The notes beneath the pieces were generated by a model that ran no database searches, was not told the origin of the DNA, and saw only the letters and a list, made by a program, of their open reading frames with translations. A stretch of DNA of 64,000 nucleotides, taken from positions 1-64,000 of the forward strand of contig CAIJYD010000047.1 in the NCBI GenBank assembly GCA_903824785.1, read 5' to 3'. This DNA is from an uncultured Bacteroidota bacterium (GTDB taxonomy: Bacteria; Bacteroidota; Bacteroidia; Bacteroidales; VadinHA17). The position numbers were made by a program, and so were the translations under genes. Shown piece after piece: positions 1 through 64,000 of this stretch. Numbering within the stretch: the stretch's first letter is position 1; each line of letters starts with the position of its first letter.

Positions 1-1735
1 CAGTATGGCATGTCTGGCAAACCTGAGAAAACCCGGCTGCTGTATGTTTTGGGTTTGTGGTAGAGATATAATTCTGCTGATGGCACGAATAGCAGTCAGG
101 AGAGGTTGTTGTATAATTATCCCCTTTATGGCAATCGATGCATGCCTTACCGGAATGTCCGAGAGTAAGGGGAAAAATAGTATGATTGAAAGTAGTTGGC
201 TTCCATCCGGCGTTTACAGTATGGCATGTCTGGCAAACCTGAGAAAATCCGGCTGCTGTATGTTTAGGATTTACAGTTGCAGTATAATCCTGCTGGTGGC
301 ATGAATAGCAATCAGAAGGGGTAGATGTGTAATTTCCACCTTTATGGCAATCGGCGCAGGCAGGAGATGAATGTCCAAGAGTAAGAGGAAAACTGGCATG
401 GTTGAATGTAGCAGGTTTCCAGCCGGGAATAGTGTTATGACATGTCTGACAAACCTGAGGAAAACCTGAGGCAATATGATTTGGATTTAAAGTAGAAATA
501 TAATTCTGCTGATGACACGAATAGCAGTCAGGAGAGGTTGTTGTATAATTATCCCCCTTATGGCAATCGATGCATGCCTGACCGGAATGTCCGAGTGTGA
601 GTGGAAAAACAGTATGATTGAAAGTAGTTGGTTTCCACCCGGGGTTTGCAGTATGGCATGTCTGACAAACCTGAGAAAACCCGGCTGCTGAATGTTTAGG
701 ATTTACAGTAGAGGTATAATCCTGCTGGTGGCACGAATAGCAGTCAGGAGAGGTTGTTGTATAATTATCCCCTTTATGGCAATCGACACATGCCTTACCG
801 GAATGTCCGAGAGTGAGTGGAAAAACAGCATGATTGAAAGTAGTTGGCTTCCATCCGGGGTTTACAGTATGGCATGTCTGGCACACCTGAGAAAATCCGG
901 CTGCTGTATGTTTAGGATTTACAGTTGCAGTATAATCCTGCTGGTGGCATGAATAGCAATCAGAAGGGGTTGATGTGTAATTTCCACCTTTATGACAATC
1001 GGCACAGGCTGGTGTTGAATGACCAAGTGTAAGAGAAAAACTGCTATGGTTAAAAACAGCCGGTTTCCACCCCGGATTTACTGTATGACAAGTCTGACAC
1101 ACTTGGGGATAACCTATAGCAACATGATTTGGGTTTGTGGTAGAAATATAATTCTGCTGATGACATGAATAGCAATCAGGTGAGGTTGTTGTATAATTAT
1201 CCCCTTTGTGGCATTCAATACAAGTCGGACCGGAATGTCCAAGTGTGAGAGGAAAACTGCTGTGCTTAAACGTAGTCGGTTTCCAGCCGGGTGTAATAGA
1301 ATGGCAGGTCTGGCAAGCCTGGGAAAAACCGGCCGCAGCATGTTTAGGATTGGTGGTTGAAAGATAATTCTGCTGATGGCAGGAATAACAATCTGATGGT
1401 GTTGTCTTATAATTTCCATCTTTATGGCAATCAGAACATACCGGAGAAGAATGACCCTGAACTAATGGAAATACGGTATGATCGAATGAGGTTGGTTTCC
1501 ATCCGGAGTTAAGAGAATGACAAGTTGCGCAATCTTTGGAAATACCTGATTTATTATGATCCGGGGCTTTGGCTGAAAGGTAATCCTGCTCATGACACGA
1601 ATAACAATCTGCAGGGGTTGTTGTATAATTCCCCGCTTTGTGACAATCAATACACGCAGGTACAGAATGCCCCAGTTTAAGAGGAAAACGGTCGTGGTTA
1701 AAACTGGTAGGTTTCCATCCCGGACTTAAAGTATG
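1..1735. repeat. Tandem 216-bp coding repeat, eight full units
   Basis: Inside the cytochrome gene, the histidine codon of the first haem motif recurs at 7, 223, 439, 655, 871, 1087, 1303, 1519 and 1735, exactly 216 bp apart. There is therefore no length drift over eight units. A higher order is also visible: the stretch from 1 to about 370 is much closer to 649-1018 than to its direct neighbour, giving a 648-bp (three-unit, nine-haem) superrepeat. The next motif upstream is at 1954, 219 bp away, so the regular array ends there. Confidence 0.93.
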
Positions 1736-2497
1736 ACAATCGAGGCAGTTCGTTGAGAGCAATGATGCACCATGGTCAGGTTTTGTTGTTGCAAGATAAT
1801 CCTTCTGATGACAGGAATTACAGTCGGTACTTGCATCGGTATAATTTCCCGTTGTATGACATTCGGCACATTTGGCTGTTGAATGTGCCTGTGCCAGAGG
1901 GAATGAATTATGGCTGAAATCAGAACCTGTCCATTGCAATGAAGTTACCTTATGGCACAAAGTACAATCTTCGGGAAATCCGGACTGAGAATGGTTTGGT
2001 GTTACGGCAGACATATAGCTTTCCTTATGGCAATCAATACATTCAATACCTGGAACATCAAAACGAATCATACTTTCCGATTTATGGCACTGGTAACAAT
2101 CAGCTGTTCTGTGAGCCCCTATAAGTGGGAAACGGCTTTCCTGATGAATTTCATTGATATTATTGACAAGCCATGAGGCCGGAGTATGGCATCTGGAACA
2201 ATCGGGCCCTACTGTTGACTGATGAACATCATTATGACAAGCATTGCATTCACTCTTCGCCTCAGAGAAAACAAGTGTTGGATGGCACAGCCGGCAGTTT
2301 ATCTCTTTATGCTGTCCTTCAAGCGACAATCTGGTACTGCTATGGTTAAATGAGTAAATTTCTTTATCAAGTTGCCATCCCTTTGAACTGTGACAGATGG
2401 TACAACTCACCTTAAAATCGGAACCATGTGGTGAATCTGTCCGTCTGCTAAAGGAGCCAATCATTAAGAAAGCCAACAGTAATGGAAGAAACTGCAT
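1..2497 (-). CDS. Giant secreted multiheme c-type cytochrome (3' end beyond window)
   Basis: The minus frame opened by ATG at 2497 stays open to position 1 with no stop, so at least 832 residues are visible and the C-terminus lies outside. It starts with a signal peptide (MQFLPLLLAFLMIGSFS). I count 34 CxxCH haem c attachment motifs, for example CTICH, CNACH, CYSCH and CQTCH. After a divergent N-terminal third (about ten haems), the protein becomes a strict 72-residue repeat with three CxxCH (CQTCH, CxDCH, CYSCH). Each repeat also has three conserved non-motif histidines (in FNH, LGHS and NPKH/NPNH), which would fit bis-histidine ligation of three haems. Conserved W and Y residues (GWKP, NYT) lie between the haems. 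Multiheme cytochromes of this kind act outside the cytoplasmic membrane as electron conduits; the partner and acceptor are not visible here. The start is preceded by an in-frame stop and a possible promoter. Confidence 0.9.
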   Translation of the reverse strand, partial: MQFLPLLLAFLMIGSFSRRTDSPHGSDFKVSCTICHSSKGWQLDKEIYSFNHSSTRLSLEGQHKEINCRLCHPTLVFSEAKSECNACHNDVHQSTVGPDCSRCHTPASWLVNNINEIHQESRFPLIGAHRTADCYQCHKSESMIRFDVPGIECIDCHKESYMSAVTPNHSQSGFPEDCTLCHKVTSLQWTGSDFSHNSFPLAQAHSTAKCAECHTTGNYTDASTDCNSCHQKDYLATTKPDHGASLLSTNCLDCHTLSPGWKPTSFNHDRFPLKLGHSVPACIDCHKAGNYTTTPADCYSCHEQDYLSAKAPDHNKSGISKDCATCHSLNSGWKPTSFDHTVFPLVQGHSSPVCSDCHKDGNYKTTPSDCYSCHQQNYLSTTNPKHAAAGFSQACQTCHSITPGWKPTTFKHSSFPLTLGHSGPTCIECHKGDNYTTTSPDCYSCHQQNYISTTNPNHVAIGYPQVCQTCHTVNPGWKPAVFNHSSFSLTLGHSTPACADCHKGGNYTSTPSDCYSCHQQDYTATVNPKHTAAGFSQVCQTCHTVNPGWKPTTFNHAVFPLTLGHSGKACVDCHKGDNYTTTSPDCYSCHQQDYTSTVNPKHSAAGFSQVCQTCHTANPGWKPTTFNHTVFPLTLGHSGQACIDCHKGDNYTTTSPDCYSCHQQNYISTLNPNHIASGFPQVCQTCHNTIPGWKPATFNHASFPLTLGHSSPACADCHKGGNYTSTPSDCYSCHQQDYTATVNPKHTAAGFSQVCQTCHTVNAGWKPTTFNHTIFPLTLGHSGKACIDCHKGDNYTTTSPDCYSCHQQNYISTTNPKHTAAGFSQVCQTCHT

Positions 2498-2511
2498 TTG
2501 AAATGTATTAG

Positions 2512-2541
2512 TCAATATACTGATTTATAGCACTTCACAAA
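2512..2541 (-). promoter_or_regulatory. Possible promoter of the multiheme cytochrome
   Basis: On the minus strand, TTTG (2541-2538) is followed after 18 bases by TATATTGA (2519-2512). This is one or two mismatches from the Bacteroidota -33/-7 consensus, and it lies 15 bases upstream of the ATG. The short leader makes it uncertain. Confidence 0.3.
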
Positions 2542-2682
2542 GTTCTTCATTATAGTCTAAAAAAAGAGATGAAGAGCTAATTGATTTCGCAATTTAACAA
2601 TTTTTAACTTCAAAACGAACTCTTTATGTTAACTATCATTTTAGGGTAATGCTAAGCCCGTTAAATCCATCTTGCAGGTAAA

Positions 2683-4500
2683 TCATCCCTTTTTCCCGGA
2701 AAAACCCTTCCGCTTTTTGAAATCATTTTCAGGACCGGTACTTTTTTTATACCAGAAAAAGAACTCTTTCTGTTTTCTTTTATCCTCAATAGTTCTTGCA
2801 ACAAAAACCTTCTTTCCTGAAAAGGGGTCAAAGCCTGTATAATACATCAGCGTTGAAAGGGTCATTGGCGTTGGAGTAAAATCCTGCACCTGTTCAGGCT
2901 TTATCCCGAGGCTCTTAACCTCGGCTGCAAGTTCTTTCATATCAGCATCGGTGCACCCGGGGTGTGATGAAATAAAATAAGGGATAATCTCATATTTAAG
3001 ATCATTTCTGATTCTAATTCCATCAAACCTTTTTTTAAGCTTCCTGAAGAGATCAAAAGGAGCTTTTCGCATATGTGACAATACTCCGGGGGAAATGTGC
3101 TCCGGAGCCACTTTCAGCCGGCCTGACACATGGTTTTTTACAAGCTCTTCAAGATATTCACCTTCGTCTCTTCCGGCACTTTTATTCCACTCCGGAAACA
3201 GTAGATCATAGCGAACACCACTGCCGATAAATGATTTCCTGATGCCTTCCACTTTATCTACTTTCCTGTAAAGTTCAGTAAGATGCTTATGATTTGTATT
3301 AAGGTTTTTGCATATAGCAGGCCAGATGCAGGAAGGTCTTGAACAGGCTTGGCAAAGCTTCATTTCCTTTCCTTTCATTCTGTACATATTTGCTGACGGA
3401 CCGCCAAGGTCGGAGAGATAACCCTTAAAATCCGGAAGTCCTGAAATTTTAATAACCTCGTCAATAATCGACCTTTCTGACCGGCTTATTATCTGTTTAC
3501 CCTGATGGGCGGCTATTGCACAAAAACTACAACCTCCAAAACAGCCCCGATGAATATTCACCGAAAATTTTATCATTTCATAAGCAGGAATATCCTCCTT
3601 CTTATTATAACGTGGATGAGGCAAATACATATAGGGCAGATCGAATGAGCGGTCGGCCTCCTCCTCTCCCATCGGCAGAAAAGAGGGGTTGATTATCACG
3701 TTAACATCACCTGATGGTTCAGTCAGCCTGGCCTGTTCAATTTTGTTCGATTCCTTTTCAAACTTCACGAAATTTTCTGAAAACAGGTTTTTATCCCTCA
3801 GACATTTTTCGAAGGAATGAAGCGGGATCTCTTTCCATTTTTTCTGCATTGGCAGGGGATCATCCTTTTTTGCCAAAATTACTGTCTGTGGAACAGTTTT
3901 CAGGGATGAAAAGGGAGCTCCTGATGCTAACAGTTTTAAAAGCTCTCTCAGAGGTTGCTCTCCCATACCATAAATCAGCATATCCGCCCCACTGCTTAAA
4001 AGGATGGAAGGTTCGAGTTTATCTTTCCAGTAATCGTAATGAGTAAGCCGTCGCATGGAAGCTTCTATACCTCCTATAACAACCGGAACATCCGGAAAGA
4101 TCTCCTTTAGAATTTTAGTATATACGATAGTAGGATAATCGGGTCTGAAACCAGCTTTCCCGCCCGGTGTATAAGCATCATCGGACCTTAAGCGACGGGC
4201 GGCAGTATAATGGTTGACCATCGAATCCATATTTCCGGCGGTAACTCCAAAAAAAAGCTTTGGCTTTCCAAGCTTGCGAAAATCCCTTAAATCGTCTTTC
4301 CAGTTAGGCTGCGGAACAATTGCACAACGCAGGCCGGCTTCCTCAATTACTCTTCCAATAACTGCCGGGCCAAAAGATGGATGATCCACATAGGCATCAC
4401 CACTGAAAATTATCACATCAAGTTCGTCCCATCCGAGTAACAAGGCCTCTTTGCTGGTTGTCGGGAGCCAGTCTTTATTGAAAATAGATTGAGTTTTCAC
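2683..4500 (-). CDS. ygiQ: YgiQ family radical SAM protein
   Basis: 605 residues. The N-terminal UPF0313/YgiQ domain carries family signatures such as GWDELDVIIFSGDAYVDHPS and GGIEASMRRLTHYDYW. A radical SAM CxxxCxxC cluster follows in NIHRGCFGGCSFC (Cys about 320, 324, 327), which binds a [4Fe-4S] cluster and S-adenosylmethionine. The C-terminus has the family's DFTPTPMTLSTLMYYTGFDP block and a basic tail. Length is slightly under the E. coli homologue. The substrate of YgiQ is not established. It is divergent from the patatin gene, and a TACCTTTG -7 element lies just upstream. Confidence 0.93.
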   Translation of the reverse strand: MKTQSIFNKDWLPTTSKEALLLGWDELDVIIFSGDAYVDHPSFGPAVIGRVIEEAGLRCAIVPQPNWKDDLRDFRKLGKPKLFFGVTAGNMDSMVNHYTAARRLRSDDAYTPGGKAGFRPDYPTIVYTKILKEIFPDVPVVIGGIEASMRRLTHYDYWKDKLEPSILLSSGADMLIYGMGEQPLRELLKLLASGAPFSSLKTVPQTVILAKKDDPLPMQKKWKEIPLHSFEKCLRDKNLFSENFVKFEKESNKIEQARLTEPSGDVNVIINPSFLPMGEEEADRSFDLPYMYLPHPRYNKKEDIPAYEMIKFSVNIHRGCFGGCSFCAIAAHQGKQIISRSERSIIDEVIKISGLPDFKGYLSDLGGPSANMYRMKGKEMKLCQACSRPSCIWPAICKNLNTNHKHLTELYRKVDKVEGIRKSFIGSGVRYDLLFPEWNKSAGRDEGEYLEELVKNHVSGRLKVAPEHISPGVLSHMRKAPFDLFRKLKKRFDGIRIRNDLKYEIIPYFISSHPGCTDADMKELAAEVKSLGIKPEQVQDFTPTPMTLSTLMYYTGFDPFSGKKVFVARTIEDKRKQKEFFFWYKKSTGPENDFKKRKGFSGKKG

Positions 4501-4530
4501 TCTGCAAATTTACTTAAAATAACTACCTTG

Positions 4531-4559
4531 CAAAGGTAAATGCTATTAATCAATAGCAT
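4531..4559 (-). promoter_or_regulatory. ygiQ -7 element next to an 8+8 palindrome
   Basis: The minus strand reads TACCTTTG at 4538-4531, a perfect TAnnTTTG -7 element about 30 bases before the ygiQ start. Directly beside it is an inverted repeat, ATGCTATT-AATC-AATAGCAT (4540-4559), covering where the -33 element would sit. A TTTG -33 box is absent, so the palindrome could be an operator controlling the divergent ygiQ/patatin pair. Confidence 0.45.
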
Positions 4560-4565
4560 TTTAAC

Positions 4566-6866
4566 GTGCTAAATATGAAAACAAGTTCTATCTGTTTAAT
4601 GCCTGATTATCAAAGATTAGTATTGAAATATATCCTGTTTTTTCTTTTGATTCCCTTCAGCCATTTTAATATTCAGGCACAGGAAATTGCCAAAAGGCCC
4701 GGTGTTGGTCTTGTACTTAGCGGAGGCGGAGCTCACGGTATAGCCCATCTGGGTGTTATTAAGGTAATGGAAGAGGCAGGATTAAGACCCGATTATATAA
4801 CCGGAGTAAGTATGGGGAGTATAATTGGCGGATTTTATTCTTTAGGATATTCTGCTGACAGCCTTTTAAAGATCTTAAAAAAGATAAACTGGAATCTTAT
4901 CCTTTCGAATAAGATCCCTGAAAACAAAGTAATTTTTCTTGAAAAAAGCCATTTCGACAACAGCATTATTTCATTGCCTCTTTCATATAATAAGGTTCAG
5001 TTTCCTTTAGGACTTATTAACGGGCAACAGGTTGAGAACACACTGAGTTTTTACGCCTGGCCGGCAGCAGATATTAAGGATTTTTCAAAACTTCCCATTC
5101 CTTTTATGTGCGTAGGAGCAGATATTATTACCTACAGAAGAATCGATCTGAAGAGCGGATACCTGCCCGATGCCATCAGGGCAAGCTTTTCAGTTCCTTC
5201 AGTATTTACTCCCCTGAAAATAGATACCATGCTTCTTCTTGACGGAGGGTTAATAAGAAACTTTGCCGCAAGTGAAGCAAAAGAGATGGGTGCAGAAATT
5301 CTTATTGGCTCCTATGTTGGCTTCGAAGCCTATAAAGAAGAAGATCTTCAGTCATTATCAGGAATTATGAAGCAGATTGCCATGTACAGAAGTCTGGAGG
5401 ATTTCAAAGAGGAGAAAAAAAAGATAAAATTTCTTATTAAACCGAATACTGATGGGCTTCCGATAACAAATTTTGAAAATGTGGATTCACTGCTTGAAAG
5501 AGGATATAAGGCTGCTTTGCCGTTTAAAGAATCTTTCAGAAAACTGGCAGATTCACTCAACCAGATAAGGAAACAGGAACCTTTAAAAAACATTCTCGAC
5601 AAACAAACATATGCTTTCGACAGGATTGAGATAAAGGGCAACAAAGATTATTCGGATTTTCAGATTCTCGGGGTGCTTGACATTGAACCGAAAAAGAAAG
5701 TTGATAAATATATACTGAGTGAAAGAATTGAACTTCTTTACGGAAAGGGTTGGTTTGATAAAGTGAAATACAGGATTGTACCCAGAAATGATTCGCTGAT
5801 ACTGGTTATAGACTGTATAGAAAAACCACTTGCAATGCTTTATGGTTCTGTGCATTACGATAATTCACTTAGCTCAGGGCTAATAGCCGGGATATCAGTA
5901 AAGAACCTTCTGACTCAGAGATCTGTAATCAATTTAAACTCATTTCTGGGTCAGTATTACAGGTTAAAACTTGATTACCTCCAGTTTCTCGACAGAAATC
6001 AGAAATTCGGTTTATCAACAAGTTTTTATGCTGATAATACACTGATCCCCATGCTGGAACTGCGAGGTAAAAAGGGAGATGTAATCGGCAGGAATTTTAT
6101 GCCGGCATTGACGTTAAATAAAAGAATAGGACTTAACCAGATGATGAGCGTATCGTTAAATTACAATAACCTTAACCTTATCCTTCACTATGATTCGGAC
6201 GACCATCCAAGTACCATTTCGTACAATTATGCATCAGTTACATACGATTATCAGATAAACTCTCTCGACATAAAGCATTTTCCCGATAAAGGAACAATAT
6301 TCAACACATCGCTCAGCACATCAAAGCTTATCTCGGGAGGAATAAAAACAGATACTTCAAAAACATTATTCAGAGAAGGGAATAATGGTGAGTTTTCATT
6401 CGGACGATTCTATACTTTATACGGTTCCATTAAACATTTTTATTCCCCTTCCGGAAAACTGACCTTAGGATTTGGTGCGGATGTGCTTTACATAACCGAC
6501 TCCGACTCGTTGTCATCGCAAAATAATTTCTTTCTTCTGGGAGGAATAGAATCGCTGAATAAAAGATCTGTTCCACTTGTTGGCTTTCATCCGAACCAGA
6601 TTCCTGTAAAAAAAATGGCAGGGATCCGGTCCGAGTTCGACCTTGAACTCTACGAAAAGCTTCACCTGGAGATGATGGCTAATGTTTTTGCCATTTCGGA
6701 TTTTCACACCAGTAAAAAATTATCAATTCTTACAGGTTACAGCATCGGATTTGGATATCTGTCTATTATCGGGCCAGTCAGAATCGGAATAATGAACGGC
6801 CAGTATAATCATGAAACCTATTTCAGAAAAACAAAAGGTTATATAAGTATCGGGTACAACTTCTGA
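4566..6866 (+). CDS. Patatin-like phospholipase fused to Omp85-type outer-membrane barrel
   Basis: Up to 766 residues. A signal peptide ends around IQAQE. The patatin domain has the oxyanion glycine loop SGGGAHG (Ser about 52), the nucleophile elbow GVSMGS (Ser about 82) and the catalytic Asp in DGG (about 226). This is a complete Ser-Asp dyad. After residue about 350 comes a single POTRA-like segment (FDRIEIKGNKDYSDFQILGV) and then a beta-rich region ending in an aromatic residue (ISIGYNF), typical of a 16-strand Omp85 barrel. This is the PlpD / type V secretion-like architecture, so the lipase is presumably outer-membrane anchored or exposed. The listed start is GTG; ATG at 4575 or 4602 is equally plausible and gives a better signal peptide. 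Confidence 0.88.
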   Translation: MLNMKTSSICLMPDYQRLVLKYILFFLLIPFSHFNIQAQEIAKRPGVGLVLSGGGAHGIAHLGVIKVMEEAGLRPDYITGVSMGSIIGGFYSLGYSADSLLKILKKINWNLILSNKIPENKVIFLEKSHFDNSIISLPLSYNKVQFPLGLINGQQVENTLSFYAWPAADIKDFSKLPIPFMCVGADIITYRRIDLKSGYLPDAIRASFSVPSVFTPLKIDTMLLLDGGLIRNFAASEAKEMGAEILIGSYVGFEAYKEEDLQSLSGIMKQIAMYRSLEDFKEEKKKIKFLIKPNTDGLPITNFENVDSLLERGYKAALPFKESFRKLADSLNQIRKQEPLKNILDKQTYAFDRIEIKGNKDYSDFQILGVLDIEPKKKVDKYILSERIELLYGKGWFDKVKYRIVPRNDSLILVIDCIEKPLAMLYGSVHYDNSLSSGLIAGISVKNLLTQRSVINLNSFLGQYYRLKLDYLQFLDRNQKFGLSTSFYADNTLIPMLELRGKKGDVIGRNFMPALTLNKRIGLNQMMSVSLNYNNLNLILHYDSDDHPSTISYNYASVTYDYQINSLDIKHFPDKGTIFNTSLSTSKLISGGIKTDTSKTLFREGNNGEFSFGRFYTLYGSIKHFYSPSGKLTLGFGADVLYITDSDSLSSQNNFFLLGGIESLNKRSVPLVGFHPNQIPVKKMAGIRSEFDLELYEKLHLEMMANVFAISDFHTSKKLSILTGYSIGFGYLSIIGPVRIGIMNGQYNHETYFRKTKGYISIGYNF

Positions 6867-7046
6867 TTTACAGATAAACTTCAAACAGTTAATTTATCAC
6901 AGCGGATATGTAAGAACCTTCCTGAAAAAAAGGGAATAAGCAAACTGTAGCCAACCTTCCGGTTCTAAACGGTCTGATTGTTGCAGATAAGTTTTTTACA
7001 TATTGCAATGATTTTTTGTCATATTTCATTGCCAAAGAAGAAAAAA

Positions 7047-9278
7047 ATGGATGTAGCAAAAGTTAATCAGCAACACAAAAGGCTTTGCAGTTTAGTTTCG
7101 GAAAAAAGGATTAAGCAAAGTCTTGATATACTGGCAGATATGATTACTGGTTCATCGACCGGCGATCTGCATGATGAGTATGATAATATAGTTATGACCT
7201 ACCGGAACATGCTCACATACACTATTGAAGGAATAAAAGACCCTGAACGGAACAAAATTTATATTAAGCTTATTCAGTCTATTCTTGGCCTCTCCGACCG
7301 TGTGAGACAGGACATATTGTCACATTATTCCGGATGGAATACATACTGGGTAAAGCAACAGGCTGAAAAAGAGATGAAGCTTAGTGGTAAAACTATTATT
7401 GAAACTGTTGATGACCTGATGTTTAAATCAGAGCTTGATGAGTGGCTGAAACTGAGTAATGAGATAAATCCTGATCCTGAATCTGTAATTTCAAGAAAGC
7501 ACCGACAGCTTATCCGGAATATTTTCAATCACCTCTGGCTAACTGATTACTATGGTGATGCAGAAAACAGCCTCATCTCAATTATTCTTAAATCGGGAAA
7601 GTTCAGATGGTATGAGGCAAGCATTTTTACCACAGCTGTTACATTGAGTTCCCTAAGGACATGGCAATCGGAAAAGCTCCTGCTTCTGATAAACATTTAT
7701 GAAGCAAAACAGGAGCAGGTAATGGAAAGAGCGCTCTCAGGGCTGATCCTGAATTTACATCATTATAACGGAAGGATTTTACTATATCCCGAGATTACAG
7801 AGAGTATTCAACGGATGAGCAAGGAGAACAAATTCATGGAACATTGCAGGATAATCGTTCTTCAGACAATCCGATCGCGGGAAACAGAAAAGCTGAGTAA
7901 GAAACTACAGGATGAGATTTTACCTCAGGTAGCAAAACTTAAACCCAGAATTGAGGAGAAACTTGATCTCGACAATATTCTGCCAAAGGAGAAAAATGAG
8001 GAGAAGAACCCCGACTGGGCAGAGATGTTCAGCGATTCAGAGGAGATATTCAAGACTATGGAGGAGCTTACCAAGCTCCAGATGGAGGGGGCCGACGTTT
8101 ATATGTCAGCATTTGCCAATATGAAACATTTTGATTTTTTCAAGGATTTTCAAAACTGGTTCGTTCCTTTTTACCCTGACCATGAGATTGTAAATGAGAT
8201 TTACCACGATGAGATACTTGGTCCTGGTACAAATGAACTTTCTGAAGCCTTGTCCAAAACCCCTTTTATATGCAACTCCGATAAATATTCCCTGCTTTTA
8301 AATCTTAAATATCTTCCTTCAGCACAAAAAAGCATGATGTTAAAGGTTTTTCGGATGGAACTTGAAGGACTGCGGCAGTTAAATGAAGATGATTCAGGAA
8401 CAGATCCTTACAAAAGCTTCAGAACAAACGTAACCCAGTATCTTCAGGATATTTACAGGTTTTTCAAATTATCTCCCTATAAGAAAGAATTTGAGGATCT
8501 GTTCATTGGCAAATTGGATATTTACAATTCGGAATTCTTCCGGATGACGTGCAACGCCAATGAAGCTGAAGCCGGCCTGGCTGACTATTTCTTCAGCAAA
8601 AATTTCTACGATGATGCTCTTTATCTCTTCCTTAAACAGGTCAGTGAAAAACCTTCAGATGCTCAGCTCTATGAAAAAATCGGATATTGCCATCAGCAGA
8701 ATAATAACTATGAAGAAGCACTAAAGTTCTACAGAAGGGCGGAGCTGATAGACAGAAAGGGATGGACAATAAAGAAATTGGGATTATGCCTGAGAAGACT
8801 TGGAAAAAATGAAGAGGCACTTGAATATTACCTTCAGGCATGTGATATGGAACCGGAAAATATCCATACTGTTATTATGACAGCACATTGCTATCTTGAT
8901 TTGAAAAACTATGAACAGGCATTAAAATTCTACTTCAGAGTTGAATATAATGAGCCTGATAATCTTAAGATCTTAAGGCCAATAGCATTTTGTTACTTTG
9001 CACTGGGCCGTTTTGAGGATTCGGAAAAATATTACGATCGCCTTTCGGCAGGTAAGTTAACAGATCATGATCTCATAAATAAGGGCCATCTGTCTCTTTG
9101 CCAGGGAAATAAAAAGGAGGCAGTTGATTATTACAGGCAAAGTATTATTGGCGGCGAAATATCCAAAGAGAAGTTTATGGCTATTTTTTCGGAAGACAAG
9201 ACCCTTCTTTTGTCGCTCGGGGTTAATTCAGATGATCTGCCAATCCTTTTAGACTATCTGTTGTTTATTATCGGTTAG
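7047..9278 (+). CDS. Large TPR-repeat protein
   Basis: 743 residues from ATG 7047, which has an AAGAAG purine tract upstream; the open frame also extends to a TTG at 6978, which I consider unlikely. The first two thirds are alpha-helical and charged without a recognised domain. From about residue 520 there are successive tetratricopeptide repeats (for example AQLYEKIGYCHQQNNNYEEA and LGLCLRRLGKNEEALEYYL). No signal peptide is present, so it is probably cytoplasmic and a protein-interaction scaffold. The 3' end overlaps the convergent LTXXQ-type gene by 11 bp. No function can be named. Confidence 0.8.
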   Translation: MDVAKVNQQHKRLCSLVSEKRIKQSLDILADMITGSSTGDLHDEYDNIVMTYRNMLTYTIEGIKDPERNKIYIKLIQSILGLSDRVRQDILSHYSGWNTYWVKQQAEKEMKLSGKTIIETVDDLMFKSELDEWLKLSNEINPDPESVISRKHRQLIRNIFNHLWLTDYYGDAENSLISIILKSGKFRWYEASIFTTAVTLSSLRTWQSEKLLLLINIYEAKQEQVMERALSGLILNLHHYNGRILLYPEITESIQRMSKENKFMEHCRIIVLQTIRSRETEKLSKKLQDEILPQVAKLKPRIEEKLDLDNILPKEKNEEKNPDWAEMFSDSEEIFKTMEELTKLQMEGADVYMSAFANMKHFDFFKDFQNWFVPFYPDHEIVNEIYHDEILGPGTNELSEALSKTPFICNSDKYSLLLNLKYLPSAQKSMMLKVFRMELEGLRQLNEDDSGTDPYKSFRTNVTQYLQDIYRFFKLSPYKKEFEDLFIGKLDIYNSEFFRMTCNANEAEAGLADYFFSKNFYDDALYLFLKQVSEKPSDAQLYEKIGYCHQQNNNYEEALKFYRRAELIDRKGWTIKKLGLCLRRLGKNEEALEYYLQACDMEPENIHTVIMTAHCYLDLKNYEQALKFYFRVEYNEPDNLKILRPIAFCYFALGRFEDSEKYYDRLSAGKLTDHDLINKGHLSLCQGNKKEAVDYYRQSIIGGEISKEKFMAIFSEDKTLLLSLGVNSDDLPILLDYLLFIIG

Positions 9279-9759
9279 CAGGCGGATTCTGATCGTTGGA
9301 ACGAGGAGGCGGAGGGCCATCCTGAATGCCTCTTTCGCCCGGATTATGCCTCCGGCCATTCCTGAAATCAGATGAGTCGTTACCATGGTTATTCCTGTTC
9401 TGTCGTATCATCTCCTGGCGCCTTTCATCCATCTCTTTCAGCCGTGCCATCTGTTCTTTTGTAAGTATCAGGTCCAGTTCTTTTCTGAAATCTTTCATAT
9501 TTGAGTCAAGCTCCTTTCGAAAGCCACCTTGTAGATCACTATTGATCCGGGCATATTTATCAAGAACAAGGTCAATTTTCTCCTTTTGCATTTCGTCAGG
9601 CTGGATAGCCTTATAAAAGCCCTCCCTGAATCTCTCTTCAGAAAAGAAAACTCTGACAGGTTTAAGTTTCTGGTGTCTTATCTGAGCGGAAGTAAGCATC
9701 CCAAGTAAGAATCCGATTACCAAAGTAACGACAACGAGAATTATTGGTTTTGTTTTCAT
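9268..9759 (-). CDS. LTXXQ/CpxP-like periplasmic protein of an ECF operon
   Basis: 163 residues with one N-terminal signal anchor (IILVVVTLVIGFLLGML), then a helical periplasmic segment containing LTKEQMARLKEM, which resembles the LTxxQ motif of CpxP/Spy and of Bacteroidota 'periplasmic heavy metal sensor' proteins. The tail is rich in Asn, Pro and Arg. It is the third gene of a tight cluster after sigma and anti-sigma genes (6 bp gap), which suggests a stress-responsive periplasmic sensor or chaperone feeding back on the sigma factor. That role is inferred from context. Confidence 0.7.
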   Translation of the reverse strand: MKTKPIILVVVTLVIGFLLGMLTSAQIRHQKLKPVRVFFSEERFREGFYKAIQPDEMQKEKIDLVLDKYARINSDLQGGFRKELDSNMKDFRKELDLILTKEQMARLKEMDERRQEMIRQNRNNHGNDSSDFRNGRRHNPGERGIQDGPPPPRSNDQNPPANR

Positions 9760-9765
9760 GTTGGT

Positions 9766-10119
9766 TTAATTACCGGTTAAAAGGCAAACAATACTTTCAT
9801 CATAATTGTCGCTCAGCCCAAGAAATGAGTTAAGAGACAGAGAACCATCCATAAGGAAAATAGAGATAATCAGCAAAACAATTGCAGCCACCCCTGTAAG
9901 AGCAATACGGTAGAATGCAAAATTCATTGATCTGATAAATTCTACTTCCCGATTGATAGTCAGTCCTGCTGAAAATAATTTATTAAGAACCTTTTCTCCA
10001 AAGTCAGGACTGAAACTGTAAGACACTCCCTCCTTTTCCAAGAATCCCGGAACCTCTCTGGTATCAGTCTCTGATTTCAGCGAACTGAATAATATTTTTT
10101 TTATTTCTGAAGGGTCCAT
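9766..10119 (-). CDS. Putative single-pass anti-sigma factor
   Basis: 117 residues. A short N-terminal cytoplasmic part (MDPSEIKKILFSSL...) is followed by one transmembrane helix at about residues 73-92 (IALTGVAAIVLLIISIFLM) and a short periplasmic tail. It has no clear zinc-binding HxxxCxxC motif. It lies 5 bp after the ECF sigma gene and 6 bp before the LTXXQ-type gene, the usual place for a membrane anti-sigma factor. Family assignment rests on size, topology and position. Confidence 0.6.
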   Translation of the reverse strand: MDPSEIKKILFSSLKSETDTREVPGFLEKEGVSYSFSPDFGEKVLNKLFSAGLTINREVEFIRSMNFAFYRIALTGVAAIVLLIISIFLMDGSLSLNSFLGLSDNYDESIVCLLTGN

Positions 10120-10124
10120 AGAAA

Positions 10125-10685
10125 TTATATCTTTTTTAAAATAATCCTTAATTCTTCCTGAGCTCTCGATAACCTTGAAAGAACCGTTCCAAGCGGAAGA
10201 TCGAGAATCTCTGCAGTTTCTTTTGTGGAGTATCCCTGCAGCATCCTCATTGTTAATATTATACGAAACTTAGGACTCATGGCCAATAATGCTTTATTAA
10301 CTATTTCCGAAGCATCTTTTCTCTCTTCAGTATCATAATCAGGAATTTCAAATTCGTACATCTCATTATTCCCTCTTTGAGAAAACATTGAAAAAAACCT
10401 TTTTCTTCTTTTTATCTCATTAAGAGACAGGTTAACTGCAATTTTCTGGATATAAGTTGAAAGTTTTGCTTCACCCCTGAACTCTGATAAAGAATGATAA
10501 AGTTTTATAAATACCTCCTGTCCAATATCTTCTGCAAAAACTGAATCGCCAAGCATACCTTTAACCGTTCGTGCAACCATTTTCTGATACAGGTTTACAA
10601 TTTCTCCGAATGCTTTTTTATCTCCATCCAGGGATGCCTTTACCAGTTCGCGCTCATCGGTTTCTTTGTACGATTCTTTAATCAT
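10125..10685 (-). CDS. ECF-type RNA polymerase sigma factor
   Basis: 187 residues from ATG 10685 (an upstream in-frame TTG at 10703 is less likely). Sigma-70 region 2 is seen in the stretch around AFGEIVNLYQKMV through AEDIGQEVFIKLYHSLSEF. Region 4 is seen in LSPKF-like MSPKFRIILTMRMLQGYS, then TKETAEILDLPLGTVLSRLSRA, a helix-turn-helix that binds the -35 element. It is the first gene of a three-gene operon with a likely anti-sigma and an LTXXQ-like periplasmic protein, so it probably responds to an envelope signal. Confidence 0.9.
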   Translation of the reverse strand: MIKESYKETDERELVKASLDGDKKAFGEIVNLYQKMVARTVKGMLGDSVFAEDIGQEVFIKLYHSLSEFRGEAKLSTYIQKIAVNLSLNEIKRRKRFFSMFSQRGNNEMYEFEIPDYDTEERKDASEIVNKALLAMSPKFRIILTMRMLQGYSTKETAEILDLPLGTVLSRLSRAQEELRIILKKI

Positions 10686-10787
10686 ACTACAATATATAGA
10701 CAACTATTAATATGCAAATATTCCGGATTGTTAATTTTTATTAACAGAGAAGATTCTTTTCAGGGAAGGTGGTCAGTATTTCTGATC

Positions 10788-12830
10788 TCACAGAAGAAAA
10801 CTCTCCTTAACCAGCTTTACCTCATAGTCTTTGGTATATCTGAAAAGGAACAGCTTCTGGTTTTCAAAGCCGTCGCCGGTATCTGATCGTTTAAAATTAT
10901 AATCGGTCTGTAAAAGATCAGGTGTATGAATTTCAGGATGGGTAATAAAATTTTTTCCGTGGAGGGCTATTCCCGACATAAAATAGTAGGCAATATCATA
11001 TCCCTGCCAGGCATAACTTTTTTCGGAGGGTTCGGTAAGAAATTTTTCTCTGAAAGCAGAGTTGAATTTCTTCACGTCATTCATTGTATAATCGATCGAT
11101 GAAGGGGAATAGACCAAAATATCCAGATCGAAGAAATACTTCGGATCAAGATTATCATTGTCTCTCATGGCAGGGTACCCGAACACTTTTACATCGTATT
11201 TTCTGGAAAGACCGTGTACATCCATAATTGTCTCGCTTATAACCGGAGCTTCTTCAGAAGCAATAATAACAATATTCCCGGTTTTCTCAGAAAGGGCATG
11301 GCTCAACCGGTTTATGGAGTCATTATCAAACATTGACCTGCTATAGAAGATAAACTCTTTAAACTTTATCTCATCATAAGGTACTTTTGCACTCAACTCT
11401 TTAAATATCAGATTTTTAAATCTTTTTACATCTGCATCGTTCCCTATGGAATCCGAATGAATAAAAACAAAATTCTTATCAGGGAATTCGCTAAGTTTTT
11501 TAGCGAGTGTTCTCTGGGCAATTTCGAGAGAAGAATTGGCCATAAAAAGAGTCGGGTTCTTACGAAGAGCAGAATTATTAAAAAGCGGAACAGGTGATAC
11601 CACCGGAATACCAAGGTTCCTGGCATAAGCGGCAACAATTGACAGGTTATGAGAATAAACCGGTCCGATAATGAGTTCCATATCGGCAAGTTTCCCTGAT
11701 TTTATAAGTCTTGTAAGTTCAACGGAGTCGCTTTTGATATCATAGGAGTATATGTTTATATCCAACCCCAGAGAACGAAGAGTATCCGCAGCAAGAAGAA
11801 TTCCCTCATACATTTCAACAAAATCGAGGCTTCCCGGGTAGATCCAGTCCTGAGGCCTGTAGTTTTCTTTGTATATTTTCTTCCCTGCAACTGTTTTTGA
11901 TGAATCAACTGAACCCCTGTCAGAATTTTCGTTAAGGTAGAACGGCAGCATAACGGCAATATCCATAGAACCTCTGAGCTCTTTAAACGGGGGAGTGACA
12001 ACCTGGTTGCTTTTAATTAAAACCGGTTTTTCAGGCAACTCAGCAACAGTATCTATTTTATCCGGTTCAGCTTCGCGGATTACTACCGTTTTCACGCCGG
12101 GGATTTTGATAAAGTCACCAACCTGAGGAAATCCCATATCGCTGTTCTCTTTTTTCAATTCCTTGAGAGTAATACCGTATTTTTCAGCAATTGAGGAGAG
12201 CGACTCCCCTTTTACGACTTTATGATAAATGAATTTATTCTCCTTTTCTTCAAATTTCTGTCTGGTATCGATAAGCACCTTACGTGGAACCGCTATTTCA
12301 GCACCAACCGATAGTTTTGTAATATCAATACCGGGATTGCTCTGTATTATTTCGTTAACAGTAACCCCATAAGTTTTAGAGAGAAAATAGACTGTCTCAC
12401 CGGGCTTAAGAACATGATAAAGTAATTTACTGTTCTCAGTCTGTTTTTTTTCAGGAGTAGTTGCGGGAGCAGAGGTTGTTGGGGGCACAGCTGGAGGTGC
12501 AGATGCAGGCACAGAAGCAGGTACAGATGCAGGTGCAGAAGGTTTTGGTTCACTGCCCGGCTTAACAGGTATTCTAAGAGATTGCCCAACCTTGATGCCA
12601 TAAAGTACTGGGGGATTCTCCTTTGTTAATTCCTCAACTGTAATGCCATAAGCTTTTGAAATTACAAAAGCGCTTTCACCGGTTTTAACCACATGCACAT
12701 AATAAGCAACACCGGAAAGAATTACTTTTTCTTTTGACCGCTCCACAACAACCTGCGGATAGCTATTAATATTAAATGCAATTAAAATAATTATTATCAA
12801 AAGAGCCTTAATACCGCCTAAGATTTTCAT
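10788..12830 (-). CDS. Triple-LysM protein with type I periplasmic-binding domain
   Basis: 680 residues from ATG 12830; the open frame extends further upstream into purC, but the signal peptide (MKILGGIKALLIIIILIAF) sets the start. Three LysM domains for peptidoglycan binding follow (beginning YYVHVVKTGES, LYHVLKPGETV and IYHKVVKGESL), the first two separated by an Ala/Pro/Ser-rich linker with a PASV micro-repeat. The C-terminal ~380 residues look like a PBP1-type ligand-binding fold of amino-acid ABC transporters (MDIAVMLPFYLNEN, LIIGPVYSHNLSIVAAYA). It is probably a cell-wall-attached, non-transport sensor or scaffold. It follows purC by 25 bp. Confidence 0.8.
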   Translation of the reverse strand: MKILGGIKALLIIIILIAFNINSYPQVVVERSKEKVILSGVAYYVHVVKTGESAFVISKAYGITVEELTKENPPVLYGIKVGQSLRIPVKPGSEPKPSAPASVPASVPASAPPAVPPTTSAPATTPEKKQTENSKLLYHVLKPGETVYFLSKTYGVTVNEIIQSNPGIDITKLSVGAEIAVPRKVLIDTRQKFEEKENKFIYHKVVKGESLSSIAEKYGITLKELKKENSDMGFPQVGDFIKIPGVKTVVIREAEPDKIDTVAELPEKPVLIKSNQVVTPPFKELRGSMDIAVMLPFYLNENSDRGSVDSSKTVAGKKIYKENYRPQDWIYPGSLDFVEMYEGILLAADTLRSLGLDINIYSYDIKSDSVELTRLIKSGKLADMELIIGPVYSHNLSIVAAYARNLGIPVVSPVPLFNNSALRKNPTLFMANSSLEIAQRTLAKKLSEFPDKNFVFIHSDSIGNDADVKRFKNLIFKELSAKVPYDEIKFKEFIFYSRSMFDNDSINRLSHALSEKTGNIVIIASEEAPVISETIMDVHGLSRKYDVKVFGYPAMRDNDNLDPKYFFDLDILVYSPSSIDYTMNDVKKFNSAFREKFLTEPSEKSYAWQGYDIAYYFMSGIALHGKNFITHPEIHTPDLLQTDYNFKRSDTGDGFENQKLFLFRYTKDYEVKLVKESFLL

Positions 12831-12855
12831 TTTCAATCTTTTTTTATTCTCTTTT

Positions 12856-13806
12856 TTACAATGTTTTAAGAAATGTCCTGCAGTTTCTTTCAATTCGCTC
12901 AGGCACATTGGTAATATCTTCCCTGATAAACCTTTCACCTGTAATATTCTCATATAGCTCAATATACCTTTCTGATATTTCATTTACAAAGGAATCTGAC
13001 ATTTCAGGGATAACTTGTCCCTCCTGGCCCTGAAAGCCATTTTCCATCAGCCATTCTCTTACAAACTCCTTTGATAATTGTTTCTGAGGAAGCCCATTAT
13101 TGAACCTTTCCTGATATCCATCAGCATAAAAATATCGTGATGAGTCAGGTGTATTGATCTCATCGATAAGGTAAATCTGCCCATCTTTTCTGCCAAACTC
13201 ATATTTTGTATCAACTAGAATCAGGCCATGGTCGGCTGCAATCTGAGAGCCTTTTATAAATACTCCCATCGTATATTCTTCTATCTGACTATACTCTTTC
13301 TCTGAAATGAGGTTTCGGCTTATTATTTCGGAACGACTGATATCCTCATCATGTTTTCCCTGTTCAGCTTTGGTAGTAGGCGTAATAATTGGTTTCTCAA
13401 ACCGCTGGTGTTCCTTCATTCCATCGGGTATTTTAATACCGCAGATTTCCCTTGCTCCTGCTTTATAGCTTCTCCAGGCGCTTCCGGTAAGGTAAGCCCT
13501 TACAATCATTTCGACGGGATAGGGTTCACATTTATGGCCAAAAGTAACTGTCGGATCGGGAGTGGCAATTTTCCAGTTCGGAACAATAGCGCTTGTAGCG
13601 TCTAGAAATTTAGCTGCTATCTGATTAAGGACCTGGCCTTTATAAGGAATACCCCTCGGCAGTACCACATCAAAGGCTGAAATCCTGTCGGAGACAATCA
13701 TAAGAAGGTAATCGTCGTTAATATTATAAACGTCCCTTACCTTCCCCTTATAGATGCTCTTCTGACCAGGGAAATTGTAGTTTGAACTTAAGATTGTTTT
13801 AACCAT
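12856..13806 (-). CDS. purC: SAICAR synthetase (purine synthesis)
   Basis: 316 residues. Phosphoribosylaminoimidazole-succinocarboxamide synthase joins CAIR and aspartate using ATP in purine biosynthesis. Family signatures are clear: KGKVRDVY near the N-terminus, the [19 protein letters not shown] block and VDTKYEFG with [13 protein letters not shown]. The length is that of the longer eukaryote-like type rather than the ~240-residue bacterial type. It is followed closely by the LysM protein gene. Confidence 0.96.
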
Positions 13807-13909
13807 ATTATAAATCAGTTAAGAGATATTTTAATTTTTTCTACTGTCTATGGAGCAAAAACCATGCAACAGGGCACAAAATACGCAGATTTTATTAAAT
13901 TTCATTTGT

Positions 13910-14893
13910 TTAATCTTTCAACTGGTCTTTTTTTTGTTTACCCGCCTCATTTTCCTCATTCTCATAGGCTTTTACAATTCGCTTAACCAGATTATGCCTG
14001 ACTATATCACGCTCGTCGAATCTGATAATTGAAATCCCCTCAATATTGTCAAGAATGCGCATTGCTTGCAGCAGACCTGAATCGCTTTTCTTGGGCAGGT
14101 CTATCTGAGTGGTATCGCCGGTTATTATGAACCTGGAGTTTGTGCCCATCCTTGTGAGAAACATCTTAAGCTGATTTATAGTGGCATTCTGAGCTTCATC
14201 CAGTATTACAATTGCGTTTTCCAGAGTCCGTCCTCTCATATAGGCAAGAGGTGCAATCTGAACTGTACCGTCCTCGAGCCAGGTCTCCAGCTTTTTGAAA
14301 GGGAGCATATCGTGAAGGGCATCGTAGAGAGGCTGGAGGTAAGGGTCAAGCTTTTCCTTCATGTTTCCCGGAAGGAACCCGAGTCTTTCTCCTGCTTCAA
14401 CAGCAGGACGCGCAAGAATAATCTTTTTAACCTCTTTTTCCTTCAGTGCCCTGACAGCAAGAGCAATAGAAGTATATGTCTTGCCTGTTCCTGCCGGACC
14501 TTCAGCAATAATAAGATCATTGTTCTTGTAATCACTGACTAAAAGAAGCTGATTGACTGTCCGCGCTCTTACCGGTTTACCGCTTGTACCAAAAACAATA
14601 ACCTGTTCAAATTCGCCATTCGATGCTGACTTCATGTGTTCACCATCGAAAAAATATTTCTCTATATCCTGTTCATCAAGCCGGTGATATTTATTATAAT
14701 ATTCCAATAGTTCATTAAACCTCTCGGCAAACAGAGTAATCTCAACCTCCTCGCCCATGCATTTTATTTCATTTCCCCTGGCAAGAATTTTAATCCTGGG
14801 AAAGAAACTACGGATCTTGTCAAGCAGAGAATTGTTTGTCCCGAAGAATACTACAGGATCAATATCCTCAAGAAATATTATTATCTCAGTCAT
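13910..14893 (-). CDS. phoH: PhoH family ATPase (YbeZ type)
   Basis: 327 residues from ATG 14893 (the frame opens at a TTG at 14905). An N-terminal KH-like region is followed by the P-loop ATPase core: Walker A EGPAGTGKTY, Walker B VILDEAQN, and the conserved GDTTQIDLP and RFDERDIVRH motifs of the family. In bacteria YbeZ-type PhoH works with the endoribonuclease YbeY in rRNA maturation; ybeY is not adjacent here. The gene is divergent from the SAM hydroxide adenosyltransferase gene. Confidence 0.93.
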   Translation of the reverse strand: MTEIIIFLEDIDPVVFFGTNNSLLDKIRSFFPRIKILARGNEIKCMGEEVEITLFAERFNELLEYYNKYHRLDEQDIEKYFFDGEHMKSASNGEFEQVIVFGTSGKPVRARTVNQLLLVSDYKNNDLIIAEGPAGTGKTYTSIALAVRALKEKEVKKIILARPAVEAGERLGFLPGNMKEKLDPYLQPLYDALHDMLPFKKLETWLEDGTVQIAPLAYMRGRTLENAIVILDEAQNATINQLKMFLTRMGTNSRFIITGDTTQIDLPKKSDSGLLQAMRILDNIEGISIIRFDERDIVRHNLVKRIVKAYENEENEAGKQKKDQLKD

Positions 14894-15015
14894 TAAACAA
14901 TACAAAAATTAATAATCTGAATTGCAATTTGCCCAATTAATCCGGAATCGCAATAAATAGTTTATAAAAAAACCATTGTACAATACAAAGTAAGGTTATT
15001 TTTTCCTTAGAAGAT

Positions 15016-15023
15016 TATCTTTG
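15016..15023 (+). promoter_or_regulatory. -7 element of the SAM hydrolase-mazG operon
   Basis: TATCTTTG fits TAnnTTTG and lies 16 bases before the ATG at 15040. No good TTTG -33 box is seen at the expected distance, so the call is tentative. Confidence 0.4.
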
Positions 15024-15039
15024 CTGTAAGTTTTTTCAT

Positions 15040-15834
15040 ATGCCGGTAGTTACATTAACAACAGAGTGGAGGCCAGATGATATCTATAACGGAATCATTA
15101 AAGGTAAGCTTAGCAGCATGTGCCCTGGTGTTGTCATAATAGATAATGCCGGAGGCATACGGCCGTTTGAAATAGCAAAAGCTTCATTCATAATAAGAAA
15201 TACCTATAGTAATTACCCTAAGGGTTCTGTTCATATCATTTGTGTACATTCTGAAGCTCAAAAGAATCATCATCATCTGATTGTGAAGGCTAAAGAACAT
15301 TATTTTATTGGCACTGACAACGGTATTTTCAATCTTATTCTTAATTCCGAGCCGGACGAAATTATAAAAATAGAACACAATGAATCCTCTGATGAACTTG
15401 AGATTTTTGCGAAGGCGGCTTCTGATATTTTATCAGGAAAGAGCCCGTCAGATCTTGGTGCACCGGTAAAAACTATCAGGGAAATAATACCTCTCAGAGC
15501 AACAATTGATAAAGATGTTATAATTGGAAGTATAATTTTTATCGATTCATATGGAAACGCCATTTCGAATATTACCAGGGAGGTGTTCTTAAGAGTTTTT
15601 GAGAATAAGGCATACCGGATTCTGATTCAAAGTAATAATAATTACACCGATCATATTTCCACCAGATATAGTGATGTCCCTGTTAATGAAATACTTGCAA
15701 AATTCAACCAGTTCGATCTTCTCGAGATATCAATAAACGGCGCTGATATTTCCGAATTGCTCAGCCTGGAACCGGGTTCGGTTGTTCGCATCGATCTTGC
15801 GAACAAAGCCGCCTCCCCTAACCGATTGTTCTAA
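15040..15834 (+). CDS. SAM hydroxide adenosyltransferase (DUF62)
   Basis: 264 residues matching the S-adenosyl-L-methionine hydroxide adenosyltransferase / fluorinase-like family. The N-terminal domain has VIIDNAGGIRPFEIAKASFII, HIICVHSEA and the FIGTDNGIFNLI loop; the C-terminal beta domain has IIFIDSYGNAISNITRE. These enzymes hydrolyse SAM to adenosine and methionine. The first residues are MPVVTLTTEW rather than the usual TDFG, where the family normally has an aspartate, so activity could differ. It is followed by mazG after 11 bp. Confidence 0.85.
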   Translation: MPVVTLTTEWRPDDIYNGIIKGKLSSMCPGVVIIDNAGGIRPFEIAKASFIIRNTYSNYPKGSVHIICVHSEAQKNHHHLIVKAKEHYFIGTDNGIFNLILNSEPDEIIKIEHNESSDELEIFAKAASDILSGKSPSDLGAPVKTIREIIPLRATIDKDVIIGSIIFIDSYGNAISNITREVFLRVFENKAYRILIQSNNNYTDHISTRYSDVPVNEILAKFNQFDLLEISINGADISELLSLEPGSVVRIDLANKAASPNRLF

Positions 15835-15845
15835 TTAAGTTAAAA

Positions 15846-16628
15846 ATGAATGATATAACCAAAACTCTTGATGAGTTTAAGAGGCTTCTCAGCATTATAG
15901 ACGAACTAAGGGTGAAGTGCCCCTGGGATATGAAACAGACCAATGAAAGTCTGCGGAAACTGACTATTGAAGAGACATACGAATTAGCCGATGCAGTTTT
16001 CTCAGGAAGTGATGAAGGTATCAAAAATGAGTTGGGCGATCTGATGCTTCATATAGTCTTCTACGCAAAAATCGGATCTGAAAAAGGTGTTTTCAACATG
16101 GGCGATGTTCTGGAAGGAATAAATAAAAAGCTAACCTACAGGCATCCGCATGTATTTGGTGATGTAAAAGTAAGTGGAGCATCGCAGGTTGAAGAGAACT
16201 GGGAACAGCTCAAAACAAAAGAAAATAATGGTTACAAACCAGTGTTATCTGGTGTGCCATCGTCTTTGCCTGCAATTGTTAAAGCCAACAGGATTCAGGA
16301 GAAGGTCAGAGGGGTAGGATTTGACTGGGAGAAGCGCGAACAGATATGGGACAAAGTGCTTGAAGAGATCACCGAACTGAAAGAAGAGATTAATAACCGC
16401 AATACCGAGGCAATAGAATCGGAACTTGGTGATGTTCTTTTTTCAATTATCAATGCTTCGCGCCTTTATGGAATTGATCCGGAAGCAGCACTTGAAAAAA
16501 CCAACAGGAAGTTTATAAAGCGTTTTAATTATCTTGAAAAAGAGACACTTATAAAAGGGATATCTCTTCATAACATGAGTCTCGATGAGATGAATGTTAT
16601 CTGGGAAGAGGCGAAGAAAGAGGATTGA
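15846..16628 (+). CDS. mazG: Nucleoside triphosphate pyrophosphohydrolase MazG
   Basis: 260 residues with two MazG domains. The first shows CPWDMKQTNESLRKLTIEETYEL with the EExxE/ExxD metal-binding pattern (GDEGI..ELGDLMLHIVFYA), the second shows EEITELKEEI and ELGDVLFSIINASRL. It hydrolyses NTPs to NMPs and pyrophosphate as a house-cleaning enzyme. Same operon as the SAM hydroxide adenosyltransferase; convergent with speB. Confidence 0.95.
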   Translation: MNDITKTLDEFKRLLSIIDELRVKCPWDMKQTNESLRKLTIEETYELADAVFSGSDEGIKNELGDLMLHIVFYAKIGSEKGVFNMGDVLEGINKKLTYRHPHVFGDVKVSGASQVEENWEQLKTKENNGYKPVLSGVPSSLPAIVKANRIQEKVRGVGFDWEKREQIWDKVLEEITELKEEINNRNTEAIESELGDVLFSIINASRLYGIDPEAALEKTNRKFIKRFNYLEKETLIKGISLHNMSLDEMNVIWEEAKKED

Positions 16629-16651
16629 ACAGGTTCACTTAGCGAACCTGT
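16629..16651. terminator. Hairpin between the convergent mazG and speB genes
   Basis: Perfect 8-bp stem ACAGGTTC/GAACCTGT with a 7-base loop. It begins right at the mazG stop and includes the last codons of speB on the other strand. There is no U-run, so it may only weakly stop transcription or protect 3' ends. Confidence 0.4.
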
Positions 16652-17480
16652 AACTGAGAAGCTGGTATATAATTCTGGCCGCAATATAATCGGGCGCTTT
16701 ATTGACTGAAGAGGGACACAGTTCAACAACATCAAAACCAACAACATTTTTCTTTCTTATTACGTCCCTCATAAAATGAAGCAGTTCAAAATACTCCGGT
16801 CCACCAGGCTCAGGAGTTCCGGTTGATGGCATTATTGACGGATCAAAAACATCGAGATCGATTGTAATATAAACATTCTCTGTCAGTTTATCCATTGCAT
16901 TAAGATACAGATTCTTATCGTAATACAATTCATGCGAATAGAACATTCTGTCCTTCTCGGCATAAGGAAGTTCGCATTCAGACATGCTTCTTATTCCAAC
17001 CTGAACAATTGGAGCCAGCTCACGAGCCCTGGCCATTGCACAGGCATGATTGAATTCCGAACCCTCATATTCCTGCCTCAGATCAGCATGGGCATCAAGC
17101 TGAAGAACAGAAAGATTATCAAAATGTTCGGAAAATGCCTTAATTGCTCCGATTGATACGGTATGGTTGCCCCCTATGATAACCGGAAATTTATTTTCGC
17201 GAAGAAGTGATAATGTTCTGCTATATACAGCATTAACAAGTTTCTCAGGAGTCTCCTTTTCAGTTACAGGCTCAACAGTATTAATGCCTTTCAGATGAGC
17301 TTCCGAAGCAGTTTCAACGTCGTAGAATTCAAGATTGACAGATGCCTGAAGAATTGCATCGGGCCCATTGTCAGCACCCCTCATCCAGGTACTGGTTTCG
17401 TCGTATGGTACCGGGACAATAATTATTTTTGACTCTGAATAATCATAAACCACCTCATTGCCACCAAAGTTCATAGTCAT
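16635..17480 (-). CDS. speB: Agmatinase / ureohydrolase family
   Basis: 281 residues. All manganese-binding motifs of the arginase/agmatinase family are present: GGNHTVSIG, DAHADLR and DLDVFDPS. The substrate-loop region (FNHACAMARARE) fits agmatinase better than arginase. The reaction would be agmatine to putrescine and urea. No arginine decarboxylase is in the window, so assignment to agmatinase over other ureohydrolases stays moderate. A DUF5606 gene lies 17 bp upstream. Confidence 0.85.
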   Translation of the reverse strand: MTMNFGGNEVVYDYSESKIIIVPVPYDETSTWMRGADNGPDAILQASVNLEFYDVETASEAHLKGINTVEPVTEKETPEKLVNAVYSRTLSLLRENKFPVIIGGNHTVSIGAIKAFSEHFDNLSVLQLDAHADLRQEYEGSEFNHACAMARARELAPIVQVGIRSMSECELPYAEKDRMFYSHELYYDKNLYLNAMDKLTENVYITIDLDVFDPSIMPSTGTPEPGGPEYFELLHFMRDVIRKKNVVGFDVVELCPSSVNKAPDYIAARIIYQLLSYRFAK

Positions 17481-17497
17481 CAGATATTAACAGACAG

Positions 17498-17968
17498 TTA
17501 TTCGGACTCCGTTTTCTGGCTGCTTTTCTTTTTTTTCTTTTCAGTAGCAGGAGCCGCCTCACTATCTACAACAGCTTCAGGCTCTTCCTTAACCAGGAGA
17601 TTCAGATTATGAAGAGTGTTATACCAAAGGGCAACTTTTTTTATGTCGCTGGTATAAACTTTCTCTTTTGAGTAATCAGGAAGGATACCTTCAAACCAGA
17701 CCTTCAGCTTAAGTCCATCTGTTTTGGAATCGACTGCGGCCCCCCCATTTTCCTTTTCATAAATCAGGTCAAAAACTTTCCCGAGAGGCATATCTTCATT
17801 ATCGGTGAAAATCGCTATATCCTCCAGTGAGCTTACTTTCGCTGAAGCATAAGCGCTGCTTCTTTTTTTTGTTGCGAGGTGTTCAACAATTATTGCGTTT
17901 TTTCCCTGGGCAATAAATCTGAAAAGACCAGGTTCACCTGAAATTGCAAGAATATCTTTTAATACCAT
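17498..17968 (-). CDS. DUF5606 family protein
   Basis: 156 residues. The N-terminal part (MVLKDILAISGEPGLFRFIAQ and the KVFDLIYEKENGG region) matches the Bacteroidota-restricted DUF5606 family. The C-terminus is a low-complexity tail of Ala, Glu and a run of lysines (EKKKKKSSQK). No signal peptide or membrane segment. Function unknown; it lies just before speB on the same strand. Confidence 0.75.
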   Translation of the reverse strand: MVLKDILAISGEPGLFRFIAQGKNAIIVEHLATKKRSSAYASAKVSSLEDIAIFTDNEDMPLGKVFDLIYEKENGGAAVDSKTDGLKLKVWFEGILPDYSKEKVYTSDIKKVALWYNTLHNLNLLVKEEPEAVVDSEAAPATEKKKKKSSQKTESE

Positions 17969-18047
17969 CTTTCTCTTTTTTTGTTTGCAAATTTAATCCT
18001 TGTATCGTAATGAAAGTTTTATTAGTGACTTTTTTTTGTTTTTAAAT

Positions 18048-18776
18048 TCAGGCCATATTTCTTTCCTTTTTAATCTTTTCATAAGCCTCATTAACCTTTT
18101 TGAATTTTTCGTCGGCGGTTTTTCTGAAATCCTCGCCCAGATGACTTACTTTATCGGGGTGATACTTCATCGCCATTCTTCTGTAAGCTTTCTTTACCTC
18201 CTCATTAGTACAGGAGGGGTCTATTTCAAGAATCTTATACGAAGAATCTGTTTCAGGAATAAACATGTTTTTTATTGACAGAAAATCTGTTGCACCAACT
18301 CCCAGGGCACCTGATATCTTTTCTATTATTTCAATCTCTGAAGGATGAATACTCGTATCGGCCAGCGAAACATTAAATAAAAGGTGCAGCAACTGCAGGC
18401 GTGAGGAATAGTCCATATTCCTGCTGATCTGCACACAAATATCCCGTACCGGAATTTCCTGTTTGATTATATCTTTAAGAATCAGAAGTGCTTCCTTCGC
18501 CGACTCCTGTCCGAATTGGCTGATAAAGAATTTTTTAACGTAATCAAGTTCTGATTTTACAACTTTCCCGTCGGCTTTCATTACAGCTGCCACAAGGACC
18601 AGCAGGCTCATCCCGAAATCGCCCTGAGAAGTTCGTGCAGGCCTGTTGGTGTAGGTCGAAGTCTGAACTGTAGTGCTGTCAATCATAGAACCCACAAGAA
18701 AGCCAAGCAGTCCTCCTATCGGCCCTCCCATTACAAAGCCAAGACCACCGCCCAGCCATTTTCCAAACATTCCCAT
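18048..18776 (-). CDS. TerB-like protein with C-terminal J domain (DjlA-like)
   Basis: 242 residues. A glycine-rich N-terminus (GKWLGGGLGFVMGGPIGGLLGFLVG) could insert in the membrane. A TerB-type helical metal-binding domain follows (LVLVAAVMKADGKVVKSELDYVKKF). The last ~65 residues are a J domain with the HPD motif (KYHPDKV), which would stimulate DnaK. The order is that of the DjlA co-chaperones. It starts 2 bp after the coaE stop. Confidence 0.85.
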   Translation of the reverse strand: MGMFGKWLGGGLGFVMGGPIGGLLGFLVGSMIDSTTVQTSTYTNRPARTSQGDFGMSLLVLVAAVMKADGKVVKSELDYVKKFFISQFGQESAKEALLILKDIIKQEIPVRDICVQISRNMDYSSRLQLLHLLFNVSLADTSIHPSEIEIIEKISGALGVGATDFLSIKNMFIPETDSSYKILEIDPSCTNEEVKKAYRRMAMKYHPDKVSHLGEDFRKTADEKFKKVNEAYEKIKKERNMA

Positions 18777-18778
18777 AA

Positions 18779-19396
18779 TCAGTTGACGGTATTAATATAG
18801 GTTAAAATGTCATTATGAATTTTTAATATTGCCGGGATTATCATATCAGTTTCTGAGTTATAAATCACATAATCTGAAAGCTTTATCCTGGTCTCATCAT
18901 CCAGCTGATTCCTCATCCTTGCCATAACCTGTTCCCTCGAGAGACTGTTGCGGCGGATTACCCTGTTCACCCTTTCCTCCTCAGGAGCAACAACAGTAGC
19001 AGTTCTGTCAACCAGCTTTGAGCCACCGCTTTCAAACAGAATGGCTGCTTCCATAATCACATACGGCCCTGTCTGAACCTGTGCCCAGCTTCTGAAAAGG
19101 TCAAAAATTGCCGGATGAACAAGTGCATTAACCTTTTCGAGAAGATTTTTGTCATTAAAGATGAGTTTTGCAAGTTCCATTCTGTCGAGACTACCTGGCA
19201 TAAAAAGATCTTTCCCTGCTATCAAATTCAGCTTCCTGGCAATACCCTCATCATTATCCATAATTTCCCGTGCTTTCTGGTCGGCTGAAAAGACTGGTAT
19301 ACCAAGAGTTCTGAAGACCCTGCATACGGAAGTTTTACCACTTCCGATACCACCTGTTACACCAAGCTTCATTCCGGGTTTCAGATCATTTCTCAT
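18779..19396 (-). CDS. coaE: Dephospho-CoA kinase
   Basis: About 205 residues. Catalyses the last step of coenzyme A synthesis. P-loop GVTGGIGSGKTSVCR, then the SADQKAREIMD and RMRNQLDDETRIKLSDYVI signatures. I chose ATG 19396 because a good ribosome-binding site (GGAGGAG) precedes it. The open frame extends further to 19489, but that part overlaps the YbbR gene. The accepted start overlaps the YbbR 3' end by 11 bp, indicating translational coupling. Confidence 0.93.
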   Translation of the reverse strand: MRNDLKPGMKLGVTGGIGSGKTSVCRVFRTLGIPVFSADQKAREIMDNDEGIARKLNLIAGKDLFMPGSLDRMELAKLIFNDKNLLEKVNALVHPAIFDLFRSWAQVQTGPYVIMEAAILFESGGSKLVDRTATVVAPEEERVNRVIRRNSLSREQVMARMRNQLDDETRIKLSDYVIYNSETDMIIPAILKIHNDILTYINTVN

Positions 19397-19937
19397 TTTC
19401 TCCTCCGTGACGGCCAAAAATTGCTTTTTTACTTTTAACAGCCTTAATATCAGGTGTTCCTGAGGATGTTTTTGAAATAAACTTTTCAAGAGTAAAAAAT
19501 AGTGTGTCGGGTTTTATTGAAGTAATTTCACATCCCGACCTTAATCTGACAGAGAGGCTTTTCGTAAGACCTGATGTGACAATATAATAATCAAGATCTT
19601 TGCTGTCGGGTATTCTTTTGTAATTTACTTTTGAAATATCAATAATGAGTGGTGGCTTTTTGCCGGCAATTTTGAGTTTAAGAATTGAATATCCGGGGCC
19701 TTTCAGAAACAGGTTGAGCTTTAATTGCGACTCTTCCAAAATAATTTTTTCTTTTGGCAGGTTTATAAACTCAATAGGGTATTTAATATCGGCCTCAATC
19801 TCTTTACCGAGAGAGTTAAGGTACCAGAAAACAAATGAAAGAAGAAGGAAGAAAGCAAAAACAACAAAATCCCTGTTGATTATGCTTACCCCCTTCTTCG
19901 CAAGGTAATCCTTACTTATTCCATGTTTTCCCTTCAC
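19386..19937 (-). CDS. YbbR-like domain protein
   Basis: 183 residues. One N-terminal membrane helix (DFVVFAFFLLLSFVFWYLNS) followed by a region with YbbR-like beta repeats (YPIEFINLPKEKIILEES). In many bacteria YbbR proteins regulate a diadenylate cyclase (CdaR), but here no cyclase gene is adjacent. It sits in the usual Bacteroidota order yajC-YbbR-coaE. Confidence 0.75.
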   Translation of the reverse strand: MKGKHGISKDYLAKKGVSIINRDFVVFAFFLLLSFVFWYLNSLGKEIEADIKYPIEFINLPKEKIILEESQLKLNLFLKGPGYSILKLKIAGKKPPLIIDISKVNYKRIPDSKDLDYYIVTSGLTKSLSVRLRSGCEITSIKPDTLFFTLEKFISKTSSGTPDIKAVKSKKAIFGRHGGENEK

Positions 19938-19964
19938 AAAGGTAAAATGAAAAGAAGTTAATTT

Positions 19965-20288
19965 TTATTCTTCGGTTGAGGGATCCTTAAGAAGGGCGCT
20001 CTTGTCAATTTTGAGTTTAATATCGCCACCGACATCAATAGTTACATAATTGTCTTTTACTTCATATACTCTTCCGTATATTCCACCGGTAGTAATAACT
20101 TTATCACCTCTTTTCAGGGAACTTCTGTAGGTATTCATCTCTTTTTGTTTCTTCATCTGAGGTCTGATCATGAAAAAGTAGAAAACTACAAAAACAAGGA
20201 TCAGCGGAAGAAAAGTTACAAGCGGGTTAGCAGAACCGGCAGTTCCGGTTGGTTGACCCATCAAATAAAGGTAAGCGAAATTGGTCAT
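19965..20288 (-). CDS. yajC: Preprotein translocase subunit YajC
   Basis: 107 residues. A single transmembrane helix (VTFLPLILVFVVFYFFMIRPQ) is followed by the characteristic KKQKEMNTYRSSLKRGDKVIT and GGIYGRVYEVKDNYVTIDV. An accessory subunit of the SecDF complex at the Sec translocon. ATG at 20261 (MGQPTG) is an alternative start. Confidence 0.95.
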   Translation of the reverse strand: MTNFAYLYLMGQPTGTAGSANPLVTFLPLILVFVVFYFFMIRPQMKKQKEMNTYRSSLKRGDKVITTGGIYGRVYEVKDNYVTIDVGGDIKLKIDKSALLKDPSTEE

Positions 20289-20299
20289 CTTTAAAATTA

Positions 20300-20743
20300 T
20301 TAATTATTATTGGTTACTACTTCTGCAGTTATTTTTAACAATACGACGGGGATGGATGCGTTTGACTTAACTGAAATAGTTTTTGTCTGCATCCCGTTTC
20401 TTCCGGAAGTGTCAAAAACAACCTCAATAATTCCTGAACCTCCCGAAGGAACAGGTTTGGCATCATACTTTGGGACAGTACAACCGCAGCTTGTTGTGGC
20501 AGCTGCAATTACAAGATTACCTGTTCCTTTGTTTTCAAAAGTGAATACATATCCTATTTTCTCTCCTTCAGCTACTTTTCCGAAGTGGTGCTCGTATTCC
20601 CTGAATATAATCACGGCAGCACCTGTATCGCCCGGCTGAATACCGGCTGCTGAAGTGCCGTTTTTGTGGGCATTCCCGCAATTTGCTGTTATCAGAGCAG
20701 ATATAATAAGGAGTATTGGTAAATATTTTTTCTTAAAATTCAT
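20300..20743 (-). CDS. DUF1573 lipoprotein
   Basis: 147 residues. A signal peptide with a lipobox-like cysteine (ISALITANCGN) is followed by a DUF1573 domain (EHHFGKVAEGEKIGYVFTFENKG, then TTSCGCTVPKY and GIIEVVFDTSGRNG), an Ig-like fold common in Bacteroidota envelopes. Function unknown. It lies between nusB and yajC, the standard order in this phylum. Confidence 0.88.
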   Translation of the reverse strand: MNFKKKYLPILLIISALITANCGNAHKNGTSAAGIQPGDTGAAVIIFREYEHHFGKVAEGEKIGYVFTFENKGTGNLVIAAATTSCGCTVPKYDAKPVPSGGSGIIEVVFDTSGRNGMQTKTISVKSNASIPVVLLKITAEVVTNNN

Positions 20744-20754
20744 TCCAGTTATAA

Positions 20755-21723
20755 TTACGGTCTGTCATCTGTTATGGTTTCACCGACCAGCCCTCTTCCA
20801 AATTTATTAAATAATCCGCTTTCCCTTATTTCTTTGACAATATTATCAAGAATCCCGTTGACAAAGTTACTGCTTTTTGAGGTACAGTAGTATTTGGCAA
20901 TCTCGATATATTCATTAAGTGTAACCTTAACAGGTATTTCCGGAAATTCAAGTATTTCAGTTATTGCAAGTTGCATAACAAGAATATCCATCAGAGCAAT
21001 TCGTTCAACCTCCCAGTTAGTAGTGTTTTTATCAATTAGTCCGGAGTATTTTTCATTATGAACAACAGCTTTTCGAAACAGGATCTTTACAAACTCCTCA
21101 TCCTCCTCATTTTTATACAAAGGCATCAGTTCTGTTTTTTCGTCAGAATCAGGCTTAAATTTCTTTAGCGTCTTTTCAACCATTGATGCGATGTATTCCA
21201 TATCATCATTCCAGTAGATGCTTTGTTCTTCAAGATTTGACTGCAGATCTTCGGAGCCGGCAAAGAGTTCTGTTATTAGCCTTATAATATACTTTCTGTC
21301 AGTTAAATAGCTGATATTTTCAGGTTTCATATACTCCTCATAAACATCCCATGTGATCATTTTATTATAAAGAAGGCGTGGAATATGAGAAGAGTTAACC
21401 CAGGAAAGTTTTTTTGATGAGATGTATTTATTAAGGGCCAGATTATTTCTAAGCTGGGCAATAACCAGATTATCAACGAACCGTCTCTGCGGATTGAGAT
21501 CCTTATGTGTAGGAATTCTTTTCTGGAGTGCCTGATCTATTTTTTCAGAGGCAATATCGGCAACATCAAGAACAAGCAGCAACAGATAATGATAAAGATC
21601 GTAAGTCTTACCAATACTGAACATCAGTTCTGTCTCGGCCTGAGAAAGATTTTCATCCTCCCTGCGGTTAAAAGCATAAAGAGCCATTAAGGCTTTTATA
21701 CGAAGTAATCTTCTGCTTATCAT
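20755..21723 (-). CDS. nusB: Transcription antitermination factor NusB (long form)
   Basis: 322 residues. The N-terminus (SRRLLRIKALMALYAF) and the C-terminal NusB fold (LFRKAVVHNEKYSGLIDKNTTNWEVERI; PVKVTLNEYIEIAKYYCTSKSSNFVNGILDNI) are clear. The middle carries the extra helical region normal for Bacteroidota, so the protein is about twice the length of E. coli NusB. It acts with NusE in rRNA antitermination. First gene of a five-gene operon. Confidence 0.92.
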   Translation of the reverse strand: MISRRLLRIKALMALYAFNRREDENLSQAETELMFSIGKTYDLYHYLLLLVLDVADIASEKIDQALQKRIPTHKDLNPQRRFVDNLVIAQLRNNLALNKYISSKKLSWVNSSHIPRLLYNKMITWDVYEEYMKPENISYLTDRKYIIRLITELFAGSEDLQSNLEEQSIYWNDDMEYIASMVEKTLKKFKPDSDEKTELMPLYKNEEDEEFVKILFRKAVVHNEKYSGLIDKNTTNWEVERIALMDILVMQLAITEILEFPEIPVKVTLNEYIEIAKYYCTSKSSNFVNGILDNIVKEIRESGLFNKFGRGLVGETITDDRP

Positions 21724-21827
21724 TTATAAAGAACCTCGGATTTCCGGTGCAAAAATACTCTTTTTCCCGTACCCTCAAAACAACTATGAAAAATTACACA
21801 CCCAAAAGGTCAAAATTTCGGCCCGGT

Positions 21828-21857
21828 TTTGATTTGATAAAATAATTGTTACATTTG
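21828..21857 (+). promoter_or_regulatory. Bacteroidota-type promoter of the DUF3276 gene
   Basis: TTTG at 21828-21831, 18 bases, then TACATTTG at 21850-21857, a full TAnnTTTG match. The start codon is 39 bases further on. Confidence 0.6.
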
Positions 21858-21896
21858 ACAATAGAAAACAAAACCCTAACATAAACTGACTTATAA

Positions 21897-22301
21897 ATGG
21901 AAGAAGAAGCCGGAATAAAGGAAGTCATAAACGGGCTTGAAGAAAGAATCAATAAGGAAGAAATTTTCAGCAAGGTGGTACGTGCAGGAAAAAGAACTTA
22001 CTTTTTCGATGTAAAAGCAACACGCAAGGATGATTATTATCTGACTATTACCGAAAGCAAGAAACGTTTAGGCAAAGAGGGGAAAGTCTTTTATGAAAAG
22101 CATAAGATCTTCCTTTATAAAGAGGACTTTGTGAAATTCGCAGAAGGATTGAAAGAGGCTGTTTCATATATCGATAGCTGTCAGAATGAAACAACAGCTG
22201 ACCAGATATTATCGGAATCTGAATTCCATGAAGATAAAGAGATGCTTGTCTCTGCCGAATTTACAAATGTCGAGTTTGAAGATCTGGGCAAAAAGCAATA
22301 A
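21897..22301 (+). CDS. DUF3276 / PUR-alpha-like nucleic-acid-binding protein
   Basis: 134 residues. The core FSKVVRAGKRTYFFDVKATR, then DYYLTITESKKR and FLYKEDFVKFAEGL, is the PUR-like (DUF3276) domain shared by Bacteroidota and spirochaetes and related to eukaryotic PUR-alpha. It likely binds single-stranded DNA or RNA. It has its own good promoter and no operon partner beyond the downstream DUF456 gene (34 bp gap). Confidence 0.87.
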   Translation: MEEEAGIKEVINGLEERINKEEIFSKVVRAGKRTYFFDVKATRKDDYYLTITESKKRLGKEGKVFYEKHKIFLYKEDFVKFAEGLKEAVSYIDSCQNETTADQILSESEFHEDKEMLVSAEFTNVEFEDLGKKQ

Positions 22302-22335
22302 GCATTTTATTTTTCATTGTGTAGAATATTTCTAA

Positions 22336-22815
22336 ATGTCTGATTATATACTCCTTATATTAGGTATACTATTTATGATTCTGGGAATAATCGGGTGTCT
22401 GGTGCCTGTATTGCCCGGCCCTCCATTAAGTTTTCTTGGATTAATACTTATTCAGCTGACACGGTTCGCTCATTTTACTACTTCTACCTTAATTACCCTT
22501 GGAGTTATTGCGGTAGTTGTTACAATACTGGATTATATTGTACCTGTATGGGGAACAAAAAGATTCGGCGGCTCCAAATATGGGATGAGGGGAGCTACTG
22601 TTGGATTGGTTATCGGTATTTTTCTTGGTCCTATGGGTATAATATTAGGTCCGCTGATAGGAGCATTTGTAGGTGAGATGATATTCCGTGATGATATAAA
22701 ATATGCTTTAAAAGCAGGTTTCGGCAGCTTGCTGGGTTTTCTTACAGGGATAGGGCTGAAACTTGCCGCCTCTTTAATAATGACCTTTTACTTTATAAAA
22801 GAGTGGATAGCCTGA
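22336..22815 (+). CDS. DUF456 membrane protein
   Basis: 159 residues, very hydrophobic, with about four transmembrane segments. DUF456 signatures are ILGIIGCLVPVLPGPPLSFLGL near the N-terminus and GATVGLVIGIFLGPMGIILGPLIGAFVGE in two glycine-rich helices. Inner membrane; function unknown. Confidence 0.85.
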   Translation: MSDYILLILGILFMILGIIGCLVPVLPGPPLSFLGLILIQLTRFAHFTTSTLITLGVIAVVVTILDYIVPVWGTKRFGGSKYGMRGATVGLVIGIFLGPMGIILGPLIGAFVGEMIFRDDIKYALKAGFGSLLGFLTGIGLKLAASLIMTFYFIKEWIA

Positions 22816-22848
22816 GCATAAAATCCCCTGATCAATTCAACAGAAGAA

Positions 22849-23850
22849 CTATACCCCAAGTGTTGCAACCATCACTGCTTTAATAGTATGAAGACGGTTT
22901 TCGGCTTCATCAAATACTATTGAGCGCTCAGATTCAAAAACATCCTCAGTAACCTCCATTCCATCAAGTCCGAATTTCTTAAATATCTCTTCTCCAACCT
23001 TTGTCTGCCTGTTGTGAAAAGCAGGAAGACAATGAAGAAATTTCACTTTCGGATTTTGGCATTTCTTAACCACTTCGTTATTAATCTGATATGGCTTTAA
23101 AAGCTTAATCCGCTCTTCCCATACTGAATCAGGTTCACCCATAGATACCCATACATCTGTATAAAGAAAATCGACCCCTTTAACAGCCTCATCAACATTT
23201 TCGGTAATTGTGATTTTTGCACCGGTCTCTCTTGCTATTTCACGGCATTTAGCAACAAGCTCATCGGCAGGCTGGCATTCTTTCGGAGCTGCAGCCCTGA
23301 AATCCATACCCATCTTCGAGGCTCCGACCATAAGGGAATTACCCATATTATTGCGCGCATCGCCAAGGTAACAGAAAGATATTTTATTCAGAGGCTTATC
23401 GGAGTGTTCCAGCATTGTCATAAAATCAGCAAGGATCTGAGTAGGATGAAATTCGTTTGTAAGACCATTCCATACAGGGACCCCGGCATATTTCCCCAGT
23501 TCTTCAACAATATCCTGACCATATCCACGGTATTCAATTCCATCGTACATCCGGCCAAGAACCCTGGCTGTATCCTTCATAGACTCCTTTTGTCCTATCT
23601 GCGAACCGCTTGGTCCGAGATATGAGACATGCGCTCCCTGATCAAATGCCGCCACTTCAAAAGCACATCTGGTTCTTGTTGAGGCTTTTTCGAAGATCAG
23701 TGCAATGTTTTTCCCTTTCAGTCTGGGTTGTTCTGTACCTGCATATTTTGCTTTCTTCAGTTCAGCTGCCAGATCAAGAAGAAACATTATCTCTTCAGGT
23801 TTAAAGTCGAGAAGTTTAAGAAAATTCCGGTTGCGTAAATTGTATGCCAT
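22849..23850 (-). CDS. argF: Ornithine carbamoyltransferase
   Basis: 333 residues. The carbamoyl-phosphate motif STRTR (57-61), HPTQ in [10 protein letters not shown], and the ornithine-binding HCLPA in [13 protein letters not shown] identify OTC rather than aspartate or acetylornithine carbamoyltransferase. It catalyses ornithine plus carbamoyl phosphate to citrulline, or the reverse in catabolism. The carbamate kinase gene lies 141 bp upstream on the same strand, so a catabolic role (citrulline breakdown to ATP) is possible. Confidence 0.94.
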
Positions 23851-23991
23851 GATGATATAATTGAAAATTTGAAAAACTTAAAATCTGATAATGAAGGTGT
23901 AAAAATAGTAAAAATTGGTCAGAAAAATTAAAGACGAAAAGTGTCAGATATCAAACTACAGGTAAGAGGGAGCCGGGCTTCAACCTAAAGA

Positions 23992-24960
23992 CTATCTCCG
24001 GTCGTCTTCATATTCCATAGTTATTTTTGAGCCATACTTTCTATCGGCAAGTTTAAATGCCTCAGTTATAACACTTTTCGATCCGCCGTTTTTAATAAAA
24101 TTAAGGCATGCCTGTATTTTGGGCTCCATACTTCCTTTTGAGAACTGACCTTCATTGAGGTATTTCAGAGTATCGGAATAATTGAGAAATTCTTTAATCT
24201 CCTGGTCCGGCTTTTTATAATTAATATAGATATAAGGAACATCCGTCAGAATATAGAACTCATCAGCCCCAATCTTTGTTGCCAGCAATGAAGAGGCCAG
24301 GTCTTTATCTATAACAGCTTCTGCCGGTCGGACATCATTTTTTTCATCGATATAAACCGGAACTCCGCCGCCCCCTGCTGCAATAACGATATTCCCCTTC
24401 CCTGCCAGCTCTCTGATAATTGAATCATTTATCACACCTTCCGGTATTGGGGAAGGAACAACACGACGGTACCCTCCGGCTATTTTTACCTCCTCTTTGA
24501 AAACCCATTTCTTTTCGAAGGAAAGAGCATCGGCCTGTTCCTTTGAATAAATTTTCCCGACCCTTTTTTGCGGATCGGTAAAAGCGGGGTCATTTATATC
24601 AACCAGCACCTGGGTAACCAGACAAATTACATTTTTATTTATTCCGTGTTTATTAAGCACATTCCGGAACATTCTCTCAATCATATAACCAATTCCACCC
24701 TGAGTATCAGCTACACATACATCAATAGGCATCTGAGAAATACCGTACAGCTGTTCCCCTGCATCATTCCGCATAAGTATATTGCCCACCTGGGGTCCAT
24801 TTCCGTGGGTTATTACCAGATCATACCCTTCATTTATCAGAAATACAAGGTTTTCCAGAGTCTCAGAGGTGTTTTGTTCCTGCTCATCAATAGTTCCGAT
24901 CTGATCGCCTCTCAGTATAGCATTTCCTCCTAAAGCAACAACAGCAAGTTTTTTTTTCAT
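23992..24960 (-). CDS. arcC: Carbamate kinase
   Basis: 322 residues from ATG 24960 (the frame opens upstream, but MKKKLAVVALGGNAI is the proper start). The amino-acid-kinase fold carries VALGGNAIL, THGNGPQVGNIL, AAGGGGVPV and DKDLASSLLA, all typical of ArcC. It makes ATP from carbamoyl phosphate and ADP. Next to argF it would complete the last two steps of an arginine-deiminase-like route; the deiminase gene (arcA) is not in the window. Confidence 0.93.
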   Translation of the reverse strand: MKKKLAVVALGGNAILRGDQIGTIDEQEQNTSETLENLVFLINEGYDLVITHGNGPQVGNILMRNDAGEQLYGISQMPIDVCVADTQGGIGYMIERMFRNVLNKHGINKNVICLVTQVLVDINDPAFTDPQKRVGKIYSKEQADALSFEKKWVFKEEVKIAGGYRRVVPSPIPEGVINDSIIRELAGKGNIVIAAGGGGVPVYIDEKNDVRPAEAVIDKDLASSLLATKIGADEFYILTDVPYIYINYKKPDQEIKEFLNYSDTLKYLNEGQFSKGSMEPKIQACLNFIKNGGSKSVITEAFKLADRKYGSKITMEYEDDRR

Positions 24961-25090
24961 AATCAATCTAAATATCAGGCAGACAAAAATCAAAAACAAA
25001 AAAAGTCAGAAAACTATCTTAAAGAAGACAAAGCTATCAAATTCATTACAATTAAAGCCATCTGTCAATCTGAAATGAGCCCCTGAAATC

Positions 25091-25108
25091 ATATGTTAAA
25101 TAACATAT
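25091..25108. promoter_or_regulatory. Palindrome in the arcC / lipoprotein divergent region
   Basis: ATATGTTA-AA-TAACATAT is a perfect 18-bp inverted repeat in the 239-bp gap between the divergent arcC and the gene at 25200. It may be a binding site for a dimeric regulator. The rest of this gap is AT-rich with no gene that I can see. Confidence 0.3.
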
Positions 25109-25199
25109 ATTCAATGATTAAACTCATAAACATCAGGAGAGTGAGTTGCAATTGCAAAAAAAACGCTACATTTACATAATTCAAAATACAAAAATATAA

Positions 25200-25886
25200 G
25201 TGAGATTCAGCTATGTGTTTTTCATTGCGGTAATCTTAGCAATGACAGGGTACTCCTGTAAGATGAAAGGGGGCAAGAATATAGATCAGGGTGAGATCCA
25301 CTATAATATTGATTATACTGGAAACTTAAGTGGCGTGCCAAAAGAGGTATTACCCAAGAGCCTGATTGTTTCATTTAAAAAGGATAAAATACTGTTTGAG
25401 ATGGTTTCCCCATTTGGTAATTCGGGAATTCTGAATCTTGCAAACCCTGACAAAAACATTTTTGATACATACTTCAGCCTTTTCACTTTGAAATATTTCT
25501 ATGCTGCTGAGCCGGGCGAGAAATTTCCGGGTTTTGAAGCAATGGATGGAATGGAAATCAAAAAAACATCAAAAACATCAGTTATCTGCGGTTTTAATTG
25601 CAAAAATGCCGAGGTTACATTTCCTGCAGACAGAGAAAAGATTGTCGATATCTGGTATACCAATGAGATAAATGTTAAAAATTCAAATGCTGCAACACCA
25701 TTCAGTCAGATTGATGGAGTATTGATGAGTTTTTTCTTTACTCTAGGCAAAACAGAACTTCATTTCAATGCAGAAACTGTTTACCAGAAAGAGATACCTG
25801 ATGAGACATTTGAGAGAAGAGACAAATTCGTAAGAGTTTCAAGGGAGGATATCAAAAAACTGATTAATAACATGATCAGCCTTTAG
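25200..25886 (+). CDS. Putative lipoprotein, DUF4412-like
   Basis: 228 residues starting at GTG 25200; no ATG is available upstream. The N-terminus FFIAVILAMTGYSC looks like a lipoprotein signal with Cys about 20. The body (EIHYNIDYTGNL, LIVSFKKDKILFEM, CGFNCKNAEVTFPADR, DIWYTNEI) resembles DUF4412-like envelope proteins that bind a hydrophobic ligand. Family membership is a guess from pattern; function unknown. Confidence 0.6.
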   Translation: MRFSYVFFIAVILAMTGYSCKMKGGKNIDQGEIHYNIDYTGNLSGVPKEVLPKSLIVSFKKDKILFEMVSPFGNSGILNLANPDKNIFDTYFSLFTLKYFYAAEPGEKFPGFEAMDGMEIKKTSKTSVICGFNCKNAEVTFPADREKIVDIWYTNEINVKNSNAATPFSQIDGVLMSFFFTLGKTELHFNAETVYQKEIPDETFERRDKFVRVSREDIKKLINNMISL

Positions 25887-25989
25887 GATCCAAAGCAAAA
25901 GGTGAAATGGTTTTCTACCAGCTGCAAAGATAAGAGGCAGCGATCTATAAACAGCATCAGCGGGAATAATCAATAATTAAGGCATAACA

Positions 25990-26019
25990 TTTGTGTAAAG
26001 CGTAAAATTATTACCTTTA
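25990..26019 (+). promoter_or_regulatory. Possible ftsK promoter
   Basis: TTTG (25990-25993), 18 bases, then TACCTTTA (26012-26019), one mismatch from TAnnTTTG. The ftsK ATG is 52 bases further on. Confidence 0.4.
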
Positions 26020-26070
26020 TGTTTCGTTATAAGAAAACGAAAAACATTTTAACAAAAATTTCAGACACGA

Positions 26071-28563
26071 ATGAGCAAAGAGAGTGAAGCTGGTGGCAAA
26101 AGCAGTACAAAAACGGCAAAAAGTCCTGATAAATCGAAATCCTTCTTTACTGATGAAAGGATCAGGTTTGCAATTGGCATACTTATTACAGGCTTTGCTT
26201 TATACCTGCTTCTGGCCTGTGTTTCATATCTCTTCTGGTGGAAAACTGATCAAAGCCTTCCTCAATCAGACATAGTTTCCGGCCCTGAGGTCGGGGTTAA
26301 GAACTGGTCGGGAAAAAGCGGACATTTCCTGGCTGAAATAATGATCAAATCAGGTTTCGGCTTTGGTGCCTTTTTTATTCCTCTGATTTTTGGAACCATT
26401 GGCTTATATCTTCTTAATTTTCCGAAAATAAAACCAGTAAAGCTCATTACAAAATTCATTTTTGCAACAATACTTGTTTCCCTTATTCTCGGCTTTGTCT
26501 TTCACTTCTCAAAAGATTACCTTGGAGGCGGACCCGGAGGGGCTCAGGGCTATTTCATTACAAACTGGATGAATGCCTTCATGGGCAAGATAGGAACAGG
26601 CGTCTTACTTGTTTTTTTAACAGTAATTTACCTTGTTTTTGCACTAAAGGTCAAGCCGGAGTCGTTCCGGATACGATTACCTGCTTTCCTGAAGATAAAA
26701 AAATCTGAAAAAAAGAGTGATCAGGTTGCTGAGGAAATTATTACTCCCCAACCTGATGGTGTTATTCCTGAAATGGAGAATGTTCCTGAGAATAACCAGA
26801 AAAACGATCCGTTCGGCTGGACTGTCAGAGATACCCGGATAATAAATGAAGCCGTGGAACCTGAAGATCCGGAGGAAGATATGGAGGAAGATCCTGAGGA
26901 CGATGAGGATGAAAAAACTAAAACTGCTTCCATAATACATGATGTTGACGATGACAGCCAGCCTGTTGTGGTTGTGACTACCGAAAGCGAGATTCCCCTG
27001 GATGTAACCCGACCAGTTGCAAGTGACAATTTAACGGAGCAGGAAGTTGAAAAATTACGGCAAAATTATGACCCCCGCCTCGATCTCTCTCGCTATAAAT
27101 TTCCACCGGTGTCCATTCTGAAAGAACACAAATCAGAAGCGGCTTTCGACAACAATGAGGTTTTTGAGAACAAGGAAAATATCATCAAGACACTTGGCGA
27201 CCATAAGATAGCTATTAAGAGTATCTCTGCCACAGTCGGGCCAACGGTTACTCTGTATGAGATTGTACCTGAAAGAGGGGTCAGGCTGGCACGGATAAAA
27301 TCGCTTGAAGATGATATAGCACTGAATCTTTCAGCGTTAGGAATCAGAATCATTGCTCCTATTCCGGGAAGAGGCACAGTAGGCATAGAGGTGCCGAATA
27401 AAAAACCCGAAATGGTTTCCATGCGGTCGCTTATCACTTCAAAAGCTTTCCAGGAGACAAAATTTGATATTGCCCTTGCTCTTGGCAGGACAATCACCAA
27501 CGAACCCTTTATCGTTGATCTTACAAAAATGCCCCATCTGCTCGTTGCCGGAGCTACCGGACAGGGTAAGTCAGTCGGCATAAACGCCATCATCACATCA
27601 ATACTTTACAAGAAACATCCTGCAGAGGTAAAGTTTGTACTTATTGATCCGAAAAGAGTAGAGTTGCCTCTGTACATGAAAATAGAGAGGCATTTCCTCG
27701 CTAAACTTCCTGACGAAGAGGATGCAATTATTACCGATACTCAGAAAGTTATCAAAACGCTTAACTCACTCTGCATCGAAATGGATAACAGGCTCGAGCT
27801 ACTCAAAGCAGCCCAGTCCCGTAATATAAAAGAGTATAATGAGAAGTTTATCTCAAGAAAACTTAATCCTGAGAAAGGTCATAAGTATCTGCCGTATATT
27901 GTTCTCATAATCGATGAGTTTGCCGATCTGATAATGACGGCAGGCAGGGAAATTGAGGGACCAATCGGGAGGCTTGCTCAACTTGCAAGAGCGATTGGAA
28001 TCCATCTGATTATCTCAACTCAAAGACCATCTGCAAACATCATCACAGGATTTATTAAAGCTAATTTCCCAACAAGAATTGCTTTCCGCGTTTTCTCATC
28101 AATCGATTCCAGAACAATTCTTGATGCAACCGGTGCTGACAGGCTTGTTGGAAGAGGCGATATGCTTGTATCATCAGGGAATGAGCCTGTAAGGGTACAG
28201 TGTGCCTTTATCGATACTCCTGAAATTGAAGAGCTGACTGACTTTATCGGATCACAAAAGGGTTATGCGGATGCAATGCATCTTCCTGAATATGTTGACG
28301 ATAGCGACCAAGGCTCTCCTGAGGTTGATCTCAGGAAAAGGGATCAGATGTTCGAAGAAGCAGCAAAACTTGTTGTTCAGCATCAGCAGGGATCCACCTC
28401 CCTTATTCAGAGAAAACTATCGATAGGATATAACAGGGCCGGAAGAATAATCGATCAGCTCGAAGCAGCCGGAGTTGTTGGCCCCTTTGAGGGAAGCAAA
28501 GCAAGAGACGTTCTCTGCTCCGACTTTATTGCTTTGGAACAGATTTTGAAGCGTCTGGAGTAA
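26071..28563 (+). CDS. ftsK: DNA translocase FtsK
   Basis: 830 residues. The N-terminal part has about four transmembrane helices (from residue about 30 to 195), then an acidic linker (EPEDPEEDMEEDPEDDEDE). The motor domain has Walker A GATGQGKS (about 494-501), Walker B LIIDEFADL and the conserved RPSANIITGFIKANFPTRIAFRV split across its core. The last ~65 residues are the winged-helix gamma domain (IQRKLSIGYNRAGRIIDQLE) that reads polar KOPS-type sequences. It pumps chromosomal DNA at the septum. lolA follows after 10 bp. Confidence 0.96.
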   Translation: MSKESEAGGKSSTKTAKSPDKSKSFFTDERIRFAIGILITGFALYLLLACVSYLFWWKTDQSLPQSDIVSGPEVGVKNWSGKSGHFLAEIMIKSGFGFGAFFIPLIFGTIGLYLLNFPKIKPVKLITKFIFATILVSLILGFVFHFSKDYLGGGPGGAQGYFITNWMNAFMGKIGTGVLLVFLTVIYLVFALKVKPESFRIRLPAFLKIKKSEKKSDQVAEEIITPQPDGVIPEMENVPENNQKNDPFGWTVRDTRIINEAVEPEDPEEDMEEDPEDDEDEKTKTASIIHDVDDDSQPVVVVTTESEIPLDVTRPVASDNLTEQEVEKLRQNYDPRLDLSRYKFPPVSILKEHKSEAAFDNNEVFENKENIIKTLGDHKIAIKSISATVGPTVTLYEIVPERGVRLARIKSLEDDIALNLSALGIRIIAPIPGRGTVGIEVPNKKPEMVSMRSLITSKAFQETKFDIALALGRTITNEPFIVDLTKMPHLLVAGATGQGKSVGINAIITSILYKKHPAEVKFVLIDPKRVELPLYMKIERHFLAKLPDEEDAIITDTQKVIKTLNSLCIEMDNRLELLKAAQSRNIKEYNEKFISRKLNPEKGHKYLPYIVLIIDEFADLIMTAGREIEGPIGRLAQLARAIGIHLIISTQRPSANIITGFIKANFPTRIAFRVFSSIDSRTILDATGADRLVGRGDMLVSSGNEPVRVQCAFIDTPEIEELTDFIGSQKGYADAMHLPEYVDDSDQGSPEVDLRKRDQMFEEAAKLVVQHQQGSTSLIQRKLSIGYNRAGRIIDQLEAAGVVGPFEGSKARDVLCSDFIALEQILKRLE

Positions 28564-28573
28564 AGATAATCAA

Positions 28574-29212
28574 ATGAGACCAATTCTGTTTTTCATTTCG
28601 GCCCTCCTCCTGCTCACCAGATCATTGTCTGGCCAGGATGACAAGGAGGCGATAAGAATACTTGATAACTTCTCGGCAAACGCCCTCAGGGCACCATCAG
28701 TTACAATGAAATTTCAACTTGTGACAGCAAATCAGATGGAAAATACAAAAGACTCAATTACAGGGTCAATCATTCTCAGTAAAGATAAATACAGACTGGA
28801 AATGACAGGCAATACAGTCTGGTTCAACGGAGAAACATCCTGGAACTATCTTTCGGCTGAAAATGAGGTTACAATAACCAAAGCTGACAGGAAGAACAAT
28901 TCATTTCAGAATCGCCCGTCACTAATATTTTCAATGTACAAAGATGGTTATAAATGCAGGTTTGTTGAGGAGCGGTCAGAGTCGTATCTGATAGATCTCT
29001 ATCCGAAAGATATTAAAAACGACCTTCTAAGGGTAAGGCTCTCAATAGGGAAACCAATGATGAATCTTAAAAGTCTGGAATACAAAAAAAGAGATGGTAT
29101 TGTGATTACTCTGAATGTAATCGAGTATGACCTGAAAATAAAAGCTGAGCCGGATTTTTTTATCTTCCAGCCCGGCAAATACAAAGGAGCTGAAGTTATT
29201 GATATGAGGTAA
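28574..29212 (+). CDS. LolA-like outer-membrane lipoprotein carrier
   Basis: 212 residues with a signal peptide ending around RSLSGQ. The LolA fold is suggested by AIRILDNFSANALRAPSVTMKF, then KYRLEMTGNTVWFNGETSWNY and VEERSESYLIDLYPKD. It would carry lipoproteins across the periplasm. Position directly after ftsK is common for lolA genes, including E. coli. Confidence 0.82.
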   Translation: MRPILFFISALLLLTRSLSGQDDKEAIRILDNFSANALRAPSVTMKFQLVTANQMENTKDSITGSIILSKDKYRLEMTGNTVWFNGETSWNYLSAENEVTITKADRKNNSFQNRPSLIFSMYKDGYKCRFVEERSESYLIDLYPKDIKNDLLRVRLSIGKPMMNLKSLEYKKRDGIVITLNVIEYDLKIKAEPDFFIFQPGKYKGAEVIDMR

Positions 29213-29240
29213 TTACAATATTTGTGAAAAATAAAATCAG

Positions 29241-30002
29241 ATGGAAAGATATATATGTGAGAATGTCTTTGTTCCGTTAAGATCTGGGCCGTCGCATAAA
29301 TCAGAGATGCTTAGCCAGGTACTGTTCGGGGAGAAGTATAATATTATTGAAAAATCAGGCTGCTGGATTAAAATCAGGACTTTGTTCGATAACTACACAG
29401 GATGGATTGACACCGACCATCTGCAACACACTGCTGATGAAGAACATTCAGAGGGAAGTGTGTTGAACAAGTCATTGCTCTGCTGCAGAAATGACCAGAC
29501 AAGGCTGGTTCTGGAGGCAGGATGTGAGATTTACAATCCCGATTTTGAGAATAAGGTATTTATGATCGGGAAAAACAGATATACAACCTGCAATGATTTC
29601 AGCAGCAGTTATATCTCAACTACTGACTCCCTGACCGATACGGCAATGAAATTCATCAATAGCCCTTATATATGGGGAGGAAGAATCCCTTCAGGAATTG
29701 ATTGCTCAGGCTTTTGTCAGCTTGTATATAAAATCCACGGGATAGCTATTCCCCGCGACAGCGGAGTTCAGGCTGAAGCCGGAAAAAACATCAGCTTTAT
29801 AAATGAAACCGAACCGGGGGATCTTGTTTTTTTTGATAACGAAAGAGGCCGGATCACACATGTTGGCATGATTCTTTCGCAAGGGCTGGTTATCCATTCT
29901 TCAGGAAGAGTGAGAATTGATTCTATTGATCATCAGGGAATATTTAAACAGGAGATAGGCGGCTACTCTCATAAACTGAGGACCATAAAGAGAATAGTCT
30001 GA
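29241..30002 (+). CDS. SH3-NlpC/P60 cysteine peptidase
   Basis: 253 residues. An N-terminal bacterial SH3 domain (FVPLRSGPSHKSEMLSQVLFG; KIRTLFDNYTGWID) is followed by an NlpC/P60 catalytic domain with the Cys nucleophile in GIDCSGFCQLVY (Cys about 156), the His in HVGMIL and HSS further on. Such C40 endopeptidases cleave the D-Glu-diaminopimelate bond of cell-wall peptides. There is no obvious signal peptide, so it may act on recycled muropeptides in the cytoplasm. Confidence 0.88.
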   Translation: MERYICENVFVPLRSGPSHKSEMLSQVLFGEKYNIIEKSGCWIKIRTLFDNYTGWIDTDHLQHTADEEHSEGSVLNKSLLCCRNDQTRLVLEAGCEIYNPDFENKVFMIGKNRYTTCNDFSSSYISTTDSLTDTAMKFINSPYIWGGRIPSGIDCSGFCQLVYKIHGIAIPRDSGVQAEAGKNISFINETEPGDLVFFDNERGRITHVGMILSQGLVIHSSGRVRIDSIDHQGIFKQEIGGYSHKLRTIKRIV

Positions 30003-30094
30003 TAAAAAATGTCATTTGCTTCAAGGTGATGCCTGCATACTCCCTGCAGCTGCAACTAAGACAGGACTAAAGAGACAAGTCTCCGGGCAGGATC

Positions 30095-31801
30095 TTACTG
30101 ACCTTTGACAATCATTGATTCAACTAATTTAATAATTGCCTCCTCCTCCATCATTGCTTTGGTCTCGATAGTGCAACCGCGTGCAATAATATCCGCGGCA
30201 AAAGTTTTATCATCAAGCCCCATGGCATTTATTCTGACATTCAGAAAAGCACCTTTAACAGATGCACGCAGAGCCAAAGCCCCTACTCCGGCATCTGAAA
30301 CGGATGTTGGATTCCCTTTTTCGACCATCTCCCTTAACAATGCGAAAGCAGGTAAAGCAGTTTCCATAACTTTATAAGGGACAAGTATTGCATTCTTTGT
30401 TGCATCCTGAACAGCCTGATTCCTTTTGCTTATCTCCTCTTCACTCTTTTTGGGAAGTGCATAAGCTTTAAGGATCATATTAAATGCTTCGGTATCCTCA
30501 TCAACAAGATCCAGAAGTTTATTCTGAATCTCCTTTCCCATCAATGCCCACTCCGAGTACTCTTTCCATTTGTCATCCCATCCCCTTTTATGACTCGAAA
30601 GATTTGCGACCATTGTTCCGAGAGCAACACCCAGAGCTCCCATATATGCTGAAACAGAACCTCCCCCGGGGGCAGGTGACTCTGAAGCAGTCTCATTCAT
30701 AAACTCTTTAAGGTTCATTGAAATGAGCCTCTCTCTTCCTTTTGTTTCCATAACATACTCTATTATTTTTTCTTCAGGAATAAATTTTTGAATTTCATCA
30801 AGCCCCATCGACTTTACCGCAATTTTGATAAGTTCATCATCAGAAACGCCACCTGAACGCTGCTGTTTATCAAGAAAATATCGTCCGGCATCGAGCATGG
30901 CTTTCAGCGGAATCAGACCAACAAGTTCAGATCCTGTTACCCTTACTCCTCTTGCATCTGCTTTCCGGCACACTTCATCGAAAGCAACATGAACTGGTGT
31001 AACAGAAATATCCGTAAGATTCATTGAGATCTGCGCTACTCCGTACTCCGCAATATACCAGCCGATAGCCTTGACCGATTTAAGTGAGCCGGGTATCATC
31101 ACATTTTCGCCCTTCTTATCCCTGATTAACTTACCGTCAGGATGACCGCCCTCCCGTGCAGGTCTGCCTTTCTCGCGTACATCATAAGCTATTGCATTGG
31201 CACGCCGTGTTGATGTGGTATTAAGGTTCACATTAAAGGCAACAAGAAAATCCCTGGCTCCAACGGCAGTGGCACCTGACCGAACATTAAAAACGGCAGG
31301 TCCAAAATCAGGTTTCCAGAGAGGGTCAGAAAGTTTCTTACCCAGACCTTCATATTCTCCGGCACGGCAGCTGGCAAGATTCCTTCGCTCCTCTTTGAAT
31401 GCAGAATTCTCGTAACAGAATACAGGTATTCCCAGATCATTTCCTATCCTTTCAGCAACCCTTCTTGCGTAAGAAACTGTCTCCTCCATTGTAATTCCCG
31501 AAACCGGAATAAAAGGGCAAACATCGGTGGCACCCATCCTGGGGTGTTCGCCATGGTGCTTCGACATATCGATTATTTCAGAAGCTTTTTTTACGGCAAG
31601 AAATGCAGCTTCAGAGACATCATCGGGGCTTCCGACAAAAGTTACGACTGTGCGGTTAGTGTCTTTACCCGGATCAACATCGAGCAATTTTACACCGGCC
31701 ACCGATTCAATAACATCAGTAATCTCTCTTATTTTTTCCAGGTCGTTACCTTCACTGAAATTCGGAACACATTCAATTATTTTCCTCTCCATAATAATCA
31801 T
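30095..31801 (-). CDS. ftcD: Bifunctional glutamate formimidoyltransferase / formimidoyl-THF cyclodeaminase
   Basis: 568 residues. The N-terminal formimidoyltransferase domains (residues ~1-300) show IECVPNFSEGND, MGATDVCPFIPVSG and the AVGARDFLVAFNVNL block. The C-terminal cyclodeaminase (about 360-568) shows the SPAPGGGSVSAYMGALG signature. The fusion matches animal FTCD in order. It converts formimidoglutamate from histidine breakdown into glutamate and methenyl-THF. Starts at ATG 31801 or, equally well, ATG 31792. hutI lies upstream, separated by a repetitive 230-bp spacer. Confidence 0.94.
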   Translation of the reverse strand: MIIMERKIIECVPNFSEGNDLEKIREITDVIESVAGVKLLDVDPGKDTNRTVVTFVGSPDDVSEAAFLAVKKASEIIDMSKHHGEHPRMGATDVCPFIPVSGITMEETVSYARRVAERIGNDLGIPVFCYENSAFKEERRNLASCRAGEYEGLGKKLSDPLWKPDFGPAVFNVRSGATAVGARDFLVAFNVNLNTTSTRRANAIAYDVREKGRPAREGGHPDGKLIRDKKGENVMIPGSLKSVKAIGWYIAEYGVAQISMNLTDISVTPVHVAFDEVCRKADARGVRVTGSELVGLIPLKAMLDAGRYFLDKQQRSGGVSDDELIKIAVKSMGLDEIQKFIPEEKIIEYVMETKGRERLISMNLKEFMNETASESPAPGGGSVSAYMGALGVALGTMVANLSSHKRGWDDKWKEYSEWALMGKEIQNKLLDLVDEDTEAFNMILKAYALPKKSEEEISKRNQAVQDATKNAILVPYKVMETALPAFALLREMVEKGNPTSVSDAGVGALALRASVKGAFLNVRINAMGLDDKTFAADIIARGCTIETKAMMEEEAIIKLVESMIVKGQ

Positions 31802-31854
31802 TTCTGAAAGTAATATTTGTTTTTAACATCTGACTAACTGTCGCCGGTAGCCTT

Positions 31855-32041
31855 TGTTCTTCATGAACTCACCCACTACGGTTCCCCCTCTGATTTCCAT
31901 GAACTCACCCCCTGCTTCGCTTTCGCTCAGCATCCCCCTCTCTGCGTCGCAAAGAGGGGGAATATCCTTATATACAACATCTTACATCATTCAGCCTTCG
32001 ACTCACACCTGACGCCTGTGTTCTTCATGAACTCACCCACT
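31855..32041. repeat. Non-coding repetitive element in the hut operon
   Basis: The 230-bp hutI-ftcD spacer holds a 23-bp exact direct repeat (31855-31877 and 32019-32041), a third copy of its core CATGAACTCACCC at 31898-31910, and a strong GC hairpin CCCCCTCT/AGAGGGGG (31934-31960 region). The right copy contains the hutI stop codon. No gene is present. It looks like a REP-like dispersed palindrome unit. Confidence 0.6.
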
Positions 32042-33304
32042 GCTTTTTACTATTTCACCTTTAAGAATTACAGTTTCAATCAGGTTGCTACCAAAAGCAT
32101 ACGGCATAAACTCATAGGAAGGTATCTTTTTAGTAATAAAAACATTAGCTACTTTTCCTCTGGCAATTGAACCATGAGTTTCAGACAATCCCATTGCATA
32201 AGCCGAGTTTATGGTGACAGCATTGATAACCTCTTCAGGGAGCATTTTCAGTTTTATGCAACCAAGAGACATTATCAGTTTCATATTTCCTGATGGTGAC
32301 GAACCCGGATTATAATCAGAAGCGAGAGCCAGAGGCAGACCGGCCTCTATCATTCTCCTTGCTGGAGGATCGGGTAATCCAAGAAAAAATGATGATCCCG
32401 GCAGAAGTACGGGCATTGTTTCGGTCCCCAGAAGAACTTTAATTTCCTCATCCCCTGTACATTCCAGATGATCTACTGAAAGAGCGTTGTATTTTACACC
32501 TGTCTGAATTCCACCTGAATAATCAAGTTCATTTGCATGAATCTTCGGGATAAGGCCATATTTCATTCCTGCCATCAGGATCCTTTCAGTATCTTCAACA
32601 GTAAAAAAGCCCCGATCGCAAAACACGTCTATAAAATCAGCGAGTTCTTCAGAAGCAACCACAGGTATCATTTCATTAATAATCAAATCAACATATTTTT
32701 CCCTGTCATTTATAAATTCAGGAGGCAGGGCATGAGCTCCCAGAAAAGTTGCTTTCACTTCAAGCGGGCAGGTTTCCTTTATTCTTCTGATAACCCTCAG
32801 CATCTTAAGTTCATCACCGGTATTAAGTCCGTAACCGCTTTTTATCTCAACAGCTCCCGTTCCCTGGCTGATTATCTCGTTTACCCTTTCCATTGACTGC
32901 ATATACAGCTCATCTTCAGATGTATCGTGGAGTTTTTTTGCTGAATTAAGGATCCCGCCTCCGGCTTTGGCAATATCACTATAGGATAAACCTCTTATTT
33001 TACCGACATATTCAATCTCGCGGCTTCCTGCATACACAAGGTGAGTATGGGAATCGCAGAATGAGGGAAAGAGAAATTTTCCGGAAGCATCAATAATATT
33101 TACACCTGGTTCCTGAGTTGTTATTATCGCAGACTTCAGCTCATTCATCTTCCCGAAATCGCTAATCAATCCATCTTTTAAATAAAGAAAAGCATCTGAC
33201 ATTGTGTTAAGCAGCGACATCTCTTTTCCGGAAACCTTTAATACAGGTTCATCTTCAGTAAGTACAAGGCATTTAATATTTATAATGAGTATTCCTCTAA
33301 GCAT
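32033..33304 (-). CDS. hutI: Imidazolonepropionase
   Basis: 423 residues of the amidohydrolase superfamily. The metal site HTH is in FCDSHTHLVYAGSRE, with further metal ligands in KATFLGAHALP and KIHANELD, and the catalytic Asp in LASDYNPGSSPSGN. It converts imidazolonepropionate to formimidoglutamate in histidine degradation, feeding the FTCD encoded downstream. hutH and hutU are not in the window. Confidence 0.94.
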   Translation of the reverse strand: MLRGILIINIKCLVLTEDEPVLKVSGKEMSLLNTMSDAFLYLKDGLISDFGKMNELKSAIITTQEPGVNIIDASGKFLFPSFCDSHTHLVYAGSREIEYVGKIRGLSYSDIAKAGGGILNSAKKLHDTSEDELYMQSMERVNEIISQGTGAVEIKSGYGLNTGDELKMLRVIRRIKETCPLEVKATFLGAHALPPEFINDREKYVDLIINEMIPVVASEELADFIDVFCDRGFFTVEDTERILMAGMKYGLIPKIHANELDYSGGIQTGVKYNALSVDHLECTGDEEIKVLLGTETMPVLLPGSSFFLGLPDPPARRMIEAGLPLALASDYNPGSSPSGNMKLIMSLGCIKLKMLPEEVINAVTINSAYAMGLSETHGSIARGKVANVFITKKIPSYEFMPYAFGSNLIETVILKGEIVKSSG

Positions 33305-33405
33305 TTAGTCGTATAATTAAGGCTCTAAGGTAGCAAATAATAAAAAAAGAGTCGGTTATTTCCAAATTTCTTTATCTTTATCGCTATGAACCAAAACTAT
33401 AACCT

Positions 33406-34752
33406 ATGAAAAAGAGCTTTTTAGTTATTCTTTTAACAATGCTTGTACTCTCAGTATCTGCACAGGAGAAGAAGGTAAAAACCGGATGGAAGTTCGGTGG
33501 TGCACTTCCTGCAGTTACTTTTGACTCCGATCTTGGATTTCAGTACGGAGCACTTGTAGAATTTTTTAATTATGGCGATGGAAGTACTTACCCGGATTAT
33601 TTTGATCATACTTACACAGAAGTATCTCATTTTACTAAAGGAAGCGGAATTTACAGATTTATGTATGAATCGAATCACCTGATACCAGGCGTTCATATGA
33701 CAAGCGATCTCAGCTATCTTCCCGATCAGGCAAACCATTTTTATGGCTTTAACGGCTATGAATCTGTTTTTAATAAGATGTGGATGGATGATAAATTAGC
33801 TGACCCCTCTTACAAAACAAGGATGTTTTACAGGAACGAAAGAAACCAGTTCAGATTCAAGAACGATTTTCAAGGTAAACTTTCAGGTGAGCATATTAAA
33901 TGGAGTGCAGGGTTTGCATTTCAGAATTTTGAAACCAAAAGTGTTGATATTGATAAGCTGAATAAAGGTAAAGATGTTCAGCTTCCTTCAATTACTGATC
34001 AGCCAGGGCTTTATGAACGTTACCAGGCACTTGGTCTGATTTCAGCGAATGAGGCTGACGGAGGCTGGGTAAATACTGTAAAAGCAGGTGTTGCATGGGA
34101 CAGCCGCGACAACAGGCCCAATCCTATGAAAGGACTCTGGTCGGAGATTGGAATTGAAGTTGCTCCGAAATTTCTTGGCAATGACTGGGGATTTTCTAAA
34201 CTCTATATAACACATCGTCAGTATTTTACATTAATAGAAAAAGATCTTTCCCTTGCTTACAGGATAGGATATCAGGCAACATTAACTGGAAAAACTCCAT
34301 TTTTCTACCAGTCGCAGGTAATTACTTCAATGCTTACAGGTGCAACATCTGAAGGACTGGGTGGTGCAAGTACTTTAAGAGGAGTCCTCAGGAACAGGGT
34401 AATGGGCGATGCTTTTATCCTTGGTAATATTGAACTCAGATGGAAGCCGGTATATTTCAAATTCTTAAAACAGGATTGTTATCTTGGCCTTAACGGTTTC
34501 TATGATTTCGGAAGGGTTACCAAGAATATCGAAATGCCTGCTGATCTATCCTCAAATTTTGGAAGTTTATATGAGACTGAATCATATTCCGATTACTTTA
34601 AACCCGGAACAGAGAAGTTTCACCAGAGTGCAGGTGTAAGTATTATGCTGGCAATGAATCAGAACTTTGTTATTTCAATTGATATCGGAAAAGCATTTAA
34701 TGAGCAGGATGGCAATATAGGATTCTCAATCGGATTGAATTATCTGTTTTAG
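33406..34752 (+). CDS. Omp85-like outer-membrane barrel protein (no POTRA)
   Basis: 448 residues. A signal peptide ends at SVSAQ. The whole mature protein is beta-rich with alternating aromatic residues. Omp85/surface-antigen features include GLGGASTLRGVLRNRVMGDAF (an FGR/LRG-type loop motif) and the C-terminal IGFSIGLNYLF, ending in Phe as an outer-membrane insertion signal. No POTRA domain is present, so it is a BamA-related barrel of unknown role. A good terminator follows. Confidence 0.8.
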   Translation: MKKSFLVILLTMLVLSVSAQEKKVKTGWKFGGALPAVTFDSDLGFQYGALVEFFNYGDGSTYPDYFDHTYTEVSHFTKGSGIYRFMYESNHLIPGVHMTSDLSYLPDQANHFYGFNGYESVFNKMWMDDKLADPSYKTRMFYRNERNQFRFKNDFQGKLSGEHIKWSAGFAFQNFETKSVDIDKLNKGKDVQLPSITDQPGLYERYQALGLISANEADGGWVNTVKAGVAWDSRDNRPNPMKGLWSEIGIEVAPKFLGNDWGFSKLYITHRQYFTLIEKDLSLAYRIGYQATLTGKTPFFYQSQVITSMLTGATSEGLGGASTLRGVLRNRVMGDAFILGNIELRWKPVYFKFLKQDCYLGLNGFYDFGRVTKNIEMPADLSSNFGSLYETESYSDYFKPGTEKFHQSAGVSIMLAMNQNFVISIDIGKAFNEQDGNIGFSIGLNYLF

Positions 34753-34783
34753 TCCTGTCCATACAACCTCATAAATTTAAAAA

Positions 34784-34816
34784 AACCTCCCTGCAACGCA
34801 AGGAGGTTTTTTTTAT
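34784..34816 (+). terminator. Rho-independent terminator after the Omp85-like gene
   Basis: 7-bp stem AACCTCC/GGAGGTT with an 11-base loop, followed by T8. An A-run on the other side may also end the DUF819 transcript arriving from the right. Confidence 0.85.
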
Positions 34817-34879
34817 AACTAATAGTCTGTCCCATTCAGTTCTGACAGAGTAATTCGGATCTTTATAAAATCAGGATAA

Positions 34880-36172
34880 TCAGAAAGCTTTCAGAAAATA
34901 ACCAAGAGCCACACCCAGATAATTGCCAATCACATATCCGATAATTCCAACTGTAATTCCTGTAATAATAACATCCTTATTTTTAAGAGCACCGGCAACA
35001 ACAGGAACGAACGGAGGTGAAAAAACGAATGCTGTGGTTGTAATAAGGAAGTCATCGGCATTTACCTTAAATATTCTTGAGAGCAATAAATGAAGAAGGA
35101 GCGTACCGAAATAGGCATAAGTGATATAACCAAACAGGCCAAGAAAACCGATACTGAATATAACTTTCAGGTCAGCCATCGAAGCAACGGTAAATGAGAA
35201 AACAAGGATAAAATACATTCCGAGTTGAAAGGTCTTTTCAATGCTGTTTATCCAGTTAATAAGAGATGCCAGTACCGCCAGTGTGGTTATAGAAAGTATC
35301 ACCACTACCATCTGAGAAACACCGGGGAGCAACAGGCTAATTCCAAAAGAAACGATGAATATCAGAAGAGCCAGCCCCAGAGCTTTCAGCAACGGAAAAA
35401 TCCGTCCTTTTCTGAACATCCCGGTAAAATCTTCAAAACTTTCGGCTTCCTCTATCATTTCATCAGTTACCCCGGAATCTCCATGGTGTTTGAAAGGAGG
35501 CAGAATAGCACGGAATATTTTCGGACCAATAGTTATAAAGAAGATTATTGTTATTGCACCCACAATCATATCGTAAGTGCTTGTCATTACAAAGAGGTTA
35601 GGATCGACACCCAGAGCCACCTTCAGTGATACAAGATTAGGTGTTCCGCCAGTGTAAACGCCGACGAGCATACCAGCAACTTTCCATGAATCGGGAACAA
35701 CATTTTTAAAGATGAAATATCCTGATGAAACAATTGCCACAACAGAAATCAATGCAAGGACCATAGAAATGAACCCCTCCTTCGCGAACCGCAGCCATCG
35801 CTTAATGTTAAGTGAAAAAAGAAGCAATGGAAAAGCCAGAGGAACAATAACAGAGACAAGCAGATCCTGTGTTGAGGCGATAGAGTTTACATAACTATCG
35901 TACTGGCTTATTGTTCCTGCTGCCAGAAGTGCCTGCAGCTCGGTATCTGGCAATGCAGCTTTGCCCTGGAGCGCCAGCCGGTAAGCATCACTTCCCTGAG
36001 GCAGAATTCCGATACTGCCCAGAAGAAGACCGAATCCATAGGCAAGGACAATTGATCCTAGTTTTTTCAGGACCGACCATCTTTTACACATATAGATGAT
36101 TATCAGAGGAAATGTGAAATAAAAGAGGACGAGAATAGTAATTTTTAGCATGGCATCAGGTTTAGTTCCCAT
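34880..36172 (-). CDS. DUF819 family membrane transporter
   Basis: About 430 residues from ATG 36172. The longer open frame to 36205 runs into the fabI terminator and is rejected as a start. About eleven hydrophobic helices; family marks are LLVSVIVPLAFPLLLFS and VGVYTGGTPNLVSLKVALG in the first half and the mirrored AFVFSPPFVPVVAGALKNKD in the second. DUF819 proteins are inner-membrane permease-like; the substrate is unknown. Confidence 0.87.
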   Translation of the reverse strand: MGTKPDAMLKITILVLFYFTFPLIIIYMCKRWSVLKKLGSIVLAYGFGLLLGSIGILPQGSDAYRLALQGKAALPDTELQALLAAGTISQYDSYVNSIASTQDLLVSVIVPLAFPLLLFSLNIKRWLRFAKEGFISMVLALISVVAIVSSGYFIFKNVVPDSWKVAGMLVGVYTGGTPNLVSLKVALGVDPNLFVMTSTYDMIVGAITIIFFITIGPKIFRAILPPFKHHGDSGVTDEMIEEAESFEDFTGMFRKGRIFPLLKALGLALLIFIVSFGISLLLPGVSQMVVVILSITTLAVLASLINWINSIEKTFQLGMYFILVFSFTVASMADLKVIFSIGFLGLFGYITYAYFGTLLLHLLLSRIFKVNADDFLITTTAFVFSPPFVPVVAGALKNKDVIITGITVGIIGYVIGNYLGVALGYFLKAF

Positions 36173-36179
36173 CAAATAT

Positions 36180-36210
36180 AAAAAAAGCGACTTAGCTTGC
36201 TGCAAGTCGC
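36180..36210 (-). terminator. Rho-independent terminator after fabI
   Basis: Reading leftward: GCGACTT, 10-base loop, AAGTCGC, then a U-run of seven. It ends 26 bases after the fabI stop. Confidence 0.88.
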
Positions 36211-36235
36211 CTGTAAAATAGGTTTTTATACTTAT

Positions 36236-37078
36236 TTATTTGTCGTTACAATCGCATTCATCAAAGCTTTTCTGATATTGTTCAATAGCTTTCAAGCTCA
36301 TACCCATGTTGGAGAAACCTCCGTCGTGGAAGAGGTTTTGCATTGTAACTTTCCGGGTAAGATCAGAAAAGAGAGCTACACAATAATCGGCACATTCCTC
36401 TGCCGTTGCATTACCCAGTGGAGACATCCTCTCTGAAAAATCGATGAGAGAGTCAAAACCATGTATTCCGCTTCCTGCAGTTGTAGCAGTAGGAGACTGA
36501 GAAACAGTATTTACCCTTACTTTCCTGTCGCGGCCATAGATATAACCAAAGCTGCGGGCAATTGACTCAAGCAATGCTTTCGCATCGCCCATATCGTTAT
36601 AACCAGAAAGTGTCCGTTGTGCAGCAACATATGACAATGCAACAACAGATCCCCATTCCTTCAATGCATCGAGCTTATAGGCTGTCTGGAGGACACGGTG
36701 AAAACTAAGTGCCGAAATATCAAAGGTTTTCAGCATATTTTCATAACTGGTCTGTTCATAAGGAATATCCTTTCTGACGTTTGGCGACATACCGATTGAA
36801 TGGAGAATAAAATCAAATTTTCCTCCAAGTATTATCATGCTTTCGGTAAGGAGATTCTCAATCTCATCCATTTTTGTAGCATCAGCAGGGATAATTTTAC
36901 TTCCTGTTATTTTAGCCAGTTCGCTTATTGTCCCAAGCCTCATTGCAACAGGGGAGTTAGTCAGAACCAGTTCAGCACCCTGTTCCCATGCTTTCAGAGC
37001 AACCTGCCAAGCAATCGATTTTTCATTCAGAGCACCAAAAATAATACCCTTTTTCCCTTTTAAAAGACCTTCTTTCAT
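36236..37078 (-). CDS. fabI: Enoyl-ACP reductase (NADH)
   Basis: 280 residues, short-chain dehydrogenase fold. The N-terminus GKKGIIFGALNEKSIAWQVA binds NADH. The catalytic tyrosines and lysine are seen in ALSYVAAQRTLSGYNDMGDAK, which line up with Tyr146, Tyr156 and Lys163 of E. coli FabI. It performs the last reduction of the type II fatty-acid elongation cycle. It has its own terminator and lies 120 bp after recN. Confidence 0.95.
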   Translation of the reverse strand: MKEGLLKGKKGIIFGALNEKSIAWQVALKAWEQGAELVLTNSPVAMRLGTISELAKITGSKIIPADATKMDEIENLLTESMIILGGKFDFILHSIGMSPNVRKDIPYEQTSYENMLKTFDISALSFHRVLQTAYKLDALKEWGSVVALSYVAAQRTLSGYNDMGDAKALLESIARSFGYIYGRDRKVRVNTVSQSPTATTAGSGIHGFDSLIDFSERMSPLGNATAEECADYCVALFSDLTRKVTMQNLFHDGGFSNMGMSLKAIEQYQKSFDECDCNDK

Positions 37079-37131
37079 TTTACTTTAAGTTAATTCATAT
37101 TACCTGCTAATCAATAACTGATTTAGTAAAA

Positions 37132-37167
37132 CCTTGTATATGAAATCACAAGGCTAATAATACAAGG
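37132..37167. promoter_or_regulatory. Inverted repeat upstream of fabI
   Basis: CCTTGTAT (37132-37139) and ATACAAGG (37160-37167) form perfect 8-bp arms, and a related CACAAGG (37147-37153) lies between them. Together they make three similarly spaced half-sites in the 120-bp region before fabI, which would suit a regulator of fatty-acid synthesis. No regulator gene is nearby. Confidence 0.3.
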
Positions 37168-37197
37168 GCAATATCACTTACCCCGTCATTATGTTTC

Positions 37198-38862
37198 TTA
37201 GTTTTCTGCTGCTTCAAGAAGTTCCCTGGCATTCTTCATTGCTGTTGCGGTAACCTCGCTGCCGCTTAACAATCGGGCGACTTCCAGTATTCTTTCCTCC
37301 TGTGTTAACAACTTAACACGGGTAAATGTTGAATCGTCTATATCATCTTTATAAACATGGTAGTGTTTTGCTCCTCTTGAAGCAACCTGGGGGAGATGGG
37401 TGATGTTAATAACCTGCATGTATTTGCCCATTCCGGAAAGTATCTGACCTACCTTATCTGCCACTTCGCCTGAAACCCCTGAATCTATCTCGTCAAATAT
37501 TATTGTTGGCAGGTTATTATTCCTTGTAAGCAATGATTTAAGGCTCAGCATTACTCTTGAAAGTTCACCTCCTGATGCTATTCTGGCAAGGTTTTCAGGG
37601 GCAATCTGCTTATTGGCAGAAAATAAAAAGTCGGCCTGGTCAATACCTGTTGATGTAAAATCCTTCAATTGGATTAATGATATTCTGAATTTTGCATTCG
37701 GCATTCCTAGTTGTTTAAGCAAATCAGTAATCTTAAGCTCAATACCCGGCAGTACATTTTTTCTCTGAACGGAGATCTCCTCAGAAATTATCTTTAAGGA
37801 TTCTGTCTCTTTTTCAATAAGGGATTCAAGTTCTGCAAGATGCTCATCGCTTGTAACAATTCCTCTTATTATCGCTTTTATCTCTTCCCTTTTAACAATA
37901 AGGGTATCAAGATTGCTGACCCTGTGTTTTTGTATCAGTGAATAGATCAGGTCAAGTCTTTCATTAACTACTGCTAGACGATGAGGGTCAGCCTCAATAG
38001 TGGCAGCCCGTTTTTCTATTTCGCCAGCCAGGTCGTCAAGTTCAATTAATGATGATTCAGTACGAGACAGAAGGCTTTCTCCATCTGGCAAAAATGCACC
38101 TATCTTTCCCAGATTCAGTTTAACCTCCCTGAGCATTGCCAGAATTGACATACCATCGGAGGAAAAGAGGTCTGTTGATCTGCTCAGTGCCAGATTAATC
38201 TCTTCGGCATGTCCGAGTATCTCCTGCTCTGCTTCAAGTTCAGACTGTTCGCCCTGCTTCAGAGCTGCTGCCTCAAGCTGATTAATCTGATACTGATAAT
38301 ATTCAAGATCTGCTCTGTTCTTATCAGCTTTTTCCTTAACAGCGTCATACTCTTTTTTTAACTTCCTGTAATTTGAAAATGCAAGCCTGTAATCTACAAT
38401 AGATTTTGTTGTACCTGCAAATGAGTCGATTACAATTAGCTGGAATGAATTATCATTCAGCATAAGGGTCTGATGCTGGGAGTGGATATCAATAAGTCTG
38501 TCGGCAAGATCCTTCAGAATATTTATGGTTACGGGGGTATCGTTTATGAATGCACGCGATTTACCTGCGGGGTTTATCTCTCTCCGCAAAGTAGTAACTG
38601 ACTCATAATCAAGTTCATTATATAAGTAAAAGTCATTCAGGTCATATTCCTCAATTCTGAAAGTACCTTCAACAATACATTTTTCATTTTTATCAAGAAG
38701 GACATTTGTGTCGGCTCTGGTTCCAAGTATAAGAGAAAGAGCACCAAGCAGAATTGATTTTCCTGCGCCTGTTTCTCCGGTGATAATGGTCAGGCCATTT
38801 TCGAATTCAAGGTCCAGTTCCTTAATAAGGGCATAATTCTGAACGAACAGTTTAATAAGCAT
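37198..38862 (-). CDS. recN: DNA repair protein RecN
   Basis: 554 residues, SMC-like ATPase. Walker A TGETGAGKSILLGALSLILG at the N-terminus, a long coiled-coil middle (about 150-350), ABC signature RIASGGELSRVMLSLK and Walker B TIIFDEIDSGVSG. It acts in double-strand-break repair. Last gene of the bamD-rpoZ-coaBC-DUF4835-recN run. Confidence 0.96.
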   Translation of the reverse strand: MLIKLFVQNYALIKELDLEFENGLTIITGETGAGKSILLGALSLILGTRADTNVLLDKNEKCIVEGTFRIEEYDLNDFYLYNELDYESVTTLRREINPAGKSRAFINDTPVTINILKDLADRLIDIHSQHQTLMLNDNSFQLIVIDSFAGTTKSIVDYRLAFSNYRKLKKEYDAVKEKADKNRADLEYYQYQINQLEAAALKQGEQSELEAEQEILGHAEEINLALSRSTDLFSSDGMSILAMLREVKLNLGKIGAFLPDGESLLSRTESSLIELDDLAGEIEKRAATIEADPHRLAVVNERLDLIYSLIQKHRVSNLDTLIVKREEIKAIIRGIVTSDEHLAELESLIEKETESLKIISEEISVQRKNVLPGIELKITDLLKQLGMPNAKFRISLIQLKDFTSTGIDQADFLFSANKQIAPENLARIASGGELSRVMLSLKSLLTRNNNLPTIIFDEIDSGVSGEVADKVGQILSGMGKYMQVINITHLPQVASRGAKHYHVYKDDIDDSTFTRVKLLTQEERILEVARLLSGSEVTATAMKNARELLEAAEN

Positions 38863-38876
38863 AACCGGCTTTATGG

Positions 38877-39803
38877 TTAGTTGGCTGTATTGATCTTTTC
38901 ATATTTAGCTTTATTTGCAGGATCTATCTCTGCAAGTATCTGCACAACACGGCTTTTCTCTTCAGGAAATGCAGCAGTGAAAATATTGACAAGCTCATCC
39001 GACTTTGACTCCAGAACAACCTGAACAAAATACATAAACGGATCAGGTTTTCTCCTGTAAACCTCCTGAATAAGTTTTAGGCTTTCAACCATGCTGGTAC
39101 GGGCTTCGGAAGTACTCGACTCCATTTTGTCGAGGCCATTCCTGTCATACTCATAAACGAATTGCCTCACCCCTTCATACTCTTTCTCCAGGATATTCTT
39201 TACCAGCCAGTATCTGTTGCGGTTCCTCGAGGCATCATAAGGTTTCCAGCCCGATTCAGGGGCATTCTGTGCATTGGTAACAATTTTTTCAGCCATTTGG
39301 AAAAATTCAGTTCCTCCTAATGGAGCATAGGAATCCTGGTCAAACCCAAGGATTATATAGGTATAGTAAGCAAGAACAGAAATGAGGTTTGACTTATGAG
39401 CTCCGGGATCAAACTCCAGAGGCTGAAATTCCACATATCTGAACTGAAAGTTATTATCGATAAAATTAAGCATTGTGGAATTATAGGTTGTATTGAAAAC
39501 CGGACGGCGGAGCTGAATCTGAATTGTTCCCTTGAATTCATCTGCCGAGAGCTGATCGTTTATGTTAATCAGGATATTACAGTCTATTCTTTCAGCATAA
39601 CTATAAACCTGATTTGTCCATACAGTATTGTTCATAAACTCATAAATGTCGCGCTGCATGGTTTCAAAAACCTGGCGGTTCGATCCCTGTACCCTTTGAG
39701 CAGAGATCTGGATATTGCAGTTCAGCTCCTGAGAACTGGCTGTTCCCGACAAGAAAAAAAGAAAGATAAAAAGATAAAATTTCGGAAAAAACAATAATTT
39801 CAT
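38877..39803 (-). CDS. DUF4835 secreted protein
   Basis: 308 residues with a signal peptide ending at TASSQ. The body matches the DUF4835 family of Bacteroidota (CNIQISAQRVQGSNRQVFETM; FRYVEFQPLEFDPGAHKSNL; YTYIILGFDQDSYAPLGG). These proteins are conserved next to recN and coaBC in the phylum. No biochemical role is established. Confidence 0.88.
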   Translation of the reverse strand: MKLLFFPKFYLFIFLFFLSGTASSQELNCNIQISAQRVQGSNRQVFETMQRDIYEFMNNTVWTNQVYSYAERIDCNILININDQLSADEFKGTIQIQLRRPVFNTTYNSTMLNFIDNNFQFRYVEFQPLEFDPGAHKSNLISVLAYYTYIILGFDQDSYAPLGGTEFFQMAEKIVTNAQNAPESGWKPYDASRNRNRYWLVKNILEKEYEGVRQFVYEYDRNGLDKMESSTSEARTSMVESLKLIQEVYRRKPDPFMYFVQVVLESKSDELVNIFTAAFPEEKSRVVQILAEIDPANKAKYEKINTAN

Positions 39804-39904
39804 GTATAATAATTTGATTTAACATACTGCATGAAACCCGTGGAAAATAGTTTCATTAAAGTTAATGTTTTTTATACCCATTCTTTGTTCATCTGATTAA
39901 ATCA

Positions 39905-41110
39905 CTAAATCATTGAGATAATTTTATTAAGAATATCTGTGGCAGCTTCTCCTTTTGATTTTAACTCAAATTTATCAATATTATTGTATTTGTCAATTAT
40001 AGTAATTCTGTTTGTATCGTAACCAAAGCCAGCTCCGCTTTCGTTAAGCGAATTCAGAACAATGATATCGAGGTTTTTCCGTAAAAGTTTTTCCCTGGCA
40101 TTTACAACTTCATTATCTGTTTCAAGAGCAAATCCGGCAAGAAACTGTGATGAGTTTTTTACCTTCCCCAGCATACTGGCAATGTCGGTAGTATGTTTAA
40201 GGCGGAGCACCATTTCATTACCATCTTTTTTAATCTTATTGCTTTTAACCTCTTCAGGTGTGAAATCAGCAACTGCAGCAGACAATATTGCAATATCGCA
40301 GACCTCAAACTGAGAAATACATTCAGCAGCCATCGATTCGGCAGTTGTTACATCAAATACTTTAACAGAGCTGTTTTCAGGCCTGACATTTACCGGTCCA
40401 AGCACCAGAACGACATCAGCGCCAAACGCGGCAGCAGTGTCAGCAAGGGCTATACCCATTTTACCGGATGAATAATTGCTTATATACCTGACGGGGTCTA
40501 TTGGCTCCCTTGTAGGTCCGGCATTGATCAGAATACGTTTGCCTTTCAGGGGCTCAGAGGTTTTTTTTTTTGTAAAGAAGCTCTTTATCTCCTTTACTAT
40601 ATCTTCCGGATCCGCCATTCTGCCCTTACCCGTGAGACCACTTGCAAGCTCTCCGCTTGTTGGTTCAAGTATTTGGTTTCCAAAGGCTCTCAGCGTTTCT
40701 ATATTAATTATTGTTGCCGGGTGATTAAGCATATCCAGATCCATTGAAGGGGCAACAAAAACCGGGCAACGTGCAGAGAGATAAGTAGTAAGCAGCAGAT
40801 TGCCTGCAAATCCGTTAGCCATTCCGGCGATAGAATTTGCAGTAGCCGGAGCGATCAGATAAAGATCAGCCCAGATACCAAGGTCCACATGGCTGTTCCA
40901 GTCACCATTTTCCGGATTATAAAATTCGGTAAGTACCGGATTTTTTGATAAAGTTGCCAGAGTAAGCGGTGTAATGAATTCTTTCGCACGACTTGTCATA
41001 AGTACCTTAACTTCAGCACCTTCTTTAACAAGCAACCGGATGATAGTTGCAGTTTTATAAGCTGCAATACCTCCGGTTACACCGATAAGTATGTGTTTGC
41101 CTTTCAGCAT
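39905..41110 (-). CDS. coaBC: Phosphopantothenoylcysteine decarboxylase/synthetase
   Basis: 401 residues. The N-terminal flavoprotein CoaC domain has GVTGGIAAYKTATIIRLL and the PSMDLDMLNHPATI region carrying the active-site motif. The C-terminal CoaB domain (from about 190) has INAGPTREPIDPVRYISNYS and SSGKMGIALADTA. It makes 4'-phosphopantetheine for CoA, the step before the pathway's end at coaE, also in this window. Position after rpoZ is standard. Confidence 0.95.
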   Translation of the reverse strand: MLKGKHILIGVTGGIAAYKTATIIRLLVKEGAEVKVLMTSRAKEFITPLTLATLSKNPVLTEFYNPENGDWNSHVDLGIWADLYLIAPATANSIAGMANGFAGNLLLTTYLSARCPVFVAPSMDLDMLNHPATIINIETLRAFGNQILEPTSGELASGLTGKGRMADPEDIVKEIKSFFTKKKTSEPLKGKRILINAGPTREPIDPVRYISNYSSGKMGIALADTAAAFGADVVLVLGPVNVRPENSSVKVFDVTTAESMAAECISQFEVCDIAILSAAVADFTPEEVKSNKIKKDGNEMVLRLKHTTDIASMLGKVKNSSQFLAGFALETDNEVVNAREKLLRKNLDIIVLNSLNESGAGFGYDTNRITIIDKYNNIDKFELKSKGEAATDILNKIISMI

Positions 41111-41124
41111 TTTGAGGCTAAATA

Positions 41125-41457
41125 TTACTTCTGCTTTTCTAAGGAATCAGGATTTCTGTAAAAAATTTTACCTTCTTCCAGTTCCTGTAAAGCAATAAGG
41201 GTTGGTTTTGGAAGTTTTTCGTAGAATTTGGAAATCTCAATCTGCTCGCGGTTTTCAAATACCTCTTCAAGGTTATCGCTATAGGAAGCGAATTCCTCAA
41301 GTTTTTTATTAAGCTCCTGTTTCATCTCGACCGAAATCTGATTTGATCTTCTTGAAACAACAATTACTGTCTCATAAATATTTCCGGTACCCTGAGTCAT
41401 CAGGTCCAGATTGCGGGTAACAGTCGATACCGGTGCTGCTGATTTTCTGTAATCCAT
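41125..41457 (-). CDS. rpoZ: RNA polymerase omega subunit (Bacteroidota type)
   Basis: 110 residues with the omega pattern in TGNIYETVIVVSRRSNQIS and LPKPTLIALQELEEGKI. It assists RNA polymerase assembly. It lies 8 bp after bamD and 14 bp before coaBC, the invariant order in this phylum, which supports the call. Confidence 0.88.
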   Translation of the reverse strand: MDYRKSAAPVSTVTRNLDLMTQGTGNIYETVIVVSRRSNQISVEMKQELNKKLEEFASYSDNLEEVFENREQIEISKFYEKLPKPTLIALQELEEGKIFYRNPDSLEKQK

Positions 41458-41465
41458 ATTTAATT

Positions 41466-42281
41466 TTAATTATTTACTCCACTATCAGGAATTCCTTCTT
41501 TAAGAAAGTTGTTTGTCTTCTGGAAAATGTTGCCTACCTCTTTAGCGTAGGTGGTTTTGGGAAACTCTTCCATAAAAGAAAAATAGTCATCCAATGCCGC
41601 CTGATATCTTTCCCTTTGTTTATTTTTAGTGCTTTTATCAGCATAAAGGTAAAGGGAATTCAATTTCAGGAACATCATCTCTTCTCTGTATTTTGTATCG
41701 GCATACGATTTCAGGCTATTATTAAGTGCCACTATAGCAGCCTTATACTGCTTCATGTCGTAATAAAGTTTTGCACTAAGATAGGATTTTTCAACAAGTT
41801 TTTCCTGAAGTTCCTTAATAAGTTTTCTGCTCTCCTCCACCTTCGGGCTTCCGGGGTACCTGTTCATAAAAACATTAAATCCTTCAATAGCATTATTGGT
41901 GTTATCCTGATCAAGTTCTGAACGCGGAGCGATATTATAGTCGCACATCGCTGCCAGAAAATTTGCCTCTTCGGCATGTTTTCCAAATGGGAACTGATCG
42001 ATAAATGACTTGAAATAGCTGCCGGCCATAAAGTAATCCTTCATACCATAATAGCTCTGAGCATATATCCAGTTAAGCTCCTCCCCCTCTTCTGTTGCCC
42101 TGTACCTTGGAAGTATCTGAGTTAAAAGTTCTGATGATTTAACATACTGGCCACCTTCATAGAACTCTTTTGCCTTTGCCTTCTTCAGGTCGAAATCAGA
42201 ACTCTTAAGGAGTTTTTCATATCCGCTGCAGGAGCTAGCAAACACCAGAATTATCAGGACAATATATAATCTCAACCTCAT
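41466..42281 (-). CDS. bamD: Outer-membrane assembly lipoprotein BamD
   Basis: 271 residues from ATG 42281, where the lipoprotein signal starts (MRLRLYIVLIILVFASSC); the frame also opens 39 bp upstream. The lipidated Cys is about residue 18. The rest is TPR-like helices typical of BamD/YfiO (AKEFYEGGQYVKSSELL; YFMAGSYFKSFIDQFPFG; NRYPGSPKVEESRKLI). It is a part of the BAM complex that inserts outer-membrane barrels. Confidence 0.92.
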   Translation of the reverse strand: MRLRLYIVLIILVFASSCSGYEKLLKSSDFDLKKAKAKEFYEGGQYVKSSELLTQILPRYRATEEGEELNWIYAQSYYGMKDYFMAGSYFKSFIDQFPFGKHAEEANFLAAMCDYNIAPRSELDQDNTNNAIEGFNVFMNRYPGSPKVEESRKLIKELQEKLVEKSYLSAKLYYDMKQYKAAIVALNNSLKSYADTKYREEMMFLKLNSLYLYADKSTKNKQRERYQAALDDYFSFMEEFPKTTYAKEVGNIFQKTNNFLKEGIPDSGVNN

Positions 42282-42420
42282 ATTAAAAATTGTTGCGCAA
42301 AAGTACTGATTTTTTTTCATTTCAGAGATAAAAACGCAATAATTATGCTTTTATTACCCATATTGCGGCCTCAAAATCAAATTAGGTATAAATAGGTATT
42401 CTGTTATATCAGTTTGTTTA

Positions 42421-42428
42421 TACTTTTG
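42421..42428 (+). promoter_or_regulatory. -7 element before the oxoamine synthase gene
   Basis: TACTTTTG, a perfect TAnnTTTG, lies 28 bases before the ATG at 42457. The nearest -33-like box (TTCTG, 42399-42403) is imperfect. Confidence 0.45.
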
Positions 42429-42456
42429 TGAGGAATTTAAAAAATAATCTTTTGCC

Positions 42457-43701
42457 ATGGATATATTTGAAAAGATCAAGAAAAACAGAGGTGCGTTAGG
42501 ACAGTATCAGGATCTGGGACATGGATATTTTGCATTCCCTAAGCTGGAAGGTGAAATAGCACCGCGTATGAAATTCAGGGGTAAAGAGGTATTGACCTGG
42601 AGTCTGAATAATTACCTCGGACTTGCAAATCATCCTGAAATAAGAAAGGTTGATGCCGAGGCAACTGCGAAGTATGGTCTGGCATACCCAATGGGAGCAA
42701 GAATGATGTCGGGACAAACAACCATGCATGAAAAATTTGAAGAGATGGCTGCTCTTTTCACAAAAAAAGAGGATTCATTTCTACTTAATTACGGATATCA
42801 GGGCATGGTATCGATAATTGATGCCCTTGTTGACCGCCATGATGTTATTGTATATGATTCTGAATCACATGCCTGCATTATGGACGGCTTGCGTCTGCAC
42901 ATGGGAAAGAGGTTCGTATTTCCGCATAATGATATTGAAAGTTGTGAAAAGCAGTTACAGAGAGCCACAAAACTGGTTGAAGAGACCAATGGCGGTATTC
43001 TGCTTATCACTGAAGGGGTATTCGGAATGGCAGGCGATCTGGGCAAGCTCGACAGGATTTCTGCTCTGAAAAAGAAATACAAATTTCGTTTTCTTGTTGA
43101 TGATGCTCATGGTTTCGGAACCATGGGAGCTAACGGAGGAGGAACCGGCGAACATTTTGGAGTACAGGATGAGATTGATATTTACTTTGCCACTTTTGCA
43201 AAATCAATGGCGGGGATTGGTGGATTTGTTTCAAGCACAAAAGATGTAATCAACTATTTGCGATATAACCTTCGCTCACAGATATATGCCAAGTCACTTC
43301 CCATGGCTATGACACTGGGTGCAATAAAAAGGCTTGAATATATCCAGACACATCCGGAGCTGAAGGAAAAACTCTGGGTTATCGTCAGTGCTTTACAGAA
43401 AGGGTTAAAAGAGGCCGGACTTGATCTGGGAAAAACAGAATCACCGGTGACACCTGTATTTATGAAAAGTGGTGTTGCACAGGCCACACAGCTTATTTAC
43501 GATCTCAGAGAGAATTTTGGAATATTCTGTTCCGTAGTAATTTATCCTGTGGTACCGAAAGATGTTGTTATGCTGCGACTAATACCCACAGCTTCTCACT
43601 CTCTTGAAGATGTTGAATATACAATAAAAGCCTTCAGGGAGATAAAAAGGAAAGTTGATAATAACGAATATCCTGATAAGTTTGCCGATTTCAGTAAATA
43701 A
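42457..43701 (+). CDS. PLP-dependent alpha-oxoamine synthase (SPT/KBL type)
   Basis: 414 residues. The alpha-oxoamine synthase fold is clear: SLNNYLGLANHPE, YPMGARMMSGQTTMHEKFE, SHACIMDGLRL, DDAHGFGTMG and the PLP-binding lysine in TFAKSMAGIGGF (Lys about 249). Enzymes of this class condense an acyl-CoA or acyl-ACP with an amino acid: serine (sphingolipid base), cysteate (capnine/sulfonolipids), glycine or alanine. The GDLG and GIGGF pattern fits Bacteroidota serine palmitoyltransferase-like proteins, but the amino-acid substrate cannot be told from sequence. It stands alone with its own -7 element and a terminator. Confidence 0.85.
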   Translation: MDIFEKIKKNRGALGQYQDLGHGYFAFPKLEGEIAPRMKFRGKEVLTWSLNNYLGLANHPEIRKVDAEATAKYGLAYPMGARMMSGQTTMHEKFEEMAALFTKKEDSFLLNYGYQGMVSIIDALVDRHDVIVYDSESHACIMDGLRLHMGKRFVFPHNDIESCEKQLQRATKLVEETNGGILLITEGVFGMAGDLGKLDRISALKKKYKFRFLVDDAHGFGTMGANGGGTGEHFGVQDEIDIYFATFAKSMAGIGGFVSSTKDVINYLRYNLRSQIYAKSLPMAMTLGAIKRLEYIQTHPELKEKLWVIVSALQKGLKEAGLDLGKTESPVTPVFMKSGVAQATQLIYDLRENFGIFCSVVIYPVVPKDVVMLRLIPTASHSLEDVEYTIKAFREIKRKVDNNEYPDKFADFSK

Positions 43702-43721
43702 GTCCTTCTAACAGATATAAT

Positions 43722-43759
43722 AAAAAAAAACTGCATCGTTATGGTGCAGTTTTTTTTTT
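43722..43759. terminator. Strong bidirectional terminator
   Basis: A9 followed by CTGCA, 9-base spacer, TGCAG and T10, so the stem extends through A/T pairs (AAAACTGCA/TGCAGTTTT). It lies 21 bases after the oxoamine synthase stop. The A- and T-runs make it work in both directions. Confidence 0.9.
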
Positions 43760-43959
43760 GATACCACATATCAACCCGGCTCAGGTTACCCGGCTTTTGA
43801 AAGTGGTAACCGGCAAAAAAAACAGGAGGATGGTTAACAGAATTGCCTTTTTTCCGGACCAATCGAACAAAAGCAGTTAAATAAGGTTATATTCTGCATA
43901 TAGCGGAAGGATTCTGTTTGTTTCGCTATCAGTACAATGTTTTTCTGATTATCAATTTT

Positions 43960-44613
43960 ATGGAAGAAGATAAGTCAAGCCGTGATCATAACATTTTAAA
44001 AGGTTACAATATGCTGCTGTACTTTGCAGGGAGTATGATAATGTATGAACCTTCTGAAGAGTGTGTTGTGGATTTCTGGAGGAATGGCATACTAAAAAAG
44101 CTTCCTGTCTCAAGTTCAAATCCGAATTTCATAAAAGCCTCATCTCAATTAAGGGAATCATGTGCTGACCAAAGACTTTGCGGAGCAGAACTCCGTGAAG
44201 ACTATAACAGGCTATTCTCTAAAGATACTTTCCCGCTGGCTCCGGCATTTGAAACCCTTTATCCCGATTGCCGGCAGCTCAGTTCAGTCTCCACTTTCGC
44301 AGAGGTGAGCGAGTTTTACACCTCCTACGGATGGCAGTCAAAACTAAAAGGCAAGATTCCTGATGATCATCTTGGGATGGAACTTCTTTTCCTGACAACC
44401 ATGGTTGAAAAATATACAGTCATGGATGATCCGGCTTGCCGGATAGAAATGAGAAGAGAGATCCGCAGATACCTCGACAACCATATTTTATCATGGGTTC
44501 CATCATGGAATGACAAGATGCAGATCTATTCCCATACACTTTGCTATAAAGCTATCGGAACGCTTATTTATGCTTGTTCTCAGGACATCTATGGAATCCT
44601 TTTAAAACAATAG
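43960..44613 (+). CDS. TorD/NarJ-family molybdoenzyme chaperone
   Basis: 217 residues from ATG 43960 (the frame opens with TTG at 43918). The all-helical pattern is that of the TorD/DmsD/NarJ family: LRESCADQRLCGAELREDYNRLF, then SEFYTSYGWQSK with IPDDHLGMELLFLTTM, the conserved DHLxxEL region. It would help insert the molybdenum cofactor into and export a DMSO-reductase-type oxidoreductase. No such enzyme is next to it, so it is an orphan here. Confidence 0.75.
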   Translation: MEEDKSSRDHNILKGYNMLLYFAGSMIMYEPSEECVVDFWRNGILKKLPVSSSNPNFIKASSQLRESCADQRLCGAELREDYNRLFSKDTFPLAPAFETLYPDCRQLSSVSTFAEVSEFYTSYGWQSKLKGKIPDDHLGMELLFLTTMVEKYTVMDDPACRIEMRREIRRYLDNHILSWVPSWNDKMQIYSHTLCYKAIGTLIYACSQDIYGILLKQ

Positions 44614-44779
44614 ATCAAATAATAGTTGAAACAAGAACCGGTTCTGTTTAAAACCTGAGTATGGTAATAAGCTTTTATTTAACGGGTTATCTCTGTTTCT
44701 ATGCCTTTTTTAAAAGAAATTACATCTGATTTAATTGATGCCGGTAAGCTTAATGATGGCTGCAGCTTATTTTTCAGAG

Positions 44780-45166
44780 TTAAAAATTGGGGTTAAAAAA
44801 ACTAATTATTGCCCCAATATAATACTCTCTCCAACCTTCAGCTATATCATTAAACTCCTCGTCAGGAATATTGGTATGTTCCACAGTTACCAGGGAATTT
44901 TCCCTGTCGGGGTTTATTGTAATAGTCACAATTGACTTCTCGTCCTGATCGCCGAAGAACCACTCCTGAACAAGTTTTTTATCCTGGACAAACTCAAGGT
45001 TCCTGCCTGTAATATCGCCTTCCCAGAGAGAAAATTCGCTACCCGGCTCTGAACCCATAATTGCAGGATAACCTGACCATAATTCTATTGTATATGGATT
45101 TGTAACAGCTGAATAGACATCAGATGGTTCGGCGTTGATCTTGAATGATTTTTTGAAAGTCTTCAT
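44780..45166 (-). CDS. SRPBCC (START-like) domain protein
   Basis: 128 residues with the helix-grip pattern of AHSA1/START-like proteins (FKINAEPSDVYSAVTNPYTIELWSG; FSLWEGDITGRNLEF; VEHTNIPDEEFNDIAEGWREYY). Probably binds a hydrophobic ligand or acts as a chaperone cofactor. No signal peptide. Located 7 bp after trxB on the same strand, so likely co-transcribed. Confidence 0.82.
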   Translation of the reverse strand: MKTFKKSFKINAEPSDVYSAVTNPYTIELWSGYPAIMGSEPGSEFSLWEGDITGRNLEFVQDKKLVQEWFFGDQDEKSIVTITINPDRENSLVTVEHTNIPDEEFNDIAEGWREYYIGAIISFFNPNF

Positions 45167-45173
45167 CTCAATA

Positions 45174-46169
45174 CTATTTTAATTCAGACAGATAACGTTC
45201 TGCATCAATAGCTGCCATGCAACCCGATCCTGCAGCAGTTACTGCCTGTCGGTAATGAGGATCCTGAACATCACCTGCTGCGAAGACACCTGCCACATTG
45301 GTTTTTGAGGTGCCCGGAGTTGTTTTAATATATCCGACTGTATCGGTTTCGACGAAATTTTTAAACACCTCTGAGTTTGGAGTGTGCCCGATAGCCAGGA
45401 AAAAGCCATCTATTTTTATTTTAACAATCTCTTCTGAGGCAGTTCCTTTTTTTCTGACAAGAGTTGCTCCTTCAACACCATTTTCCCCAAAAAGATCCAC
45501 GGTCTGGTGCTCCCATAAAACTTCAATATTACCGGTACTTTTAACTTTATCCTGCATTGTTTTGGAAGCTCTCAGCTCATCTCTTCTCACAATGAGATAG
45601 ACCTTACGGCACAAACCTGCAAGGTAAGTTGCCTCTTCAGCAGCGGTATCGCCACCACCGACAACAGCCACATCTTTACCTTTATAAAAAAAGCCATCGC
45701 AGGTAGCGCAGGCAGAAACGCCCATACCGGCATATCGTGTCTCAGATTCCAGTCCGAGATATTTCGCTGTTGCACCGGTTGCAATTATTACAGAATCGGC
45801 CTCAATAATTTTATTATCATCTATGGTTACTTTGTGGCAGGAACCGGAGAAATCTACAGCCGTAGCAATCCCAAACCTGATGTCGGCACCAAAACGTTCA
45901 GCCTGTTTTTTAAGGTCTTCCATCATCTGAGGACCGGTTACCCCATCGGGATATCCCGGAAAATTATCCACCTCAGTGGTTGTAGTGAGCTGACCACCCA
46001 TCTGCAGACCGGTATAAAGGAGAGGATTAAGGTTTGCTCTTGAAGCATAAATAGCTGCGGTATAACCTGCAGGTCCTGAGCCGATAATAAGGCACCTGAC
46101 TCTTTCAATATTCTCAATATTAATATTTTGAATATCTTTTTTAAGATCAATTGGTTTAAATAATTCCAT
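45174..46169 (-). CDS. trxB: Thioredoxin-disulfide reductase
   Basis: 331 residues. FAD site GSGPAGYTAAIYASRA, redox-active cysteines in SACATCDGFFYKG (CATC), NADPH site GGGDTAAEEATYL, and FAIGHTPN-like FLAIGHTPNSEVF with the terminal GVFAAGDVQDPHYRQ. It reduces thioredoxin with NADPH. It is the last host gene before the prophage; a -7 element sits just upstream. Confidence 0.96.
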   Translation of the reverse strand: MELFKPIDLKKDIQNINIENIERVRCLIIGSGPAGYTAAIYASRANLNPLLYTGLQMGGQLTTTTEVDNFPGYPDGVTGPQMMEDLKKQAERFGADIRFGIATAVDFSGSCHKVTIDDNKIIEADSVIIATGATAKYLGLESETRYAGMGVSACATCDGFFYKGKDVAVVGGGDTAAEEATYLAGLCRKVYLIVRRDELRASKTMQDKVKSTGNIEVLWEHQTVDLFGENGVEGATLVRKKGTASEEIVKIKIDGFFLAIGHTPNSEVFKNFVETDTVGYIKTTPGTSKTNVAGVFAAGDVQDPHYRQAVTAAGSGCMAAIDAERYLSELK

Positions 46170-46193
46170 TTCAGTTATAACTGTTTAGAAATG

Positions 46194-46201
46194 CAAATAT
46201 A
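46194..46201 (-). promoter_or_regulatory. trxB -7 element
   Basis: On the minus strand TATATTTG fits TAnnTTTG and lies 25 bases before the trxB ATG. The nearest TTTG upstream is 25 bases away, longer than usual. Confidence 0.4.
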
Positions 46202-46281
46202 ATCAACTTTGGCCTTCTCTAAGTGACAAAAGTTACAGATAAAAAGATTAATTAACAAGTATAAACAAGTAAGCCCGCATT

Positions 46282-46312
46282 TTTGCTTTATCCGAATAGT
46301 TGATTATTTTTG
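46282..46312 (+). promoter_or_regulatory. Consensus promoter of the tRNA-Pro gene
   Basis: TTTG (46282-46285), exactly 19 bases, then TATTTTTG (46305-46312). This is a perfect fit to the Bacteroidota -33/-7 consensus, and the tRNA 5' end is 11 bases downstream. Confidence 0.75.
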
Positions 46313-46323
46313 CAACTGTATTT

Positions 46324-46366
46324 CGGGGTGTGGCGCAGTTGGCTAGCGTACTTGCATGGGGTGCAA
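46324..46366 (+). tRNA. 5' part of tRNA-Pro(GGG), broken at the prophage junction
   Basis: Acceptor 5' strand CGGGGTG, D-arm GCGC-AGTTGGCTA-GCGT and anticodon arm CTTGC-ATGGGGT-GCAA fold as a tRNA-Pro with anticodon GGG. After position 46366 the expected variable loop, T-arm and acceptor 3' strand are missing and the sequence continues as CCTACCCAAACAACC. The gene is therefore only the 5' half. This marks the left attachment junction (attL) of the integrated phage. Confidence 0.75.
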
Positions 46367-46453
46367 CCTACCCAAACAACCTAAACAATTAACATACAAT
46401 ACATTAAATGATGTTTAAAAAAGCACTGGTAAACTATTGGTAAACCTTTGCCC

Positions 46454-46930
46454 TTATTTTTCCCTTTTTCCGGTAGTTATGGTTATGTTTTTCGATGCTG
46501 AATCAACAACCTTTTCCACGCTCCTTCCGATCACATAACCACCCAAACCAAGCTCAACAACATCCCAGAACTGAACAGCATCCTGCAGGCTTTTTATAAG
46601 CAAGCTCAGATCAGCGCTGTGTGCAAAAATGTTTATGATTGGGAATACCATCCATGTACAAACAATTATCCCTCCGAAGGTAAGCATCATAATGGGCCTC
46701 CAGTTCCGTTGAAGAACAGATCCGTTGGCTTCAGCAACTATCACGGCCTGCCGTAGAGTATTGATCTCACTCACCAGGTTAGCAAATATCTCCATCATTT
46801 TATTACGAGCTTCAAGCTTCTCCTCTTGGTTAGTAAAGTTCTTATCAAAAGCGTCGCCAATTTTTTCCACCAGGCCACCAGTTGAATCAACAACTGTGGC
46901 AACCTCTTTGCCCTTATTAAATATTCCCAT
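46454..46930 (-). CDS. Phage holin, 3-TM type
   Basis: 158 residues. An amphipathic N-terminus is followed by RNWRPIMMLTFGGIIVCTWM and VFPIINIF, the pattern of the 3-TM holin family described for gene-transfer-agent release, and a third hydrophobic segment (VVELGLGGYVIGRSVEKV). It would form membrane holes that let the endolysin out. Last gene of the prophage, 5 bp after the muramidase gene, 88 bp from the broken tRNA. Confidence 0.8.
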   Translation of the reverse strand: MGIFNKGKEVATVVDSTGGLVEKIGDAFDKNFTNQEEKLEARNKMMEIFANLVSEINTLRQAVIVAEANGSVLQRNWRPIMMLTFGGIIVCTWMVFPIINIFAHSADLSLLIKSLQDAVQFWDVVELGLGGYVIGRSVEKVVDSASKNITITTGKREK

Positions 46931-46935
46931 AACGT

Positions 46936-47424
46936 TTACGCTATAAATTCACAATGATCAATCCTATTAAGCCATCCAGCAATAAAAACCTGAAGGTTTG
47001 GTTTATTTCTCGCAAGTGAGAAGTAATATTTTTTTCTTTCCTGCTTGTATAAATCAGCCAGGTTTAAATCTGATTCATTTATCATCCTTGCTGTTTGAGG
47101 ACCAATAACACCATCAACATCAGCACCCACTATTCTCTGGATTATTTTTACCGCTGTTCCAGTACCGGCATTAACCCCCATGTCGAATAATTGAAGAGCC
47201 AATTCTTCATCATCAATTTGCTCCAGCTTCATTTTACTCCAGTAATCTTTAAAATAAATTTCTGCAGCTCTGTCGCGGGTAAGGTTTTTAATATCTATAT
47301 CCGGGTATTGTCTTTTACAAATCCCAAAGTTTGTTTCTCCACCCGGATCATAAATGTTATTTACATAGCCACCCTCATTTTTAAGAATGACATTAATACA
47401 CCTGGCAAAAAGGTCTGTTATCAT
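46936..47424 (-). CDS. Endolysin, glycoside hydrolase family 108 muramidase
   Basis: 162 residues. The catalytic Glu is in KNEGGYVNN at the N-terminus, followed by DPGGETNFGI, the hallmark of GH108. The C-terminal part (AVKIIQRIVGADVDGVIGPQTARMI) is the peptidoglycan-binding type 3 domain. It cuts the glycan strands of the host wall at lysis. It lacks a signal peptide, so it needs the holin. Start overlaps the upstream gene's stop (ATGA). Confidence 0.92.
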   Translation of the reverse strand: MITDLFARCINVILKNEGGYVNNIYDPGGETNFGICKRQYPDIDIKNLTRDRAAEIYFKDYWSKMKLEQIDDEELALQLFDMGVNAGTGTAVKIIQRIVGADVDGVIGPQTARMINESDLNLADLYKQERKKYYFSLARNKPNLQVFIAGWLNRIDHCEFIA

Positions 47425-47699
47425 TTACTTCTAATTAAATCATCCAGCTTGCTCTCAATCCTATCCAATCGGGCCATGGTCTGTGCGAACTCATCCCTAC
47501 TCACCTTTTCAGTTCTAAGCTTACCAATTTCTTCCCATAATTCAGTTATATCATTCATGTTCCTACACTGCTCACCACTTATTCGCTTTACTTCACCTTT
47601 CAGAAACGATACTCCTCCCCAAACCACGAACCCCGCACCAATAACGGAGGTTAAAACTGATACTAACCAAATCGGAACACTGATATCTTGTGGAACCAT
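47421..47699 (-). CDS. Small membrane protein with coiled coil in the lysis cassette
   Basis: 92 residues. One N-terminal helix (PIWLVSVLTSVIGAGFVVWGG) and a charged coiled-coil C-terminus (IGKLRTEKVSRDEF..MARLDRIESKLDDLI). It resembles XhlA/holin-associated phage proteins in layout. Translationally coupled to the endolysin by a 4-bp overlap, so it likely takes part in lysis timing; this is inference. Confidence 0.65.
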   Translation of the reverse strand: MVPQDISVPIWLVSVLTSVIGAGFVVWGGVSFLKGEVKRISGEQCRNMNDITELWEEIGKLRTEKVSRDEFAQTMARLDRIESKLDDLIRSK

Positions 47700-47751
47700 A
47701 GCTCAAATTTTTATCTGTTCATATATTTATCTTCGTCGTATACCGAACCCA

Positions 47752-48924
47752 CTAAACCCATGTTGCTTTTACGCCTGAAAATTCACCCAGTTTTTCATTA
47801 GCATTATTCCTGTACATTTCATAAAAAATATACCTCCCATTATTAGCACCAATAGCTAAATCAGTATAAGTCACAGTCTGCCCGCTTGGCAGGGTAGCCA
47901 CTAATGTATTTCCTGTTATCTCAATCGACATTTTGTAATTAACTGACGCAACTAACGGATTTGCATATTCTCCATATCCAAGAGCATGATAAACACCCCC
48001 TGCATCAAAATATGAAAAGTCCCATTGAATTGAAGTGCTGTAAAAATGAAGGAAATTACTTAGTGTAGCCAATGCGATATGCTGCGGTGAAATTCCAAAT
48101 ACAACAGACCCACCAATATCACTTCCTTTACTTGACCAACTAAAACCAACCTCTAATTTTTTTGTCGTACCTGGTAAGGTTGCACAAAGGTAACTACCTC
48201 TCGGCGCTACACCGTCAGGCATAGGAGAAACGAGTTTTTTATTTACAATTTGCGGATAACCATAAGCAGTTATTAATGAATCTGTGTATCCAAATCCTTT
48301 GGGGCCAACCCAAGGATCACCATCTTCACGATTAAAATTATCTTCAAGCATCGTAGGAGGTACCCATTCTTTAAAGGATGCGTTATCAATATTTACATAC
48401 CTCCCATTCCCAAGCGGTGAAAAGATAAGTAGACTAATTTCCGTACATCCTGCCGGAATATATATGTTTATATATTTCCTTTTCCACTGAGCCGTTGAGT
48501 AACGCAAGTCAATATAATTGTCTATGGTTGCCGCATGAGTAGCATCATAAAGCATATAGAATCCAGATGTTGCCCCTCCATCTCCTTTCATATCAAAAGC
48601 TAACAAATAATTTCCACTTGCCTTAACCGTTATATTCGGGGTATAAAGAAATGATCTATCAACAGTACCTGCAATAAGTTTAACTGATTTACTGCCTCCG
48701 TCATTAGAGTAATTTACATCATCCTGAATGATATCTCCGCCTAAATCAATAGTTTCTCCCCACCATGATAAAACATCTACACCACCTGCTCCGGCAGTTT
48801 CGAAACTTGGATTAGGAAATAGTTCTTCTCCTATTGTATATCCGGCCTCGCCTCGTGGGTTCCAGTATGGAATACCCAATTCTGCACCACCCCCGATAAT
48901 ACTATTATCTAAAAATCCAAACAT
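47752..48924 (-). CDS. Phage surface protein with carbohydrate-binding-like modules
   Basis: 390 residues. The first half resembles a family 4/9-type carbohydrate-binding module (GEELFPNPSFETAGAGGVD; DDVNYSNDGGSKSVKLIAG; YINIYIPAGCTEISLLIF). The second half is another jelly-roll/concanavalin-like region (DNFNREDGDPWVG; GSYLCATLPGTTKKLEVGFS). No catalytic motif is evident. Position after the tail genes and before lysis suggests a tail-tip or fibre adhesin that binds a host glycan. Confidence 0.55.
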   Translation of the reverse strand: MFGFLDNSIIGGGAELGIPYWNPRGEAGYTIGEELFPNPSFETAGAGGVDVLSWWGETIDLGGDIIQDDVNYSNDGGSKSVKLIAGTVDRSFLYTPNITVKASGNYLLAFDMKGDGGATSGFYMLYDATHAATIDNYIDLRYSTAQWKRKYINIYIPAGCTEISLLIFSPLGNGRYVNIDNASFKEWVPPTMLEDNFNREDGDPWVGPKGFGYTDSLITAYGYPQIVNKKLVSPMPDGVAPRGSYLCATLPGTTKKLEVGFSWSSKGSDIGGSVVFGISPQHIALATLSNFLHFYSTSIQWDFSYFDAGGVYHALGYGEYANPLVASVNYKMSIEITGNTLVATLPSGQTVTYTDLAIGANNGRYIFYEMYRNNANEKLGEFSGVKATWV

Positions 48925-48951
48925 AGCTTTAAGTATTAAAGCGTTTCAAAA

Positions 48952-49548
48952 CTAAGCCGTGATTTCAAAAGGTGCACAGGCAGTCCATACCTCCGATCCC
49001 TCAAGCCTTACCTCTACAGTATAATCCAGTGCAGGAGTTGCAAAATATAAGATCCCGTAAATGCTTACCAATAGACCCGCACCCTTCAGAAAATAAAGCT
49101 TCGCCTCACCTGATTGTACAACCGCTCCTGCTGCATTCTTTGTCCTCCAGTGTACCAGCTTGCTGCCTGCACTGCCTGCATTGGTAAAGGTGATTGTAGG
49201 TATCATAGCTGCTCCCTGCTGGCCCGGAGCAACTGCAAGCGCAAATGTCCCTGGTGTAGTTTCTTCCCAGTAATTAACACCTTCTGCATCTCCTGCAGTT
49301 ATTGTTACGCTGTCAAAGTAATCATCACCACCGGCAACCATCAGGTAACCTGCAGGCATAACACCATAATTGCGGGGAGTCATAACATCCACACCACGGA
49401 TTGTACAAACCGTAAAGGTTGCGCCATTAGGACCAACACGGATCATTGAGAACTTCTTATCAGCATAAGCTGCTATTCCAAGGTTAAAATCACCGGCTTC
49501 GCCTGCCATAACCCTGAGTAACTGTGAGTGATTAATTTCTTTTGACAT
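48952..49548 (-). CDS. Phage structural protein of unknown role
   Basis: 198 residues, beta-rich and low in charge, with many Gly, Ala and Thr (GEAGDFNLGIAAYADKKFSM; VVQSGEAKLYFLKGAGLLVS). No signal or membrane segment. I do not recognise the family. It begins with MSKEINHSQLLRVM and shares the MSK opening with its neighbours at 49575 and 49978. Probably a virion surface or baseplate accessory protein. Confidence 0.55.
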   Translation of the reverse strand: MSKEINHSQLLRVMAGEAGDFNLGIAAYADKKFSMIRVGPNGATFTVCTIRGVDVMTPRNYGVMPAGYLMVAGGDDYFDSVTITAGDAEGVNYWEETTPGTFALAVAPGQQGAAMIPTITFTNAGSAGSKLVHWRTKNAAGAVVQSGEAKLYFLKGAGLLVSIYGILYFATPALDYTVEVRLEGSEVWTACAPFEITA

Positions 49549-49574
49549 CTCAGTAAATATTTAATCGTTAATTA

Positions 49575-49742
49575 TTATTCTTTTTTCTCCGGAAGATCCG
49601 CAAGCTCAATCTCCTCCGCGCTGTTTATTGCATCAACCAGGGCAGCTCCCTGTTTACTTTGACTAACCGGTATTTGTATAGCCGTTACAAAACGCACTAT
49701 CATGTTCCAGTTCTCGGTTTTGATAACTATTTTTTTGCTCAT
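49575..49742 (-). CDS. Small phage protein, 55 residues
   Basis: Read from the bases: starts MSKKIVIKTENWNMIVRFVT and ends ELADLPEKKE. ATG at 49742, stop TAA at 49575-49577. It fills the gap between its neighbours on the same strand. It is acidic at the C-terminus and has no membrane segment. Function unknown. Confidence 0.6.
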   Translation of the reverse strand: MSKKIVIKTENWNMIVRFVTAIQIPVSQSKQGAALVDAINSAEEIELADLPEKKE

Positions 49743-49797
49743 ATAATTATTTTAAAAAGTTTTAAGCTTAAGGGCAGGAGCAAACCCGCCCGTTTTG

Positions 49798-49956
49798 TTA
49801 AGCCAGGTAACCAATAACGAAACCTATGGCAAAGAGCAATCCCATTGCAGCATACTGCCATCCCGAAGGAGTTTCCCATGCAATGTTTTTCGAACGCAGG
49901 AACATCACAACTTCGTTGTGCCATCCCTTGTTGTCAATCAAAACCAGTTTTTTCAT
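49798..49956 (-). CDS. Small membrane protein, 52 residues
   Basis: Read from the bases: starts MKKLVLIDNKGWHNEVVMF, ends FVIGYLA with a single C-terminal transmembrane helix (YAAMGLLFAIGFVIGYL). ATG 49956, stop TAA 49798. It has the proper spacing to the genes on both sides. Tail-anchored topology; function unknown. Confidence 0.6.
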   Translation of the reverse strand: MKKLVLIDNKGWHNEVVMFLRSKNIAWETPSGWQYAAMGLLFAIGFVIGYLA

Positions 49957-49977
49957 TTCAATCAATATTAATTATTA

Positions 49978-51021
49978 CTATGCTGGATGTTCATTTACGA
50001 ACACTACAACCCTATAACCATACCCGCTTGTTAATAAGCCGTTATCCAAATCAGCCGTGTTGGCCATATTCCTGAATACATGCACATCGCAAGTTCCGAA
50101 GCTCGAATCAGTATCATGGAATAATGACTGTATAGCTGTTATCCTGGCGCCGGTCCAGTCCTCTACCCATGCAGTTATCTCAGCATGAACAGCAACATAA
50201 CTACCAGAAGGCTTATGGCTCAATGCCTGGAATACCAAATGTCCCTGGTTTGTAAAGTTCGGAGTGGTTCCCTCAAACAGCCAGTCAGCATTGGCAGAAA
50301 GATAAATCGAGTTAGCCTGCTTAATTGAAATAGTCACATTGTAAGTTGCCAGTCCTGGCACACGGCATATAATATGATCACCAGTGTAATCATAAACCGT
50401 ATCACTGTCAATTATCTCAATCTTGCAGGTATATGTTTTGCCTGAGCTGGGACCCATAAAAGAGATCCTGTCACCGGCATTTGTCGAAAAATCCGCAATG
50501 TTTGTCAGTCCTGCTAAAGCCTTCACCTTTACATCGATCAGCGTACTTCCTTCCCACACAGAGAAAGCCACACCTGCAGCAGCATCTTCCCTGCCGCTGA
50601 TATCAATATACCTAAGCTCCCCAATGTCGGCTACAACATCAAAAACAAGTGTTTCTCCGGGATATCTCCAGTCTGTAATATCAACGCCATCCGAATCGAA
50701 ATGAGGAGCAACAGCGCCATGGTTATACCCGGCAAACTCAAATATTCCGTTTGGATCCTCAATCGAATTGGTAAGCACACCTCCCACAACAGTTCTTTTA
50801 ATAGGACCAAAACCACTGAATCGGTTTAATGCTGCAGAATTTGCCTGGTCATGAAAGCTTGTTTCGCCGGTACCCAACACATCCCTTATCTGGAAATTCG
50901 AAATAGCACATTCAACAGTACTGCCCACGATTGCCATGTCTGCCTGTGCCGGTACCGAAGCTTTTGCCTTAATGGCTGCAGCTGTATAACCTCTGTATGC
51001 GTTTATCACTGCTTTGCTCAT
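49978..51021 (-). CDS. Phage tail-region structural protein
   Basis: 347 residues. Starts MSKAVINAYRGYTAAAIKA, then a beta-rich body (AVAPHFDSDGVDITDWRYPGE; VFDVVADIGELRYIDISGR; ADRISFMG-like DRISFMGPSSGKTYTCK) and a C-terminal part with HVFRNMANTADLDNG. Family not recognised. It overlaps the large baseplate/fibre gene by 4 bp, so it is translated together with it and is likely part of the tail tip. Confidence 0.6.
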   Translation of the reverse strand: MSKAVINAYRGYTAAAIKAKASVPAQADMAIVGSTVECAISNFQIRDVLGTGETSFHDQANSAALNRFSGFGPIKRTVVGGVLTNSIEDPNGIFEFAGYNHGAVAPHFDSDGVDITDWRYPGETLVFDVVADIGELRYIDISGREDAAAGVAFSVWEGSTLIDVKVKALAGLTNIADFSTNAGDRISFMGPSSGKTYTCKIEIIDSDTVYDYTGDHIICRVPGLATYNVTISIKQANSIYLSANADWLFEGTTPNFTNQGHLVFQALSHKPSGSYVAVHAEITAWVEDWTGARITAIQSLFHDTDSSFGTCDVHVFRNMANTADLDNGLLTSGYGYRVVVFVNEHPA

Positions 51022-54000
51022 AACGATACTCCTCCCTTCTGATCATCTTTCGATTCCAATTTACCAGTACTGTAGAGCTTAAATAAAGTTGTAGATCCTC
51101 TCTTTATAAGAAGGTCGCTTCCCGACTCTTCAAATGTCCAGTTGGTTGTTTTTAATGATGCTCCCTTCATAAAACCCACTGCACTTACTCCATCAGGGTC
51201 CACAAATAATTGATCAATAAACGTGTTATCACCAATTCTCGGAGCTAATACAAAACGGGTTTGCCATGTCTGATATAAATTCCCCTGAAGCTTAATATAC
51301 CCGGCATTATAAGTCGTGTCATGTAAGAAGTTAATATCAATTTCACAACCCCATGCATCAACTCCTGAATTTATCAACCCTCCTTCAAGAACAAGTGCAT
51401 TACCTGTTGTTCCTGGCTTCATAACTTTTGCGGTGCCTGTAAATACAGGATTTATAAGAGGGGCAAATATTAAATTGATTGCAGTTCCATTAATTCGAGG
51501 ATAAGATTTAGTATCCCAGAATCCTTCTCTGAAATTATAAAACCCTGAACACTGATAAGGATAATTTCCGCCTGATGTTGGGTTATACATTCCAAATCCA
51601 TACCAACCTGTAATTACTGAATTATAGGTTGTATAAGATGCTCCATCTCCTGTTCCAACTTCAAACTTATCATTTATTCCGGTAAGTTTAAATGAAGGTG
51701 ATTGTGCAATTCCTGTGAATATTGGATTGTCTTTCGGTGCCTTTAATGTCAGAGCTGCCGTTACCGTATTATTCAAAGCAGTATCAGCTGTAGTGTAAGC
51801 AACTGCCAGTTCAGCAAGAGCAGCTATCCTCTCAGTATCCGTGCTCATTACTGCTTCAATGTTGTCAACCCTCGCATTCGAAGCTTTCGCATTTAAGGCA
51901 GCAATTAGATCTGGCTGATCAGCCAGTGTCCCTGTTATGTCTCCCCATGCGCTTGCAAAGCTCCCGTCAACTCTCAGCACTCCGTCTGTTATGGCAAGTC
52001 CGTCACCTATTTTAATTCCCCCCTTTACCGTTTCTGAAGCAGTTGGCAAGCCATCCCATATCGATGTATCCCATCCATCAAAACCAACTCCTCCCTTTAT
52101 ATCCCCTACACTGCCAAACGGCATCTTGCACATTAAATATTTATCCTCGCTTTCTGCATTAACAACCTCAAACCAATCAGCCAGATTGCTGTAAATATCA
52201 CCAATAATCGGAGGATGTACCGAACCGGCTCCCTCTGTTGGCTCTGTGCCGGAGCTATTCTGATTATCTACTACAGTTAACGCAACAACCTCATTGCTCC
52301 ATGGAAGCAACTCAAGTAGGTTCACCGAATAAACTTCATCATAAATCTCCCATGTGCATTCGGCAATTTCAAACTCCCTGTTACTGTTATACGCATGCTT
52401 AATTATGCTGTCAAAAGAAATACCTGTTCCGCGTATCTCACCTGCCAGCTTCTGTTTTGCACATCTATTATCACTGGCAAGGTCAAGAGCAAGCATGTTA
52501 TATAACGGAAGAGCGGGCCATGTTTTTGTAATGTTGCCGTTCGCCAGGTAAGTAATATTTTTAAAATAAATATCACTGTTCGCAACATCCGGCGCATCTG
52601 CCGAAAGAAGGTGAATATCAGGCAGACTCCCGGGCTCGGTGCTGTTTATGAATGTCGCCAGTATTTCAGATCCTGATGCATATAACTGTCCTTCATTTAC
52701 GAAGTAGCAATTTAGATCAGCCCAAACTATTCCGGCAATGGTCCATCCTGAATCATTTACCTCATGCATCGAATGGTATCTGCCCAGCCTTACAGTTAAG
52801 TCACCATCAAAAGGAAGCTCATGTGTAATAATAGTTAGTTCGTTAAATCGTGGTTCTCCTCCGATTGTCGAACTTGTTTTCTTTGTTATCTGCGATGGAG
52901 TTGCTGACCATCCGCTTTCTGTAAGGTATCTGGTATTAACTCCATCTGTCAGTATAGCTTCAAATGTAACTGCCATCAGAACCGGAATTGGCAGCCCTCC
53001 ATAAAGCCTGTATCCTAAAGCTCCACTCTTAACAGAAAACACAAAATCCTGTCCGGGCGAATTAACAACATGAATCGTTTTATATATAAACTGCTCCGTG
53101 CTGTTTCTTCCCGGAATAAAAGCATACGCACCTTTATCATTAAACCGGGGCTCATAAGTAAATGATGCTGAAACATCCCATCCGAATGCCACGTTGCTGA
53201 AAAGCGAGCTCCTTCTTCCATAGTCATGCACAAACTTCACCTGCCTTGCTCCCGGATCGATGCTTAAATTTAAGGCTCCCCGGGGCCAAACACTTACCCC
53301 CGCATCTCCTTTTTTCCCCATATTCAATACTGCAGGAGCTGCTTCTGTTGCAGAATAAACTCCGGCCGCTGTATAAATAAGCCGTGTGCTTTTCTTATCA
53401 GCCATCCGGGTTATTGCCCACTTCCCTTTGCGCTGGGTTATTTCTGCATTGTATTTATTTAAAACCTTCTCAATAACCTCATAGCAGTTAAGATCTGCAA
53501 ATATCTCAGCATTCTCAAAAGTCTGCTCAAGCGGCGAACGTGCAGTATTATGATTAACCTCATGCAGCCCTATGGCAATTGAATAACCAAGTCCTAAACC
53601 AATTTTATCAATGCAATAGCAGATAATTTCCATTTGTGACTTTCGGCCTGTCAATCCAAATGATTCATTCTTAAGCAACCCTAAACCATCCGTTGCGCTG
53701 AACGATACATTTGTCGGAGCTGGTGTATATGGTACCTGGTATTGCTGCGGAAGATTATAGCCTGTCCATAGTAAATTATTCGAACCATCACAAAACTCTA
53801 CCTTTACTTTTTTTAAACTATTCGAATAAAATTCAAGAAACTCAAAGTCTACCCTTTCCCTTATCGAAAATTCAAACGAAGTCCCTCTTATTATTGCAGC
53901 CTTATCTTTTCTCAGCCTGAACGGCCTTACAGGAACATCCCTGTCAATTTGTGCACCGGCATAACCGTCAAAGTAAATTTTAGCCTTATAAAGATTTCCC

Positions 54001-54044
54001 TTTAAGGTTGTACATAAAAGCTCATATTTAAGCCCGTAAGCCAT
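51018..54044 (-). CDS. Large phage baseplate hub fused to tail-fibre shaft
   Basis: 1,008 residues. The N-terminal ~650 residues look like a tail-tip/baseplate protein of Bacteroidota siphoviruses (KIYFDGYAGAQIDRDVPVRP; FEFLEFYSNSLKKVKVEF; CYEVIEKVLNKYNAEI). After about residue 670, fibre repeats begin: LPTASETVKGGIKIGDGLAI, then DGVLRVDGSFASAWGDITG and two copies of a PxFTGxA motif (PIFTGIAQ, PVFTGTAK). This is a fusion of hub and receptor-contacting fibre in one chain. No peptidase S74 chaperone domain is seen. Immediately follows the tape-measure gene. Confidence 0.7.
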   Translation of the reverse strand: MAYGLKYELLCTTLKGNLYKAKIYFDGYAGAQIDRDVPVRPFRLRKDKAAIIRGTSFEFSIRERVDFEFLEFYSNSLKKVKVEFCDGSNNLLWTGYNLPQQYQVPYTPAPTNVSFSATDGLGLLKNESFGLTGRKSQMEIICYCIDKIGLGLGYSIAIGLHEVNHNTARSPLEQTFENAEIFADLNCYEVIEKVLNKYNAEITQRKGKWAITRMADKKSTRLIYTAAGVYSATEAAPAVLNMGKKGDAGVSVWPRGALNLSIDPGARQVKFVHDYGRRSSLFSNVAFGWDVSASFTYEPRFNDKGAYAFIPGRNSTEQFIYKTIHVVNSPGQDFVFSVKSGALGYRLYGGLPIPVLMAVTFEAILTDGVNTRYLTESGWSATPSQITKKTSSTIGGEPRFNELTIITHELPFDGDLTVRLGRYHSMHEVNDSGWTIAGIVWADLNCYFVNEGQLYASGSEILATFINSTEPGSLPDIHLLSADAPDVANSDIYFKNITYLANGNITKTWPALPLYNMLALDLASDNRCAKQKLAGEIRGTGISFDSIIKHAYNSNREFEIAECTWEIYDEVYSVNLLELLPWSNEVVALTVVDNQNSSGTEPTEGAGSVHPPIIGDIYSNLADWFEVVNAESEDKYLMCKMPFGSVGDIKGGVGFDGWDTSIWDGLPTASETVKGGIKIGDGLAITDGVLRVDGSFASAWGDITGTLADQPDLIAALNAKASNARVDNIEAVMSTDTERIAALAELAVAYTTADTALNNTVTAALTLKAPKDNPIFTGIAQSPSFKLTGINDKFEVGTGDGASYTTYNSVITGWYGFGMYNPTSGGNYPYQCSGFYNFREGFWDTKSYPRINGTAINLIFAPLINPVFTGTAKVMKPGTTGNALVLEGGLINSGVDAWGCEIDINFLHDTTYNAGYIKLQGNLYQTWQTRFVLAPRIGDNTFIDQLFVDPDGVSAVGFMKGASLKTTNWTFEESGSDLLIKRGSTTLFKLYSTGKLESKDDQKGGVSL

Positions 54045-54059
54045 TTTCTTAAAATTCTT

Positions 54060-55607
54060 TTACGTAGATATTTGAATCCTGGTATTTTCATTATTGAGTA
54101 AAGCCAGCAGGTCAGATCCTGTAAGCTTCAGTAAAACCGTTCCCTCTAGTCTCAGCTTCGATGGAGTTGCCGAAATTGCCCCATAATTAAGCGATCCACC
54201 CGCCGAAGATCCGTGCGACACACTTCCTGCTGCTGCATCTCGTGCATTATTCACCTGCTGTATCGATCCTTTTATTGATGAGCCAAAGGCAACAAGCCCC
54301 ATTCCTATAGCTATCGCGCCGACACCTCCCAATGATTCAAAAGCCTTCTTTATAGCCTCAATTCCTATCCCTGTCTTTATTGCAATATTCCCCAATGCAA
54401 TAAGCATGTCGCCAAACGCATTCCCTACCATCTGCCGTAGATCTCTGAAGCCCGATAGTCCTGCACTGAAAGCACCAACCCATTCTGCAAACCCTGTCGT
54501 TAAATTCTCAATCGATGTCTCAGTTGCATCATACATCTCCTGCAGCTCAGAATTTACCGTTTTTAACATCACTACAGGACCTGCACGCAGCGCATCCGGA
54601 TCAACCTGTGGACCAACAGGTTTATAAACCTTAGGAGTGGCAATATAAATTCTGTCCAATTGGTTCATGTCTTTCATTGCCTGCAGCTCGGCGCGTATCT
54701 CTTTTGTAAGAGTGTTTTTCTGTCGCGCTAATGTGCGTTCAAATATTATCGACTCGGCAACTTTCTCATTGTATAGCTTGTAAGCCTCTCTGAGTTCAGC
54801 TTTCTTATCCTTATTTTGCGTATCGATACTTAATGCTACCTGTGCATTATATAACCTTTCGGCTAAAAAATCCAACTCCTGCCTGTTATTCTTTTTCTCA
54901 ATGGCAGCAGCTGAGTTTAATGAACTCAACCTTTCTTTAGCCGAAAGTTCAATATCCCTGCTCTTTAAACGAAATTCCTCAAGTGTAATAAGTTGTGCCG
55001 ATTTTACAACTTCAAACTCAGCTTCAGCCTTATTAAGATCATAATTACTGGCTGCTAATTCCTTTGCCCGGTCGGCTGCTTCTTTTGTAGCATCAGCAAG
55101 ATTATACATCGCCTGGCTCATTTTCTTATACCCACCTGCAAAATCACCCTTAAGCATATCCCACAGTCCACCGCCATACTTAGCAAATCGTTCCAGCAGT
55201 ACTGTCCCTGCAGCCTTTACCTGGGCAATGCCTGATGCAAGCTCTTTCGATCCTTTTGTGGTTTTTGTAAAGTAAGCAGCAAGCGATGAGAGTAAAACTA
55301 CCAGGGCCCCTATACCCGTTGATGCAAGTATCCATTTAAGGGCCTTTGTTGATACAGCCAGAGCCTCACTGCCATCTCTCGCACCGTAAAAAGATGCTTT
55401 AAGAAATCCCATTGATTTTGTAGCCAGCCCTACAGAGCTTACCACTCCACTCATATTAATACCAAATAATGAAGCAAAGCTTGAAATCTTATCTCCCGCA
55501 GCGTCTTTAAATTCTCCCATGGCTTTTTCGCCATCCTTCAAACCTTTTTTAAAGTCCGAAGTGTCTAAGCCAAATTTTACCTTAAGATTTGATATTACAT
55601 TTCCCAT
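54060..55607 (-). CDS. Tail tape-measure protein
   Basis: 515 residues. N-terminus VKFGLDTSDFKKGLKDGEKAMGEF is typical of phage tape-measure proteins of minor-tail type. Strong transmembrane segments at about 88-113 (WILASTGIGALVVLLSSLAAYF) and about 435-460 (GAIAIGMGLVAFGSSIK), with long helical coiled coil between (AAAIEKKNNRQELDFLAER). By the usual ~1.5 angstrom per residue rule the tail would be roughly 75-80 nm, a short siphovirus tail. Position after the G/GT chaperones fits. Confidence 0.88.
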   Translation of the reverse strand: MGNVISNLKVKFGLDTSDFKKGLKDGEKAMGEFKDAAGDKISSFASLFGINMSGVVSSVGLATKSMGFLKASFYGARDGSEALAVSTKALKWILASTGIGALVVLLSSLAAYFTKTTKGSKELASGIAQVKAAGTVLLERFAKYGGGLWDMLKGDFAGGYKKMSQAMYNLADATKEAADRAKELAASNYDLNKAEAEFEVVKSAQLITLEEFRLKSRDIELSAKERLSSLNSAAAIEKKNNRQELDFLAERLYNAQVALSIDTQNKDKKAELREAYKLYNEKVAESIIFERTLARQKNTLTKEIRAELQAMKDMNQLDRIYIATPKVYKPVGPQVDPDALRAGPVVMLKTVNSELQEMYDATETSIENLTTGFAEWVGAFSAGLSGFRDLRQMVGNAFGDMLIALGNIAIKTGIGIEAIKKAFESLGGVGAIAIGMGLVAFGSSIKGSIQQVNNARDAAAGSVSHGSSAGGSLNYGAISATPSKLRLEGTVLLKLTGSDLLALLNNENTRIQIST

Positions 55608-55636
55608 GTCAATATTTTTTTGAAGCGATGGATCTA

Positions 55637-56346
55637 TTAAAAATTTTTCAGCAAAAATGCATCCTGTGCTTCCTGCCTCCTCTTTGCTTCTTCTTCTGTT
55701 AAAACTTCAACCTTTCCTTCTTCTTCCTTATCCCAGGGGAATGGCCAAAGTTGTTGTGCTGTTCTGGCCCCTCCTTCAATTGGCTGGGTGTTCACAATGT
55801 ATGTTGTTGCTGTGCGTATTAGTTCCGCTTTGCGCCTGAACCTGTCTGCCTCCATTTCAAAAAACCCTTCAATTGCATCAAAGAAGTCGCCGACCCTCAT
55901 TTTGCCGAATCGCTCCGGCGTGTAATTCATGCAGCCTAATGCAATGCGCCTGAAATAGCTGTAACAAAAACGCTCTGCATCTTCAGCGCTTAATGTTTTC
56001 TTCTGAAGAACACCCTCGGAAATCTCCCCTTCTCCGGGGGAGGACTTTTTTTTTGTGCGCTGTTTTTACTCTGTGCAACAAGTATCTGGGTAAAAGCAAC
56101 AATTCCCTCCATGCTTACAAGGCGACCAAACTCAAGCTCTGAAAGCTCAAACTCTTTCCCATCCATGGCTTCACCTTCAACAGCACAGCACCAGGCAATT
56201 GTTCTTAACAACTGCACATCAGCATTGCCTCCGATAAGTTTGTCAATATCAACGCCTGTCAGTAATATAAGATCTGCAGCAACGTTCCAGTTGAACTCAA
56301 CACGCACCTTGCGGTCATTCGACAGAGTTAAATAATCAGCCCTCAT
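55637..56346 (-). CDS. Tail-assembly chaperone GT-like frameshift product (236 residues)
   Basis: The product of the 56346 gene after -1 slippage at 56054-56046. The first 100 residues are those of the G-like protein. The -1 frame then runs KSSPGEGEISEGVLQKK, TLSAEDAERFCYSYFRR, IALGCMNYTPERFGKM and on to the stop at 55637, without any stop codon in between. The part from 55930 alone appears as a 97-residue open frame, but it lacks its own well-placed start. In lambda, gpG and gpGT bind the tape-measure protein and the tail-tube subunit; size and location here match (118 and 236 residues against 140 and 279). Confidence 0.75.
55990..56346 (-). CDS. Tail-assembly chaperone G-like protein, zero-frame product
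   Basis: 118 residues, immediately after the tail-tube gene (2 bp). Starts MRADYLTLSNDRKVRVEFNW; the core is helical (ADLILLTGVDIDKLIGGNAD; GKEFELSELEFGRLVSMEGI). The last residues after the slippery site (SPPPEKGRFPRVFFRRKH) are low-complexity and come from a hairpin sequence. It is the abundant form; a fraction of ribosomes would shift to make the GT form. Confidence 0.75.
   Translation of the reverse strand: MRADYLTLSNDRKVRVEFNWNVAADLILLTGVDIDKLIGGNADVQLLRTIAWCCAVEGEAMDGKEFELSELEFGRLVSMEGIVAFTQILVAQSKNSAQKKSPPPEKGRFPRVFFRRKH
56024..56054 (-). promoter_or_regulatory. Programmed -1 ribosomal frameshift site
   Basis: On the minus strand the reading frame is GCA CAA AAA AAA AGT, a run of nine A containing the heptamer A-AAA-AAA. 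After a 4-base spacer comes the hairpin CTCCCC-CGGAGAA-GGGGAG (56042-56024), six G-C-rich pairs. Together they form a standard slippery site with a 3' stimulatory stem-loop. The frame after slippage is the one that continues to 55637. Confidence 0.75.
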
Positions 56347-56348
56347 AT

Positions 56349-56783
56349 TTATGCCGCAGTTACTCCGAATGTTACGCTTCCTTTTTTGGCTTTTGCCGAT
56401 CCACTCCAGGTTCCCATTTCTTTCTTCGATCCGGCATCCTCACTCCATTCACGAAGTGTAAGAGTTCCTGAAACAATTTTTTCACCTGCAGCCATACGTC
56501 CATAAACAAATGCTATTTCAGCCCCCACCGAAAGAGCGACCCTTAATTCTTCAAAATCCTCGTGCGATGCTGTCTCTCCTGCATCCTTTTCAATTGTCTT
56601 ACCGCTGAGCTTCAGATCAGTGTCAAAATCAATGAAGTCGTCGGTCGGAACACCTGCATCCGCCTTAAGGCAAATCTCCTCGAAATTGGCTTTCAGTGAA
56701 AGACCGGTTGTCTCGAGCCCTTTAATCAATTTGGTACCCCACTTTAAAGTAAGCATGTACCCATAAATTTTTGTATCAGCCAT
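56349..56783 (-). CDS. Major tail tube protein
   Basis: 144 residues. Starts MADTKIYGYMLTLKWGTKLI; pattern of TP901-1-like tail tube proteins (SLSLKANFEEICLKADAGV-type core; SGKTIEKDAGETASHEDFEEL; GTLTLREWSEDAG). It stacks as rings into the tail tube. Its place is between the tail-completion genes and the G/GT chaperones. Confidence 0.85.
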   Translation of the reverse strand: MADTKIYGYMLTLKWGTKLIKGLETTGLSLKANFEEICLKADAGVPTDDFIDFDTDLKLSGKTIEKDAGETASHEDFEELRVALSVGAEIAFVYGRMAAGEKIVSGTLTLREWSEDAGSKKEMGTWSGSAKAKKGSVTFGVTAA

Positions 56784-56794
56784 TGTATTGAGTA

Positions 56795-57160
56795 TTAACG
56801 GTTTTTAGTATTTATTATAAACTGAATTATTTTCATATATAAGCGGCTCGATTCATCAAACCCCTGGTCAGATCCTTCGTACGATACTGTTTCAATAACA
56901 GTTCCGTGGCTGGTAGTTCCTTGTAACGATTCAAGTGCCGTTTTAATCGCCATTGTATTTGTCTCAACAAGGTCAGGTGTTTTATTAATAAGAGCTATTT
57001 CACAGTTCCATGTATATCCCGATATTCCTTCCTTAAGATATTCCGGAGTATCTTTTTCCGTATGAACACAAAACGGAGCCTCGGTATTTTCATCTGCGAC
57101 CGATGAAAATGTATTTGGAATAATAACAGCCAGCGCTGCCTGTATTGCTTCCCCTATCAT
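56795..57160 (-). CDS. Tail completion protein, DUF3168-like
   Basis: 121 residues. Starts MIGEAIQAALAVIIPNTFSSV; has the short alpha/beta layout of tail terminators (FCVHTEKDTPEYLKEGISGYTW split here as FCVHTEKDTPEYL and ISGYTWNCEIALINKTPDLVE). It likely caps the tail at the head side. It overlaps the upstream gp10-like gene by 4 bp. Confidence 0.75.
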   Translation of the reverse strand: MIGEAIQAALAVIIPNTFSSVADENTEAPFCVHTEKDTPEYLKEGISGYTWNCEIALINKTPDLVETNTMAIKTALESLQGTTSHGTVIETVSYEGSDQGFDESSRLYMKIIQFIINTKNR

Positions 57161-57663
57161 GTTGCCCCGTATTTATCGCATAGTTTTAAAATTTGCCTTG
57201 CCCATTCCTTTTCAAGCTCTTTCTTTGCCCTTGCCGATGAACCATTCCATGCCTTATCAATAAAAACATCAGGATGAATCCCTCCCTTTCTGTCTGCTGT
57301 CATTCTGTTCCGTTTCTTTACAAAATTATGCTCCGGAGATCTATTGGCATAAGTGCCATAATTAAACCAGTATGCCAATTGAAAAGGATCCCACTTTTTG
57401 CCCCTGCTGTTAACATAAACCCCGTTCTTCGCATAAATACCAACATTCAGAGCTAAAGCCCTTCGCGATGGTTTTATTTTTACAGCAGCTTTAACAGCTT
57501 TTATTCTTGAAGGAATAGCCTGGATAATAGCTTTACGAACCGGAATTGCAGCCTTTTTAAAACCTGCAATAATTGGCTTCCGATATCCCTCTTCAGGAAA
57601 TTCCCTGAAGATCTTCAGAATCTCATCCGAGCCAACCAGAGTATATTTAATAGTACCGTTCAT
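57157..57663 (-). CDS. HK97 gp10-like head-tail joining protein
   Basis: 168 residues, basic. Pattern of the gp10 family: IFREFPEEGYRKPIIAGFKKA, then PVRKAIIQAIPSR and the conserved LAYWFNYGTYANRSPEHNF followed by a Lys/Arg stretch. It forms part of the head-tail connector in siphoviruses. It overlaps the previous gene by 4 bp. Confidence 0.78.
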   Translation of the reverse strand: MNGTIKYTLVGSDEILKIFREFPEEGYRKPIIAGFKKAAIPVRKAIIQAIPSRIKAVKAAVKIKPSRRALALNVGIYAKNGVYVNSRGKKWDPFQLAYWFNYGTYANRSPEHNFVKKRNRMTADRKGGIHPDVFIDKAWNGSSARAKKELEKEWARQILKLCDKYGAT

Positions 57664-57980
57664 TCCATAACTTTTTCAACAAAAACGTCAAGGAATATTT
57701 TCCTCTCATCAGGAGTGATCGATAGAATATTGTATGAAACAGAATTATCAATTATTCGCATAGTTTCATTTATTCCACTCTTGTAATGCACCTGGTACTT
57801 GTAATTATAAGGACTCACAAGTCTGTCATTGATATACTGCTCATTCCCGCTTCCAACCTGCACCCTGTTTGCCCATGCATAAAATGAATGAACAAACAAC
57901 TTCGACGCAGCTCCCATCCCGGTCTTCGTATTTACCGGAGTGCAGAACGAAACTTTTCTATCGAATGTACCAGGATTCAT
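57660..57980 (-). CDS. Phage head-tail adaptor (SPP1 gp16-like)
   Basis: 106 residues. MNPGTFDRKVSFCTPVNTKTGMG is the typical opening of head-closure proteins of the gp16 family, with WANRVQVGSGNEQ and the C-terminal IDNSVSYNILSITPDERK beta region. It seals the portal after packaging. 2 bp gap to the connector gene; 4-bp overlap with the next. Confidence 0.85.
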   Translation of the reverse strand: MNPGTFDRKVSFCTPVNTKTGMGAASKLFVHSFYAWANRVQVGSGNEQYINDRLVSPYNYKYQVHYKSGINETMRIIDNSVSYNILSITPDERKIFLDVFVEKVME

Positions 57981-57982
57981 TT

Positions 57983-58567
57983 TTAAAATCTTTGCACCTT
58001 ATAATCTTTTTCCTTTATCTCCGCAATGGTAGTTCTCAATCCTATCCCGTGGTTTACTGTCGGGTTCTCCGGATGCAGATAACTCTCACAAGCCCTTAAT
58101 ACAACTGCCTGTTTTATATCAGCCGGAACATCAGCTGCTGTAGTCCATCCATTTGTGAACTCAATCTCAATAACATTCATTCTGCTGCAGTCAACAGAGA
58201 ATGATTCCAGAAAACGGAGCCTTGCAGTAAGCTCTATACTATCGAGTTGGTATTTTGAAGGATCAAGAGTGCTTAACTCTGTAGCTCCCGGGGCCAGGTA
58301 TTTAACTGAGGTTATTGCAGCCACTGGTCCTGCAGTAATTTCAATCTCCCCGCCTTCAGGGTAAGCATCCATGTATAAGTAAAAAGTAGCACGGCAATAC
58401 TGTCTGCCTGTTGCATTCTGCGAAGCCGTTATGGCATCCTTTATCAGATCATTAAGCAAAGCATCTCTGTCAGTATCGATATCAGCTGTATCGATATGAA
58501 CGTTTCGCTTAACATCATCAAGTGCAGCAGGAAATAGTACCGGAGCCGTTTTTACTTTATACCTCAT
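57983..58567 (-). CDS. Phage head-tail connector (gp6/gp8-like)
   Basis: 194 residues. The N-terminal helical part LFPAALDDVKRNVHIDTADIDTD-type and DALLNDLIKDAITASQNATGR is the hallmark of the phiE125 gp8/HK97 gp6 family. The middle is beta-rich, and the C-terminus has ADIKQAVVLRACESYLHPEN. It forms the ring below the portal. First connector gene after capsid and the 102-residue protein. Confidence 0.85.
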   Translation of the reverse strand: MRYKVKTAPVLFPAALDDVKRNVHIDTADIDTDRDALLNDLIKDAITASQNATGRQYCRATFYLYMDAYPEGGEIEITAGPVAAITSVKYLAPGATELSTLDPSKYQLDSIELTARLRFLESFSVDCSRMNVIEIEFTNGWTTAADVPADIKQAVVLRACESYLHPENPTVNHGIGLRTTIAEIKEKDYKVQRF

Positions 58568-58571
58568 GGTA

Positions 58572-58880
58572 TTATTTTTTGAAGTAAGCTTTAACCTTTT
58601 TTAGAGTTGTAGTGCTTATCCCTGCATCGAGCAGCGAATCACCGGCTTCCTGTATCTTTTCGATATTATCAAAGCCTGCATTGAATAATACATCTCTTCC
58701 TGGCAGATCCTCTGGAAGCGGATTAACCACTTTATCTTCGGCCTCAGGAACAGGAATTAAATAACCTTTATCCATGAGCTCCTTAGCTTTCTCAGCTATA
58801 ACTGATCCTGTCTGTCCTTTGCTGTATGCATAGTCGCAATGAGCTTTAAGCCAGAACACCTTTACATAACCTTTATCCAT
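58572..58880 (-). CDS. Small phage protein with C-terminal helix-hairpin-helix-like part
   Basis: 102 residues. The N-terminus is MDKGYVKVFWLKAHCDYAYS. The last 45 residues (PGRDVLFNAGFDNIEKIQEA, then GDSLLDAGISTTTLKKV) look like a helix-hairpin-helix or Rho-N-like fold found in phage connector regions. It is well placed between capsid and connector genes. Exact role unknown. Confidence 0.65.
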   Translation of the reverse strand: MDKGYVKVFWLKAHCDYAYSKGQTGSVIAEKAKELMDKGYLIPVPEAEDKVVNPLPEDLPGRDVLFNAGFDNIEKIQEAGDSLLDAGISTTTLKKVKAYFKK

Positions 58881-58908
58881 TTTCTTTTTTTTGTGGTTTT
58901 AAAAGAAA

Positions 58909-58935
58909 CCCCCGCTCCCCTGACGAAGCGAGGGG
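58909..58935 (-). terminator. Terminator-like GC hairpin after the capsid gene
   Basis: Minus strand: CCCCTCGCT, 10-base loop, AGCGGGGG, then GTTTCTTTT. This is a 9-bp stem with one G-U pair and a modest U-rich tail. It could lower transcription of the downstream genes relative to the capsid gene. It also looks like the palindromes at 31934-31960 and 56024-56042. Confidence 0.5.
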
Positions 58936-58964
58936 ATCTCCCTCTCAACCTAACCTATGAAAAA

Positions 58965-60236
58965 CTATGAATTACATAGAGCATCCTTCATTGCGCTGAA
59001 TGAAGATGGATGTCCGAGATATGAATCCCAGAATGAGTTCAGAACTATCCTTACCTTATTGGCAAGTGCCTGGCTGGTACTGTCAACAGTTACATCGATT
59101 ATACCGAAGTTGGCAATTACAAGATCGCTCCAGTTACCGAATATGATAGCGGAGCATGTGCCGGCCGCATTTCCTTTTGTAAGGTTGCCCGGAACCTGGG
59201 TTGTTACACCGGCTTTAAAACCATTAAGATTATCCTGTACATTAGGAGCCCAAACTCTTTCAGGATGTCCGGTTTCGATTGCAGTACTCTGCAGTTTCCA
59301 CCTTGCCTTCGGGTTGGTTATAAATCCCAGGGCACCCATGTCTGCATCATCAATTGCAACCTCTTTCACAAGGGCAAGTATATGAGCAAGCGTAGGAGCA
59401 AGCCCGTCAGCACCGCCGGCAACATCACCAATATTGGTTGTTGCAAGCAAACCTGTTGGACCGTTTGTTGCGCCCTTAATGGCAGCGGCATCAATCTCAA
59501 GCTGCATGGCTTTTATAAACAATCCACGGATAAGATTCTCAACAGAATATTCGCTCTGGAATATCAGCTGCTTTGAAATATCCTGGTAACATGCAAGCCT
59601 TTTAGCAGCTACAGCCACACTTTCGGTATCACTCCCTGCATCAGCTGCATTAGCTACTTCTGTTGCCCATGCTGCAGTTGCCTTGGTAGCTACCCGCGGA
59701 ATACTCAGGTTACCCTTCAGTCCGCTTATTGTCTGAGCACCCATCTGAACGCAAAGCATCTTTGCATAAAGAGCATCGATAAAACCAACCACGTTTGTCT
59801 GCACCAGCGGAGCAGTTGTGGTAAGAATATCAGCACGTTTCTTGTAACCACCCATCCTGAGGGCTACCGAAGGAATACCAAGGCCGTTAACAACCCCACC
59901 CTGTGCAGCCATCTCGCGGATTGCTTCCTCATGCATCTCTCTCTCCAAGCCATCAAGTTTGCCGTTAAGCAGTCCCTGAATAGCTCTTACAAATGAATAC
60001 AATGAAAGATCCTTTGCTTCCTTGTCGCTCACCCTTTTGCCTTCGGCTTCTGCCTGCTGGCGGGCAATGTTCTCACGCGATTCCTCACGTTTTACTTCCT
60101 TGTCAAGATTTTTGATCTCAACATCAAGCTCGTCCCACCGTGTTTTTTCGGTTTCAACAAGCTCAGCCTTATTGGCTAAATTCCTCTGTTCAGCCTCTAA
60201 GGTTTCTTTTCTTCTTTTCAATTCAAGACTCTTCAC
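58965..60236 (-). CDS. HK97-fold major capsid protein
   Basis: 423 residues. The first ~115 residues are a charged coiled coil (LEAEQRNLANKAELVETEK; ELDVEIKNLDKEVKREES), the delta/scaffolding domain normally cut off by the protease. The capsid fold then starts near GGVVNGLGIPS and contains PLVQTNVVGFIDALYAKM, ISKQLIFQSEYSVENLI and the C-terminal IVLNSFWDSYLGHPSSFSAM. It makes the phage head. Confidence 0.92.
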   Translation of the reverse strand: MKSLELKRRKETLEAEQRNLANKAELVETEKTRWDELDVEIKNLDKEVKREESRENIARQQAEAEGKRVSDKEAKDLSLYSFVRAIQGLLNGKLDGLEREMHEEAIREMAAQGGVVNGLGIPSVALRMGGYKKRADILTTTAPLVQTNVVGFIDALYAKMLCVQMGAQTISGLKGNLSIPRVATKATAAWATEVANAADAGSDTESVAVAAKRLACYQDISKQLIFQSEYSVENLIRGLFIKAMQLEIDAAAIKGATNGPTGLLATTNIGDVAGGADGLAPTLAHILALVKEVAIDDADMGALGFITNPKARWKLQSTAIETGHPERVWAPNVQDNLNGFKAGVTTQVPGNLTKGNAAGTCSAIIFGNWSDLVIANFGIIDVTVDSTSQALANKVRIVLNSFWDSYLGHPSSFSAMKDALCNS

Positions 60237-60291
60237 CTTACTTTAATTTAAATTAAACACTCTATCGAATAGCCGTTAAAGGCTGTTATTC

Positions 60292-61056
60292 TTATTTCAA
60301 AAGTTTCTGCAGCCTGGCAATCTGATCCTTCTGTGCTGCAGTTTCCTTCAGCAGTTTCCTTACCTTGTCTGCATCGGTTTCTTTTATCTCCAGGTCCTTG
60401 CCATCGAGCAGGTCCATTATGTCACAAACTCTCATCTGCTCAATCTGGCTCATGCGGAATTTTCCACCAAGCTCTTTGTATGCATACATAAAAGCCGAGT
60501 AACCTTCTTCACGCATCAAGCGCATCGACATTGCCCGCTTCCCTGCATCCGGGTTGCTGGGAATATTCACAATACTCCACTCAATAAGCTCCTGTCCTGC
60601 GAAGTAGTAAGTCTCATTATCCCTGCCCTCTGCTTCTTCACCATCTCCAAACTTCCCTTCACCTGTTTCCCTGAACCCAACCGAAGTCCTGCTCAGCGAT
60701 CCGAATAAAAGTTTCCTGAATATCTTCTCGGCAAGCAGGTTCATATCAGCCGGTTCAAACTGAGCCGAAGCTGCAAGAACCGTATCACCCACATTGCGGG
60801 CAATATCAATCTGCACACTTTTGCCAATTACGTTATCCGGGTTAGGTTCCGAGCACAGTCCGCCTGAAAGATTATGCTGGTAAGCAACTATCGGATTCTT
60901 TCGGTAATTATCCAGCTGCCAGTTATCCTGGCTGAGCACCGTACCGTGGCGATCTTTCTTATATGTCGAAAGGACGAACGGAAGAATCCTGCTCTCCTCT
61001 GCACCATCAGGAACATCGGCCCTGTATCCGAAACTGAATCTTTTATTACTTTTCAT
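60292..61056 (-). CDS. HK97-type prohead protease
   Basis: 254 residues. The protease core has the catalytic His in NPIVAYQHNLSGG and Ser in GSLSRTSVGF, followed by WSIVNIPSNPDAG. The C-terminal ~60 residues are helical (IKETDADKVRKLLKETAAQ), an extension that may act as a scaffold. It matures the capsid. Overlaps the portal gene by 4 bp. Confidence 0.9.
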   Translation of the reverse strand: MKSNKRFSFGYRADVPDGAEESRILPFVLSTYKKDRHGTVLSQDNWQLDNYRKNPIVAYQHNLSGGLCSEPNPDNVIGKSVQIDIARNVGDTVLAASAQFEPADMNLLAEKIFRKLLFGSLSRTSVGFRETGEGKFGDGEEAEGRDNETYYFAGQELIEWSIVNIPSNPDAGKRAMSMRLMREEGYSAFMYAYKELGGKFRMSQIEQMRVCDIMDLLDGKDLEIKETDADKVRKLLKETAAQKDQIARLQKLLK

Positions 61057-62303
61057 TTTGGTCCTGTATCTGGTTTTGCATTTTCATTACCAACTATATT
61101 TGCCGGAGTGTAAAACTTTTGCCCCGTTCCATCAGGTCTCGGGTTTTTATTCAGCAGTCCTCTTCCTTCATCCGGGCAAAGCACTCCACTCAGAACCATC
61201 TCCTTAATGTGCGATGTCACTGAAGCCAAATCGCCGCGTAACATTCCATCAAGGTTATACCTGATGCGGATCTTTCCCTTTTCTTTTGGAAGCAAAAGCT
61301 TATCCTCCAGTTCAACTTCCTGCCTGCGTATAACCGGACGCAGTGAATATTTTACAAACTGCAGATCCTGGTGCTCAATATTTGAGAAGGTTGCCCTGGT
61401 TAAATCATAGAGCATGTGAGGAGGAAGATTAAACCACCTCGCTATGTCAGTAATACTGAACTGTCTTGTCTCTAGGAACTGAGCTGATTCAGGTGAAATA
61501 CCCAAAGCCTTATAAACAAGCCCATGCTCCAGAACTGGAGTCTCATGGTCACCTGCGTCACCTGAGTAAAAAGTATTCCATCTATCCTTAAAAGATGTAA
61601 AAGCTTTATCGCCCAAAACATTAGGAGTTTCGATAACCCCTTTTAAGTTTCCACCTTTCTTAAAGAATCTTGCACCGAATTTTTCAGCAGCGAGCCCGAG
61701 CCCTATATTATCCTTTGCCATTGCAATCGGATCCCTTCCCCACAACCCCCTGCTTGTAAAAAGCTTATAATGAATAACCTCCTCTGAAAAGAACGTACCC
61801 ACCACATCCATTTCCGGATCATTGATAATATAGAAAAGCCTGCCTTTACTTACCACAGGAGTAACTGTCGAAGGATGCACAGGCAACAGGTTTTCAGCTC
61901 TGCCGGTCCGGCGGTTGTCGATAACAGCCACACCGTTTCCCCAGCCCTGCAGCCAGTCGTTCATAAGCTCATGATATGTAAAATGATTCATTAGGGCATT
62001 AGGCTTCATCAGAAGCTCTTTCACCTCATGGTCAATCGATGTACGGTTGCTCCCTTTCTCCTCATAAACCTCAATTGGCAGCGAAGCCGGAAGCTCGGAA
62101 AGTATTCTTCGTGCCAGCCACACTGCAGAAAATTTAAGTGAAGTTTCCTCGTTAACCACAACCCCCGATTCTGATATTCCCATCATGGAAGCAAACGAAG
62201 ATTTCAGACCCTCGTTTGAGGTATCTGCCGCCCGCGCCTGTGTCTGCGGTTGGTCCTGTACCGGATTCATAAAAGCTTTTACACGCTCGCTGAACTTCGT
62301 CAT
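61053..62303 (-). CDS. Phage portal protein
   Basis: 416 residues from ATG 62303. The frame also opens at a TTG at 62351, but MTKFSERVKAFMNP is the more likely start. HK97-type portal signatures: VVNEETSLKFSAVWLARRILS, LLMKPNALMNHFTYHELM, DRWNTFYSGDAGDHETPVL, ISPESAQFLETRQFSITDIA and NLPPHMLYDLTRATFSNIEH. It forms the dodecameric DNA channel of the head. A terminator upstream separates it from the terminase cluster. Confidence 0.93.
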   Translation of the reverse strand: MTKFSERVKAFMNPVQDQPQTQARAADTSNEGLKSSFASMMGISESGVVVNEETSLKFSAVWLARRILSELPASLPIEVYEEKGSNRTSIDHEVKELLMKPNALMNHFTYHELMNDWLQGWGNGVAVIDNRRTGRAENLLPVHPSTVTPVVSKGRLFYIINDPEMDVVGTFFSEEVIHYKLFTSRGLWGRDPIAMAKDNIGLGLAAEKFGARFFKKGGNLKGVIETPNVLGDKAFTSFKDRWNTFYSGDAGDHETPVLEHGLVYKALGISPESAQFLETRQFSITDIARWFNLPPHMLYDLTRATFSNIEHQDLQFVKYSLRPVIRRQEVELEDKLLLPKEKGKIRIRYNLDGMLRGDLASVTSHIKEMVLSGVLCPDEGRGLLNKNPRPDGTGQKFYTPANIVGNENAKPDTGPK

Positions 62304-62410
62304 CTCATCTTCATCAGTGTGAAAATTATTTCTTCTCAGTTGATGAATCAAAGTTCTGCACCCGAAGCCGGTTAATTATGGAACAATGTTTACAGGAATT
62401 AAAACGGAAT

Positions 62411-62439
62411 AAAAAAACCCACTCAAACGCTGAGTGGGT
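62411..62439 (-). terminator. Rho-independent terminator between packaging and head genes
   Basis: Minus strand: ACCCACTC, 7-base loop, GAGTGGGT, then six or more U. It is a perfect 8-bp stem. It lies 25 bp after the stop of the 90-residue gene and about 108 bp before the portal ATG. Confidence 0.88.
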
Positions 62440-62463
62440 GCGGAAATAAAAAAATGATCTTTA

Positions 62464-62736
62464 TTATTTTGGATGTCTTAATTTCCATTTTTTTAAAACA
62501 TCAATGGCCATTTCAAAAACTCTGCTTGGCTCACTAAGATAAAATTCATTGCTGATCATCATGGTAGATATTGCTTCAATATCTTTTATAGTCAACTCAA
62601 AACAATCCTGTGGAATTATAGGCTCATTAGGTATATTCTCAGTCCGTGCATAAAAATCATAATGAACTCCATTAATCTCCATTGACTTAATCAATTCAGG
62701 CCAAAATATTTTATCAGTAACTTTAAAATCCCTCAT
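62464..62736 (-). CDS. Small phage protein, 90 residues
   Basis: Starts MRDFKVTDKIFWPELIKSME, then INGVHYDFYARTENIPNEPI and a helical acidic C-terminus (ELTIKDIEAISTMMISNEF). No motif I can name. It is 2 bp after the 141-residue gene and just ahead of a terminator, so it is the last gene of the packaging transcript. Confidence 0.6.
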   Translation of the reverse strand: MRDFKVTDKIFWPELIKSMEINGVHYDFYARTENIPNEPIIPQDCFELTIKDIEAISTMMISNEFYLSEPSRVFEMAIDVLKKWKLRHPK

Positions 62737-62738
62737 AA

Positions 62739-63164
62739 TTAATTATTAATTAAGTGTTTATATTTTTCAATTTCATCCGCAACAAACCACTGGTAACCAC
62801 CGGCTTTTTTCCTCACATAAATATAACCATTGTTTTTATATTCTCTTCCCCTCATGCATGCCCTTATATTCCTATCACAAACAGCAATACCCTTTGCCTT
62901 CAGAATCTTTGCAGCATCAACAGCACTGGCAAATGCAGTAATCTTACCGTCCTTTATTCCCACAATCGGGATCCTGTTTAATCCTGGCAGAAGACAATTC
63001 CCTAGCTTCCTTCCAATCTCAAGGTTCTTAACCACCCTGCGTATCTTCCTCCCATCCATCCACTCTTTCATGGGCACCCCCTTATTGAAAGGAATCAATC
63101 CCTTTTGAAATTTTCCGCTAATCCGTTTTGGCGGAGCTCCTATATTCAACTCGTAATTTTCCAT
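62739..63164 (-). CDS. NUMOD-like DNA-binding protein, no HNH catalytic motif seen
   Basis: 141 residues. Residues about 10-30 (RISGKFQKGLIPFNKGVP) resemble the NUMOD3-like start of phage HNH endonucleases, and about 68-118 (IVGIKDGKITAFASAVDAAK; NGYIYVRKKAGGYQWF) resemble a NUMOD1/IENR1-type helix-turn-helix. I do not see an HNH or GIY-YIG catalytic centre. It could be a degenerate homing-endonuclease relative kept as a DNA-binding protein. It sits between terminase and portal. Confidence 0.6.
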   Translation of the reverse strand: MENYELNIGAPPKRISGKFQKGLIPFNKGVPMKEWMDGRKIRRVVKNLEIGRKLGNCLLPGLNRIPIVGIKDGKITAFASAVDAAKILKAKGIAVCDRNIRACMRGREYKNNGYIYVRKKAGGYQWFVADEIEKYKHLINN

Positions 63165-63172
63165 TGTTAGTT

Positions 63173-63346
63173 TTAATTACACTTATCAAAATCAAGTATG
63201 AATGAATGAAATGTCCTGAACAGCAATCTCATTTCTGTCATATCGGGACATATAAAAGACTGAACGATTGTTGTGATACTGATCCATCCAAGACAGATCA
63301 AAAAGCAACAGATCAGAATTATTATTAAGTCATTGTCTTTTTTCAT
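63173..63346 (-). CDS. Small single-pass membrane protein, 57 residues
   Basis: Read from the bases: MKKDNDLIIILICCFLICL at the start, with one hydrophobic helix (LIIILICCFLICLGWISI) and a charged tail ending FILDFDKCN. ATG at 63346, TAA at 63173. It begins 2 bp after the stop of the 63349 gene and fills an otherwise empty 184-bp gap. Function unknown. Confidence 0.55.
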   Translation of the reverse strand: MKKDNDLIIILICCFLICLGWISITTIVQSFICPDMTEMRLLFRTFHSFILDFDKCN

Positions 63347-63348
63347 GG

Positions 63349-63594
63349 TCATTTATTTAATCTTTGCCTGAATGAATCATAACTGCTATACCTGAACTCT
63401 TTAAAGATGCTGTAGAACTTGTCATTAAGCTCATCAAACACAGCCTTCTCAGTTACCTTCGGGTTCTCCTTTCGCTTCAGAATAAGCTCCTCCCAGAACA
63501 CTTCAATAAATCCCTGCCTGGTAAACATTCGGATAATTTGTACATCAACTTCAATTTTGCTAACCTGCGGTTTCTCATAGGGTTTTTTGGTCAT
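63349..63594 (-). CDS. Small phage protein between terminase and portal, 81 residues
   Basis: Helical and charged: starts MTKKPYEKPQVSKIEVDVQI and ends FKEFRYSSYDSFRQRLNK. It lies 4 bp after the terminase stop. The family is not recognised; no membrane segment or motif is seen. It is likely co-translated with terminase. Confidence 0.6.
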   Translation of the reverse strand: MTKKPYEKPQVSKIEVDVQIIRMFTRQGFIEVFWEELILKRKENPKVTEKAVFDELNDKFYSIFKEFRYSSYDSFRQRLNK

Positions 63595-63598
63595 TTAG

Positions 63599-64000
63599 TT
63601 ATACAGATCTGAGTTCATATTCTTCAATCTCTTTATTGCCTCCGATAGTTATTGTCATATATTCACCAATAGCTGTGATAGAGGCAATCACACCATCAAT
63701 CTTCTCCCTCGATCTTTTTTTATCACAGCTTATATTTCCGTTTTTATCCACATACACTACCACATTCCGCATCATCCACCTCATAACAGGATTCCCGAAA
63801 TGTTCAAGCTGCGAAGACATTACATATTTTTCCCACTCCTTTGTTGGAGCACTCATATTCATATGAGCTTGTGAATATGGGTCCATTCTTTCAACAGGAA
63901 ATCCACCCTTTAGTATATGCTGAATCGTTCCATGGTGAGCCATATGAGGATCGTATCCAAATCCCAGAACATTATACTGTTTGAAAATTTCAAGTATATC
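63599..64000 (-). CDS. terL: Phage terminase large subunit, C-terminal nuclease part (cut by edge)
   Basis: The minus frame enters from the right edge without a start (first visible residues DILEIFKQYNVLGFGYDPH) and stops at 63599. A Met inside (63943) is not the start. The visible 133 residues match the C-terminal nuclease domain of large terminases: YDPHMAHHGTIQHILKGGF, SAPTKEWEKYV, the GNPVMRWMMRNVVVYVD block and KKRSREKIDGVIASITAIGEY, whose Asp is a metal-binding residue. The ATPase domain is outside. It packages DNA into the prohead. Confidence 0.88.
   Translation of the reverse strand, partial: DILEIFKQYNVLGFGYDPHMAHHGTIQHILKGGFPVERMDPYSQAHMNMSAPTKEWEKYVMSSQLEHFGNPVMRWMMRNVVVYVDKNGNISCDKKRSREKIDGVIASITAIGEYMTITIGGNKEIEEYELRSV

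What the first reader, a model, noticed from the sequence alone, without database searches (positions are those of the whole stretch)
1..2497. Hidden giant multiheme cytochrome with at least 34 haem sites
Because no stop is in the window, a start-to-stop gene call would return only short wrong-frame pieces here. In the correct minus frame there is one unbroken secreted protein with 34 CxxCH motifs in 832 residues, and the array is still running at the edge. Each 72-residue repeat holds three CxxCH and exactly three other conserved histidines, matching bis-His ligation of every haem. A regular, long haem array of this kind would be a good candidate for an electron-conducting filament or surface wire in a Bacteroidota.
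Basis: partly seen in the sequence, partly recalled or inferred. Interest (0 to 1): 0.8.

Follow-up and report, generated by a model that had tools for sequence, protein, structure and literature searches.

The report
Adjustable-length haem wire in Bacteroidota
The gene at the window's edge codes for a very long chain of iron-carrying haem units, and its relatives in many Bacteroidota are made longer or shorter by whole three-haem blocks beside a conserved set of genes that look like electron-export genes, so it is probably a wire of adjustable length for moving electrons out of the cell.

Summary
One open minus-strand frame (2..2497, cut by the contig edge) carries 34 CxxCH in 832 residues; residue shuffles give 0.44 on average. 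A second contig of the same genome shares an exact 141-base end with it and has the downstream neighbours of a relative's intact locus. Joined, the gene has 1066 codons and 43 CxxCH: a 7-haem N-cap, 11 modules of 72 residues and 3 haems, and a 3-haem C-cap. Each module has three extra invariant His. No C-terminal anchor or sorting domain was found.

The operon recurs in about 10% of sampled genomes of the phylum. The 20-haem partner keeps its haem number; the array protein runs from 10 to 61 haems and follows 10+3n in 78 of 85 frames.

Best reading: a single-chain triheme wire of adjustable length serving a porin-cytochrome conduit. Cell location, direction and any filament are unproven. Giant Bacteroidota cytochromes and variable haem numbers were already in print; I did not find this operon or the 10+3n rule.

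The parts
2..2497 (-). 5' part (832 codons, 34 CxxCH) of the giant multihaem cytochrome gene; continues on contig C75 of the same genome to 43 CxxCH in all
1919..2497 (-). Sec-type signal stretch and N-cap with 7 CxxCH (spacings 36,16,16,34,19,25)
   Evidence: the same cap spacing in relatives; its non-motif His are invariant in 16 aligned members. The signal peptide is judged by eye, no predictor was run
1703..1918 (-). triheme module 1 (72 residues)
1487..1702 (-). triheme module 2
1271..1486 (-). triheme module 3
1055..1270 (-). triheme module 4
839..1054 (-). triheme module 5
623..838 (-). triheme module 6
407..622 (-). triheme module 7
191..406 (-). triheme module 8 (94% identical in DNA to module 5)
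1..190 (-). triheme module 9, cut by the contig end after its third CxxCH
1..141 (.). 141 bases identical to the end of contig C75 (assembly overlap that joins the two pieces)
2683..4500 (-). upstream neighbour, radical SAM protein (PF08497), 77% identical to the gene upstream of the intact operon in relative G014; synteny marker

Best explanation
It is the 5' part of a modular cytochrome wire, called VAR here: a fixed 7-haem N-cap, n triheme modules of about 72 residues, and a fixed 3-haem C-cap, so 10+3n haems, each ligated by its CxxCH His and one further His. In this genome n is at least 11. I propose that VAR works with the conserved operon products: the membrane protein (likely b-haem) and the FeS-flavoprotein deliver electrons from the cytoplasm, the 20-haem cytochrome (MHC20) and the beta-barrel (POR) carry them across the envelope, and VAR is the length-adjustable section that takes them to a distant acceptor or partner. 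Length changes by in-frame duplication and loss of whole modules. Shown here: gene, modules, His count, module-wise length variation, operon conservation, barrel model. Inferred: haem loading, electron flow and its direction, contacts between the proteins, and that VAR lies on the outer side.
For: 43 CxxCH against 44 other His in the joined protein; six invariant His per module in 11 of 11 modules; 10 invariant non-motif His over the first 10 haems in 16 aligned VAR proteins and 20 for the 20 haems of MHC20 in 21 proteins, which fits bis-His electron transfer with no open iron. VAR CxxCH counts are 1 mod 3 in 74 of 85 complete frames, 78 of 85 when CxxxCH is counted too; MHC20 has exactly 20 CxxCH in 67 of 74 complete frames of 450 aa or more. 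All five gene types are present in 64 of 76 loci; of the other 12, ten run into a contig end at the missing gene, L094 and L131 do not (gene tables). MHC20 and VAR frames overlap in 73 of 76 pairs, by 19-28 bases in 63. Caps are better conserved (median identity to the C30 copy 0.49 and 0.53) than inner modules (0.40) in 58 loci, 53 for modules. The POR model has a confident 22-strand barrel. A protein with ResB and cytochrome c assembly domains is in the genome.
Against: No experiment; cell location unknown. VAR shows no lipobox by pattern in 85 distinct frames and no sorting domain, so how it would get outside is unexplained. In this genome the giant VAR stands alone at its locus; the operon elsewhere carries a 13-haem VAR. 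The barrel matches porins and ushers in general; MtrB (6r2q_B) is only rank 41 with TM 0.34. The VAR fold is of low confidence and matched nothing. Models of other cytochromes (HmcA in 39, DmsE in 35 of 54 VAR proteins at E<=0.001) match more members than the nanowire model (18 of 54). The 49-haem VAR of G014 alone had no PDB sequence match at E<=0.01. Seven of 85 VAR frames do not fit 10+3n. MHC20 is no better conserved in sequence (0.49) than the N-cap; only its haem number is.
Confidence: 0.62

Rival explanations
1. Periplasmic wire: VAR stays in the periplasm and bridges inner-membrane donor and outer-membrane conduit, like the periplasmic 'nanowires of hemes' GSU1996 (12 haems) and GSU2210 (27 haems); module number would then follow envelope spacing.
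For: Only a Sec-type signal (by eye), no lipobox, no sorting domain. The best PDB sequence match is 3ov0 for the window protein and for a VAR profile. Periplasmic siting of GSU1996 and GSU2210 is stated in PMC10138318 (passages).
Against: MHC20, with 20 haems at nearly fixed spacing, could already do this. At about 8 A per haem (MtrA, 80 A for 10 haems, PMC7198977, passages) 43 to 61 haems would span about 34 to 49 nm if extended, more than a usual periplasm (general knowledge).
Confidence: 0.3
2. Electron store: the array mainly holds charge, and more modules mean more capacity; length as such does not matter.
For: High haem density and whole-module gain and loss. Capacitor-like roles are proposed for giant Bacteroidota cytochromes in PMC11495043 and for Burkholderiales ones in PMC7399161.
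Against: Operon coupling to a 20-haem cytochrome and a barrel points to through-transport; storage and transport are not exclusive.
Confidence: 0.25
3. Polymeric filament: VAR subunits stack end to end like OmcS, OmcE or OmcZ.
For: Caps are better conserved than the interior, which would allow cap-to-cap contacts.
Against: Length variation within one chain makes polymerisation unnecessary (inference). Genes for filament secretion were not searched for, and the other neighbours were not annotated, so this is untested.
Confidence: 0.1
4. The giant VAR of this genome is a stranded relic at the old operon site, while the C30 operon with the 13-haem VAR does the work.
For: In G014 the same locus, between the radical SAM gene and the hydrogenase genes, holds the whole operon with a 49-haem VAR, while here only VAR is left.
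Against: The joined frame is open over 1066 codons with 43 motifs and no Cys outside them, and pN/pS between modules is 0.32.
Confidence: 0.15

Closest known systems
Triheme c7-type 'nanowire' cytochromes of Geobacter (GSU1996, GSU0592; NCBIfam TIGR04257, Pfam PF14522)
   Same: Tandem triheme modules in one chain. The window protein passes TIGR04257 (71.6 bits, cut-off 40) and PF14522 (143.6 bits, cut-off 24.8); its only PDB sequence hits at E<=0.01 are 3ov0 and 3oue (that these are GSU1996 is recalled).
   Different: 11 modules against 4, caps with 7 and 3 haems, an operon with a barrel, Bacteroidota. The C75 piece (25.4 bits) and the 13-haem sister (15.3) fail the TIGR04257 cut-off, and only 18 of 54 VAR proteins match it at E<=0.001. 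A VAR profile also matches a sixteen-haem cytochrome (1z1n) and MtrF (3pmq). CxxCH spacing here is 16-25-31; that of c7 was not compared.
Porin-cytochrome conduits (Pcc of Geobacter, MtrCAB of Shewanella)
   Same: Barrel gene beside two multihaem cytochromes; MHC20 weakly matches DmsE-type TIGR03508 in 21 of 21 members and, by profile, PDB chain 6r2q_A (E 6e-4, no stretch passing on its own; the list calls it cystathionine beta-synthase, the entry is titled Mtr complex; that chain A is MtrA is recalled).
   Different: Below the family cut-off (51 against 192.2 bits); the best PDB match of MHC20 is 3ov0, not Mtr, and VAR matches TIGR03508 too (35 of 54), so this does not tell MHC20 from VAR. 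POR has no sequence match in the PDB up to E 1, a sub-threshold DUF2490 match and 22 strands against 26 in MtrB (PMC7198977). Haem numbers 20 and 10-61 against 10+10 or 8+12. The 2014 Pcc survey (PMC4245776, passages) names Ignavibacterium album but has no occurrence of 'Bacteroid'.
Homologous giant cytochromes with varying haem number in Burkholderiales (24- and 49-haem pair beside an OmbB-like porin) and Anaerolineales, and Ignavibacteria with up to 40 and 33 motifs (PMC7399161, section 18 in full and passages)
   Same: A constant smaller cytochrome, a porin and a larger cytochrome that changes by CxxCH-containing insertions or deletions, proposed as molecular wires or capacitors.
   Different: No modular 10+3n rule with fixed caps is described in the section read. 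Homology to VAR was not tested.
Bacteroidota secreted cytochromes with more than 100 haem motifs in activated sludge (PMC11495043, passages)
   Same: Same phylum, very high haem numbers, proposed extracellular electron transfer or storage.
   Different: The passages seen describe no operon, porin or module rule. Whether those Saprospiraceae proteins are VAR relatives was not tested.

Membership tests
TIGR04257 c(7)-type triheme 'nanowire' domain proteins | NCBI curated score cut-off 40 bits | tested here: met
   Met by the window protein, 71.6 bits; not met by the C75 piece (25.4) or the 13-haem sister (15.3); 18 of 54 family members at E<=0.001
TIGR04257 c(7)-type triheme 'nanowire' domain proteins | c7 fold with three bis-His haems per module | tested here: inconclusive
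   Three CxxCH and three other invariant His per module; fold prediction of low confidence, no PDB match
Cytochrome_C7 (PF14522) | Pfam gathering score 24.8 | tested here: met
   143.6 bits, 10 stretches
Pcc / MtrCAB porin-cytochrome conduit | Outer-membrane barrel gene clustered with multihaem cytochromes | tested here: met
   As a gene arrangement only: a POR frame found beside MHC20 and VAR in 70 of 76 loci; barrel model. Sites of the proteins not shown
Pcc / MtrCAB porin-cytochrome conduit | Sequence membership of porin (MtrB type) and MtrA/DmsE-type cytochrome | tested here: not met
   POR: no PDB sequence match, no porin family of NCBIfam among its hits; MHC20 51 bits against cut-off 192.2 for TIGR03508
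[quoted passage not shown]
   needs biochemistry or genetics
OmcS/OmcE/OmcZ cytochrome filaments | Polymerisation into extracellular filaments | not testable with these tools
   needs microscopy; the low-confidence model matched no PDB chain

The most novel reading that the evidence does not exclude
Bacteroidota own a widespread porin-cytochrome system of their own (membrane b-type cytochrome, FeS-flavoprotein, fixed 20-haem cytochrome, 22-strand barrel) whose terminal wire is a single polypeptide with a genetic length dial: fixed 7- and 3-haem caps and 0 to 17 triheme modules, so that reach or capacity evolves in discrete three-haem steps, from n=1 to n=13 within one genus, while the haem layout of the rest of the machine stays constant.
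Probability: 0.5. Interest if true: 0.78.

Novelty: new variant of a known kind. Interest (0 to 1): 0.6.

Why it matters
If right, about a tenth of the sampled genomes of the phylum carry an unrecognised electron-export system, in a group that the 2014 survey of such clusters touched only through Ignavibacterium. The quantised haem number makes a direct test possible: the same wire in natural lengths from 10 to 61 haems lets one measure how transport rate, reach and charge storage depend on length, an open question for cytochrome wires. It also warns that short-read genomes break such genes at their repeats, as here and at four of the fetched loci whose array runs off the contig (L118, L123, L127, L135).

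Tried and rejected
A contiguous leftward extension does not exist: window base 1 is the contig's first base. Instead the partner contig end was found. The 11-module count is a minimum, since a repeat-induced break may hide further copies and unbinned contigs cannot be seen.

Structure of the array: predicted with 54 sequences, pLDDT 64.5, pTM 0.29; Foldseek against the PDB gave 0 matches at E<=10. No inter-haem or His-to-iron distances were derived. The barrel model matched 967 chains at E<=10; the first 50 shown were led by FimD and PapC ushers and general porins, with MtrB at rank 41; rejected as evidence for MtrB kinship.

The membrane protein of the operon has no Pfam family above cut-off and no NCBIfam family in its first member; the b-type assignment rests only on six invariant His in 22 sequences. 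RelE/StbE model hits in three VAR proteins were taken as chance.

An anchor, lipobox or sorting domain on VAR was looked for and not found. Four lipobox-like hits came up in other proteins: one POR and two MHC20 in over-long starts, judged by eye, and one MHC20 (L108) that could be a real lipoprotein.

Literature: 'did not find' rests on the searches (open-licence PMC papers only). Papers: PMC7399161 section 18 in full plus passages; passages only of PMC10138318, PMC2825233, PMC12977616, PMC8258643, PMC11475568, PMC4245776, PMC7198977, PMC11495043, PMC9012536, PMC9671151 and PMC13374861; the rest as search listings.

Rows dropped and parts examined: L047, L048 and L051 were left out of the 76-locus counts because they are the same contigs as L054, L057 and L096. 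In one search, 58 of 75 loci were compared with L006; the rest lacked a complete copy of one of the five genes or had a VAR off the 10+3n rule. Operon loci were fetched for 71 other genomes: 11 of the 11 other hits, and 60 more. Of the 38 other hits, G193, G255 and G383 were not fetched; of the 38 other hits, G475, G480, G488, G608, G693, G762, G812 and G850 were not. Frames were called by a simple script that takes the first ATG, GTG or TTG, so starts may be too long. No genomes outside the window's phylum were searched.
Full report
OBSERVATION. The minus frame 2..2515 has 838 codons, no stop before the window edge and 34 CxxCH; the likely start is the ATG at 2497 (832 residues). Shuffling the residues 2000 times gives a mean of 0.44 and at most 4 motifs. 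The finding is real and far above chance. The frame is cut because contig C47 begins at window base 1.

WHERE IT GOES. A search of the same genome with this DNA found C75:49570-50059 at the end of a 50,062-base contig. The last 141 bases of the window frame and the first 141 of C75, read on its minus strand, are identical, and 141 is the only exact end overlap between 20 and 999 bases. An overlap of exactly 141 is what an assembler with k=141 leaves between neighbouring contigs (general knowledge; two relatives' contig titles carry 'k141'). Synteny agrees: in relative G014 the intact operon lies between a radical SAM gene and [FeFe] hydrogenase genes. The window's upstream neighbour is 77% identical to that radical SAM protein. 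On C75, the hydrogenase subunit and the 2Fe-2S thioredoxin-like ferredoxin are 88% identical to those of G014; an adenine deaminase and a small gene lie in between here. Joined, the gene has 1066 codons and 43 CxxCH, with 44 other His and no Cys outside CxxCH. Its parts are a 7-haem N-cap, 11 modules of 72 residues with spacing 16-25-31, and a 3-haem C-cap. Further collapsed copies cannot be excluded.

MODULES. In the 11 modules six His are invariant, three of them outside CxxCH. Mean pS is 0.65 and pN 0.21, uncorrected, so the modules are kept by selection. The three best-matching module pairs lie three modules apart (94, 87 and 84% identity), so blocks of nine haems were probably duplicated. 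Modules are on average more alike within this protein (0.66) than to those of G014 (0.57), but the G014 modules are no more alike among themselves (0.55) than to these, so recent homogenisation shows here and not there.

SISTER AND OPERON. Contig C30 carries a 341-residue sister with 13 CxxCH: the same caps around one module. It lies in an operon: 289-aa membrane protein, 448-aa protein with 4Fe-4S and pyridine nucleotide-disulphide oxidoreductase domains, 527-aa cytochrome with 20 CxxCH (MHC20), the sister, and a 551-aa frame for a barrel (POR). The giant is nearest to the G014 49-haem protein (61% against 49% to its 13-haem one) and the sister to the G014 13-haem protein (64% against 50%), so both lines appear older than the split. 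G014 has everything at one locus; here the giant is left alone at that locus.

DISTRIBUTION. With the 13-haem sister as query, 12 of 146 near relatives match at E<=1e-20 and 38 of 395 genomes of the phylum at E<=1e-30. With MHC20, 39 of 393 genomes of the order (E<=1e-60) and 39 of 395 of the phylum (E<=1e-40) match. All counts include this genome. That the phylum is Bacteroidota rests on the names of the relatives. Of 76 loci (gene tables), 64 have all five gene types. Of the 12 others, ten run into a contig end at the missing gene; in L094 and L131 no membrane-protein frame was recognised. In ten loci (L138-L147) the FeS-flavoprotein gene follows the barrel instead of preceding the cytochromes. 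Thirteen of 76 loci hold more than one VAR frame, some of them pieces of one broken gene. Four loci come from genomes in one contig, with VAR of 43, 28, 37 and 34 haems (L124, L128, L129, L131), so long arrays are not only a short-read effect.

THE RULE. Of 85 complete VAR frames, 74 have a CxxCH count of 1 mod 3; with CxxxCH sites counted, 78 fit 10+3n, with values from 10 to 61. The seven misfits are L062, L064, L101 (two frames), L112, L135 and L146. L062 and L101 look like frames broken in two, and a tool row shows stops inside the L064 copy; the others were not resolved. MHC20 has exactly 20 CxxCH in 67 of 74 complete frames of 450 aa or more (others 19 three times, 23 three times, 38 once), with nearly fixed spacing; shorter frames, such as L131 with 16, were left out of that count. 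The sequences are related, so these are not independent trials. Within this genus, operon and sister VARs range from 13 to 49 haems. Caps are better conserved than inner modules (medians 0.49, 0.53 and 0.40 to the C30 copy; 58 loci, 53 for modules); for comparison MHC20 0.49, POR 0.41, membrane protein 0.54, FeS-flavoprotein 0.64. MHC20 and VAR frames overlap in 73 of 76 pairs, by 19-28 bases in 63, which suggests coupled translation.

HAEM LIGANDS. In 21 MHC20 proteins exactly 20 non-motif His are invariant; in 16 VAR proteins 10 are invariant over the first 10 haems. One spare His per haem fits bis-His electron transfer and leaves no site for catalysis (inference). A protein with ResB and cytochrome c assembly domains in this genome (L066 3224-6007) could attach the haems.

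BARREL AND MEMBRANE PARTS. POR is predicted with mean pLDDT 88.4, pTM 0.67: a small beta domain and 22 strands (counted from the listing). Its PDB matches are ushers and porins in general. The 289-aa protein has six His invariant in 22 sequences (H56, H95, H109, H259, H262, H276), so b haems are likely but unproven.

HOW IT PROBABLY WORKS. Electrons from a cytoplasmic donor pass through the FeS-flavoprotein and membrane protein to MHC20, cross the outer membrane with POR, and run along VAR to an acceptor. All of this is inferred from gene content. At the 8 A per haem of MtrA (80 A for 10 haems, PMC7198977), 13, 43 and 61 haems would reach about 10, 34 and 49 nm if extended. Which cytochrome sits in the barrel and on which side VAR lies is open: family models do not separate them (TIGR03508 matches 21 of 21 MHC20 and 35 of 54 VAR proteins), and the lack of any lipobox or sorting domain on VAR keeps the periplasmic rival alive.

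WHAT IS KNOWN. Triheme wires (GSU1996 with 12 haems) and the 27-haem GSU2210 are described as periplasmic (PMC10138318). Variable haem number beside a porin is described in Burkholderiales, and Ignavibacteria with up to 40 motifs and porin-cytochrome clusters in the same paper (PMC7399161). Bacteroidota with >100-haem cytochromes are mentioned (PMC11495043), and an anode-enriched Bacteroidetes MAG with a seven-gene cluster, six of them multihaem cytochromes, is reported (PMC8258643; whether it is this operon was not tested). Archaeal cytochromes reach 86 motifs (PMC9012536), so haem number alone is no record. The operon with a fixed 20-haem partner and the 10+3n rule was not found. Hence 'new variant of a known kind'.

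Noticed in passing
L067 6893-8413 (+), contig C22 of this genome: A 506-aa protein joins a NapC/NirT-type cytochrome N-terminus (PF03264) to an FGE-sulfatase domain (PF03781).
   Followed up: no
window 4566-6866 (+): Patatin-like phospholipase followed by an Omp85-type barrel in one 766-aa frame.
   Followed up: no
L114, L115, L117 and L143: The otherwise fixed 20-haem partner has 23 CxxCH in three loci, and L143 has a second, 1004-aa relative with 38 CxxCH next to it.
   Followed up: no
L058, L059, L060, L049, L052: In these VAR proteins the C-cap-like spacing (37,15,28 or 35,15,28) recurs inside the array, as if length grew partly in nine-haem blocks (22, 31, 34, 40 haems).
   Followed up: partly
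L089, L090, L092, L099: CxxxCH (three residues between the Cys) occurs in VAR where the spacing list shows a gap of 42 in place of 15 and about 27.
   Followed up: partly
L062 3773-5430 and L064 8146-9093: VAR frames of two relatives look broken; whether this is real or a sequencing fault is unknown. Pieces were only counted apart.
   Followed up: no
L131 8005-9150 (-): In a one-contig genome the MHC20 frame is only 381 aa with 16 CxxCH and no membrane-protein frame was recognised upstream.
   Followed up: no
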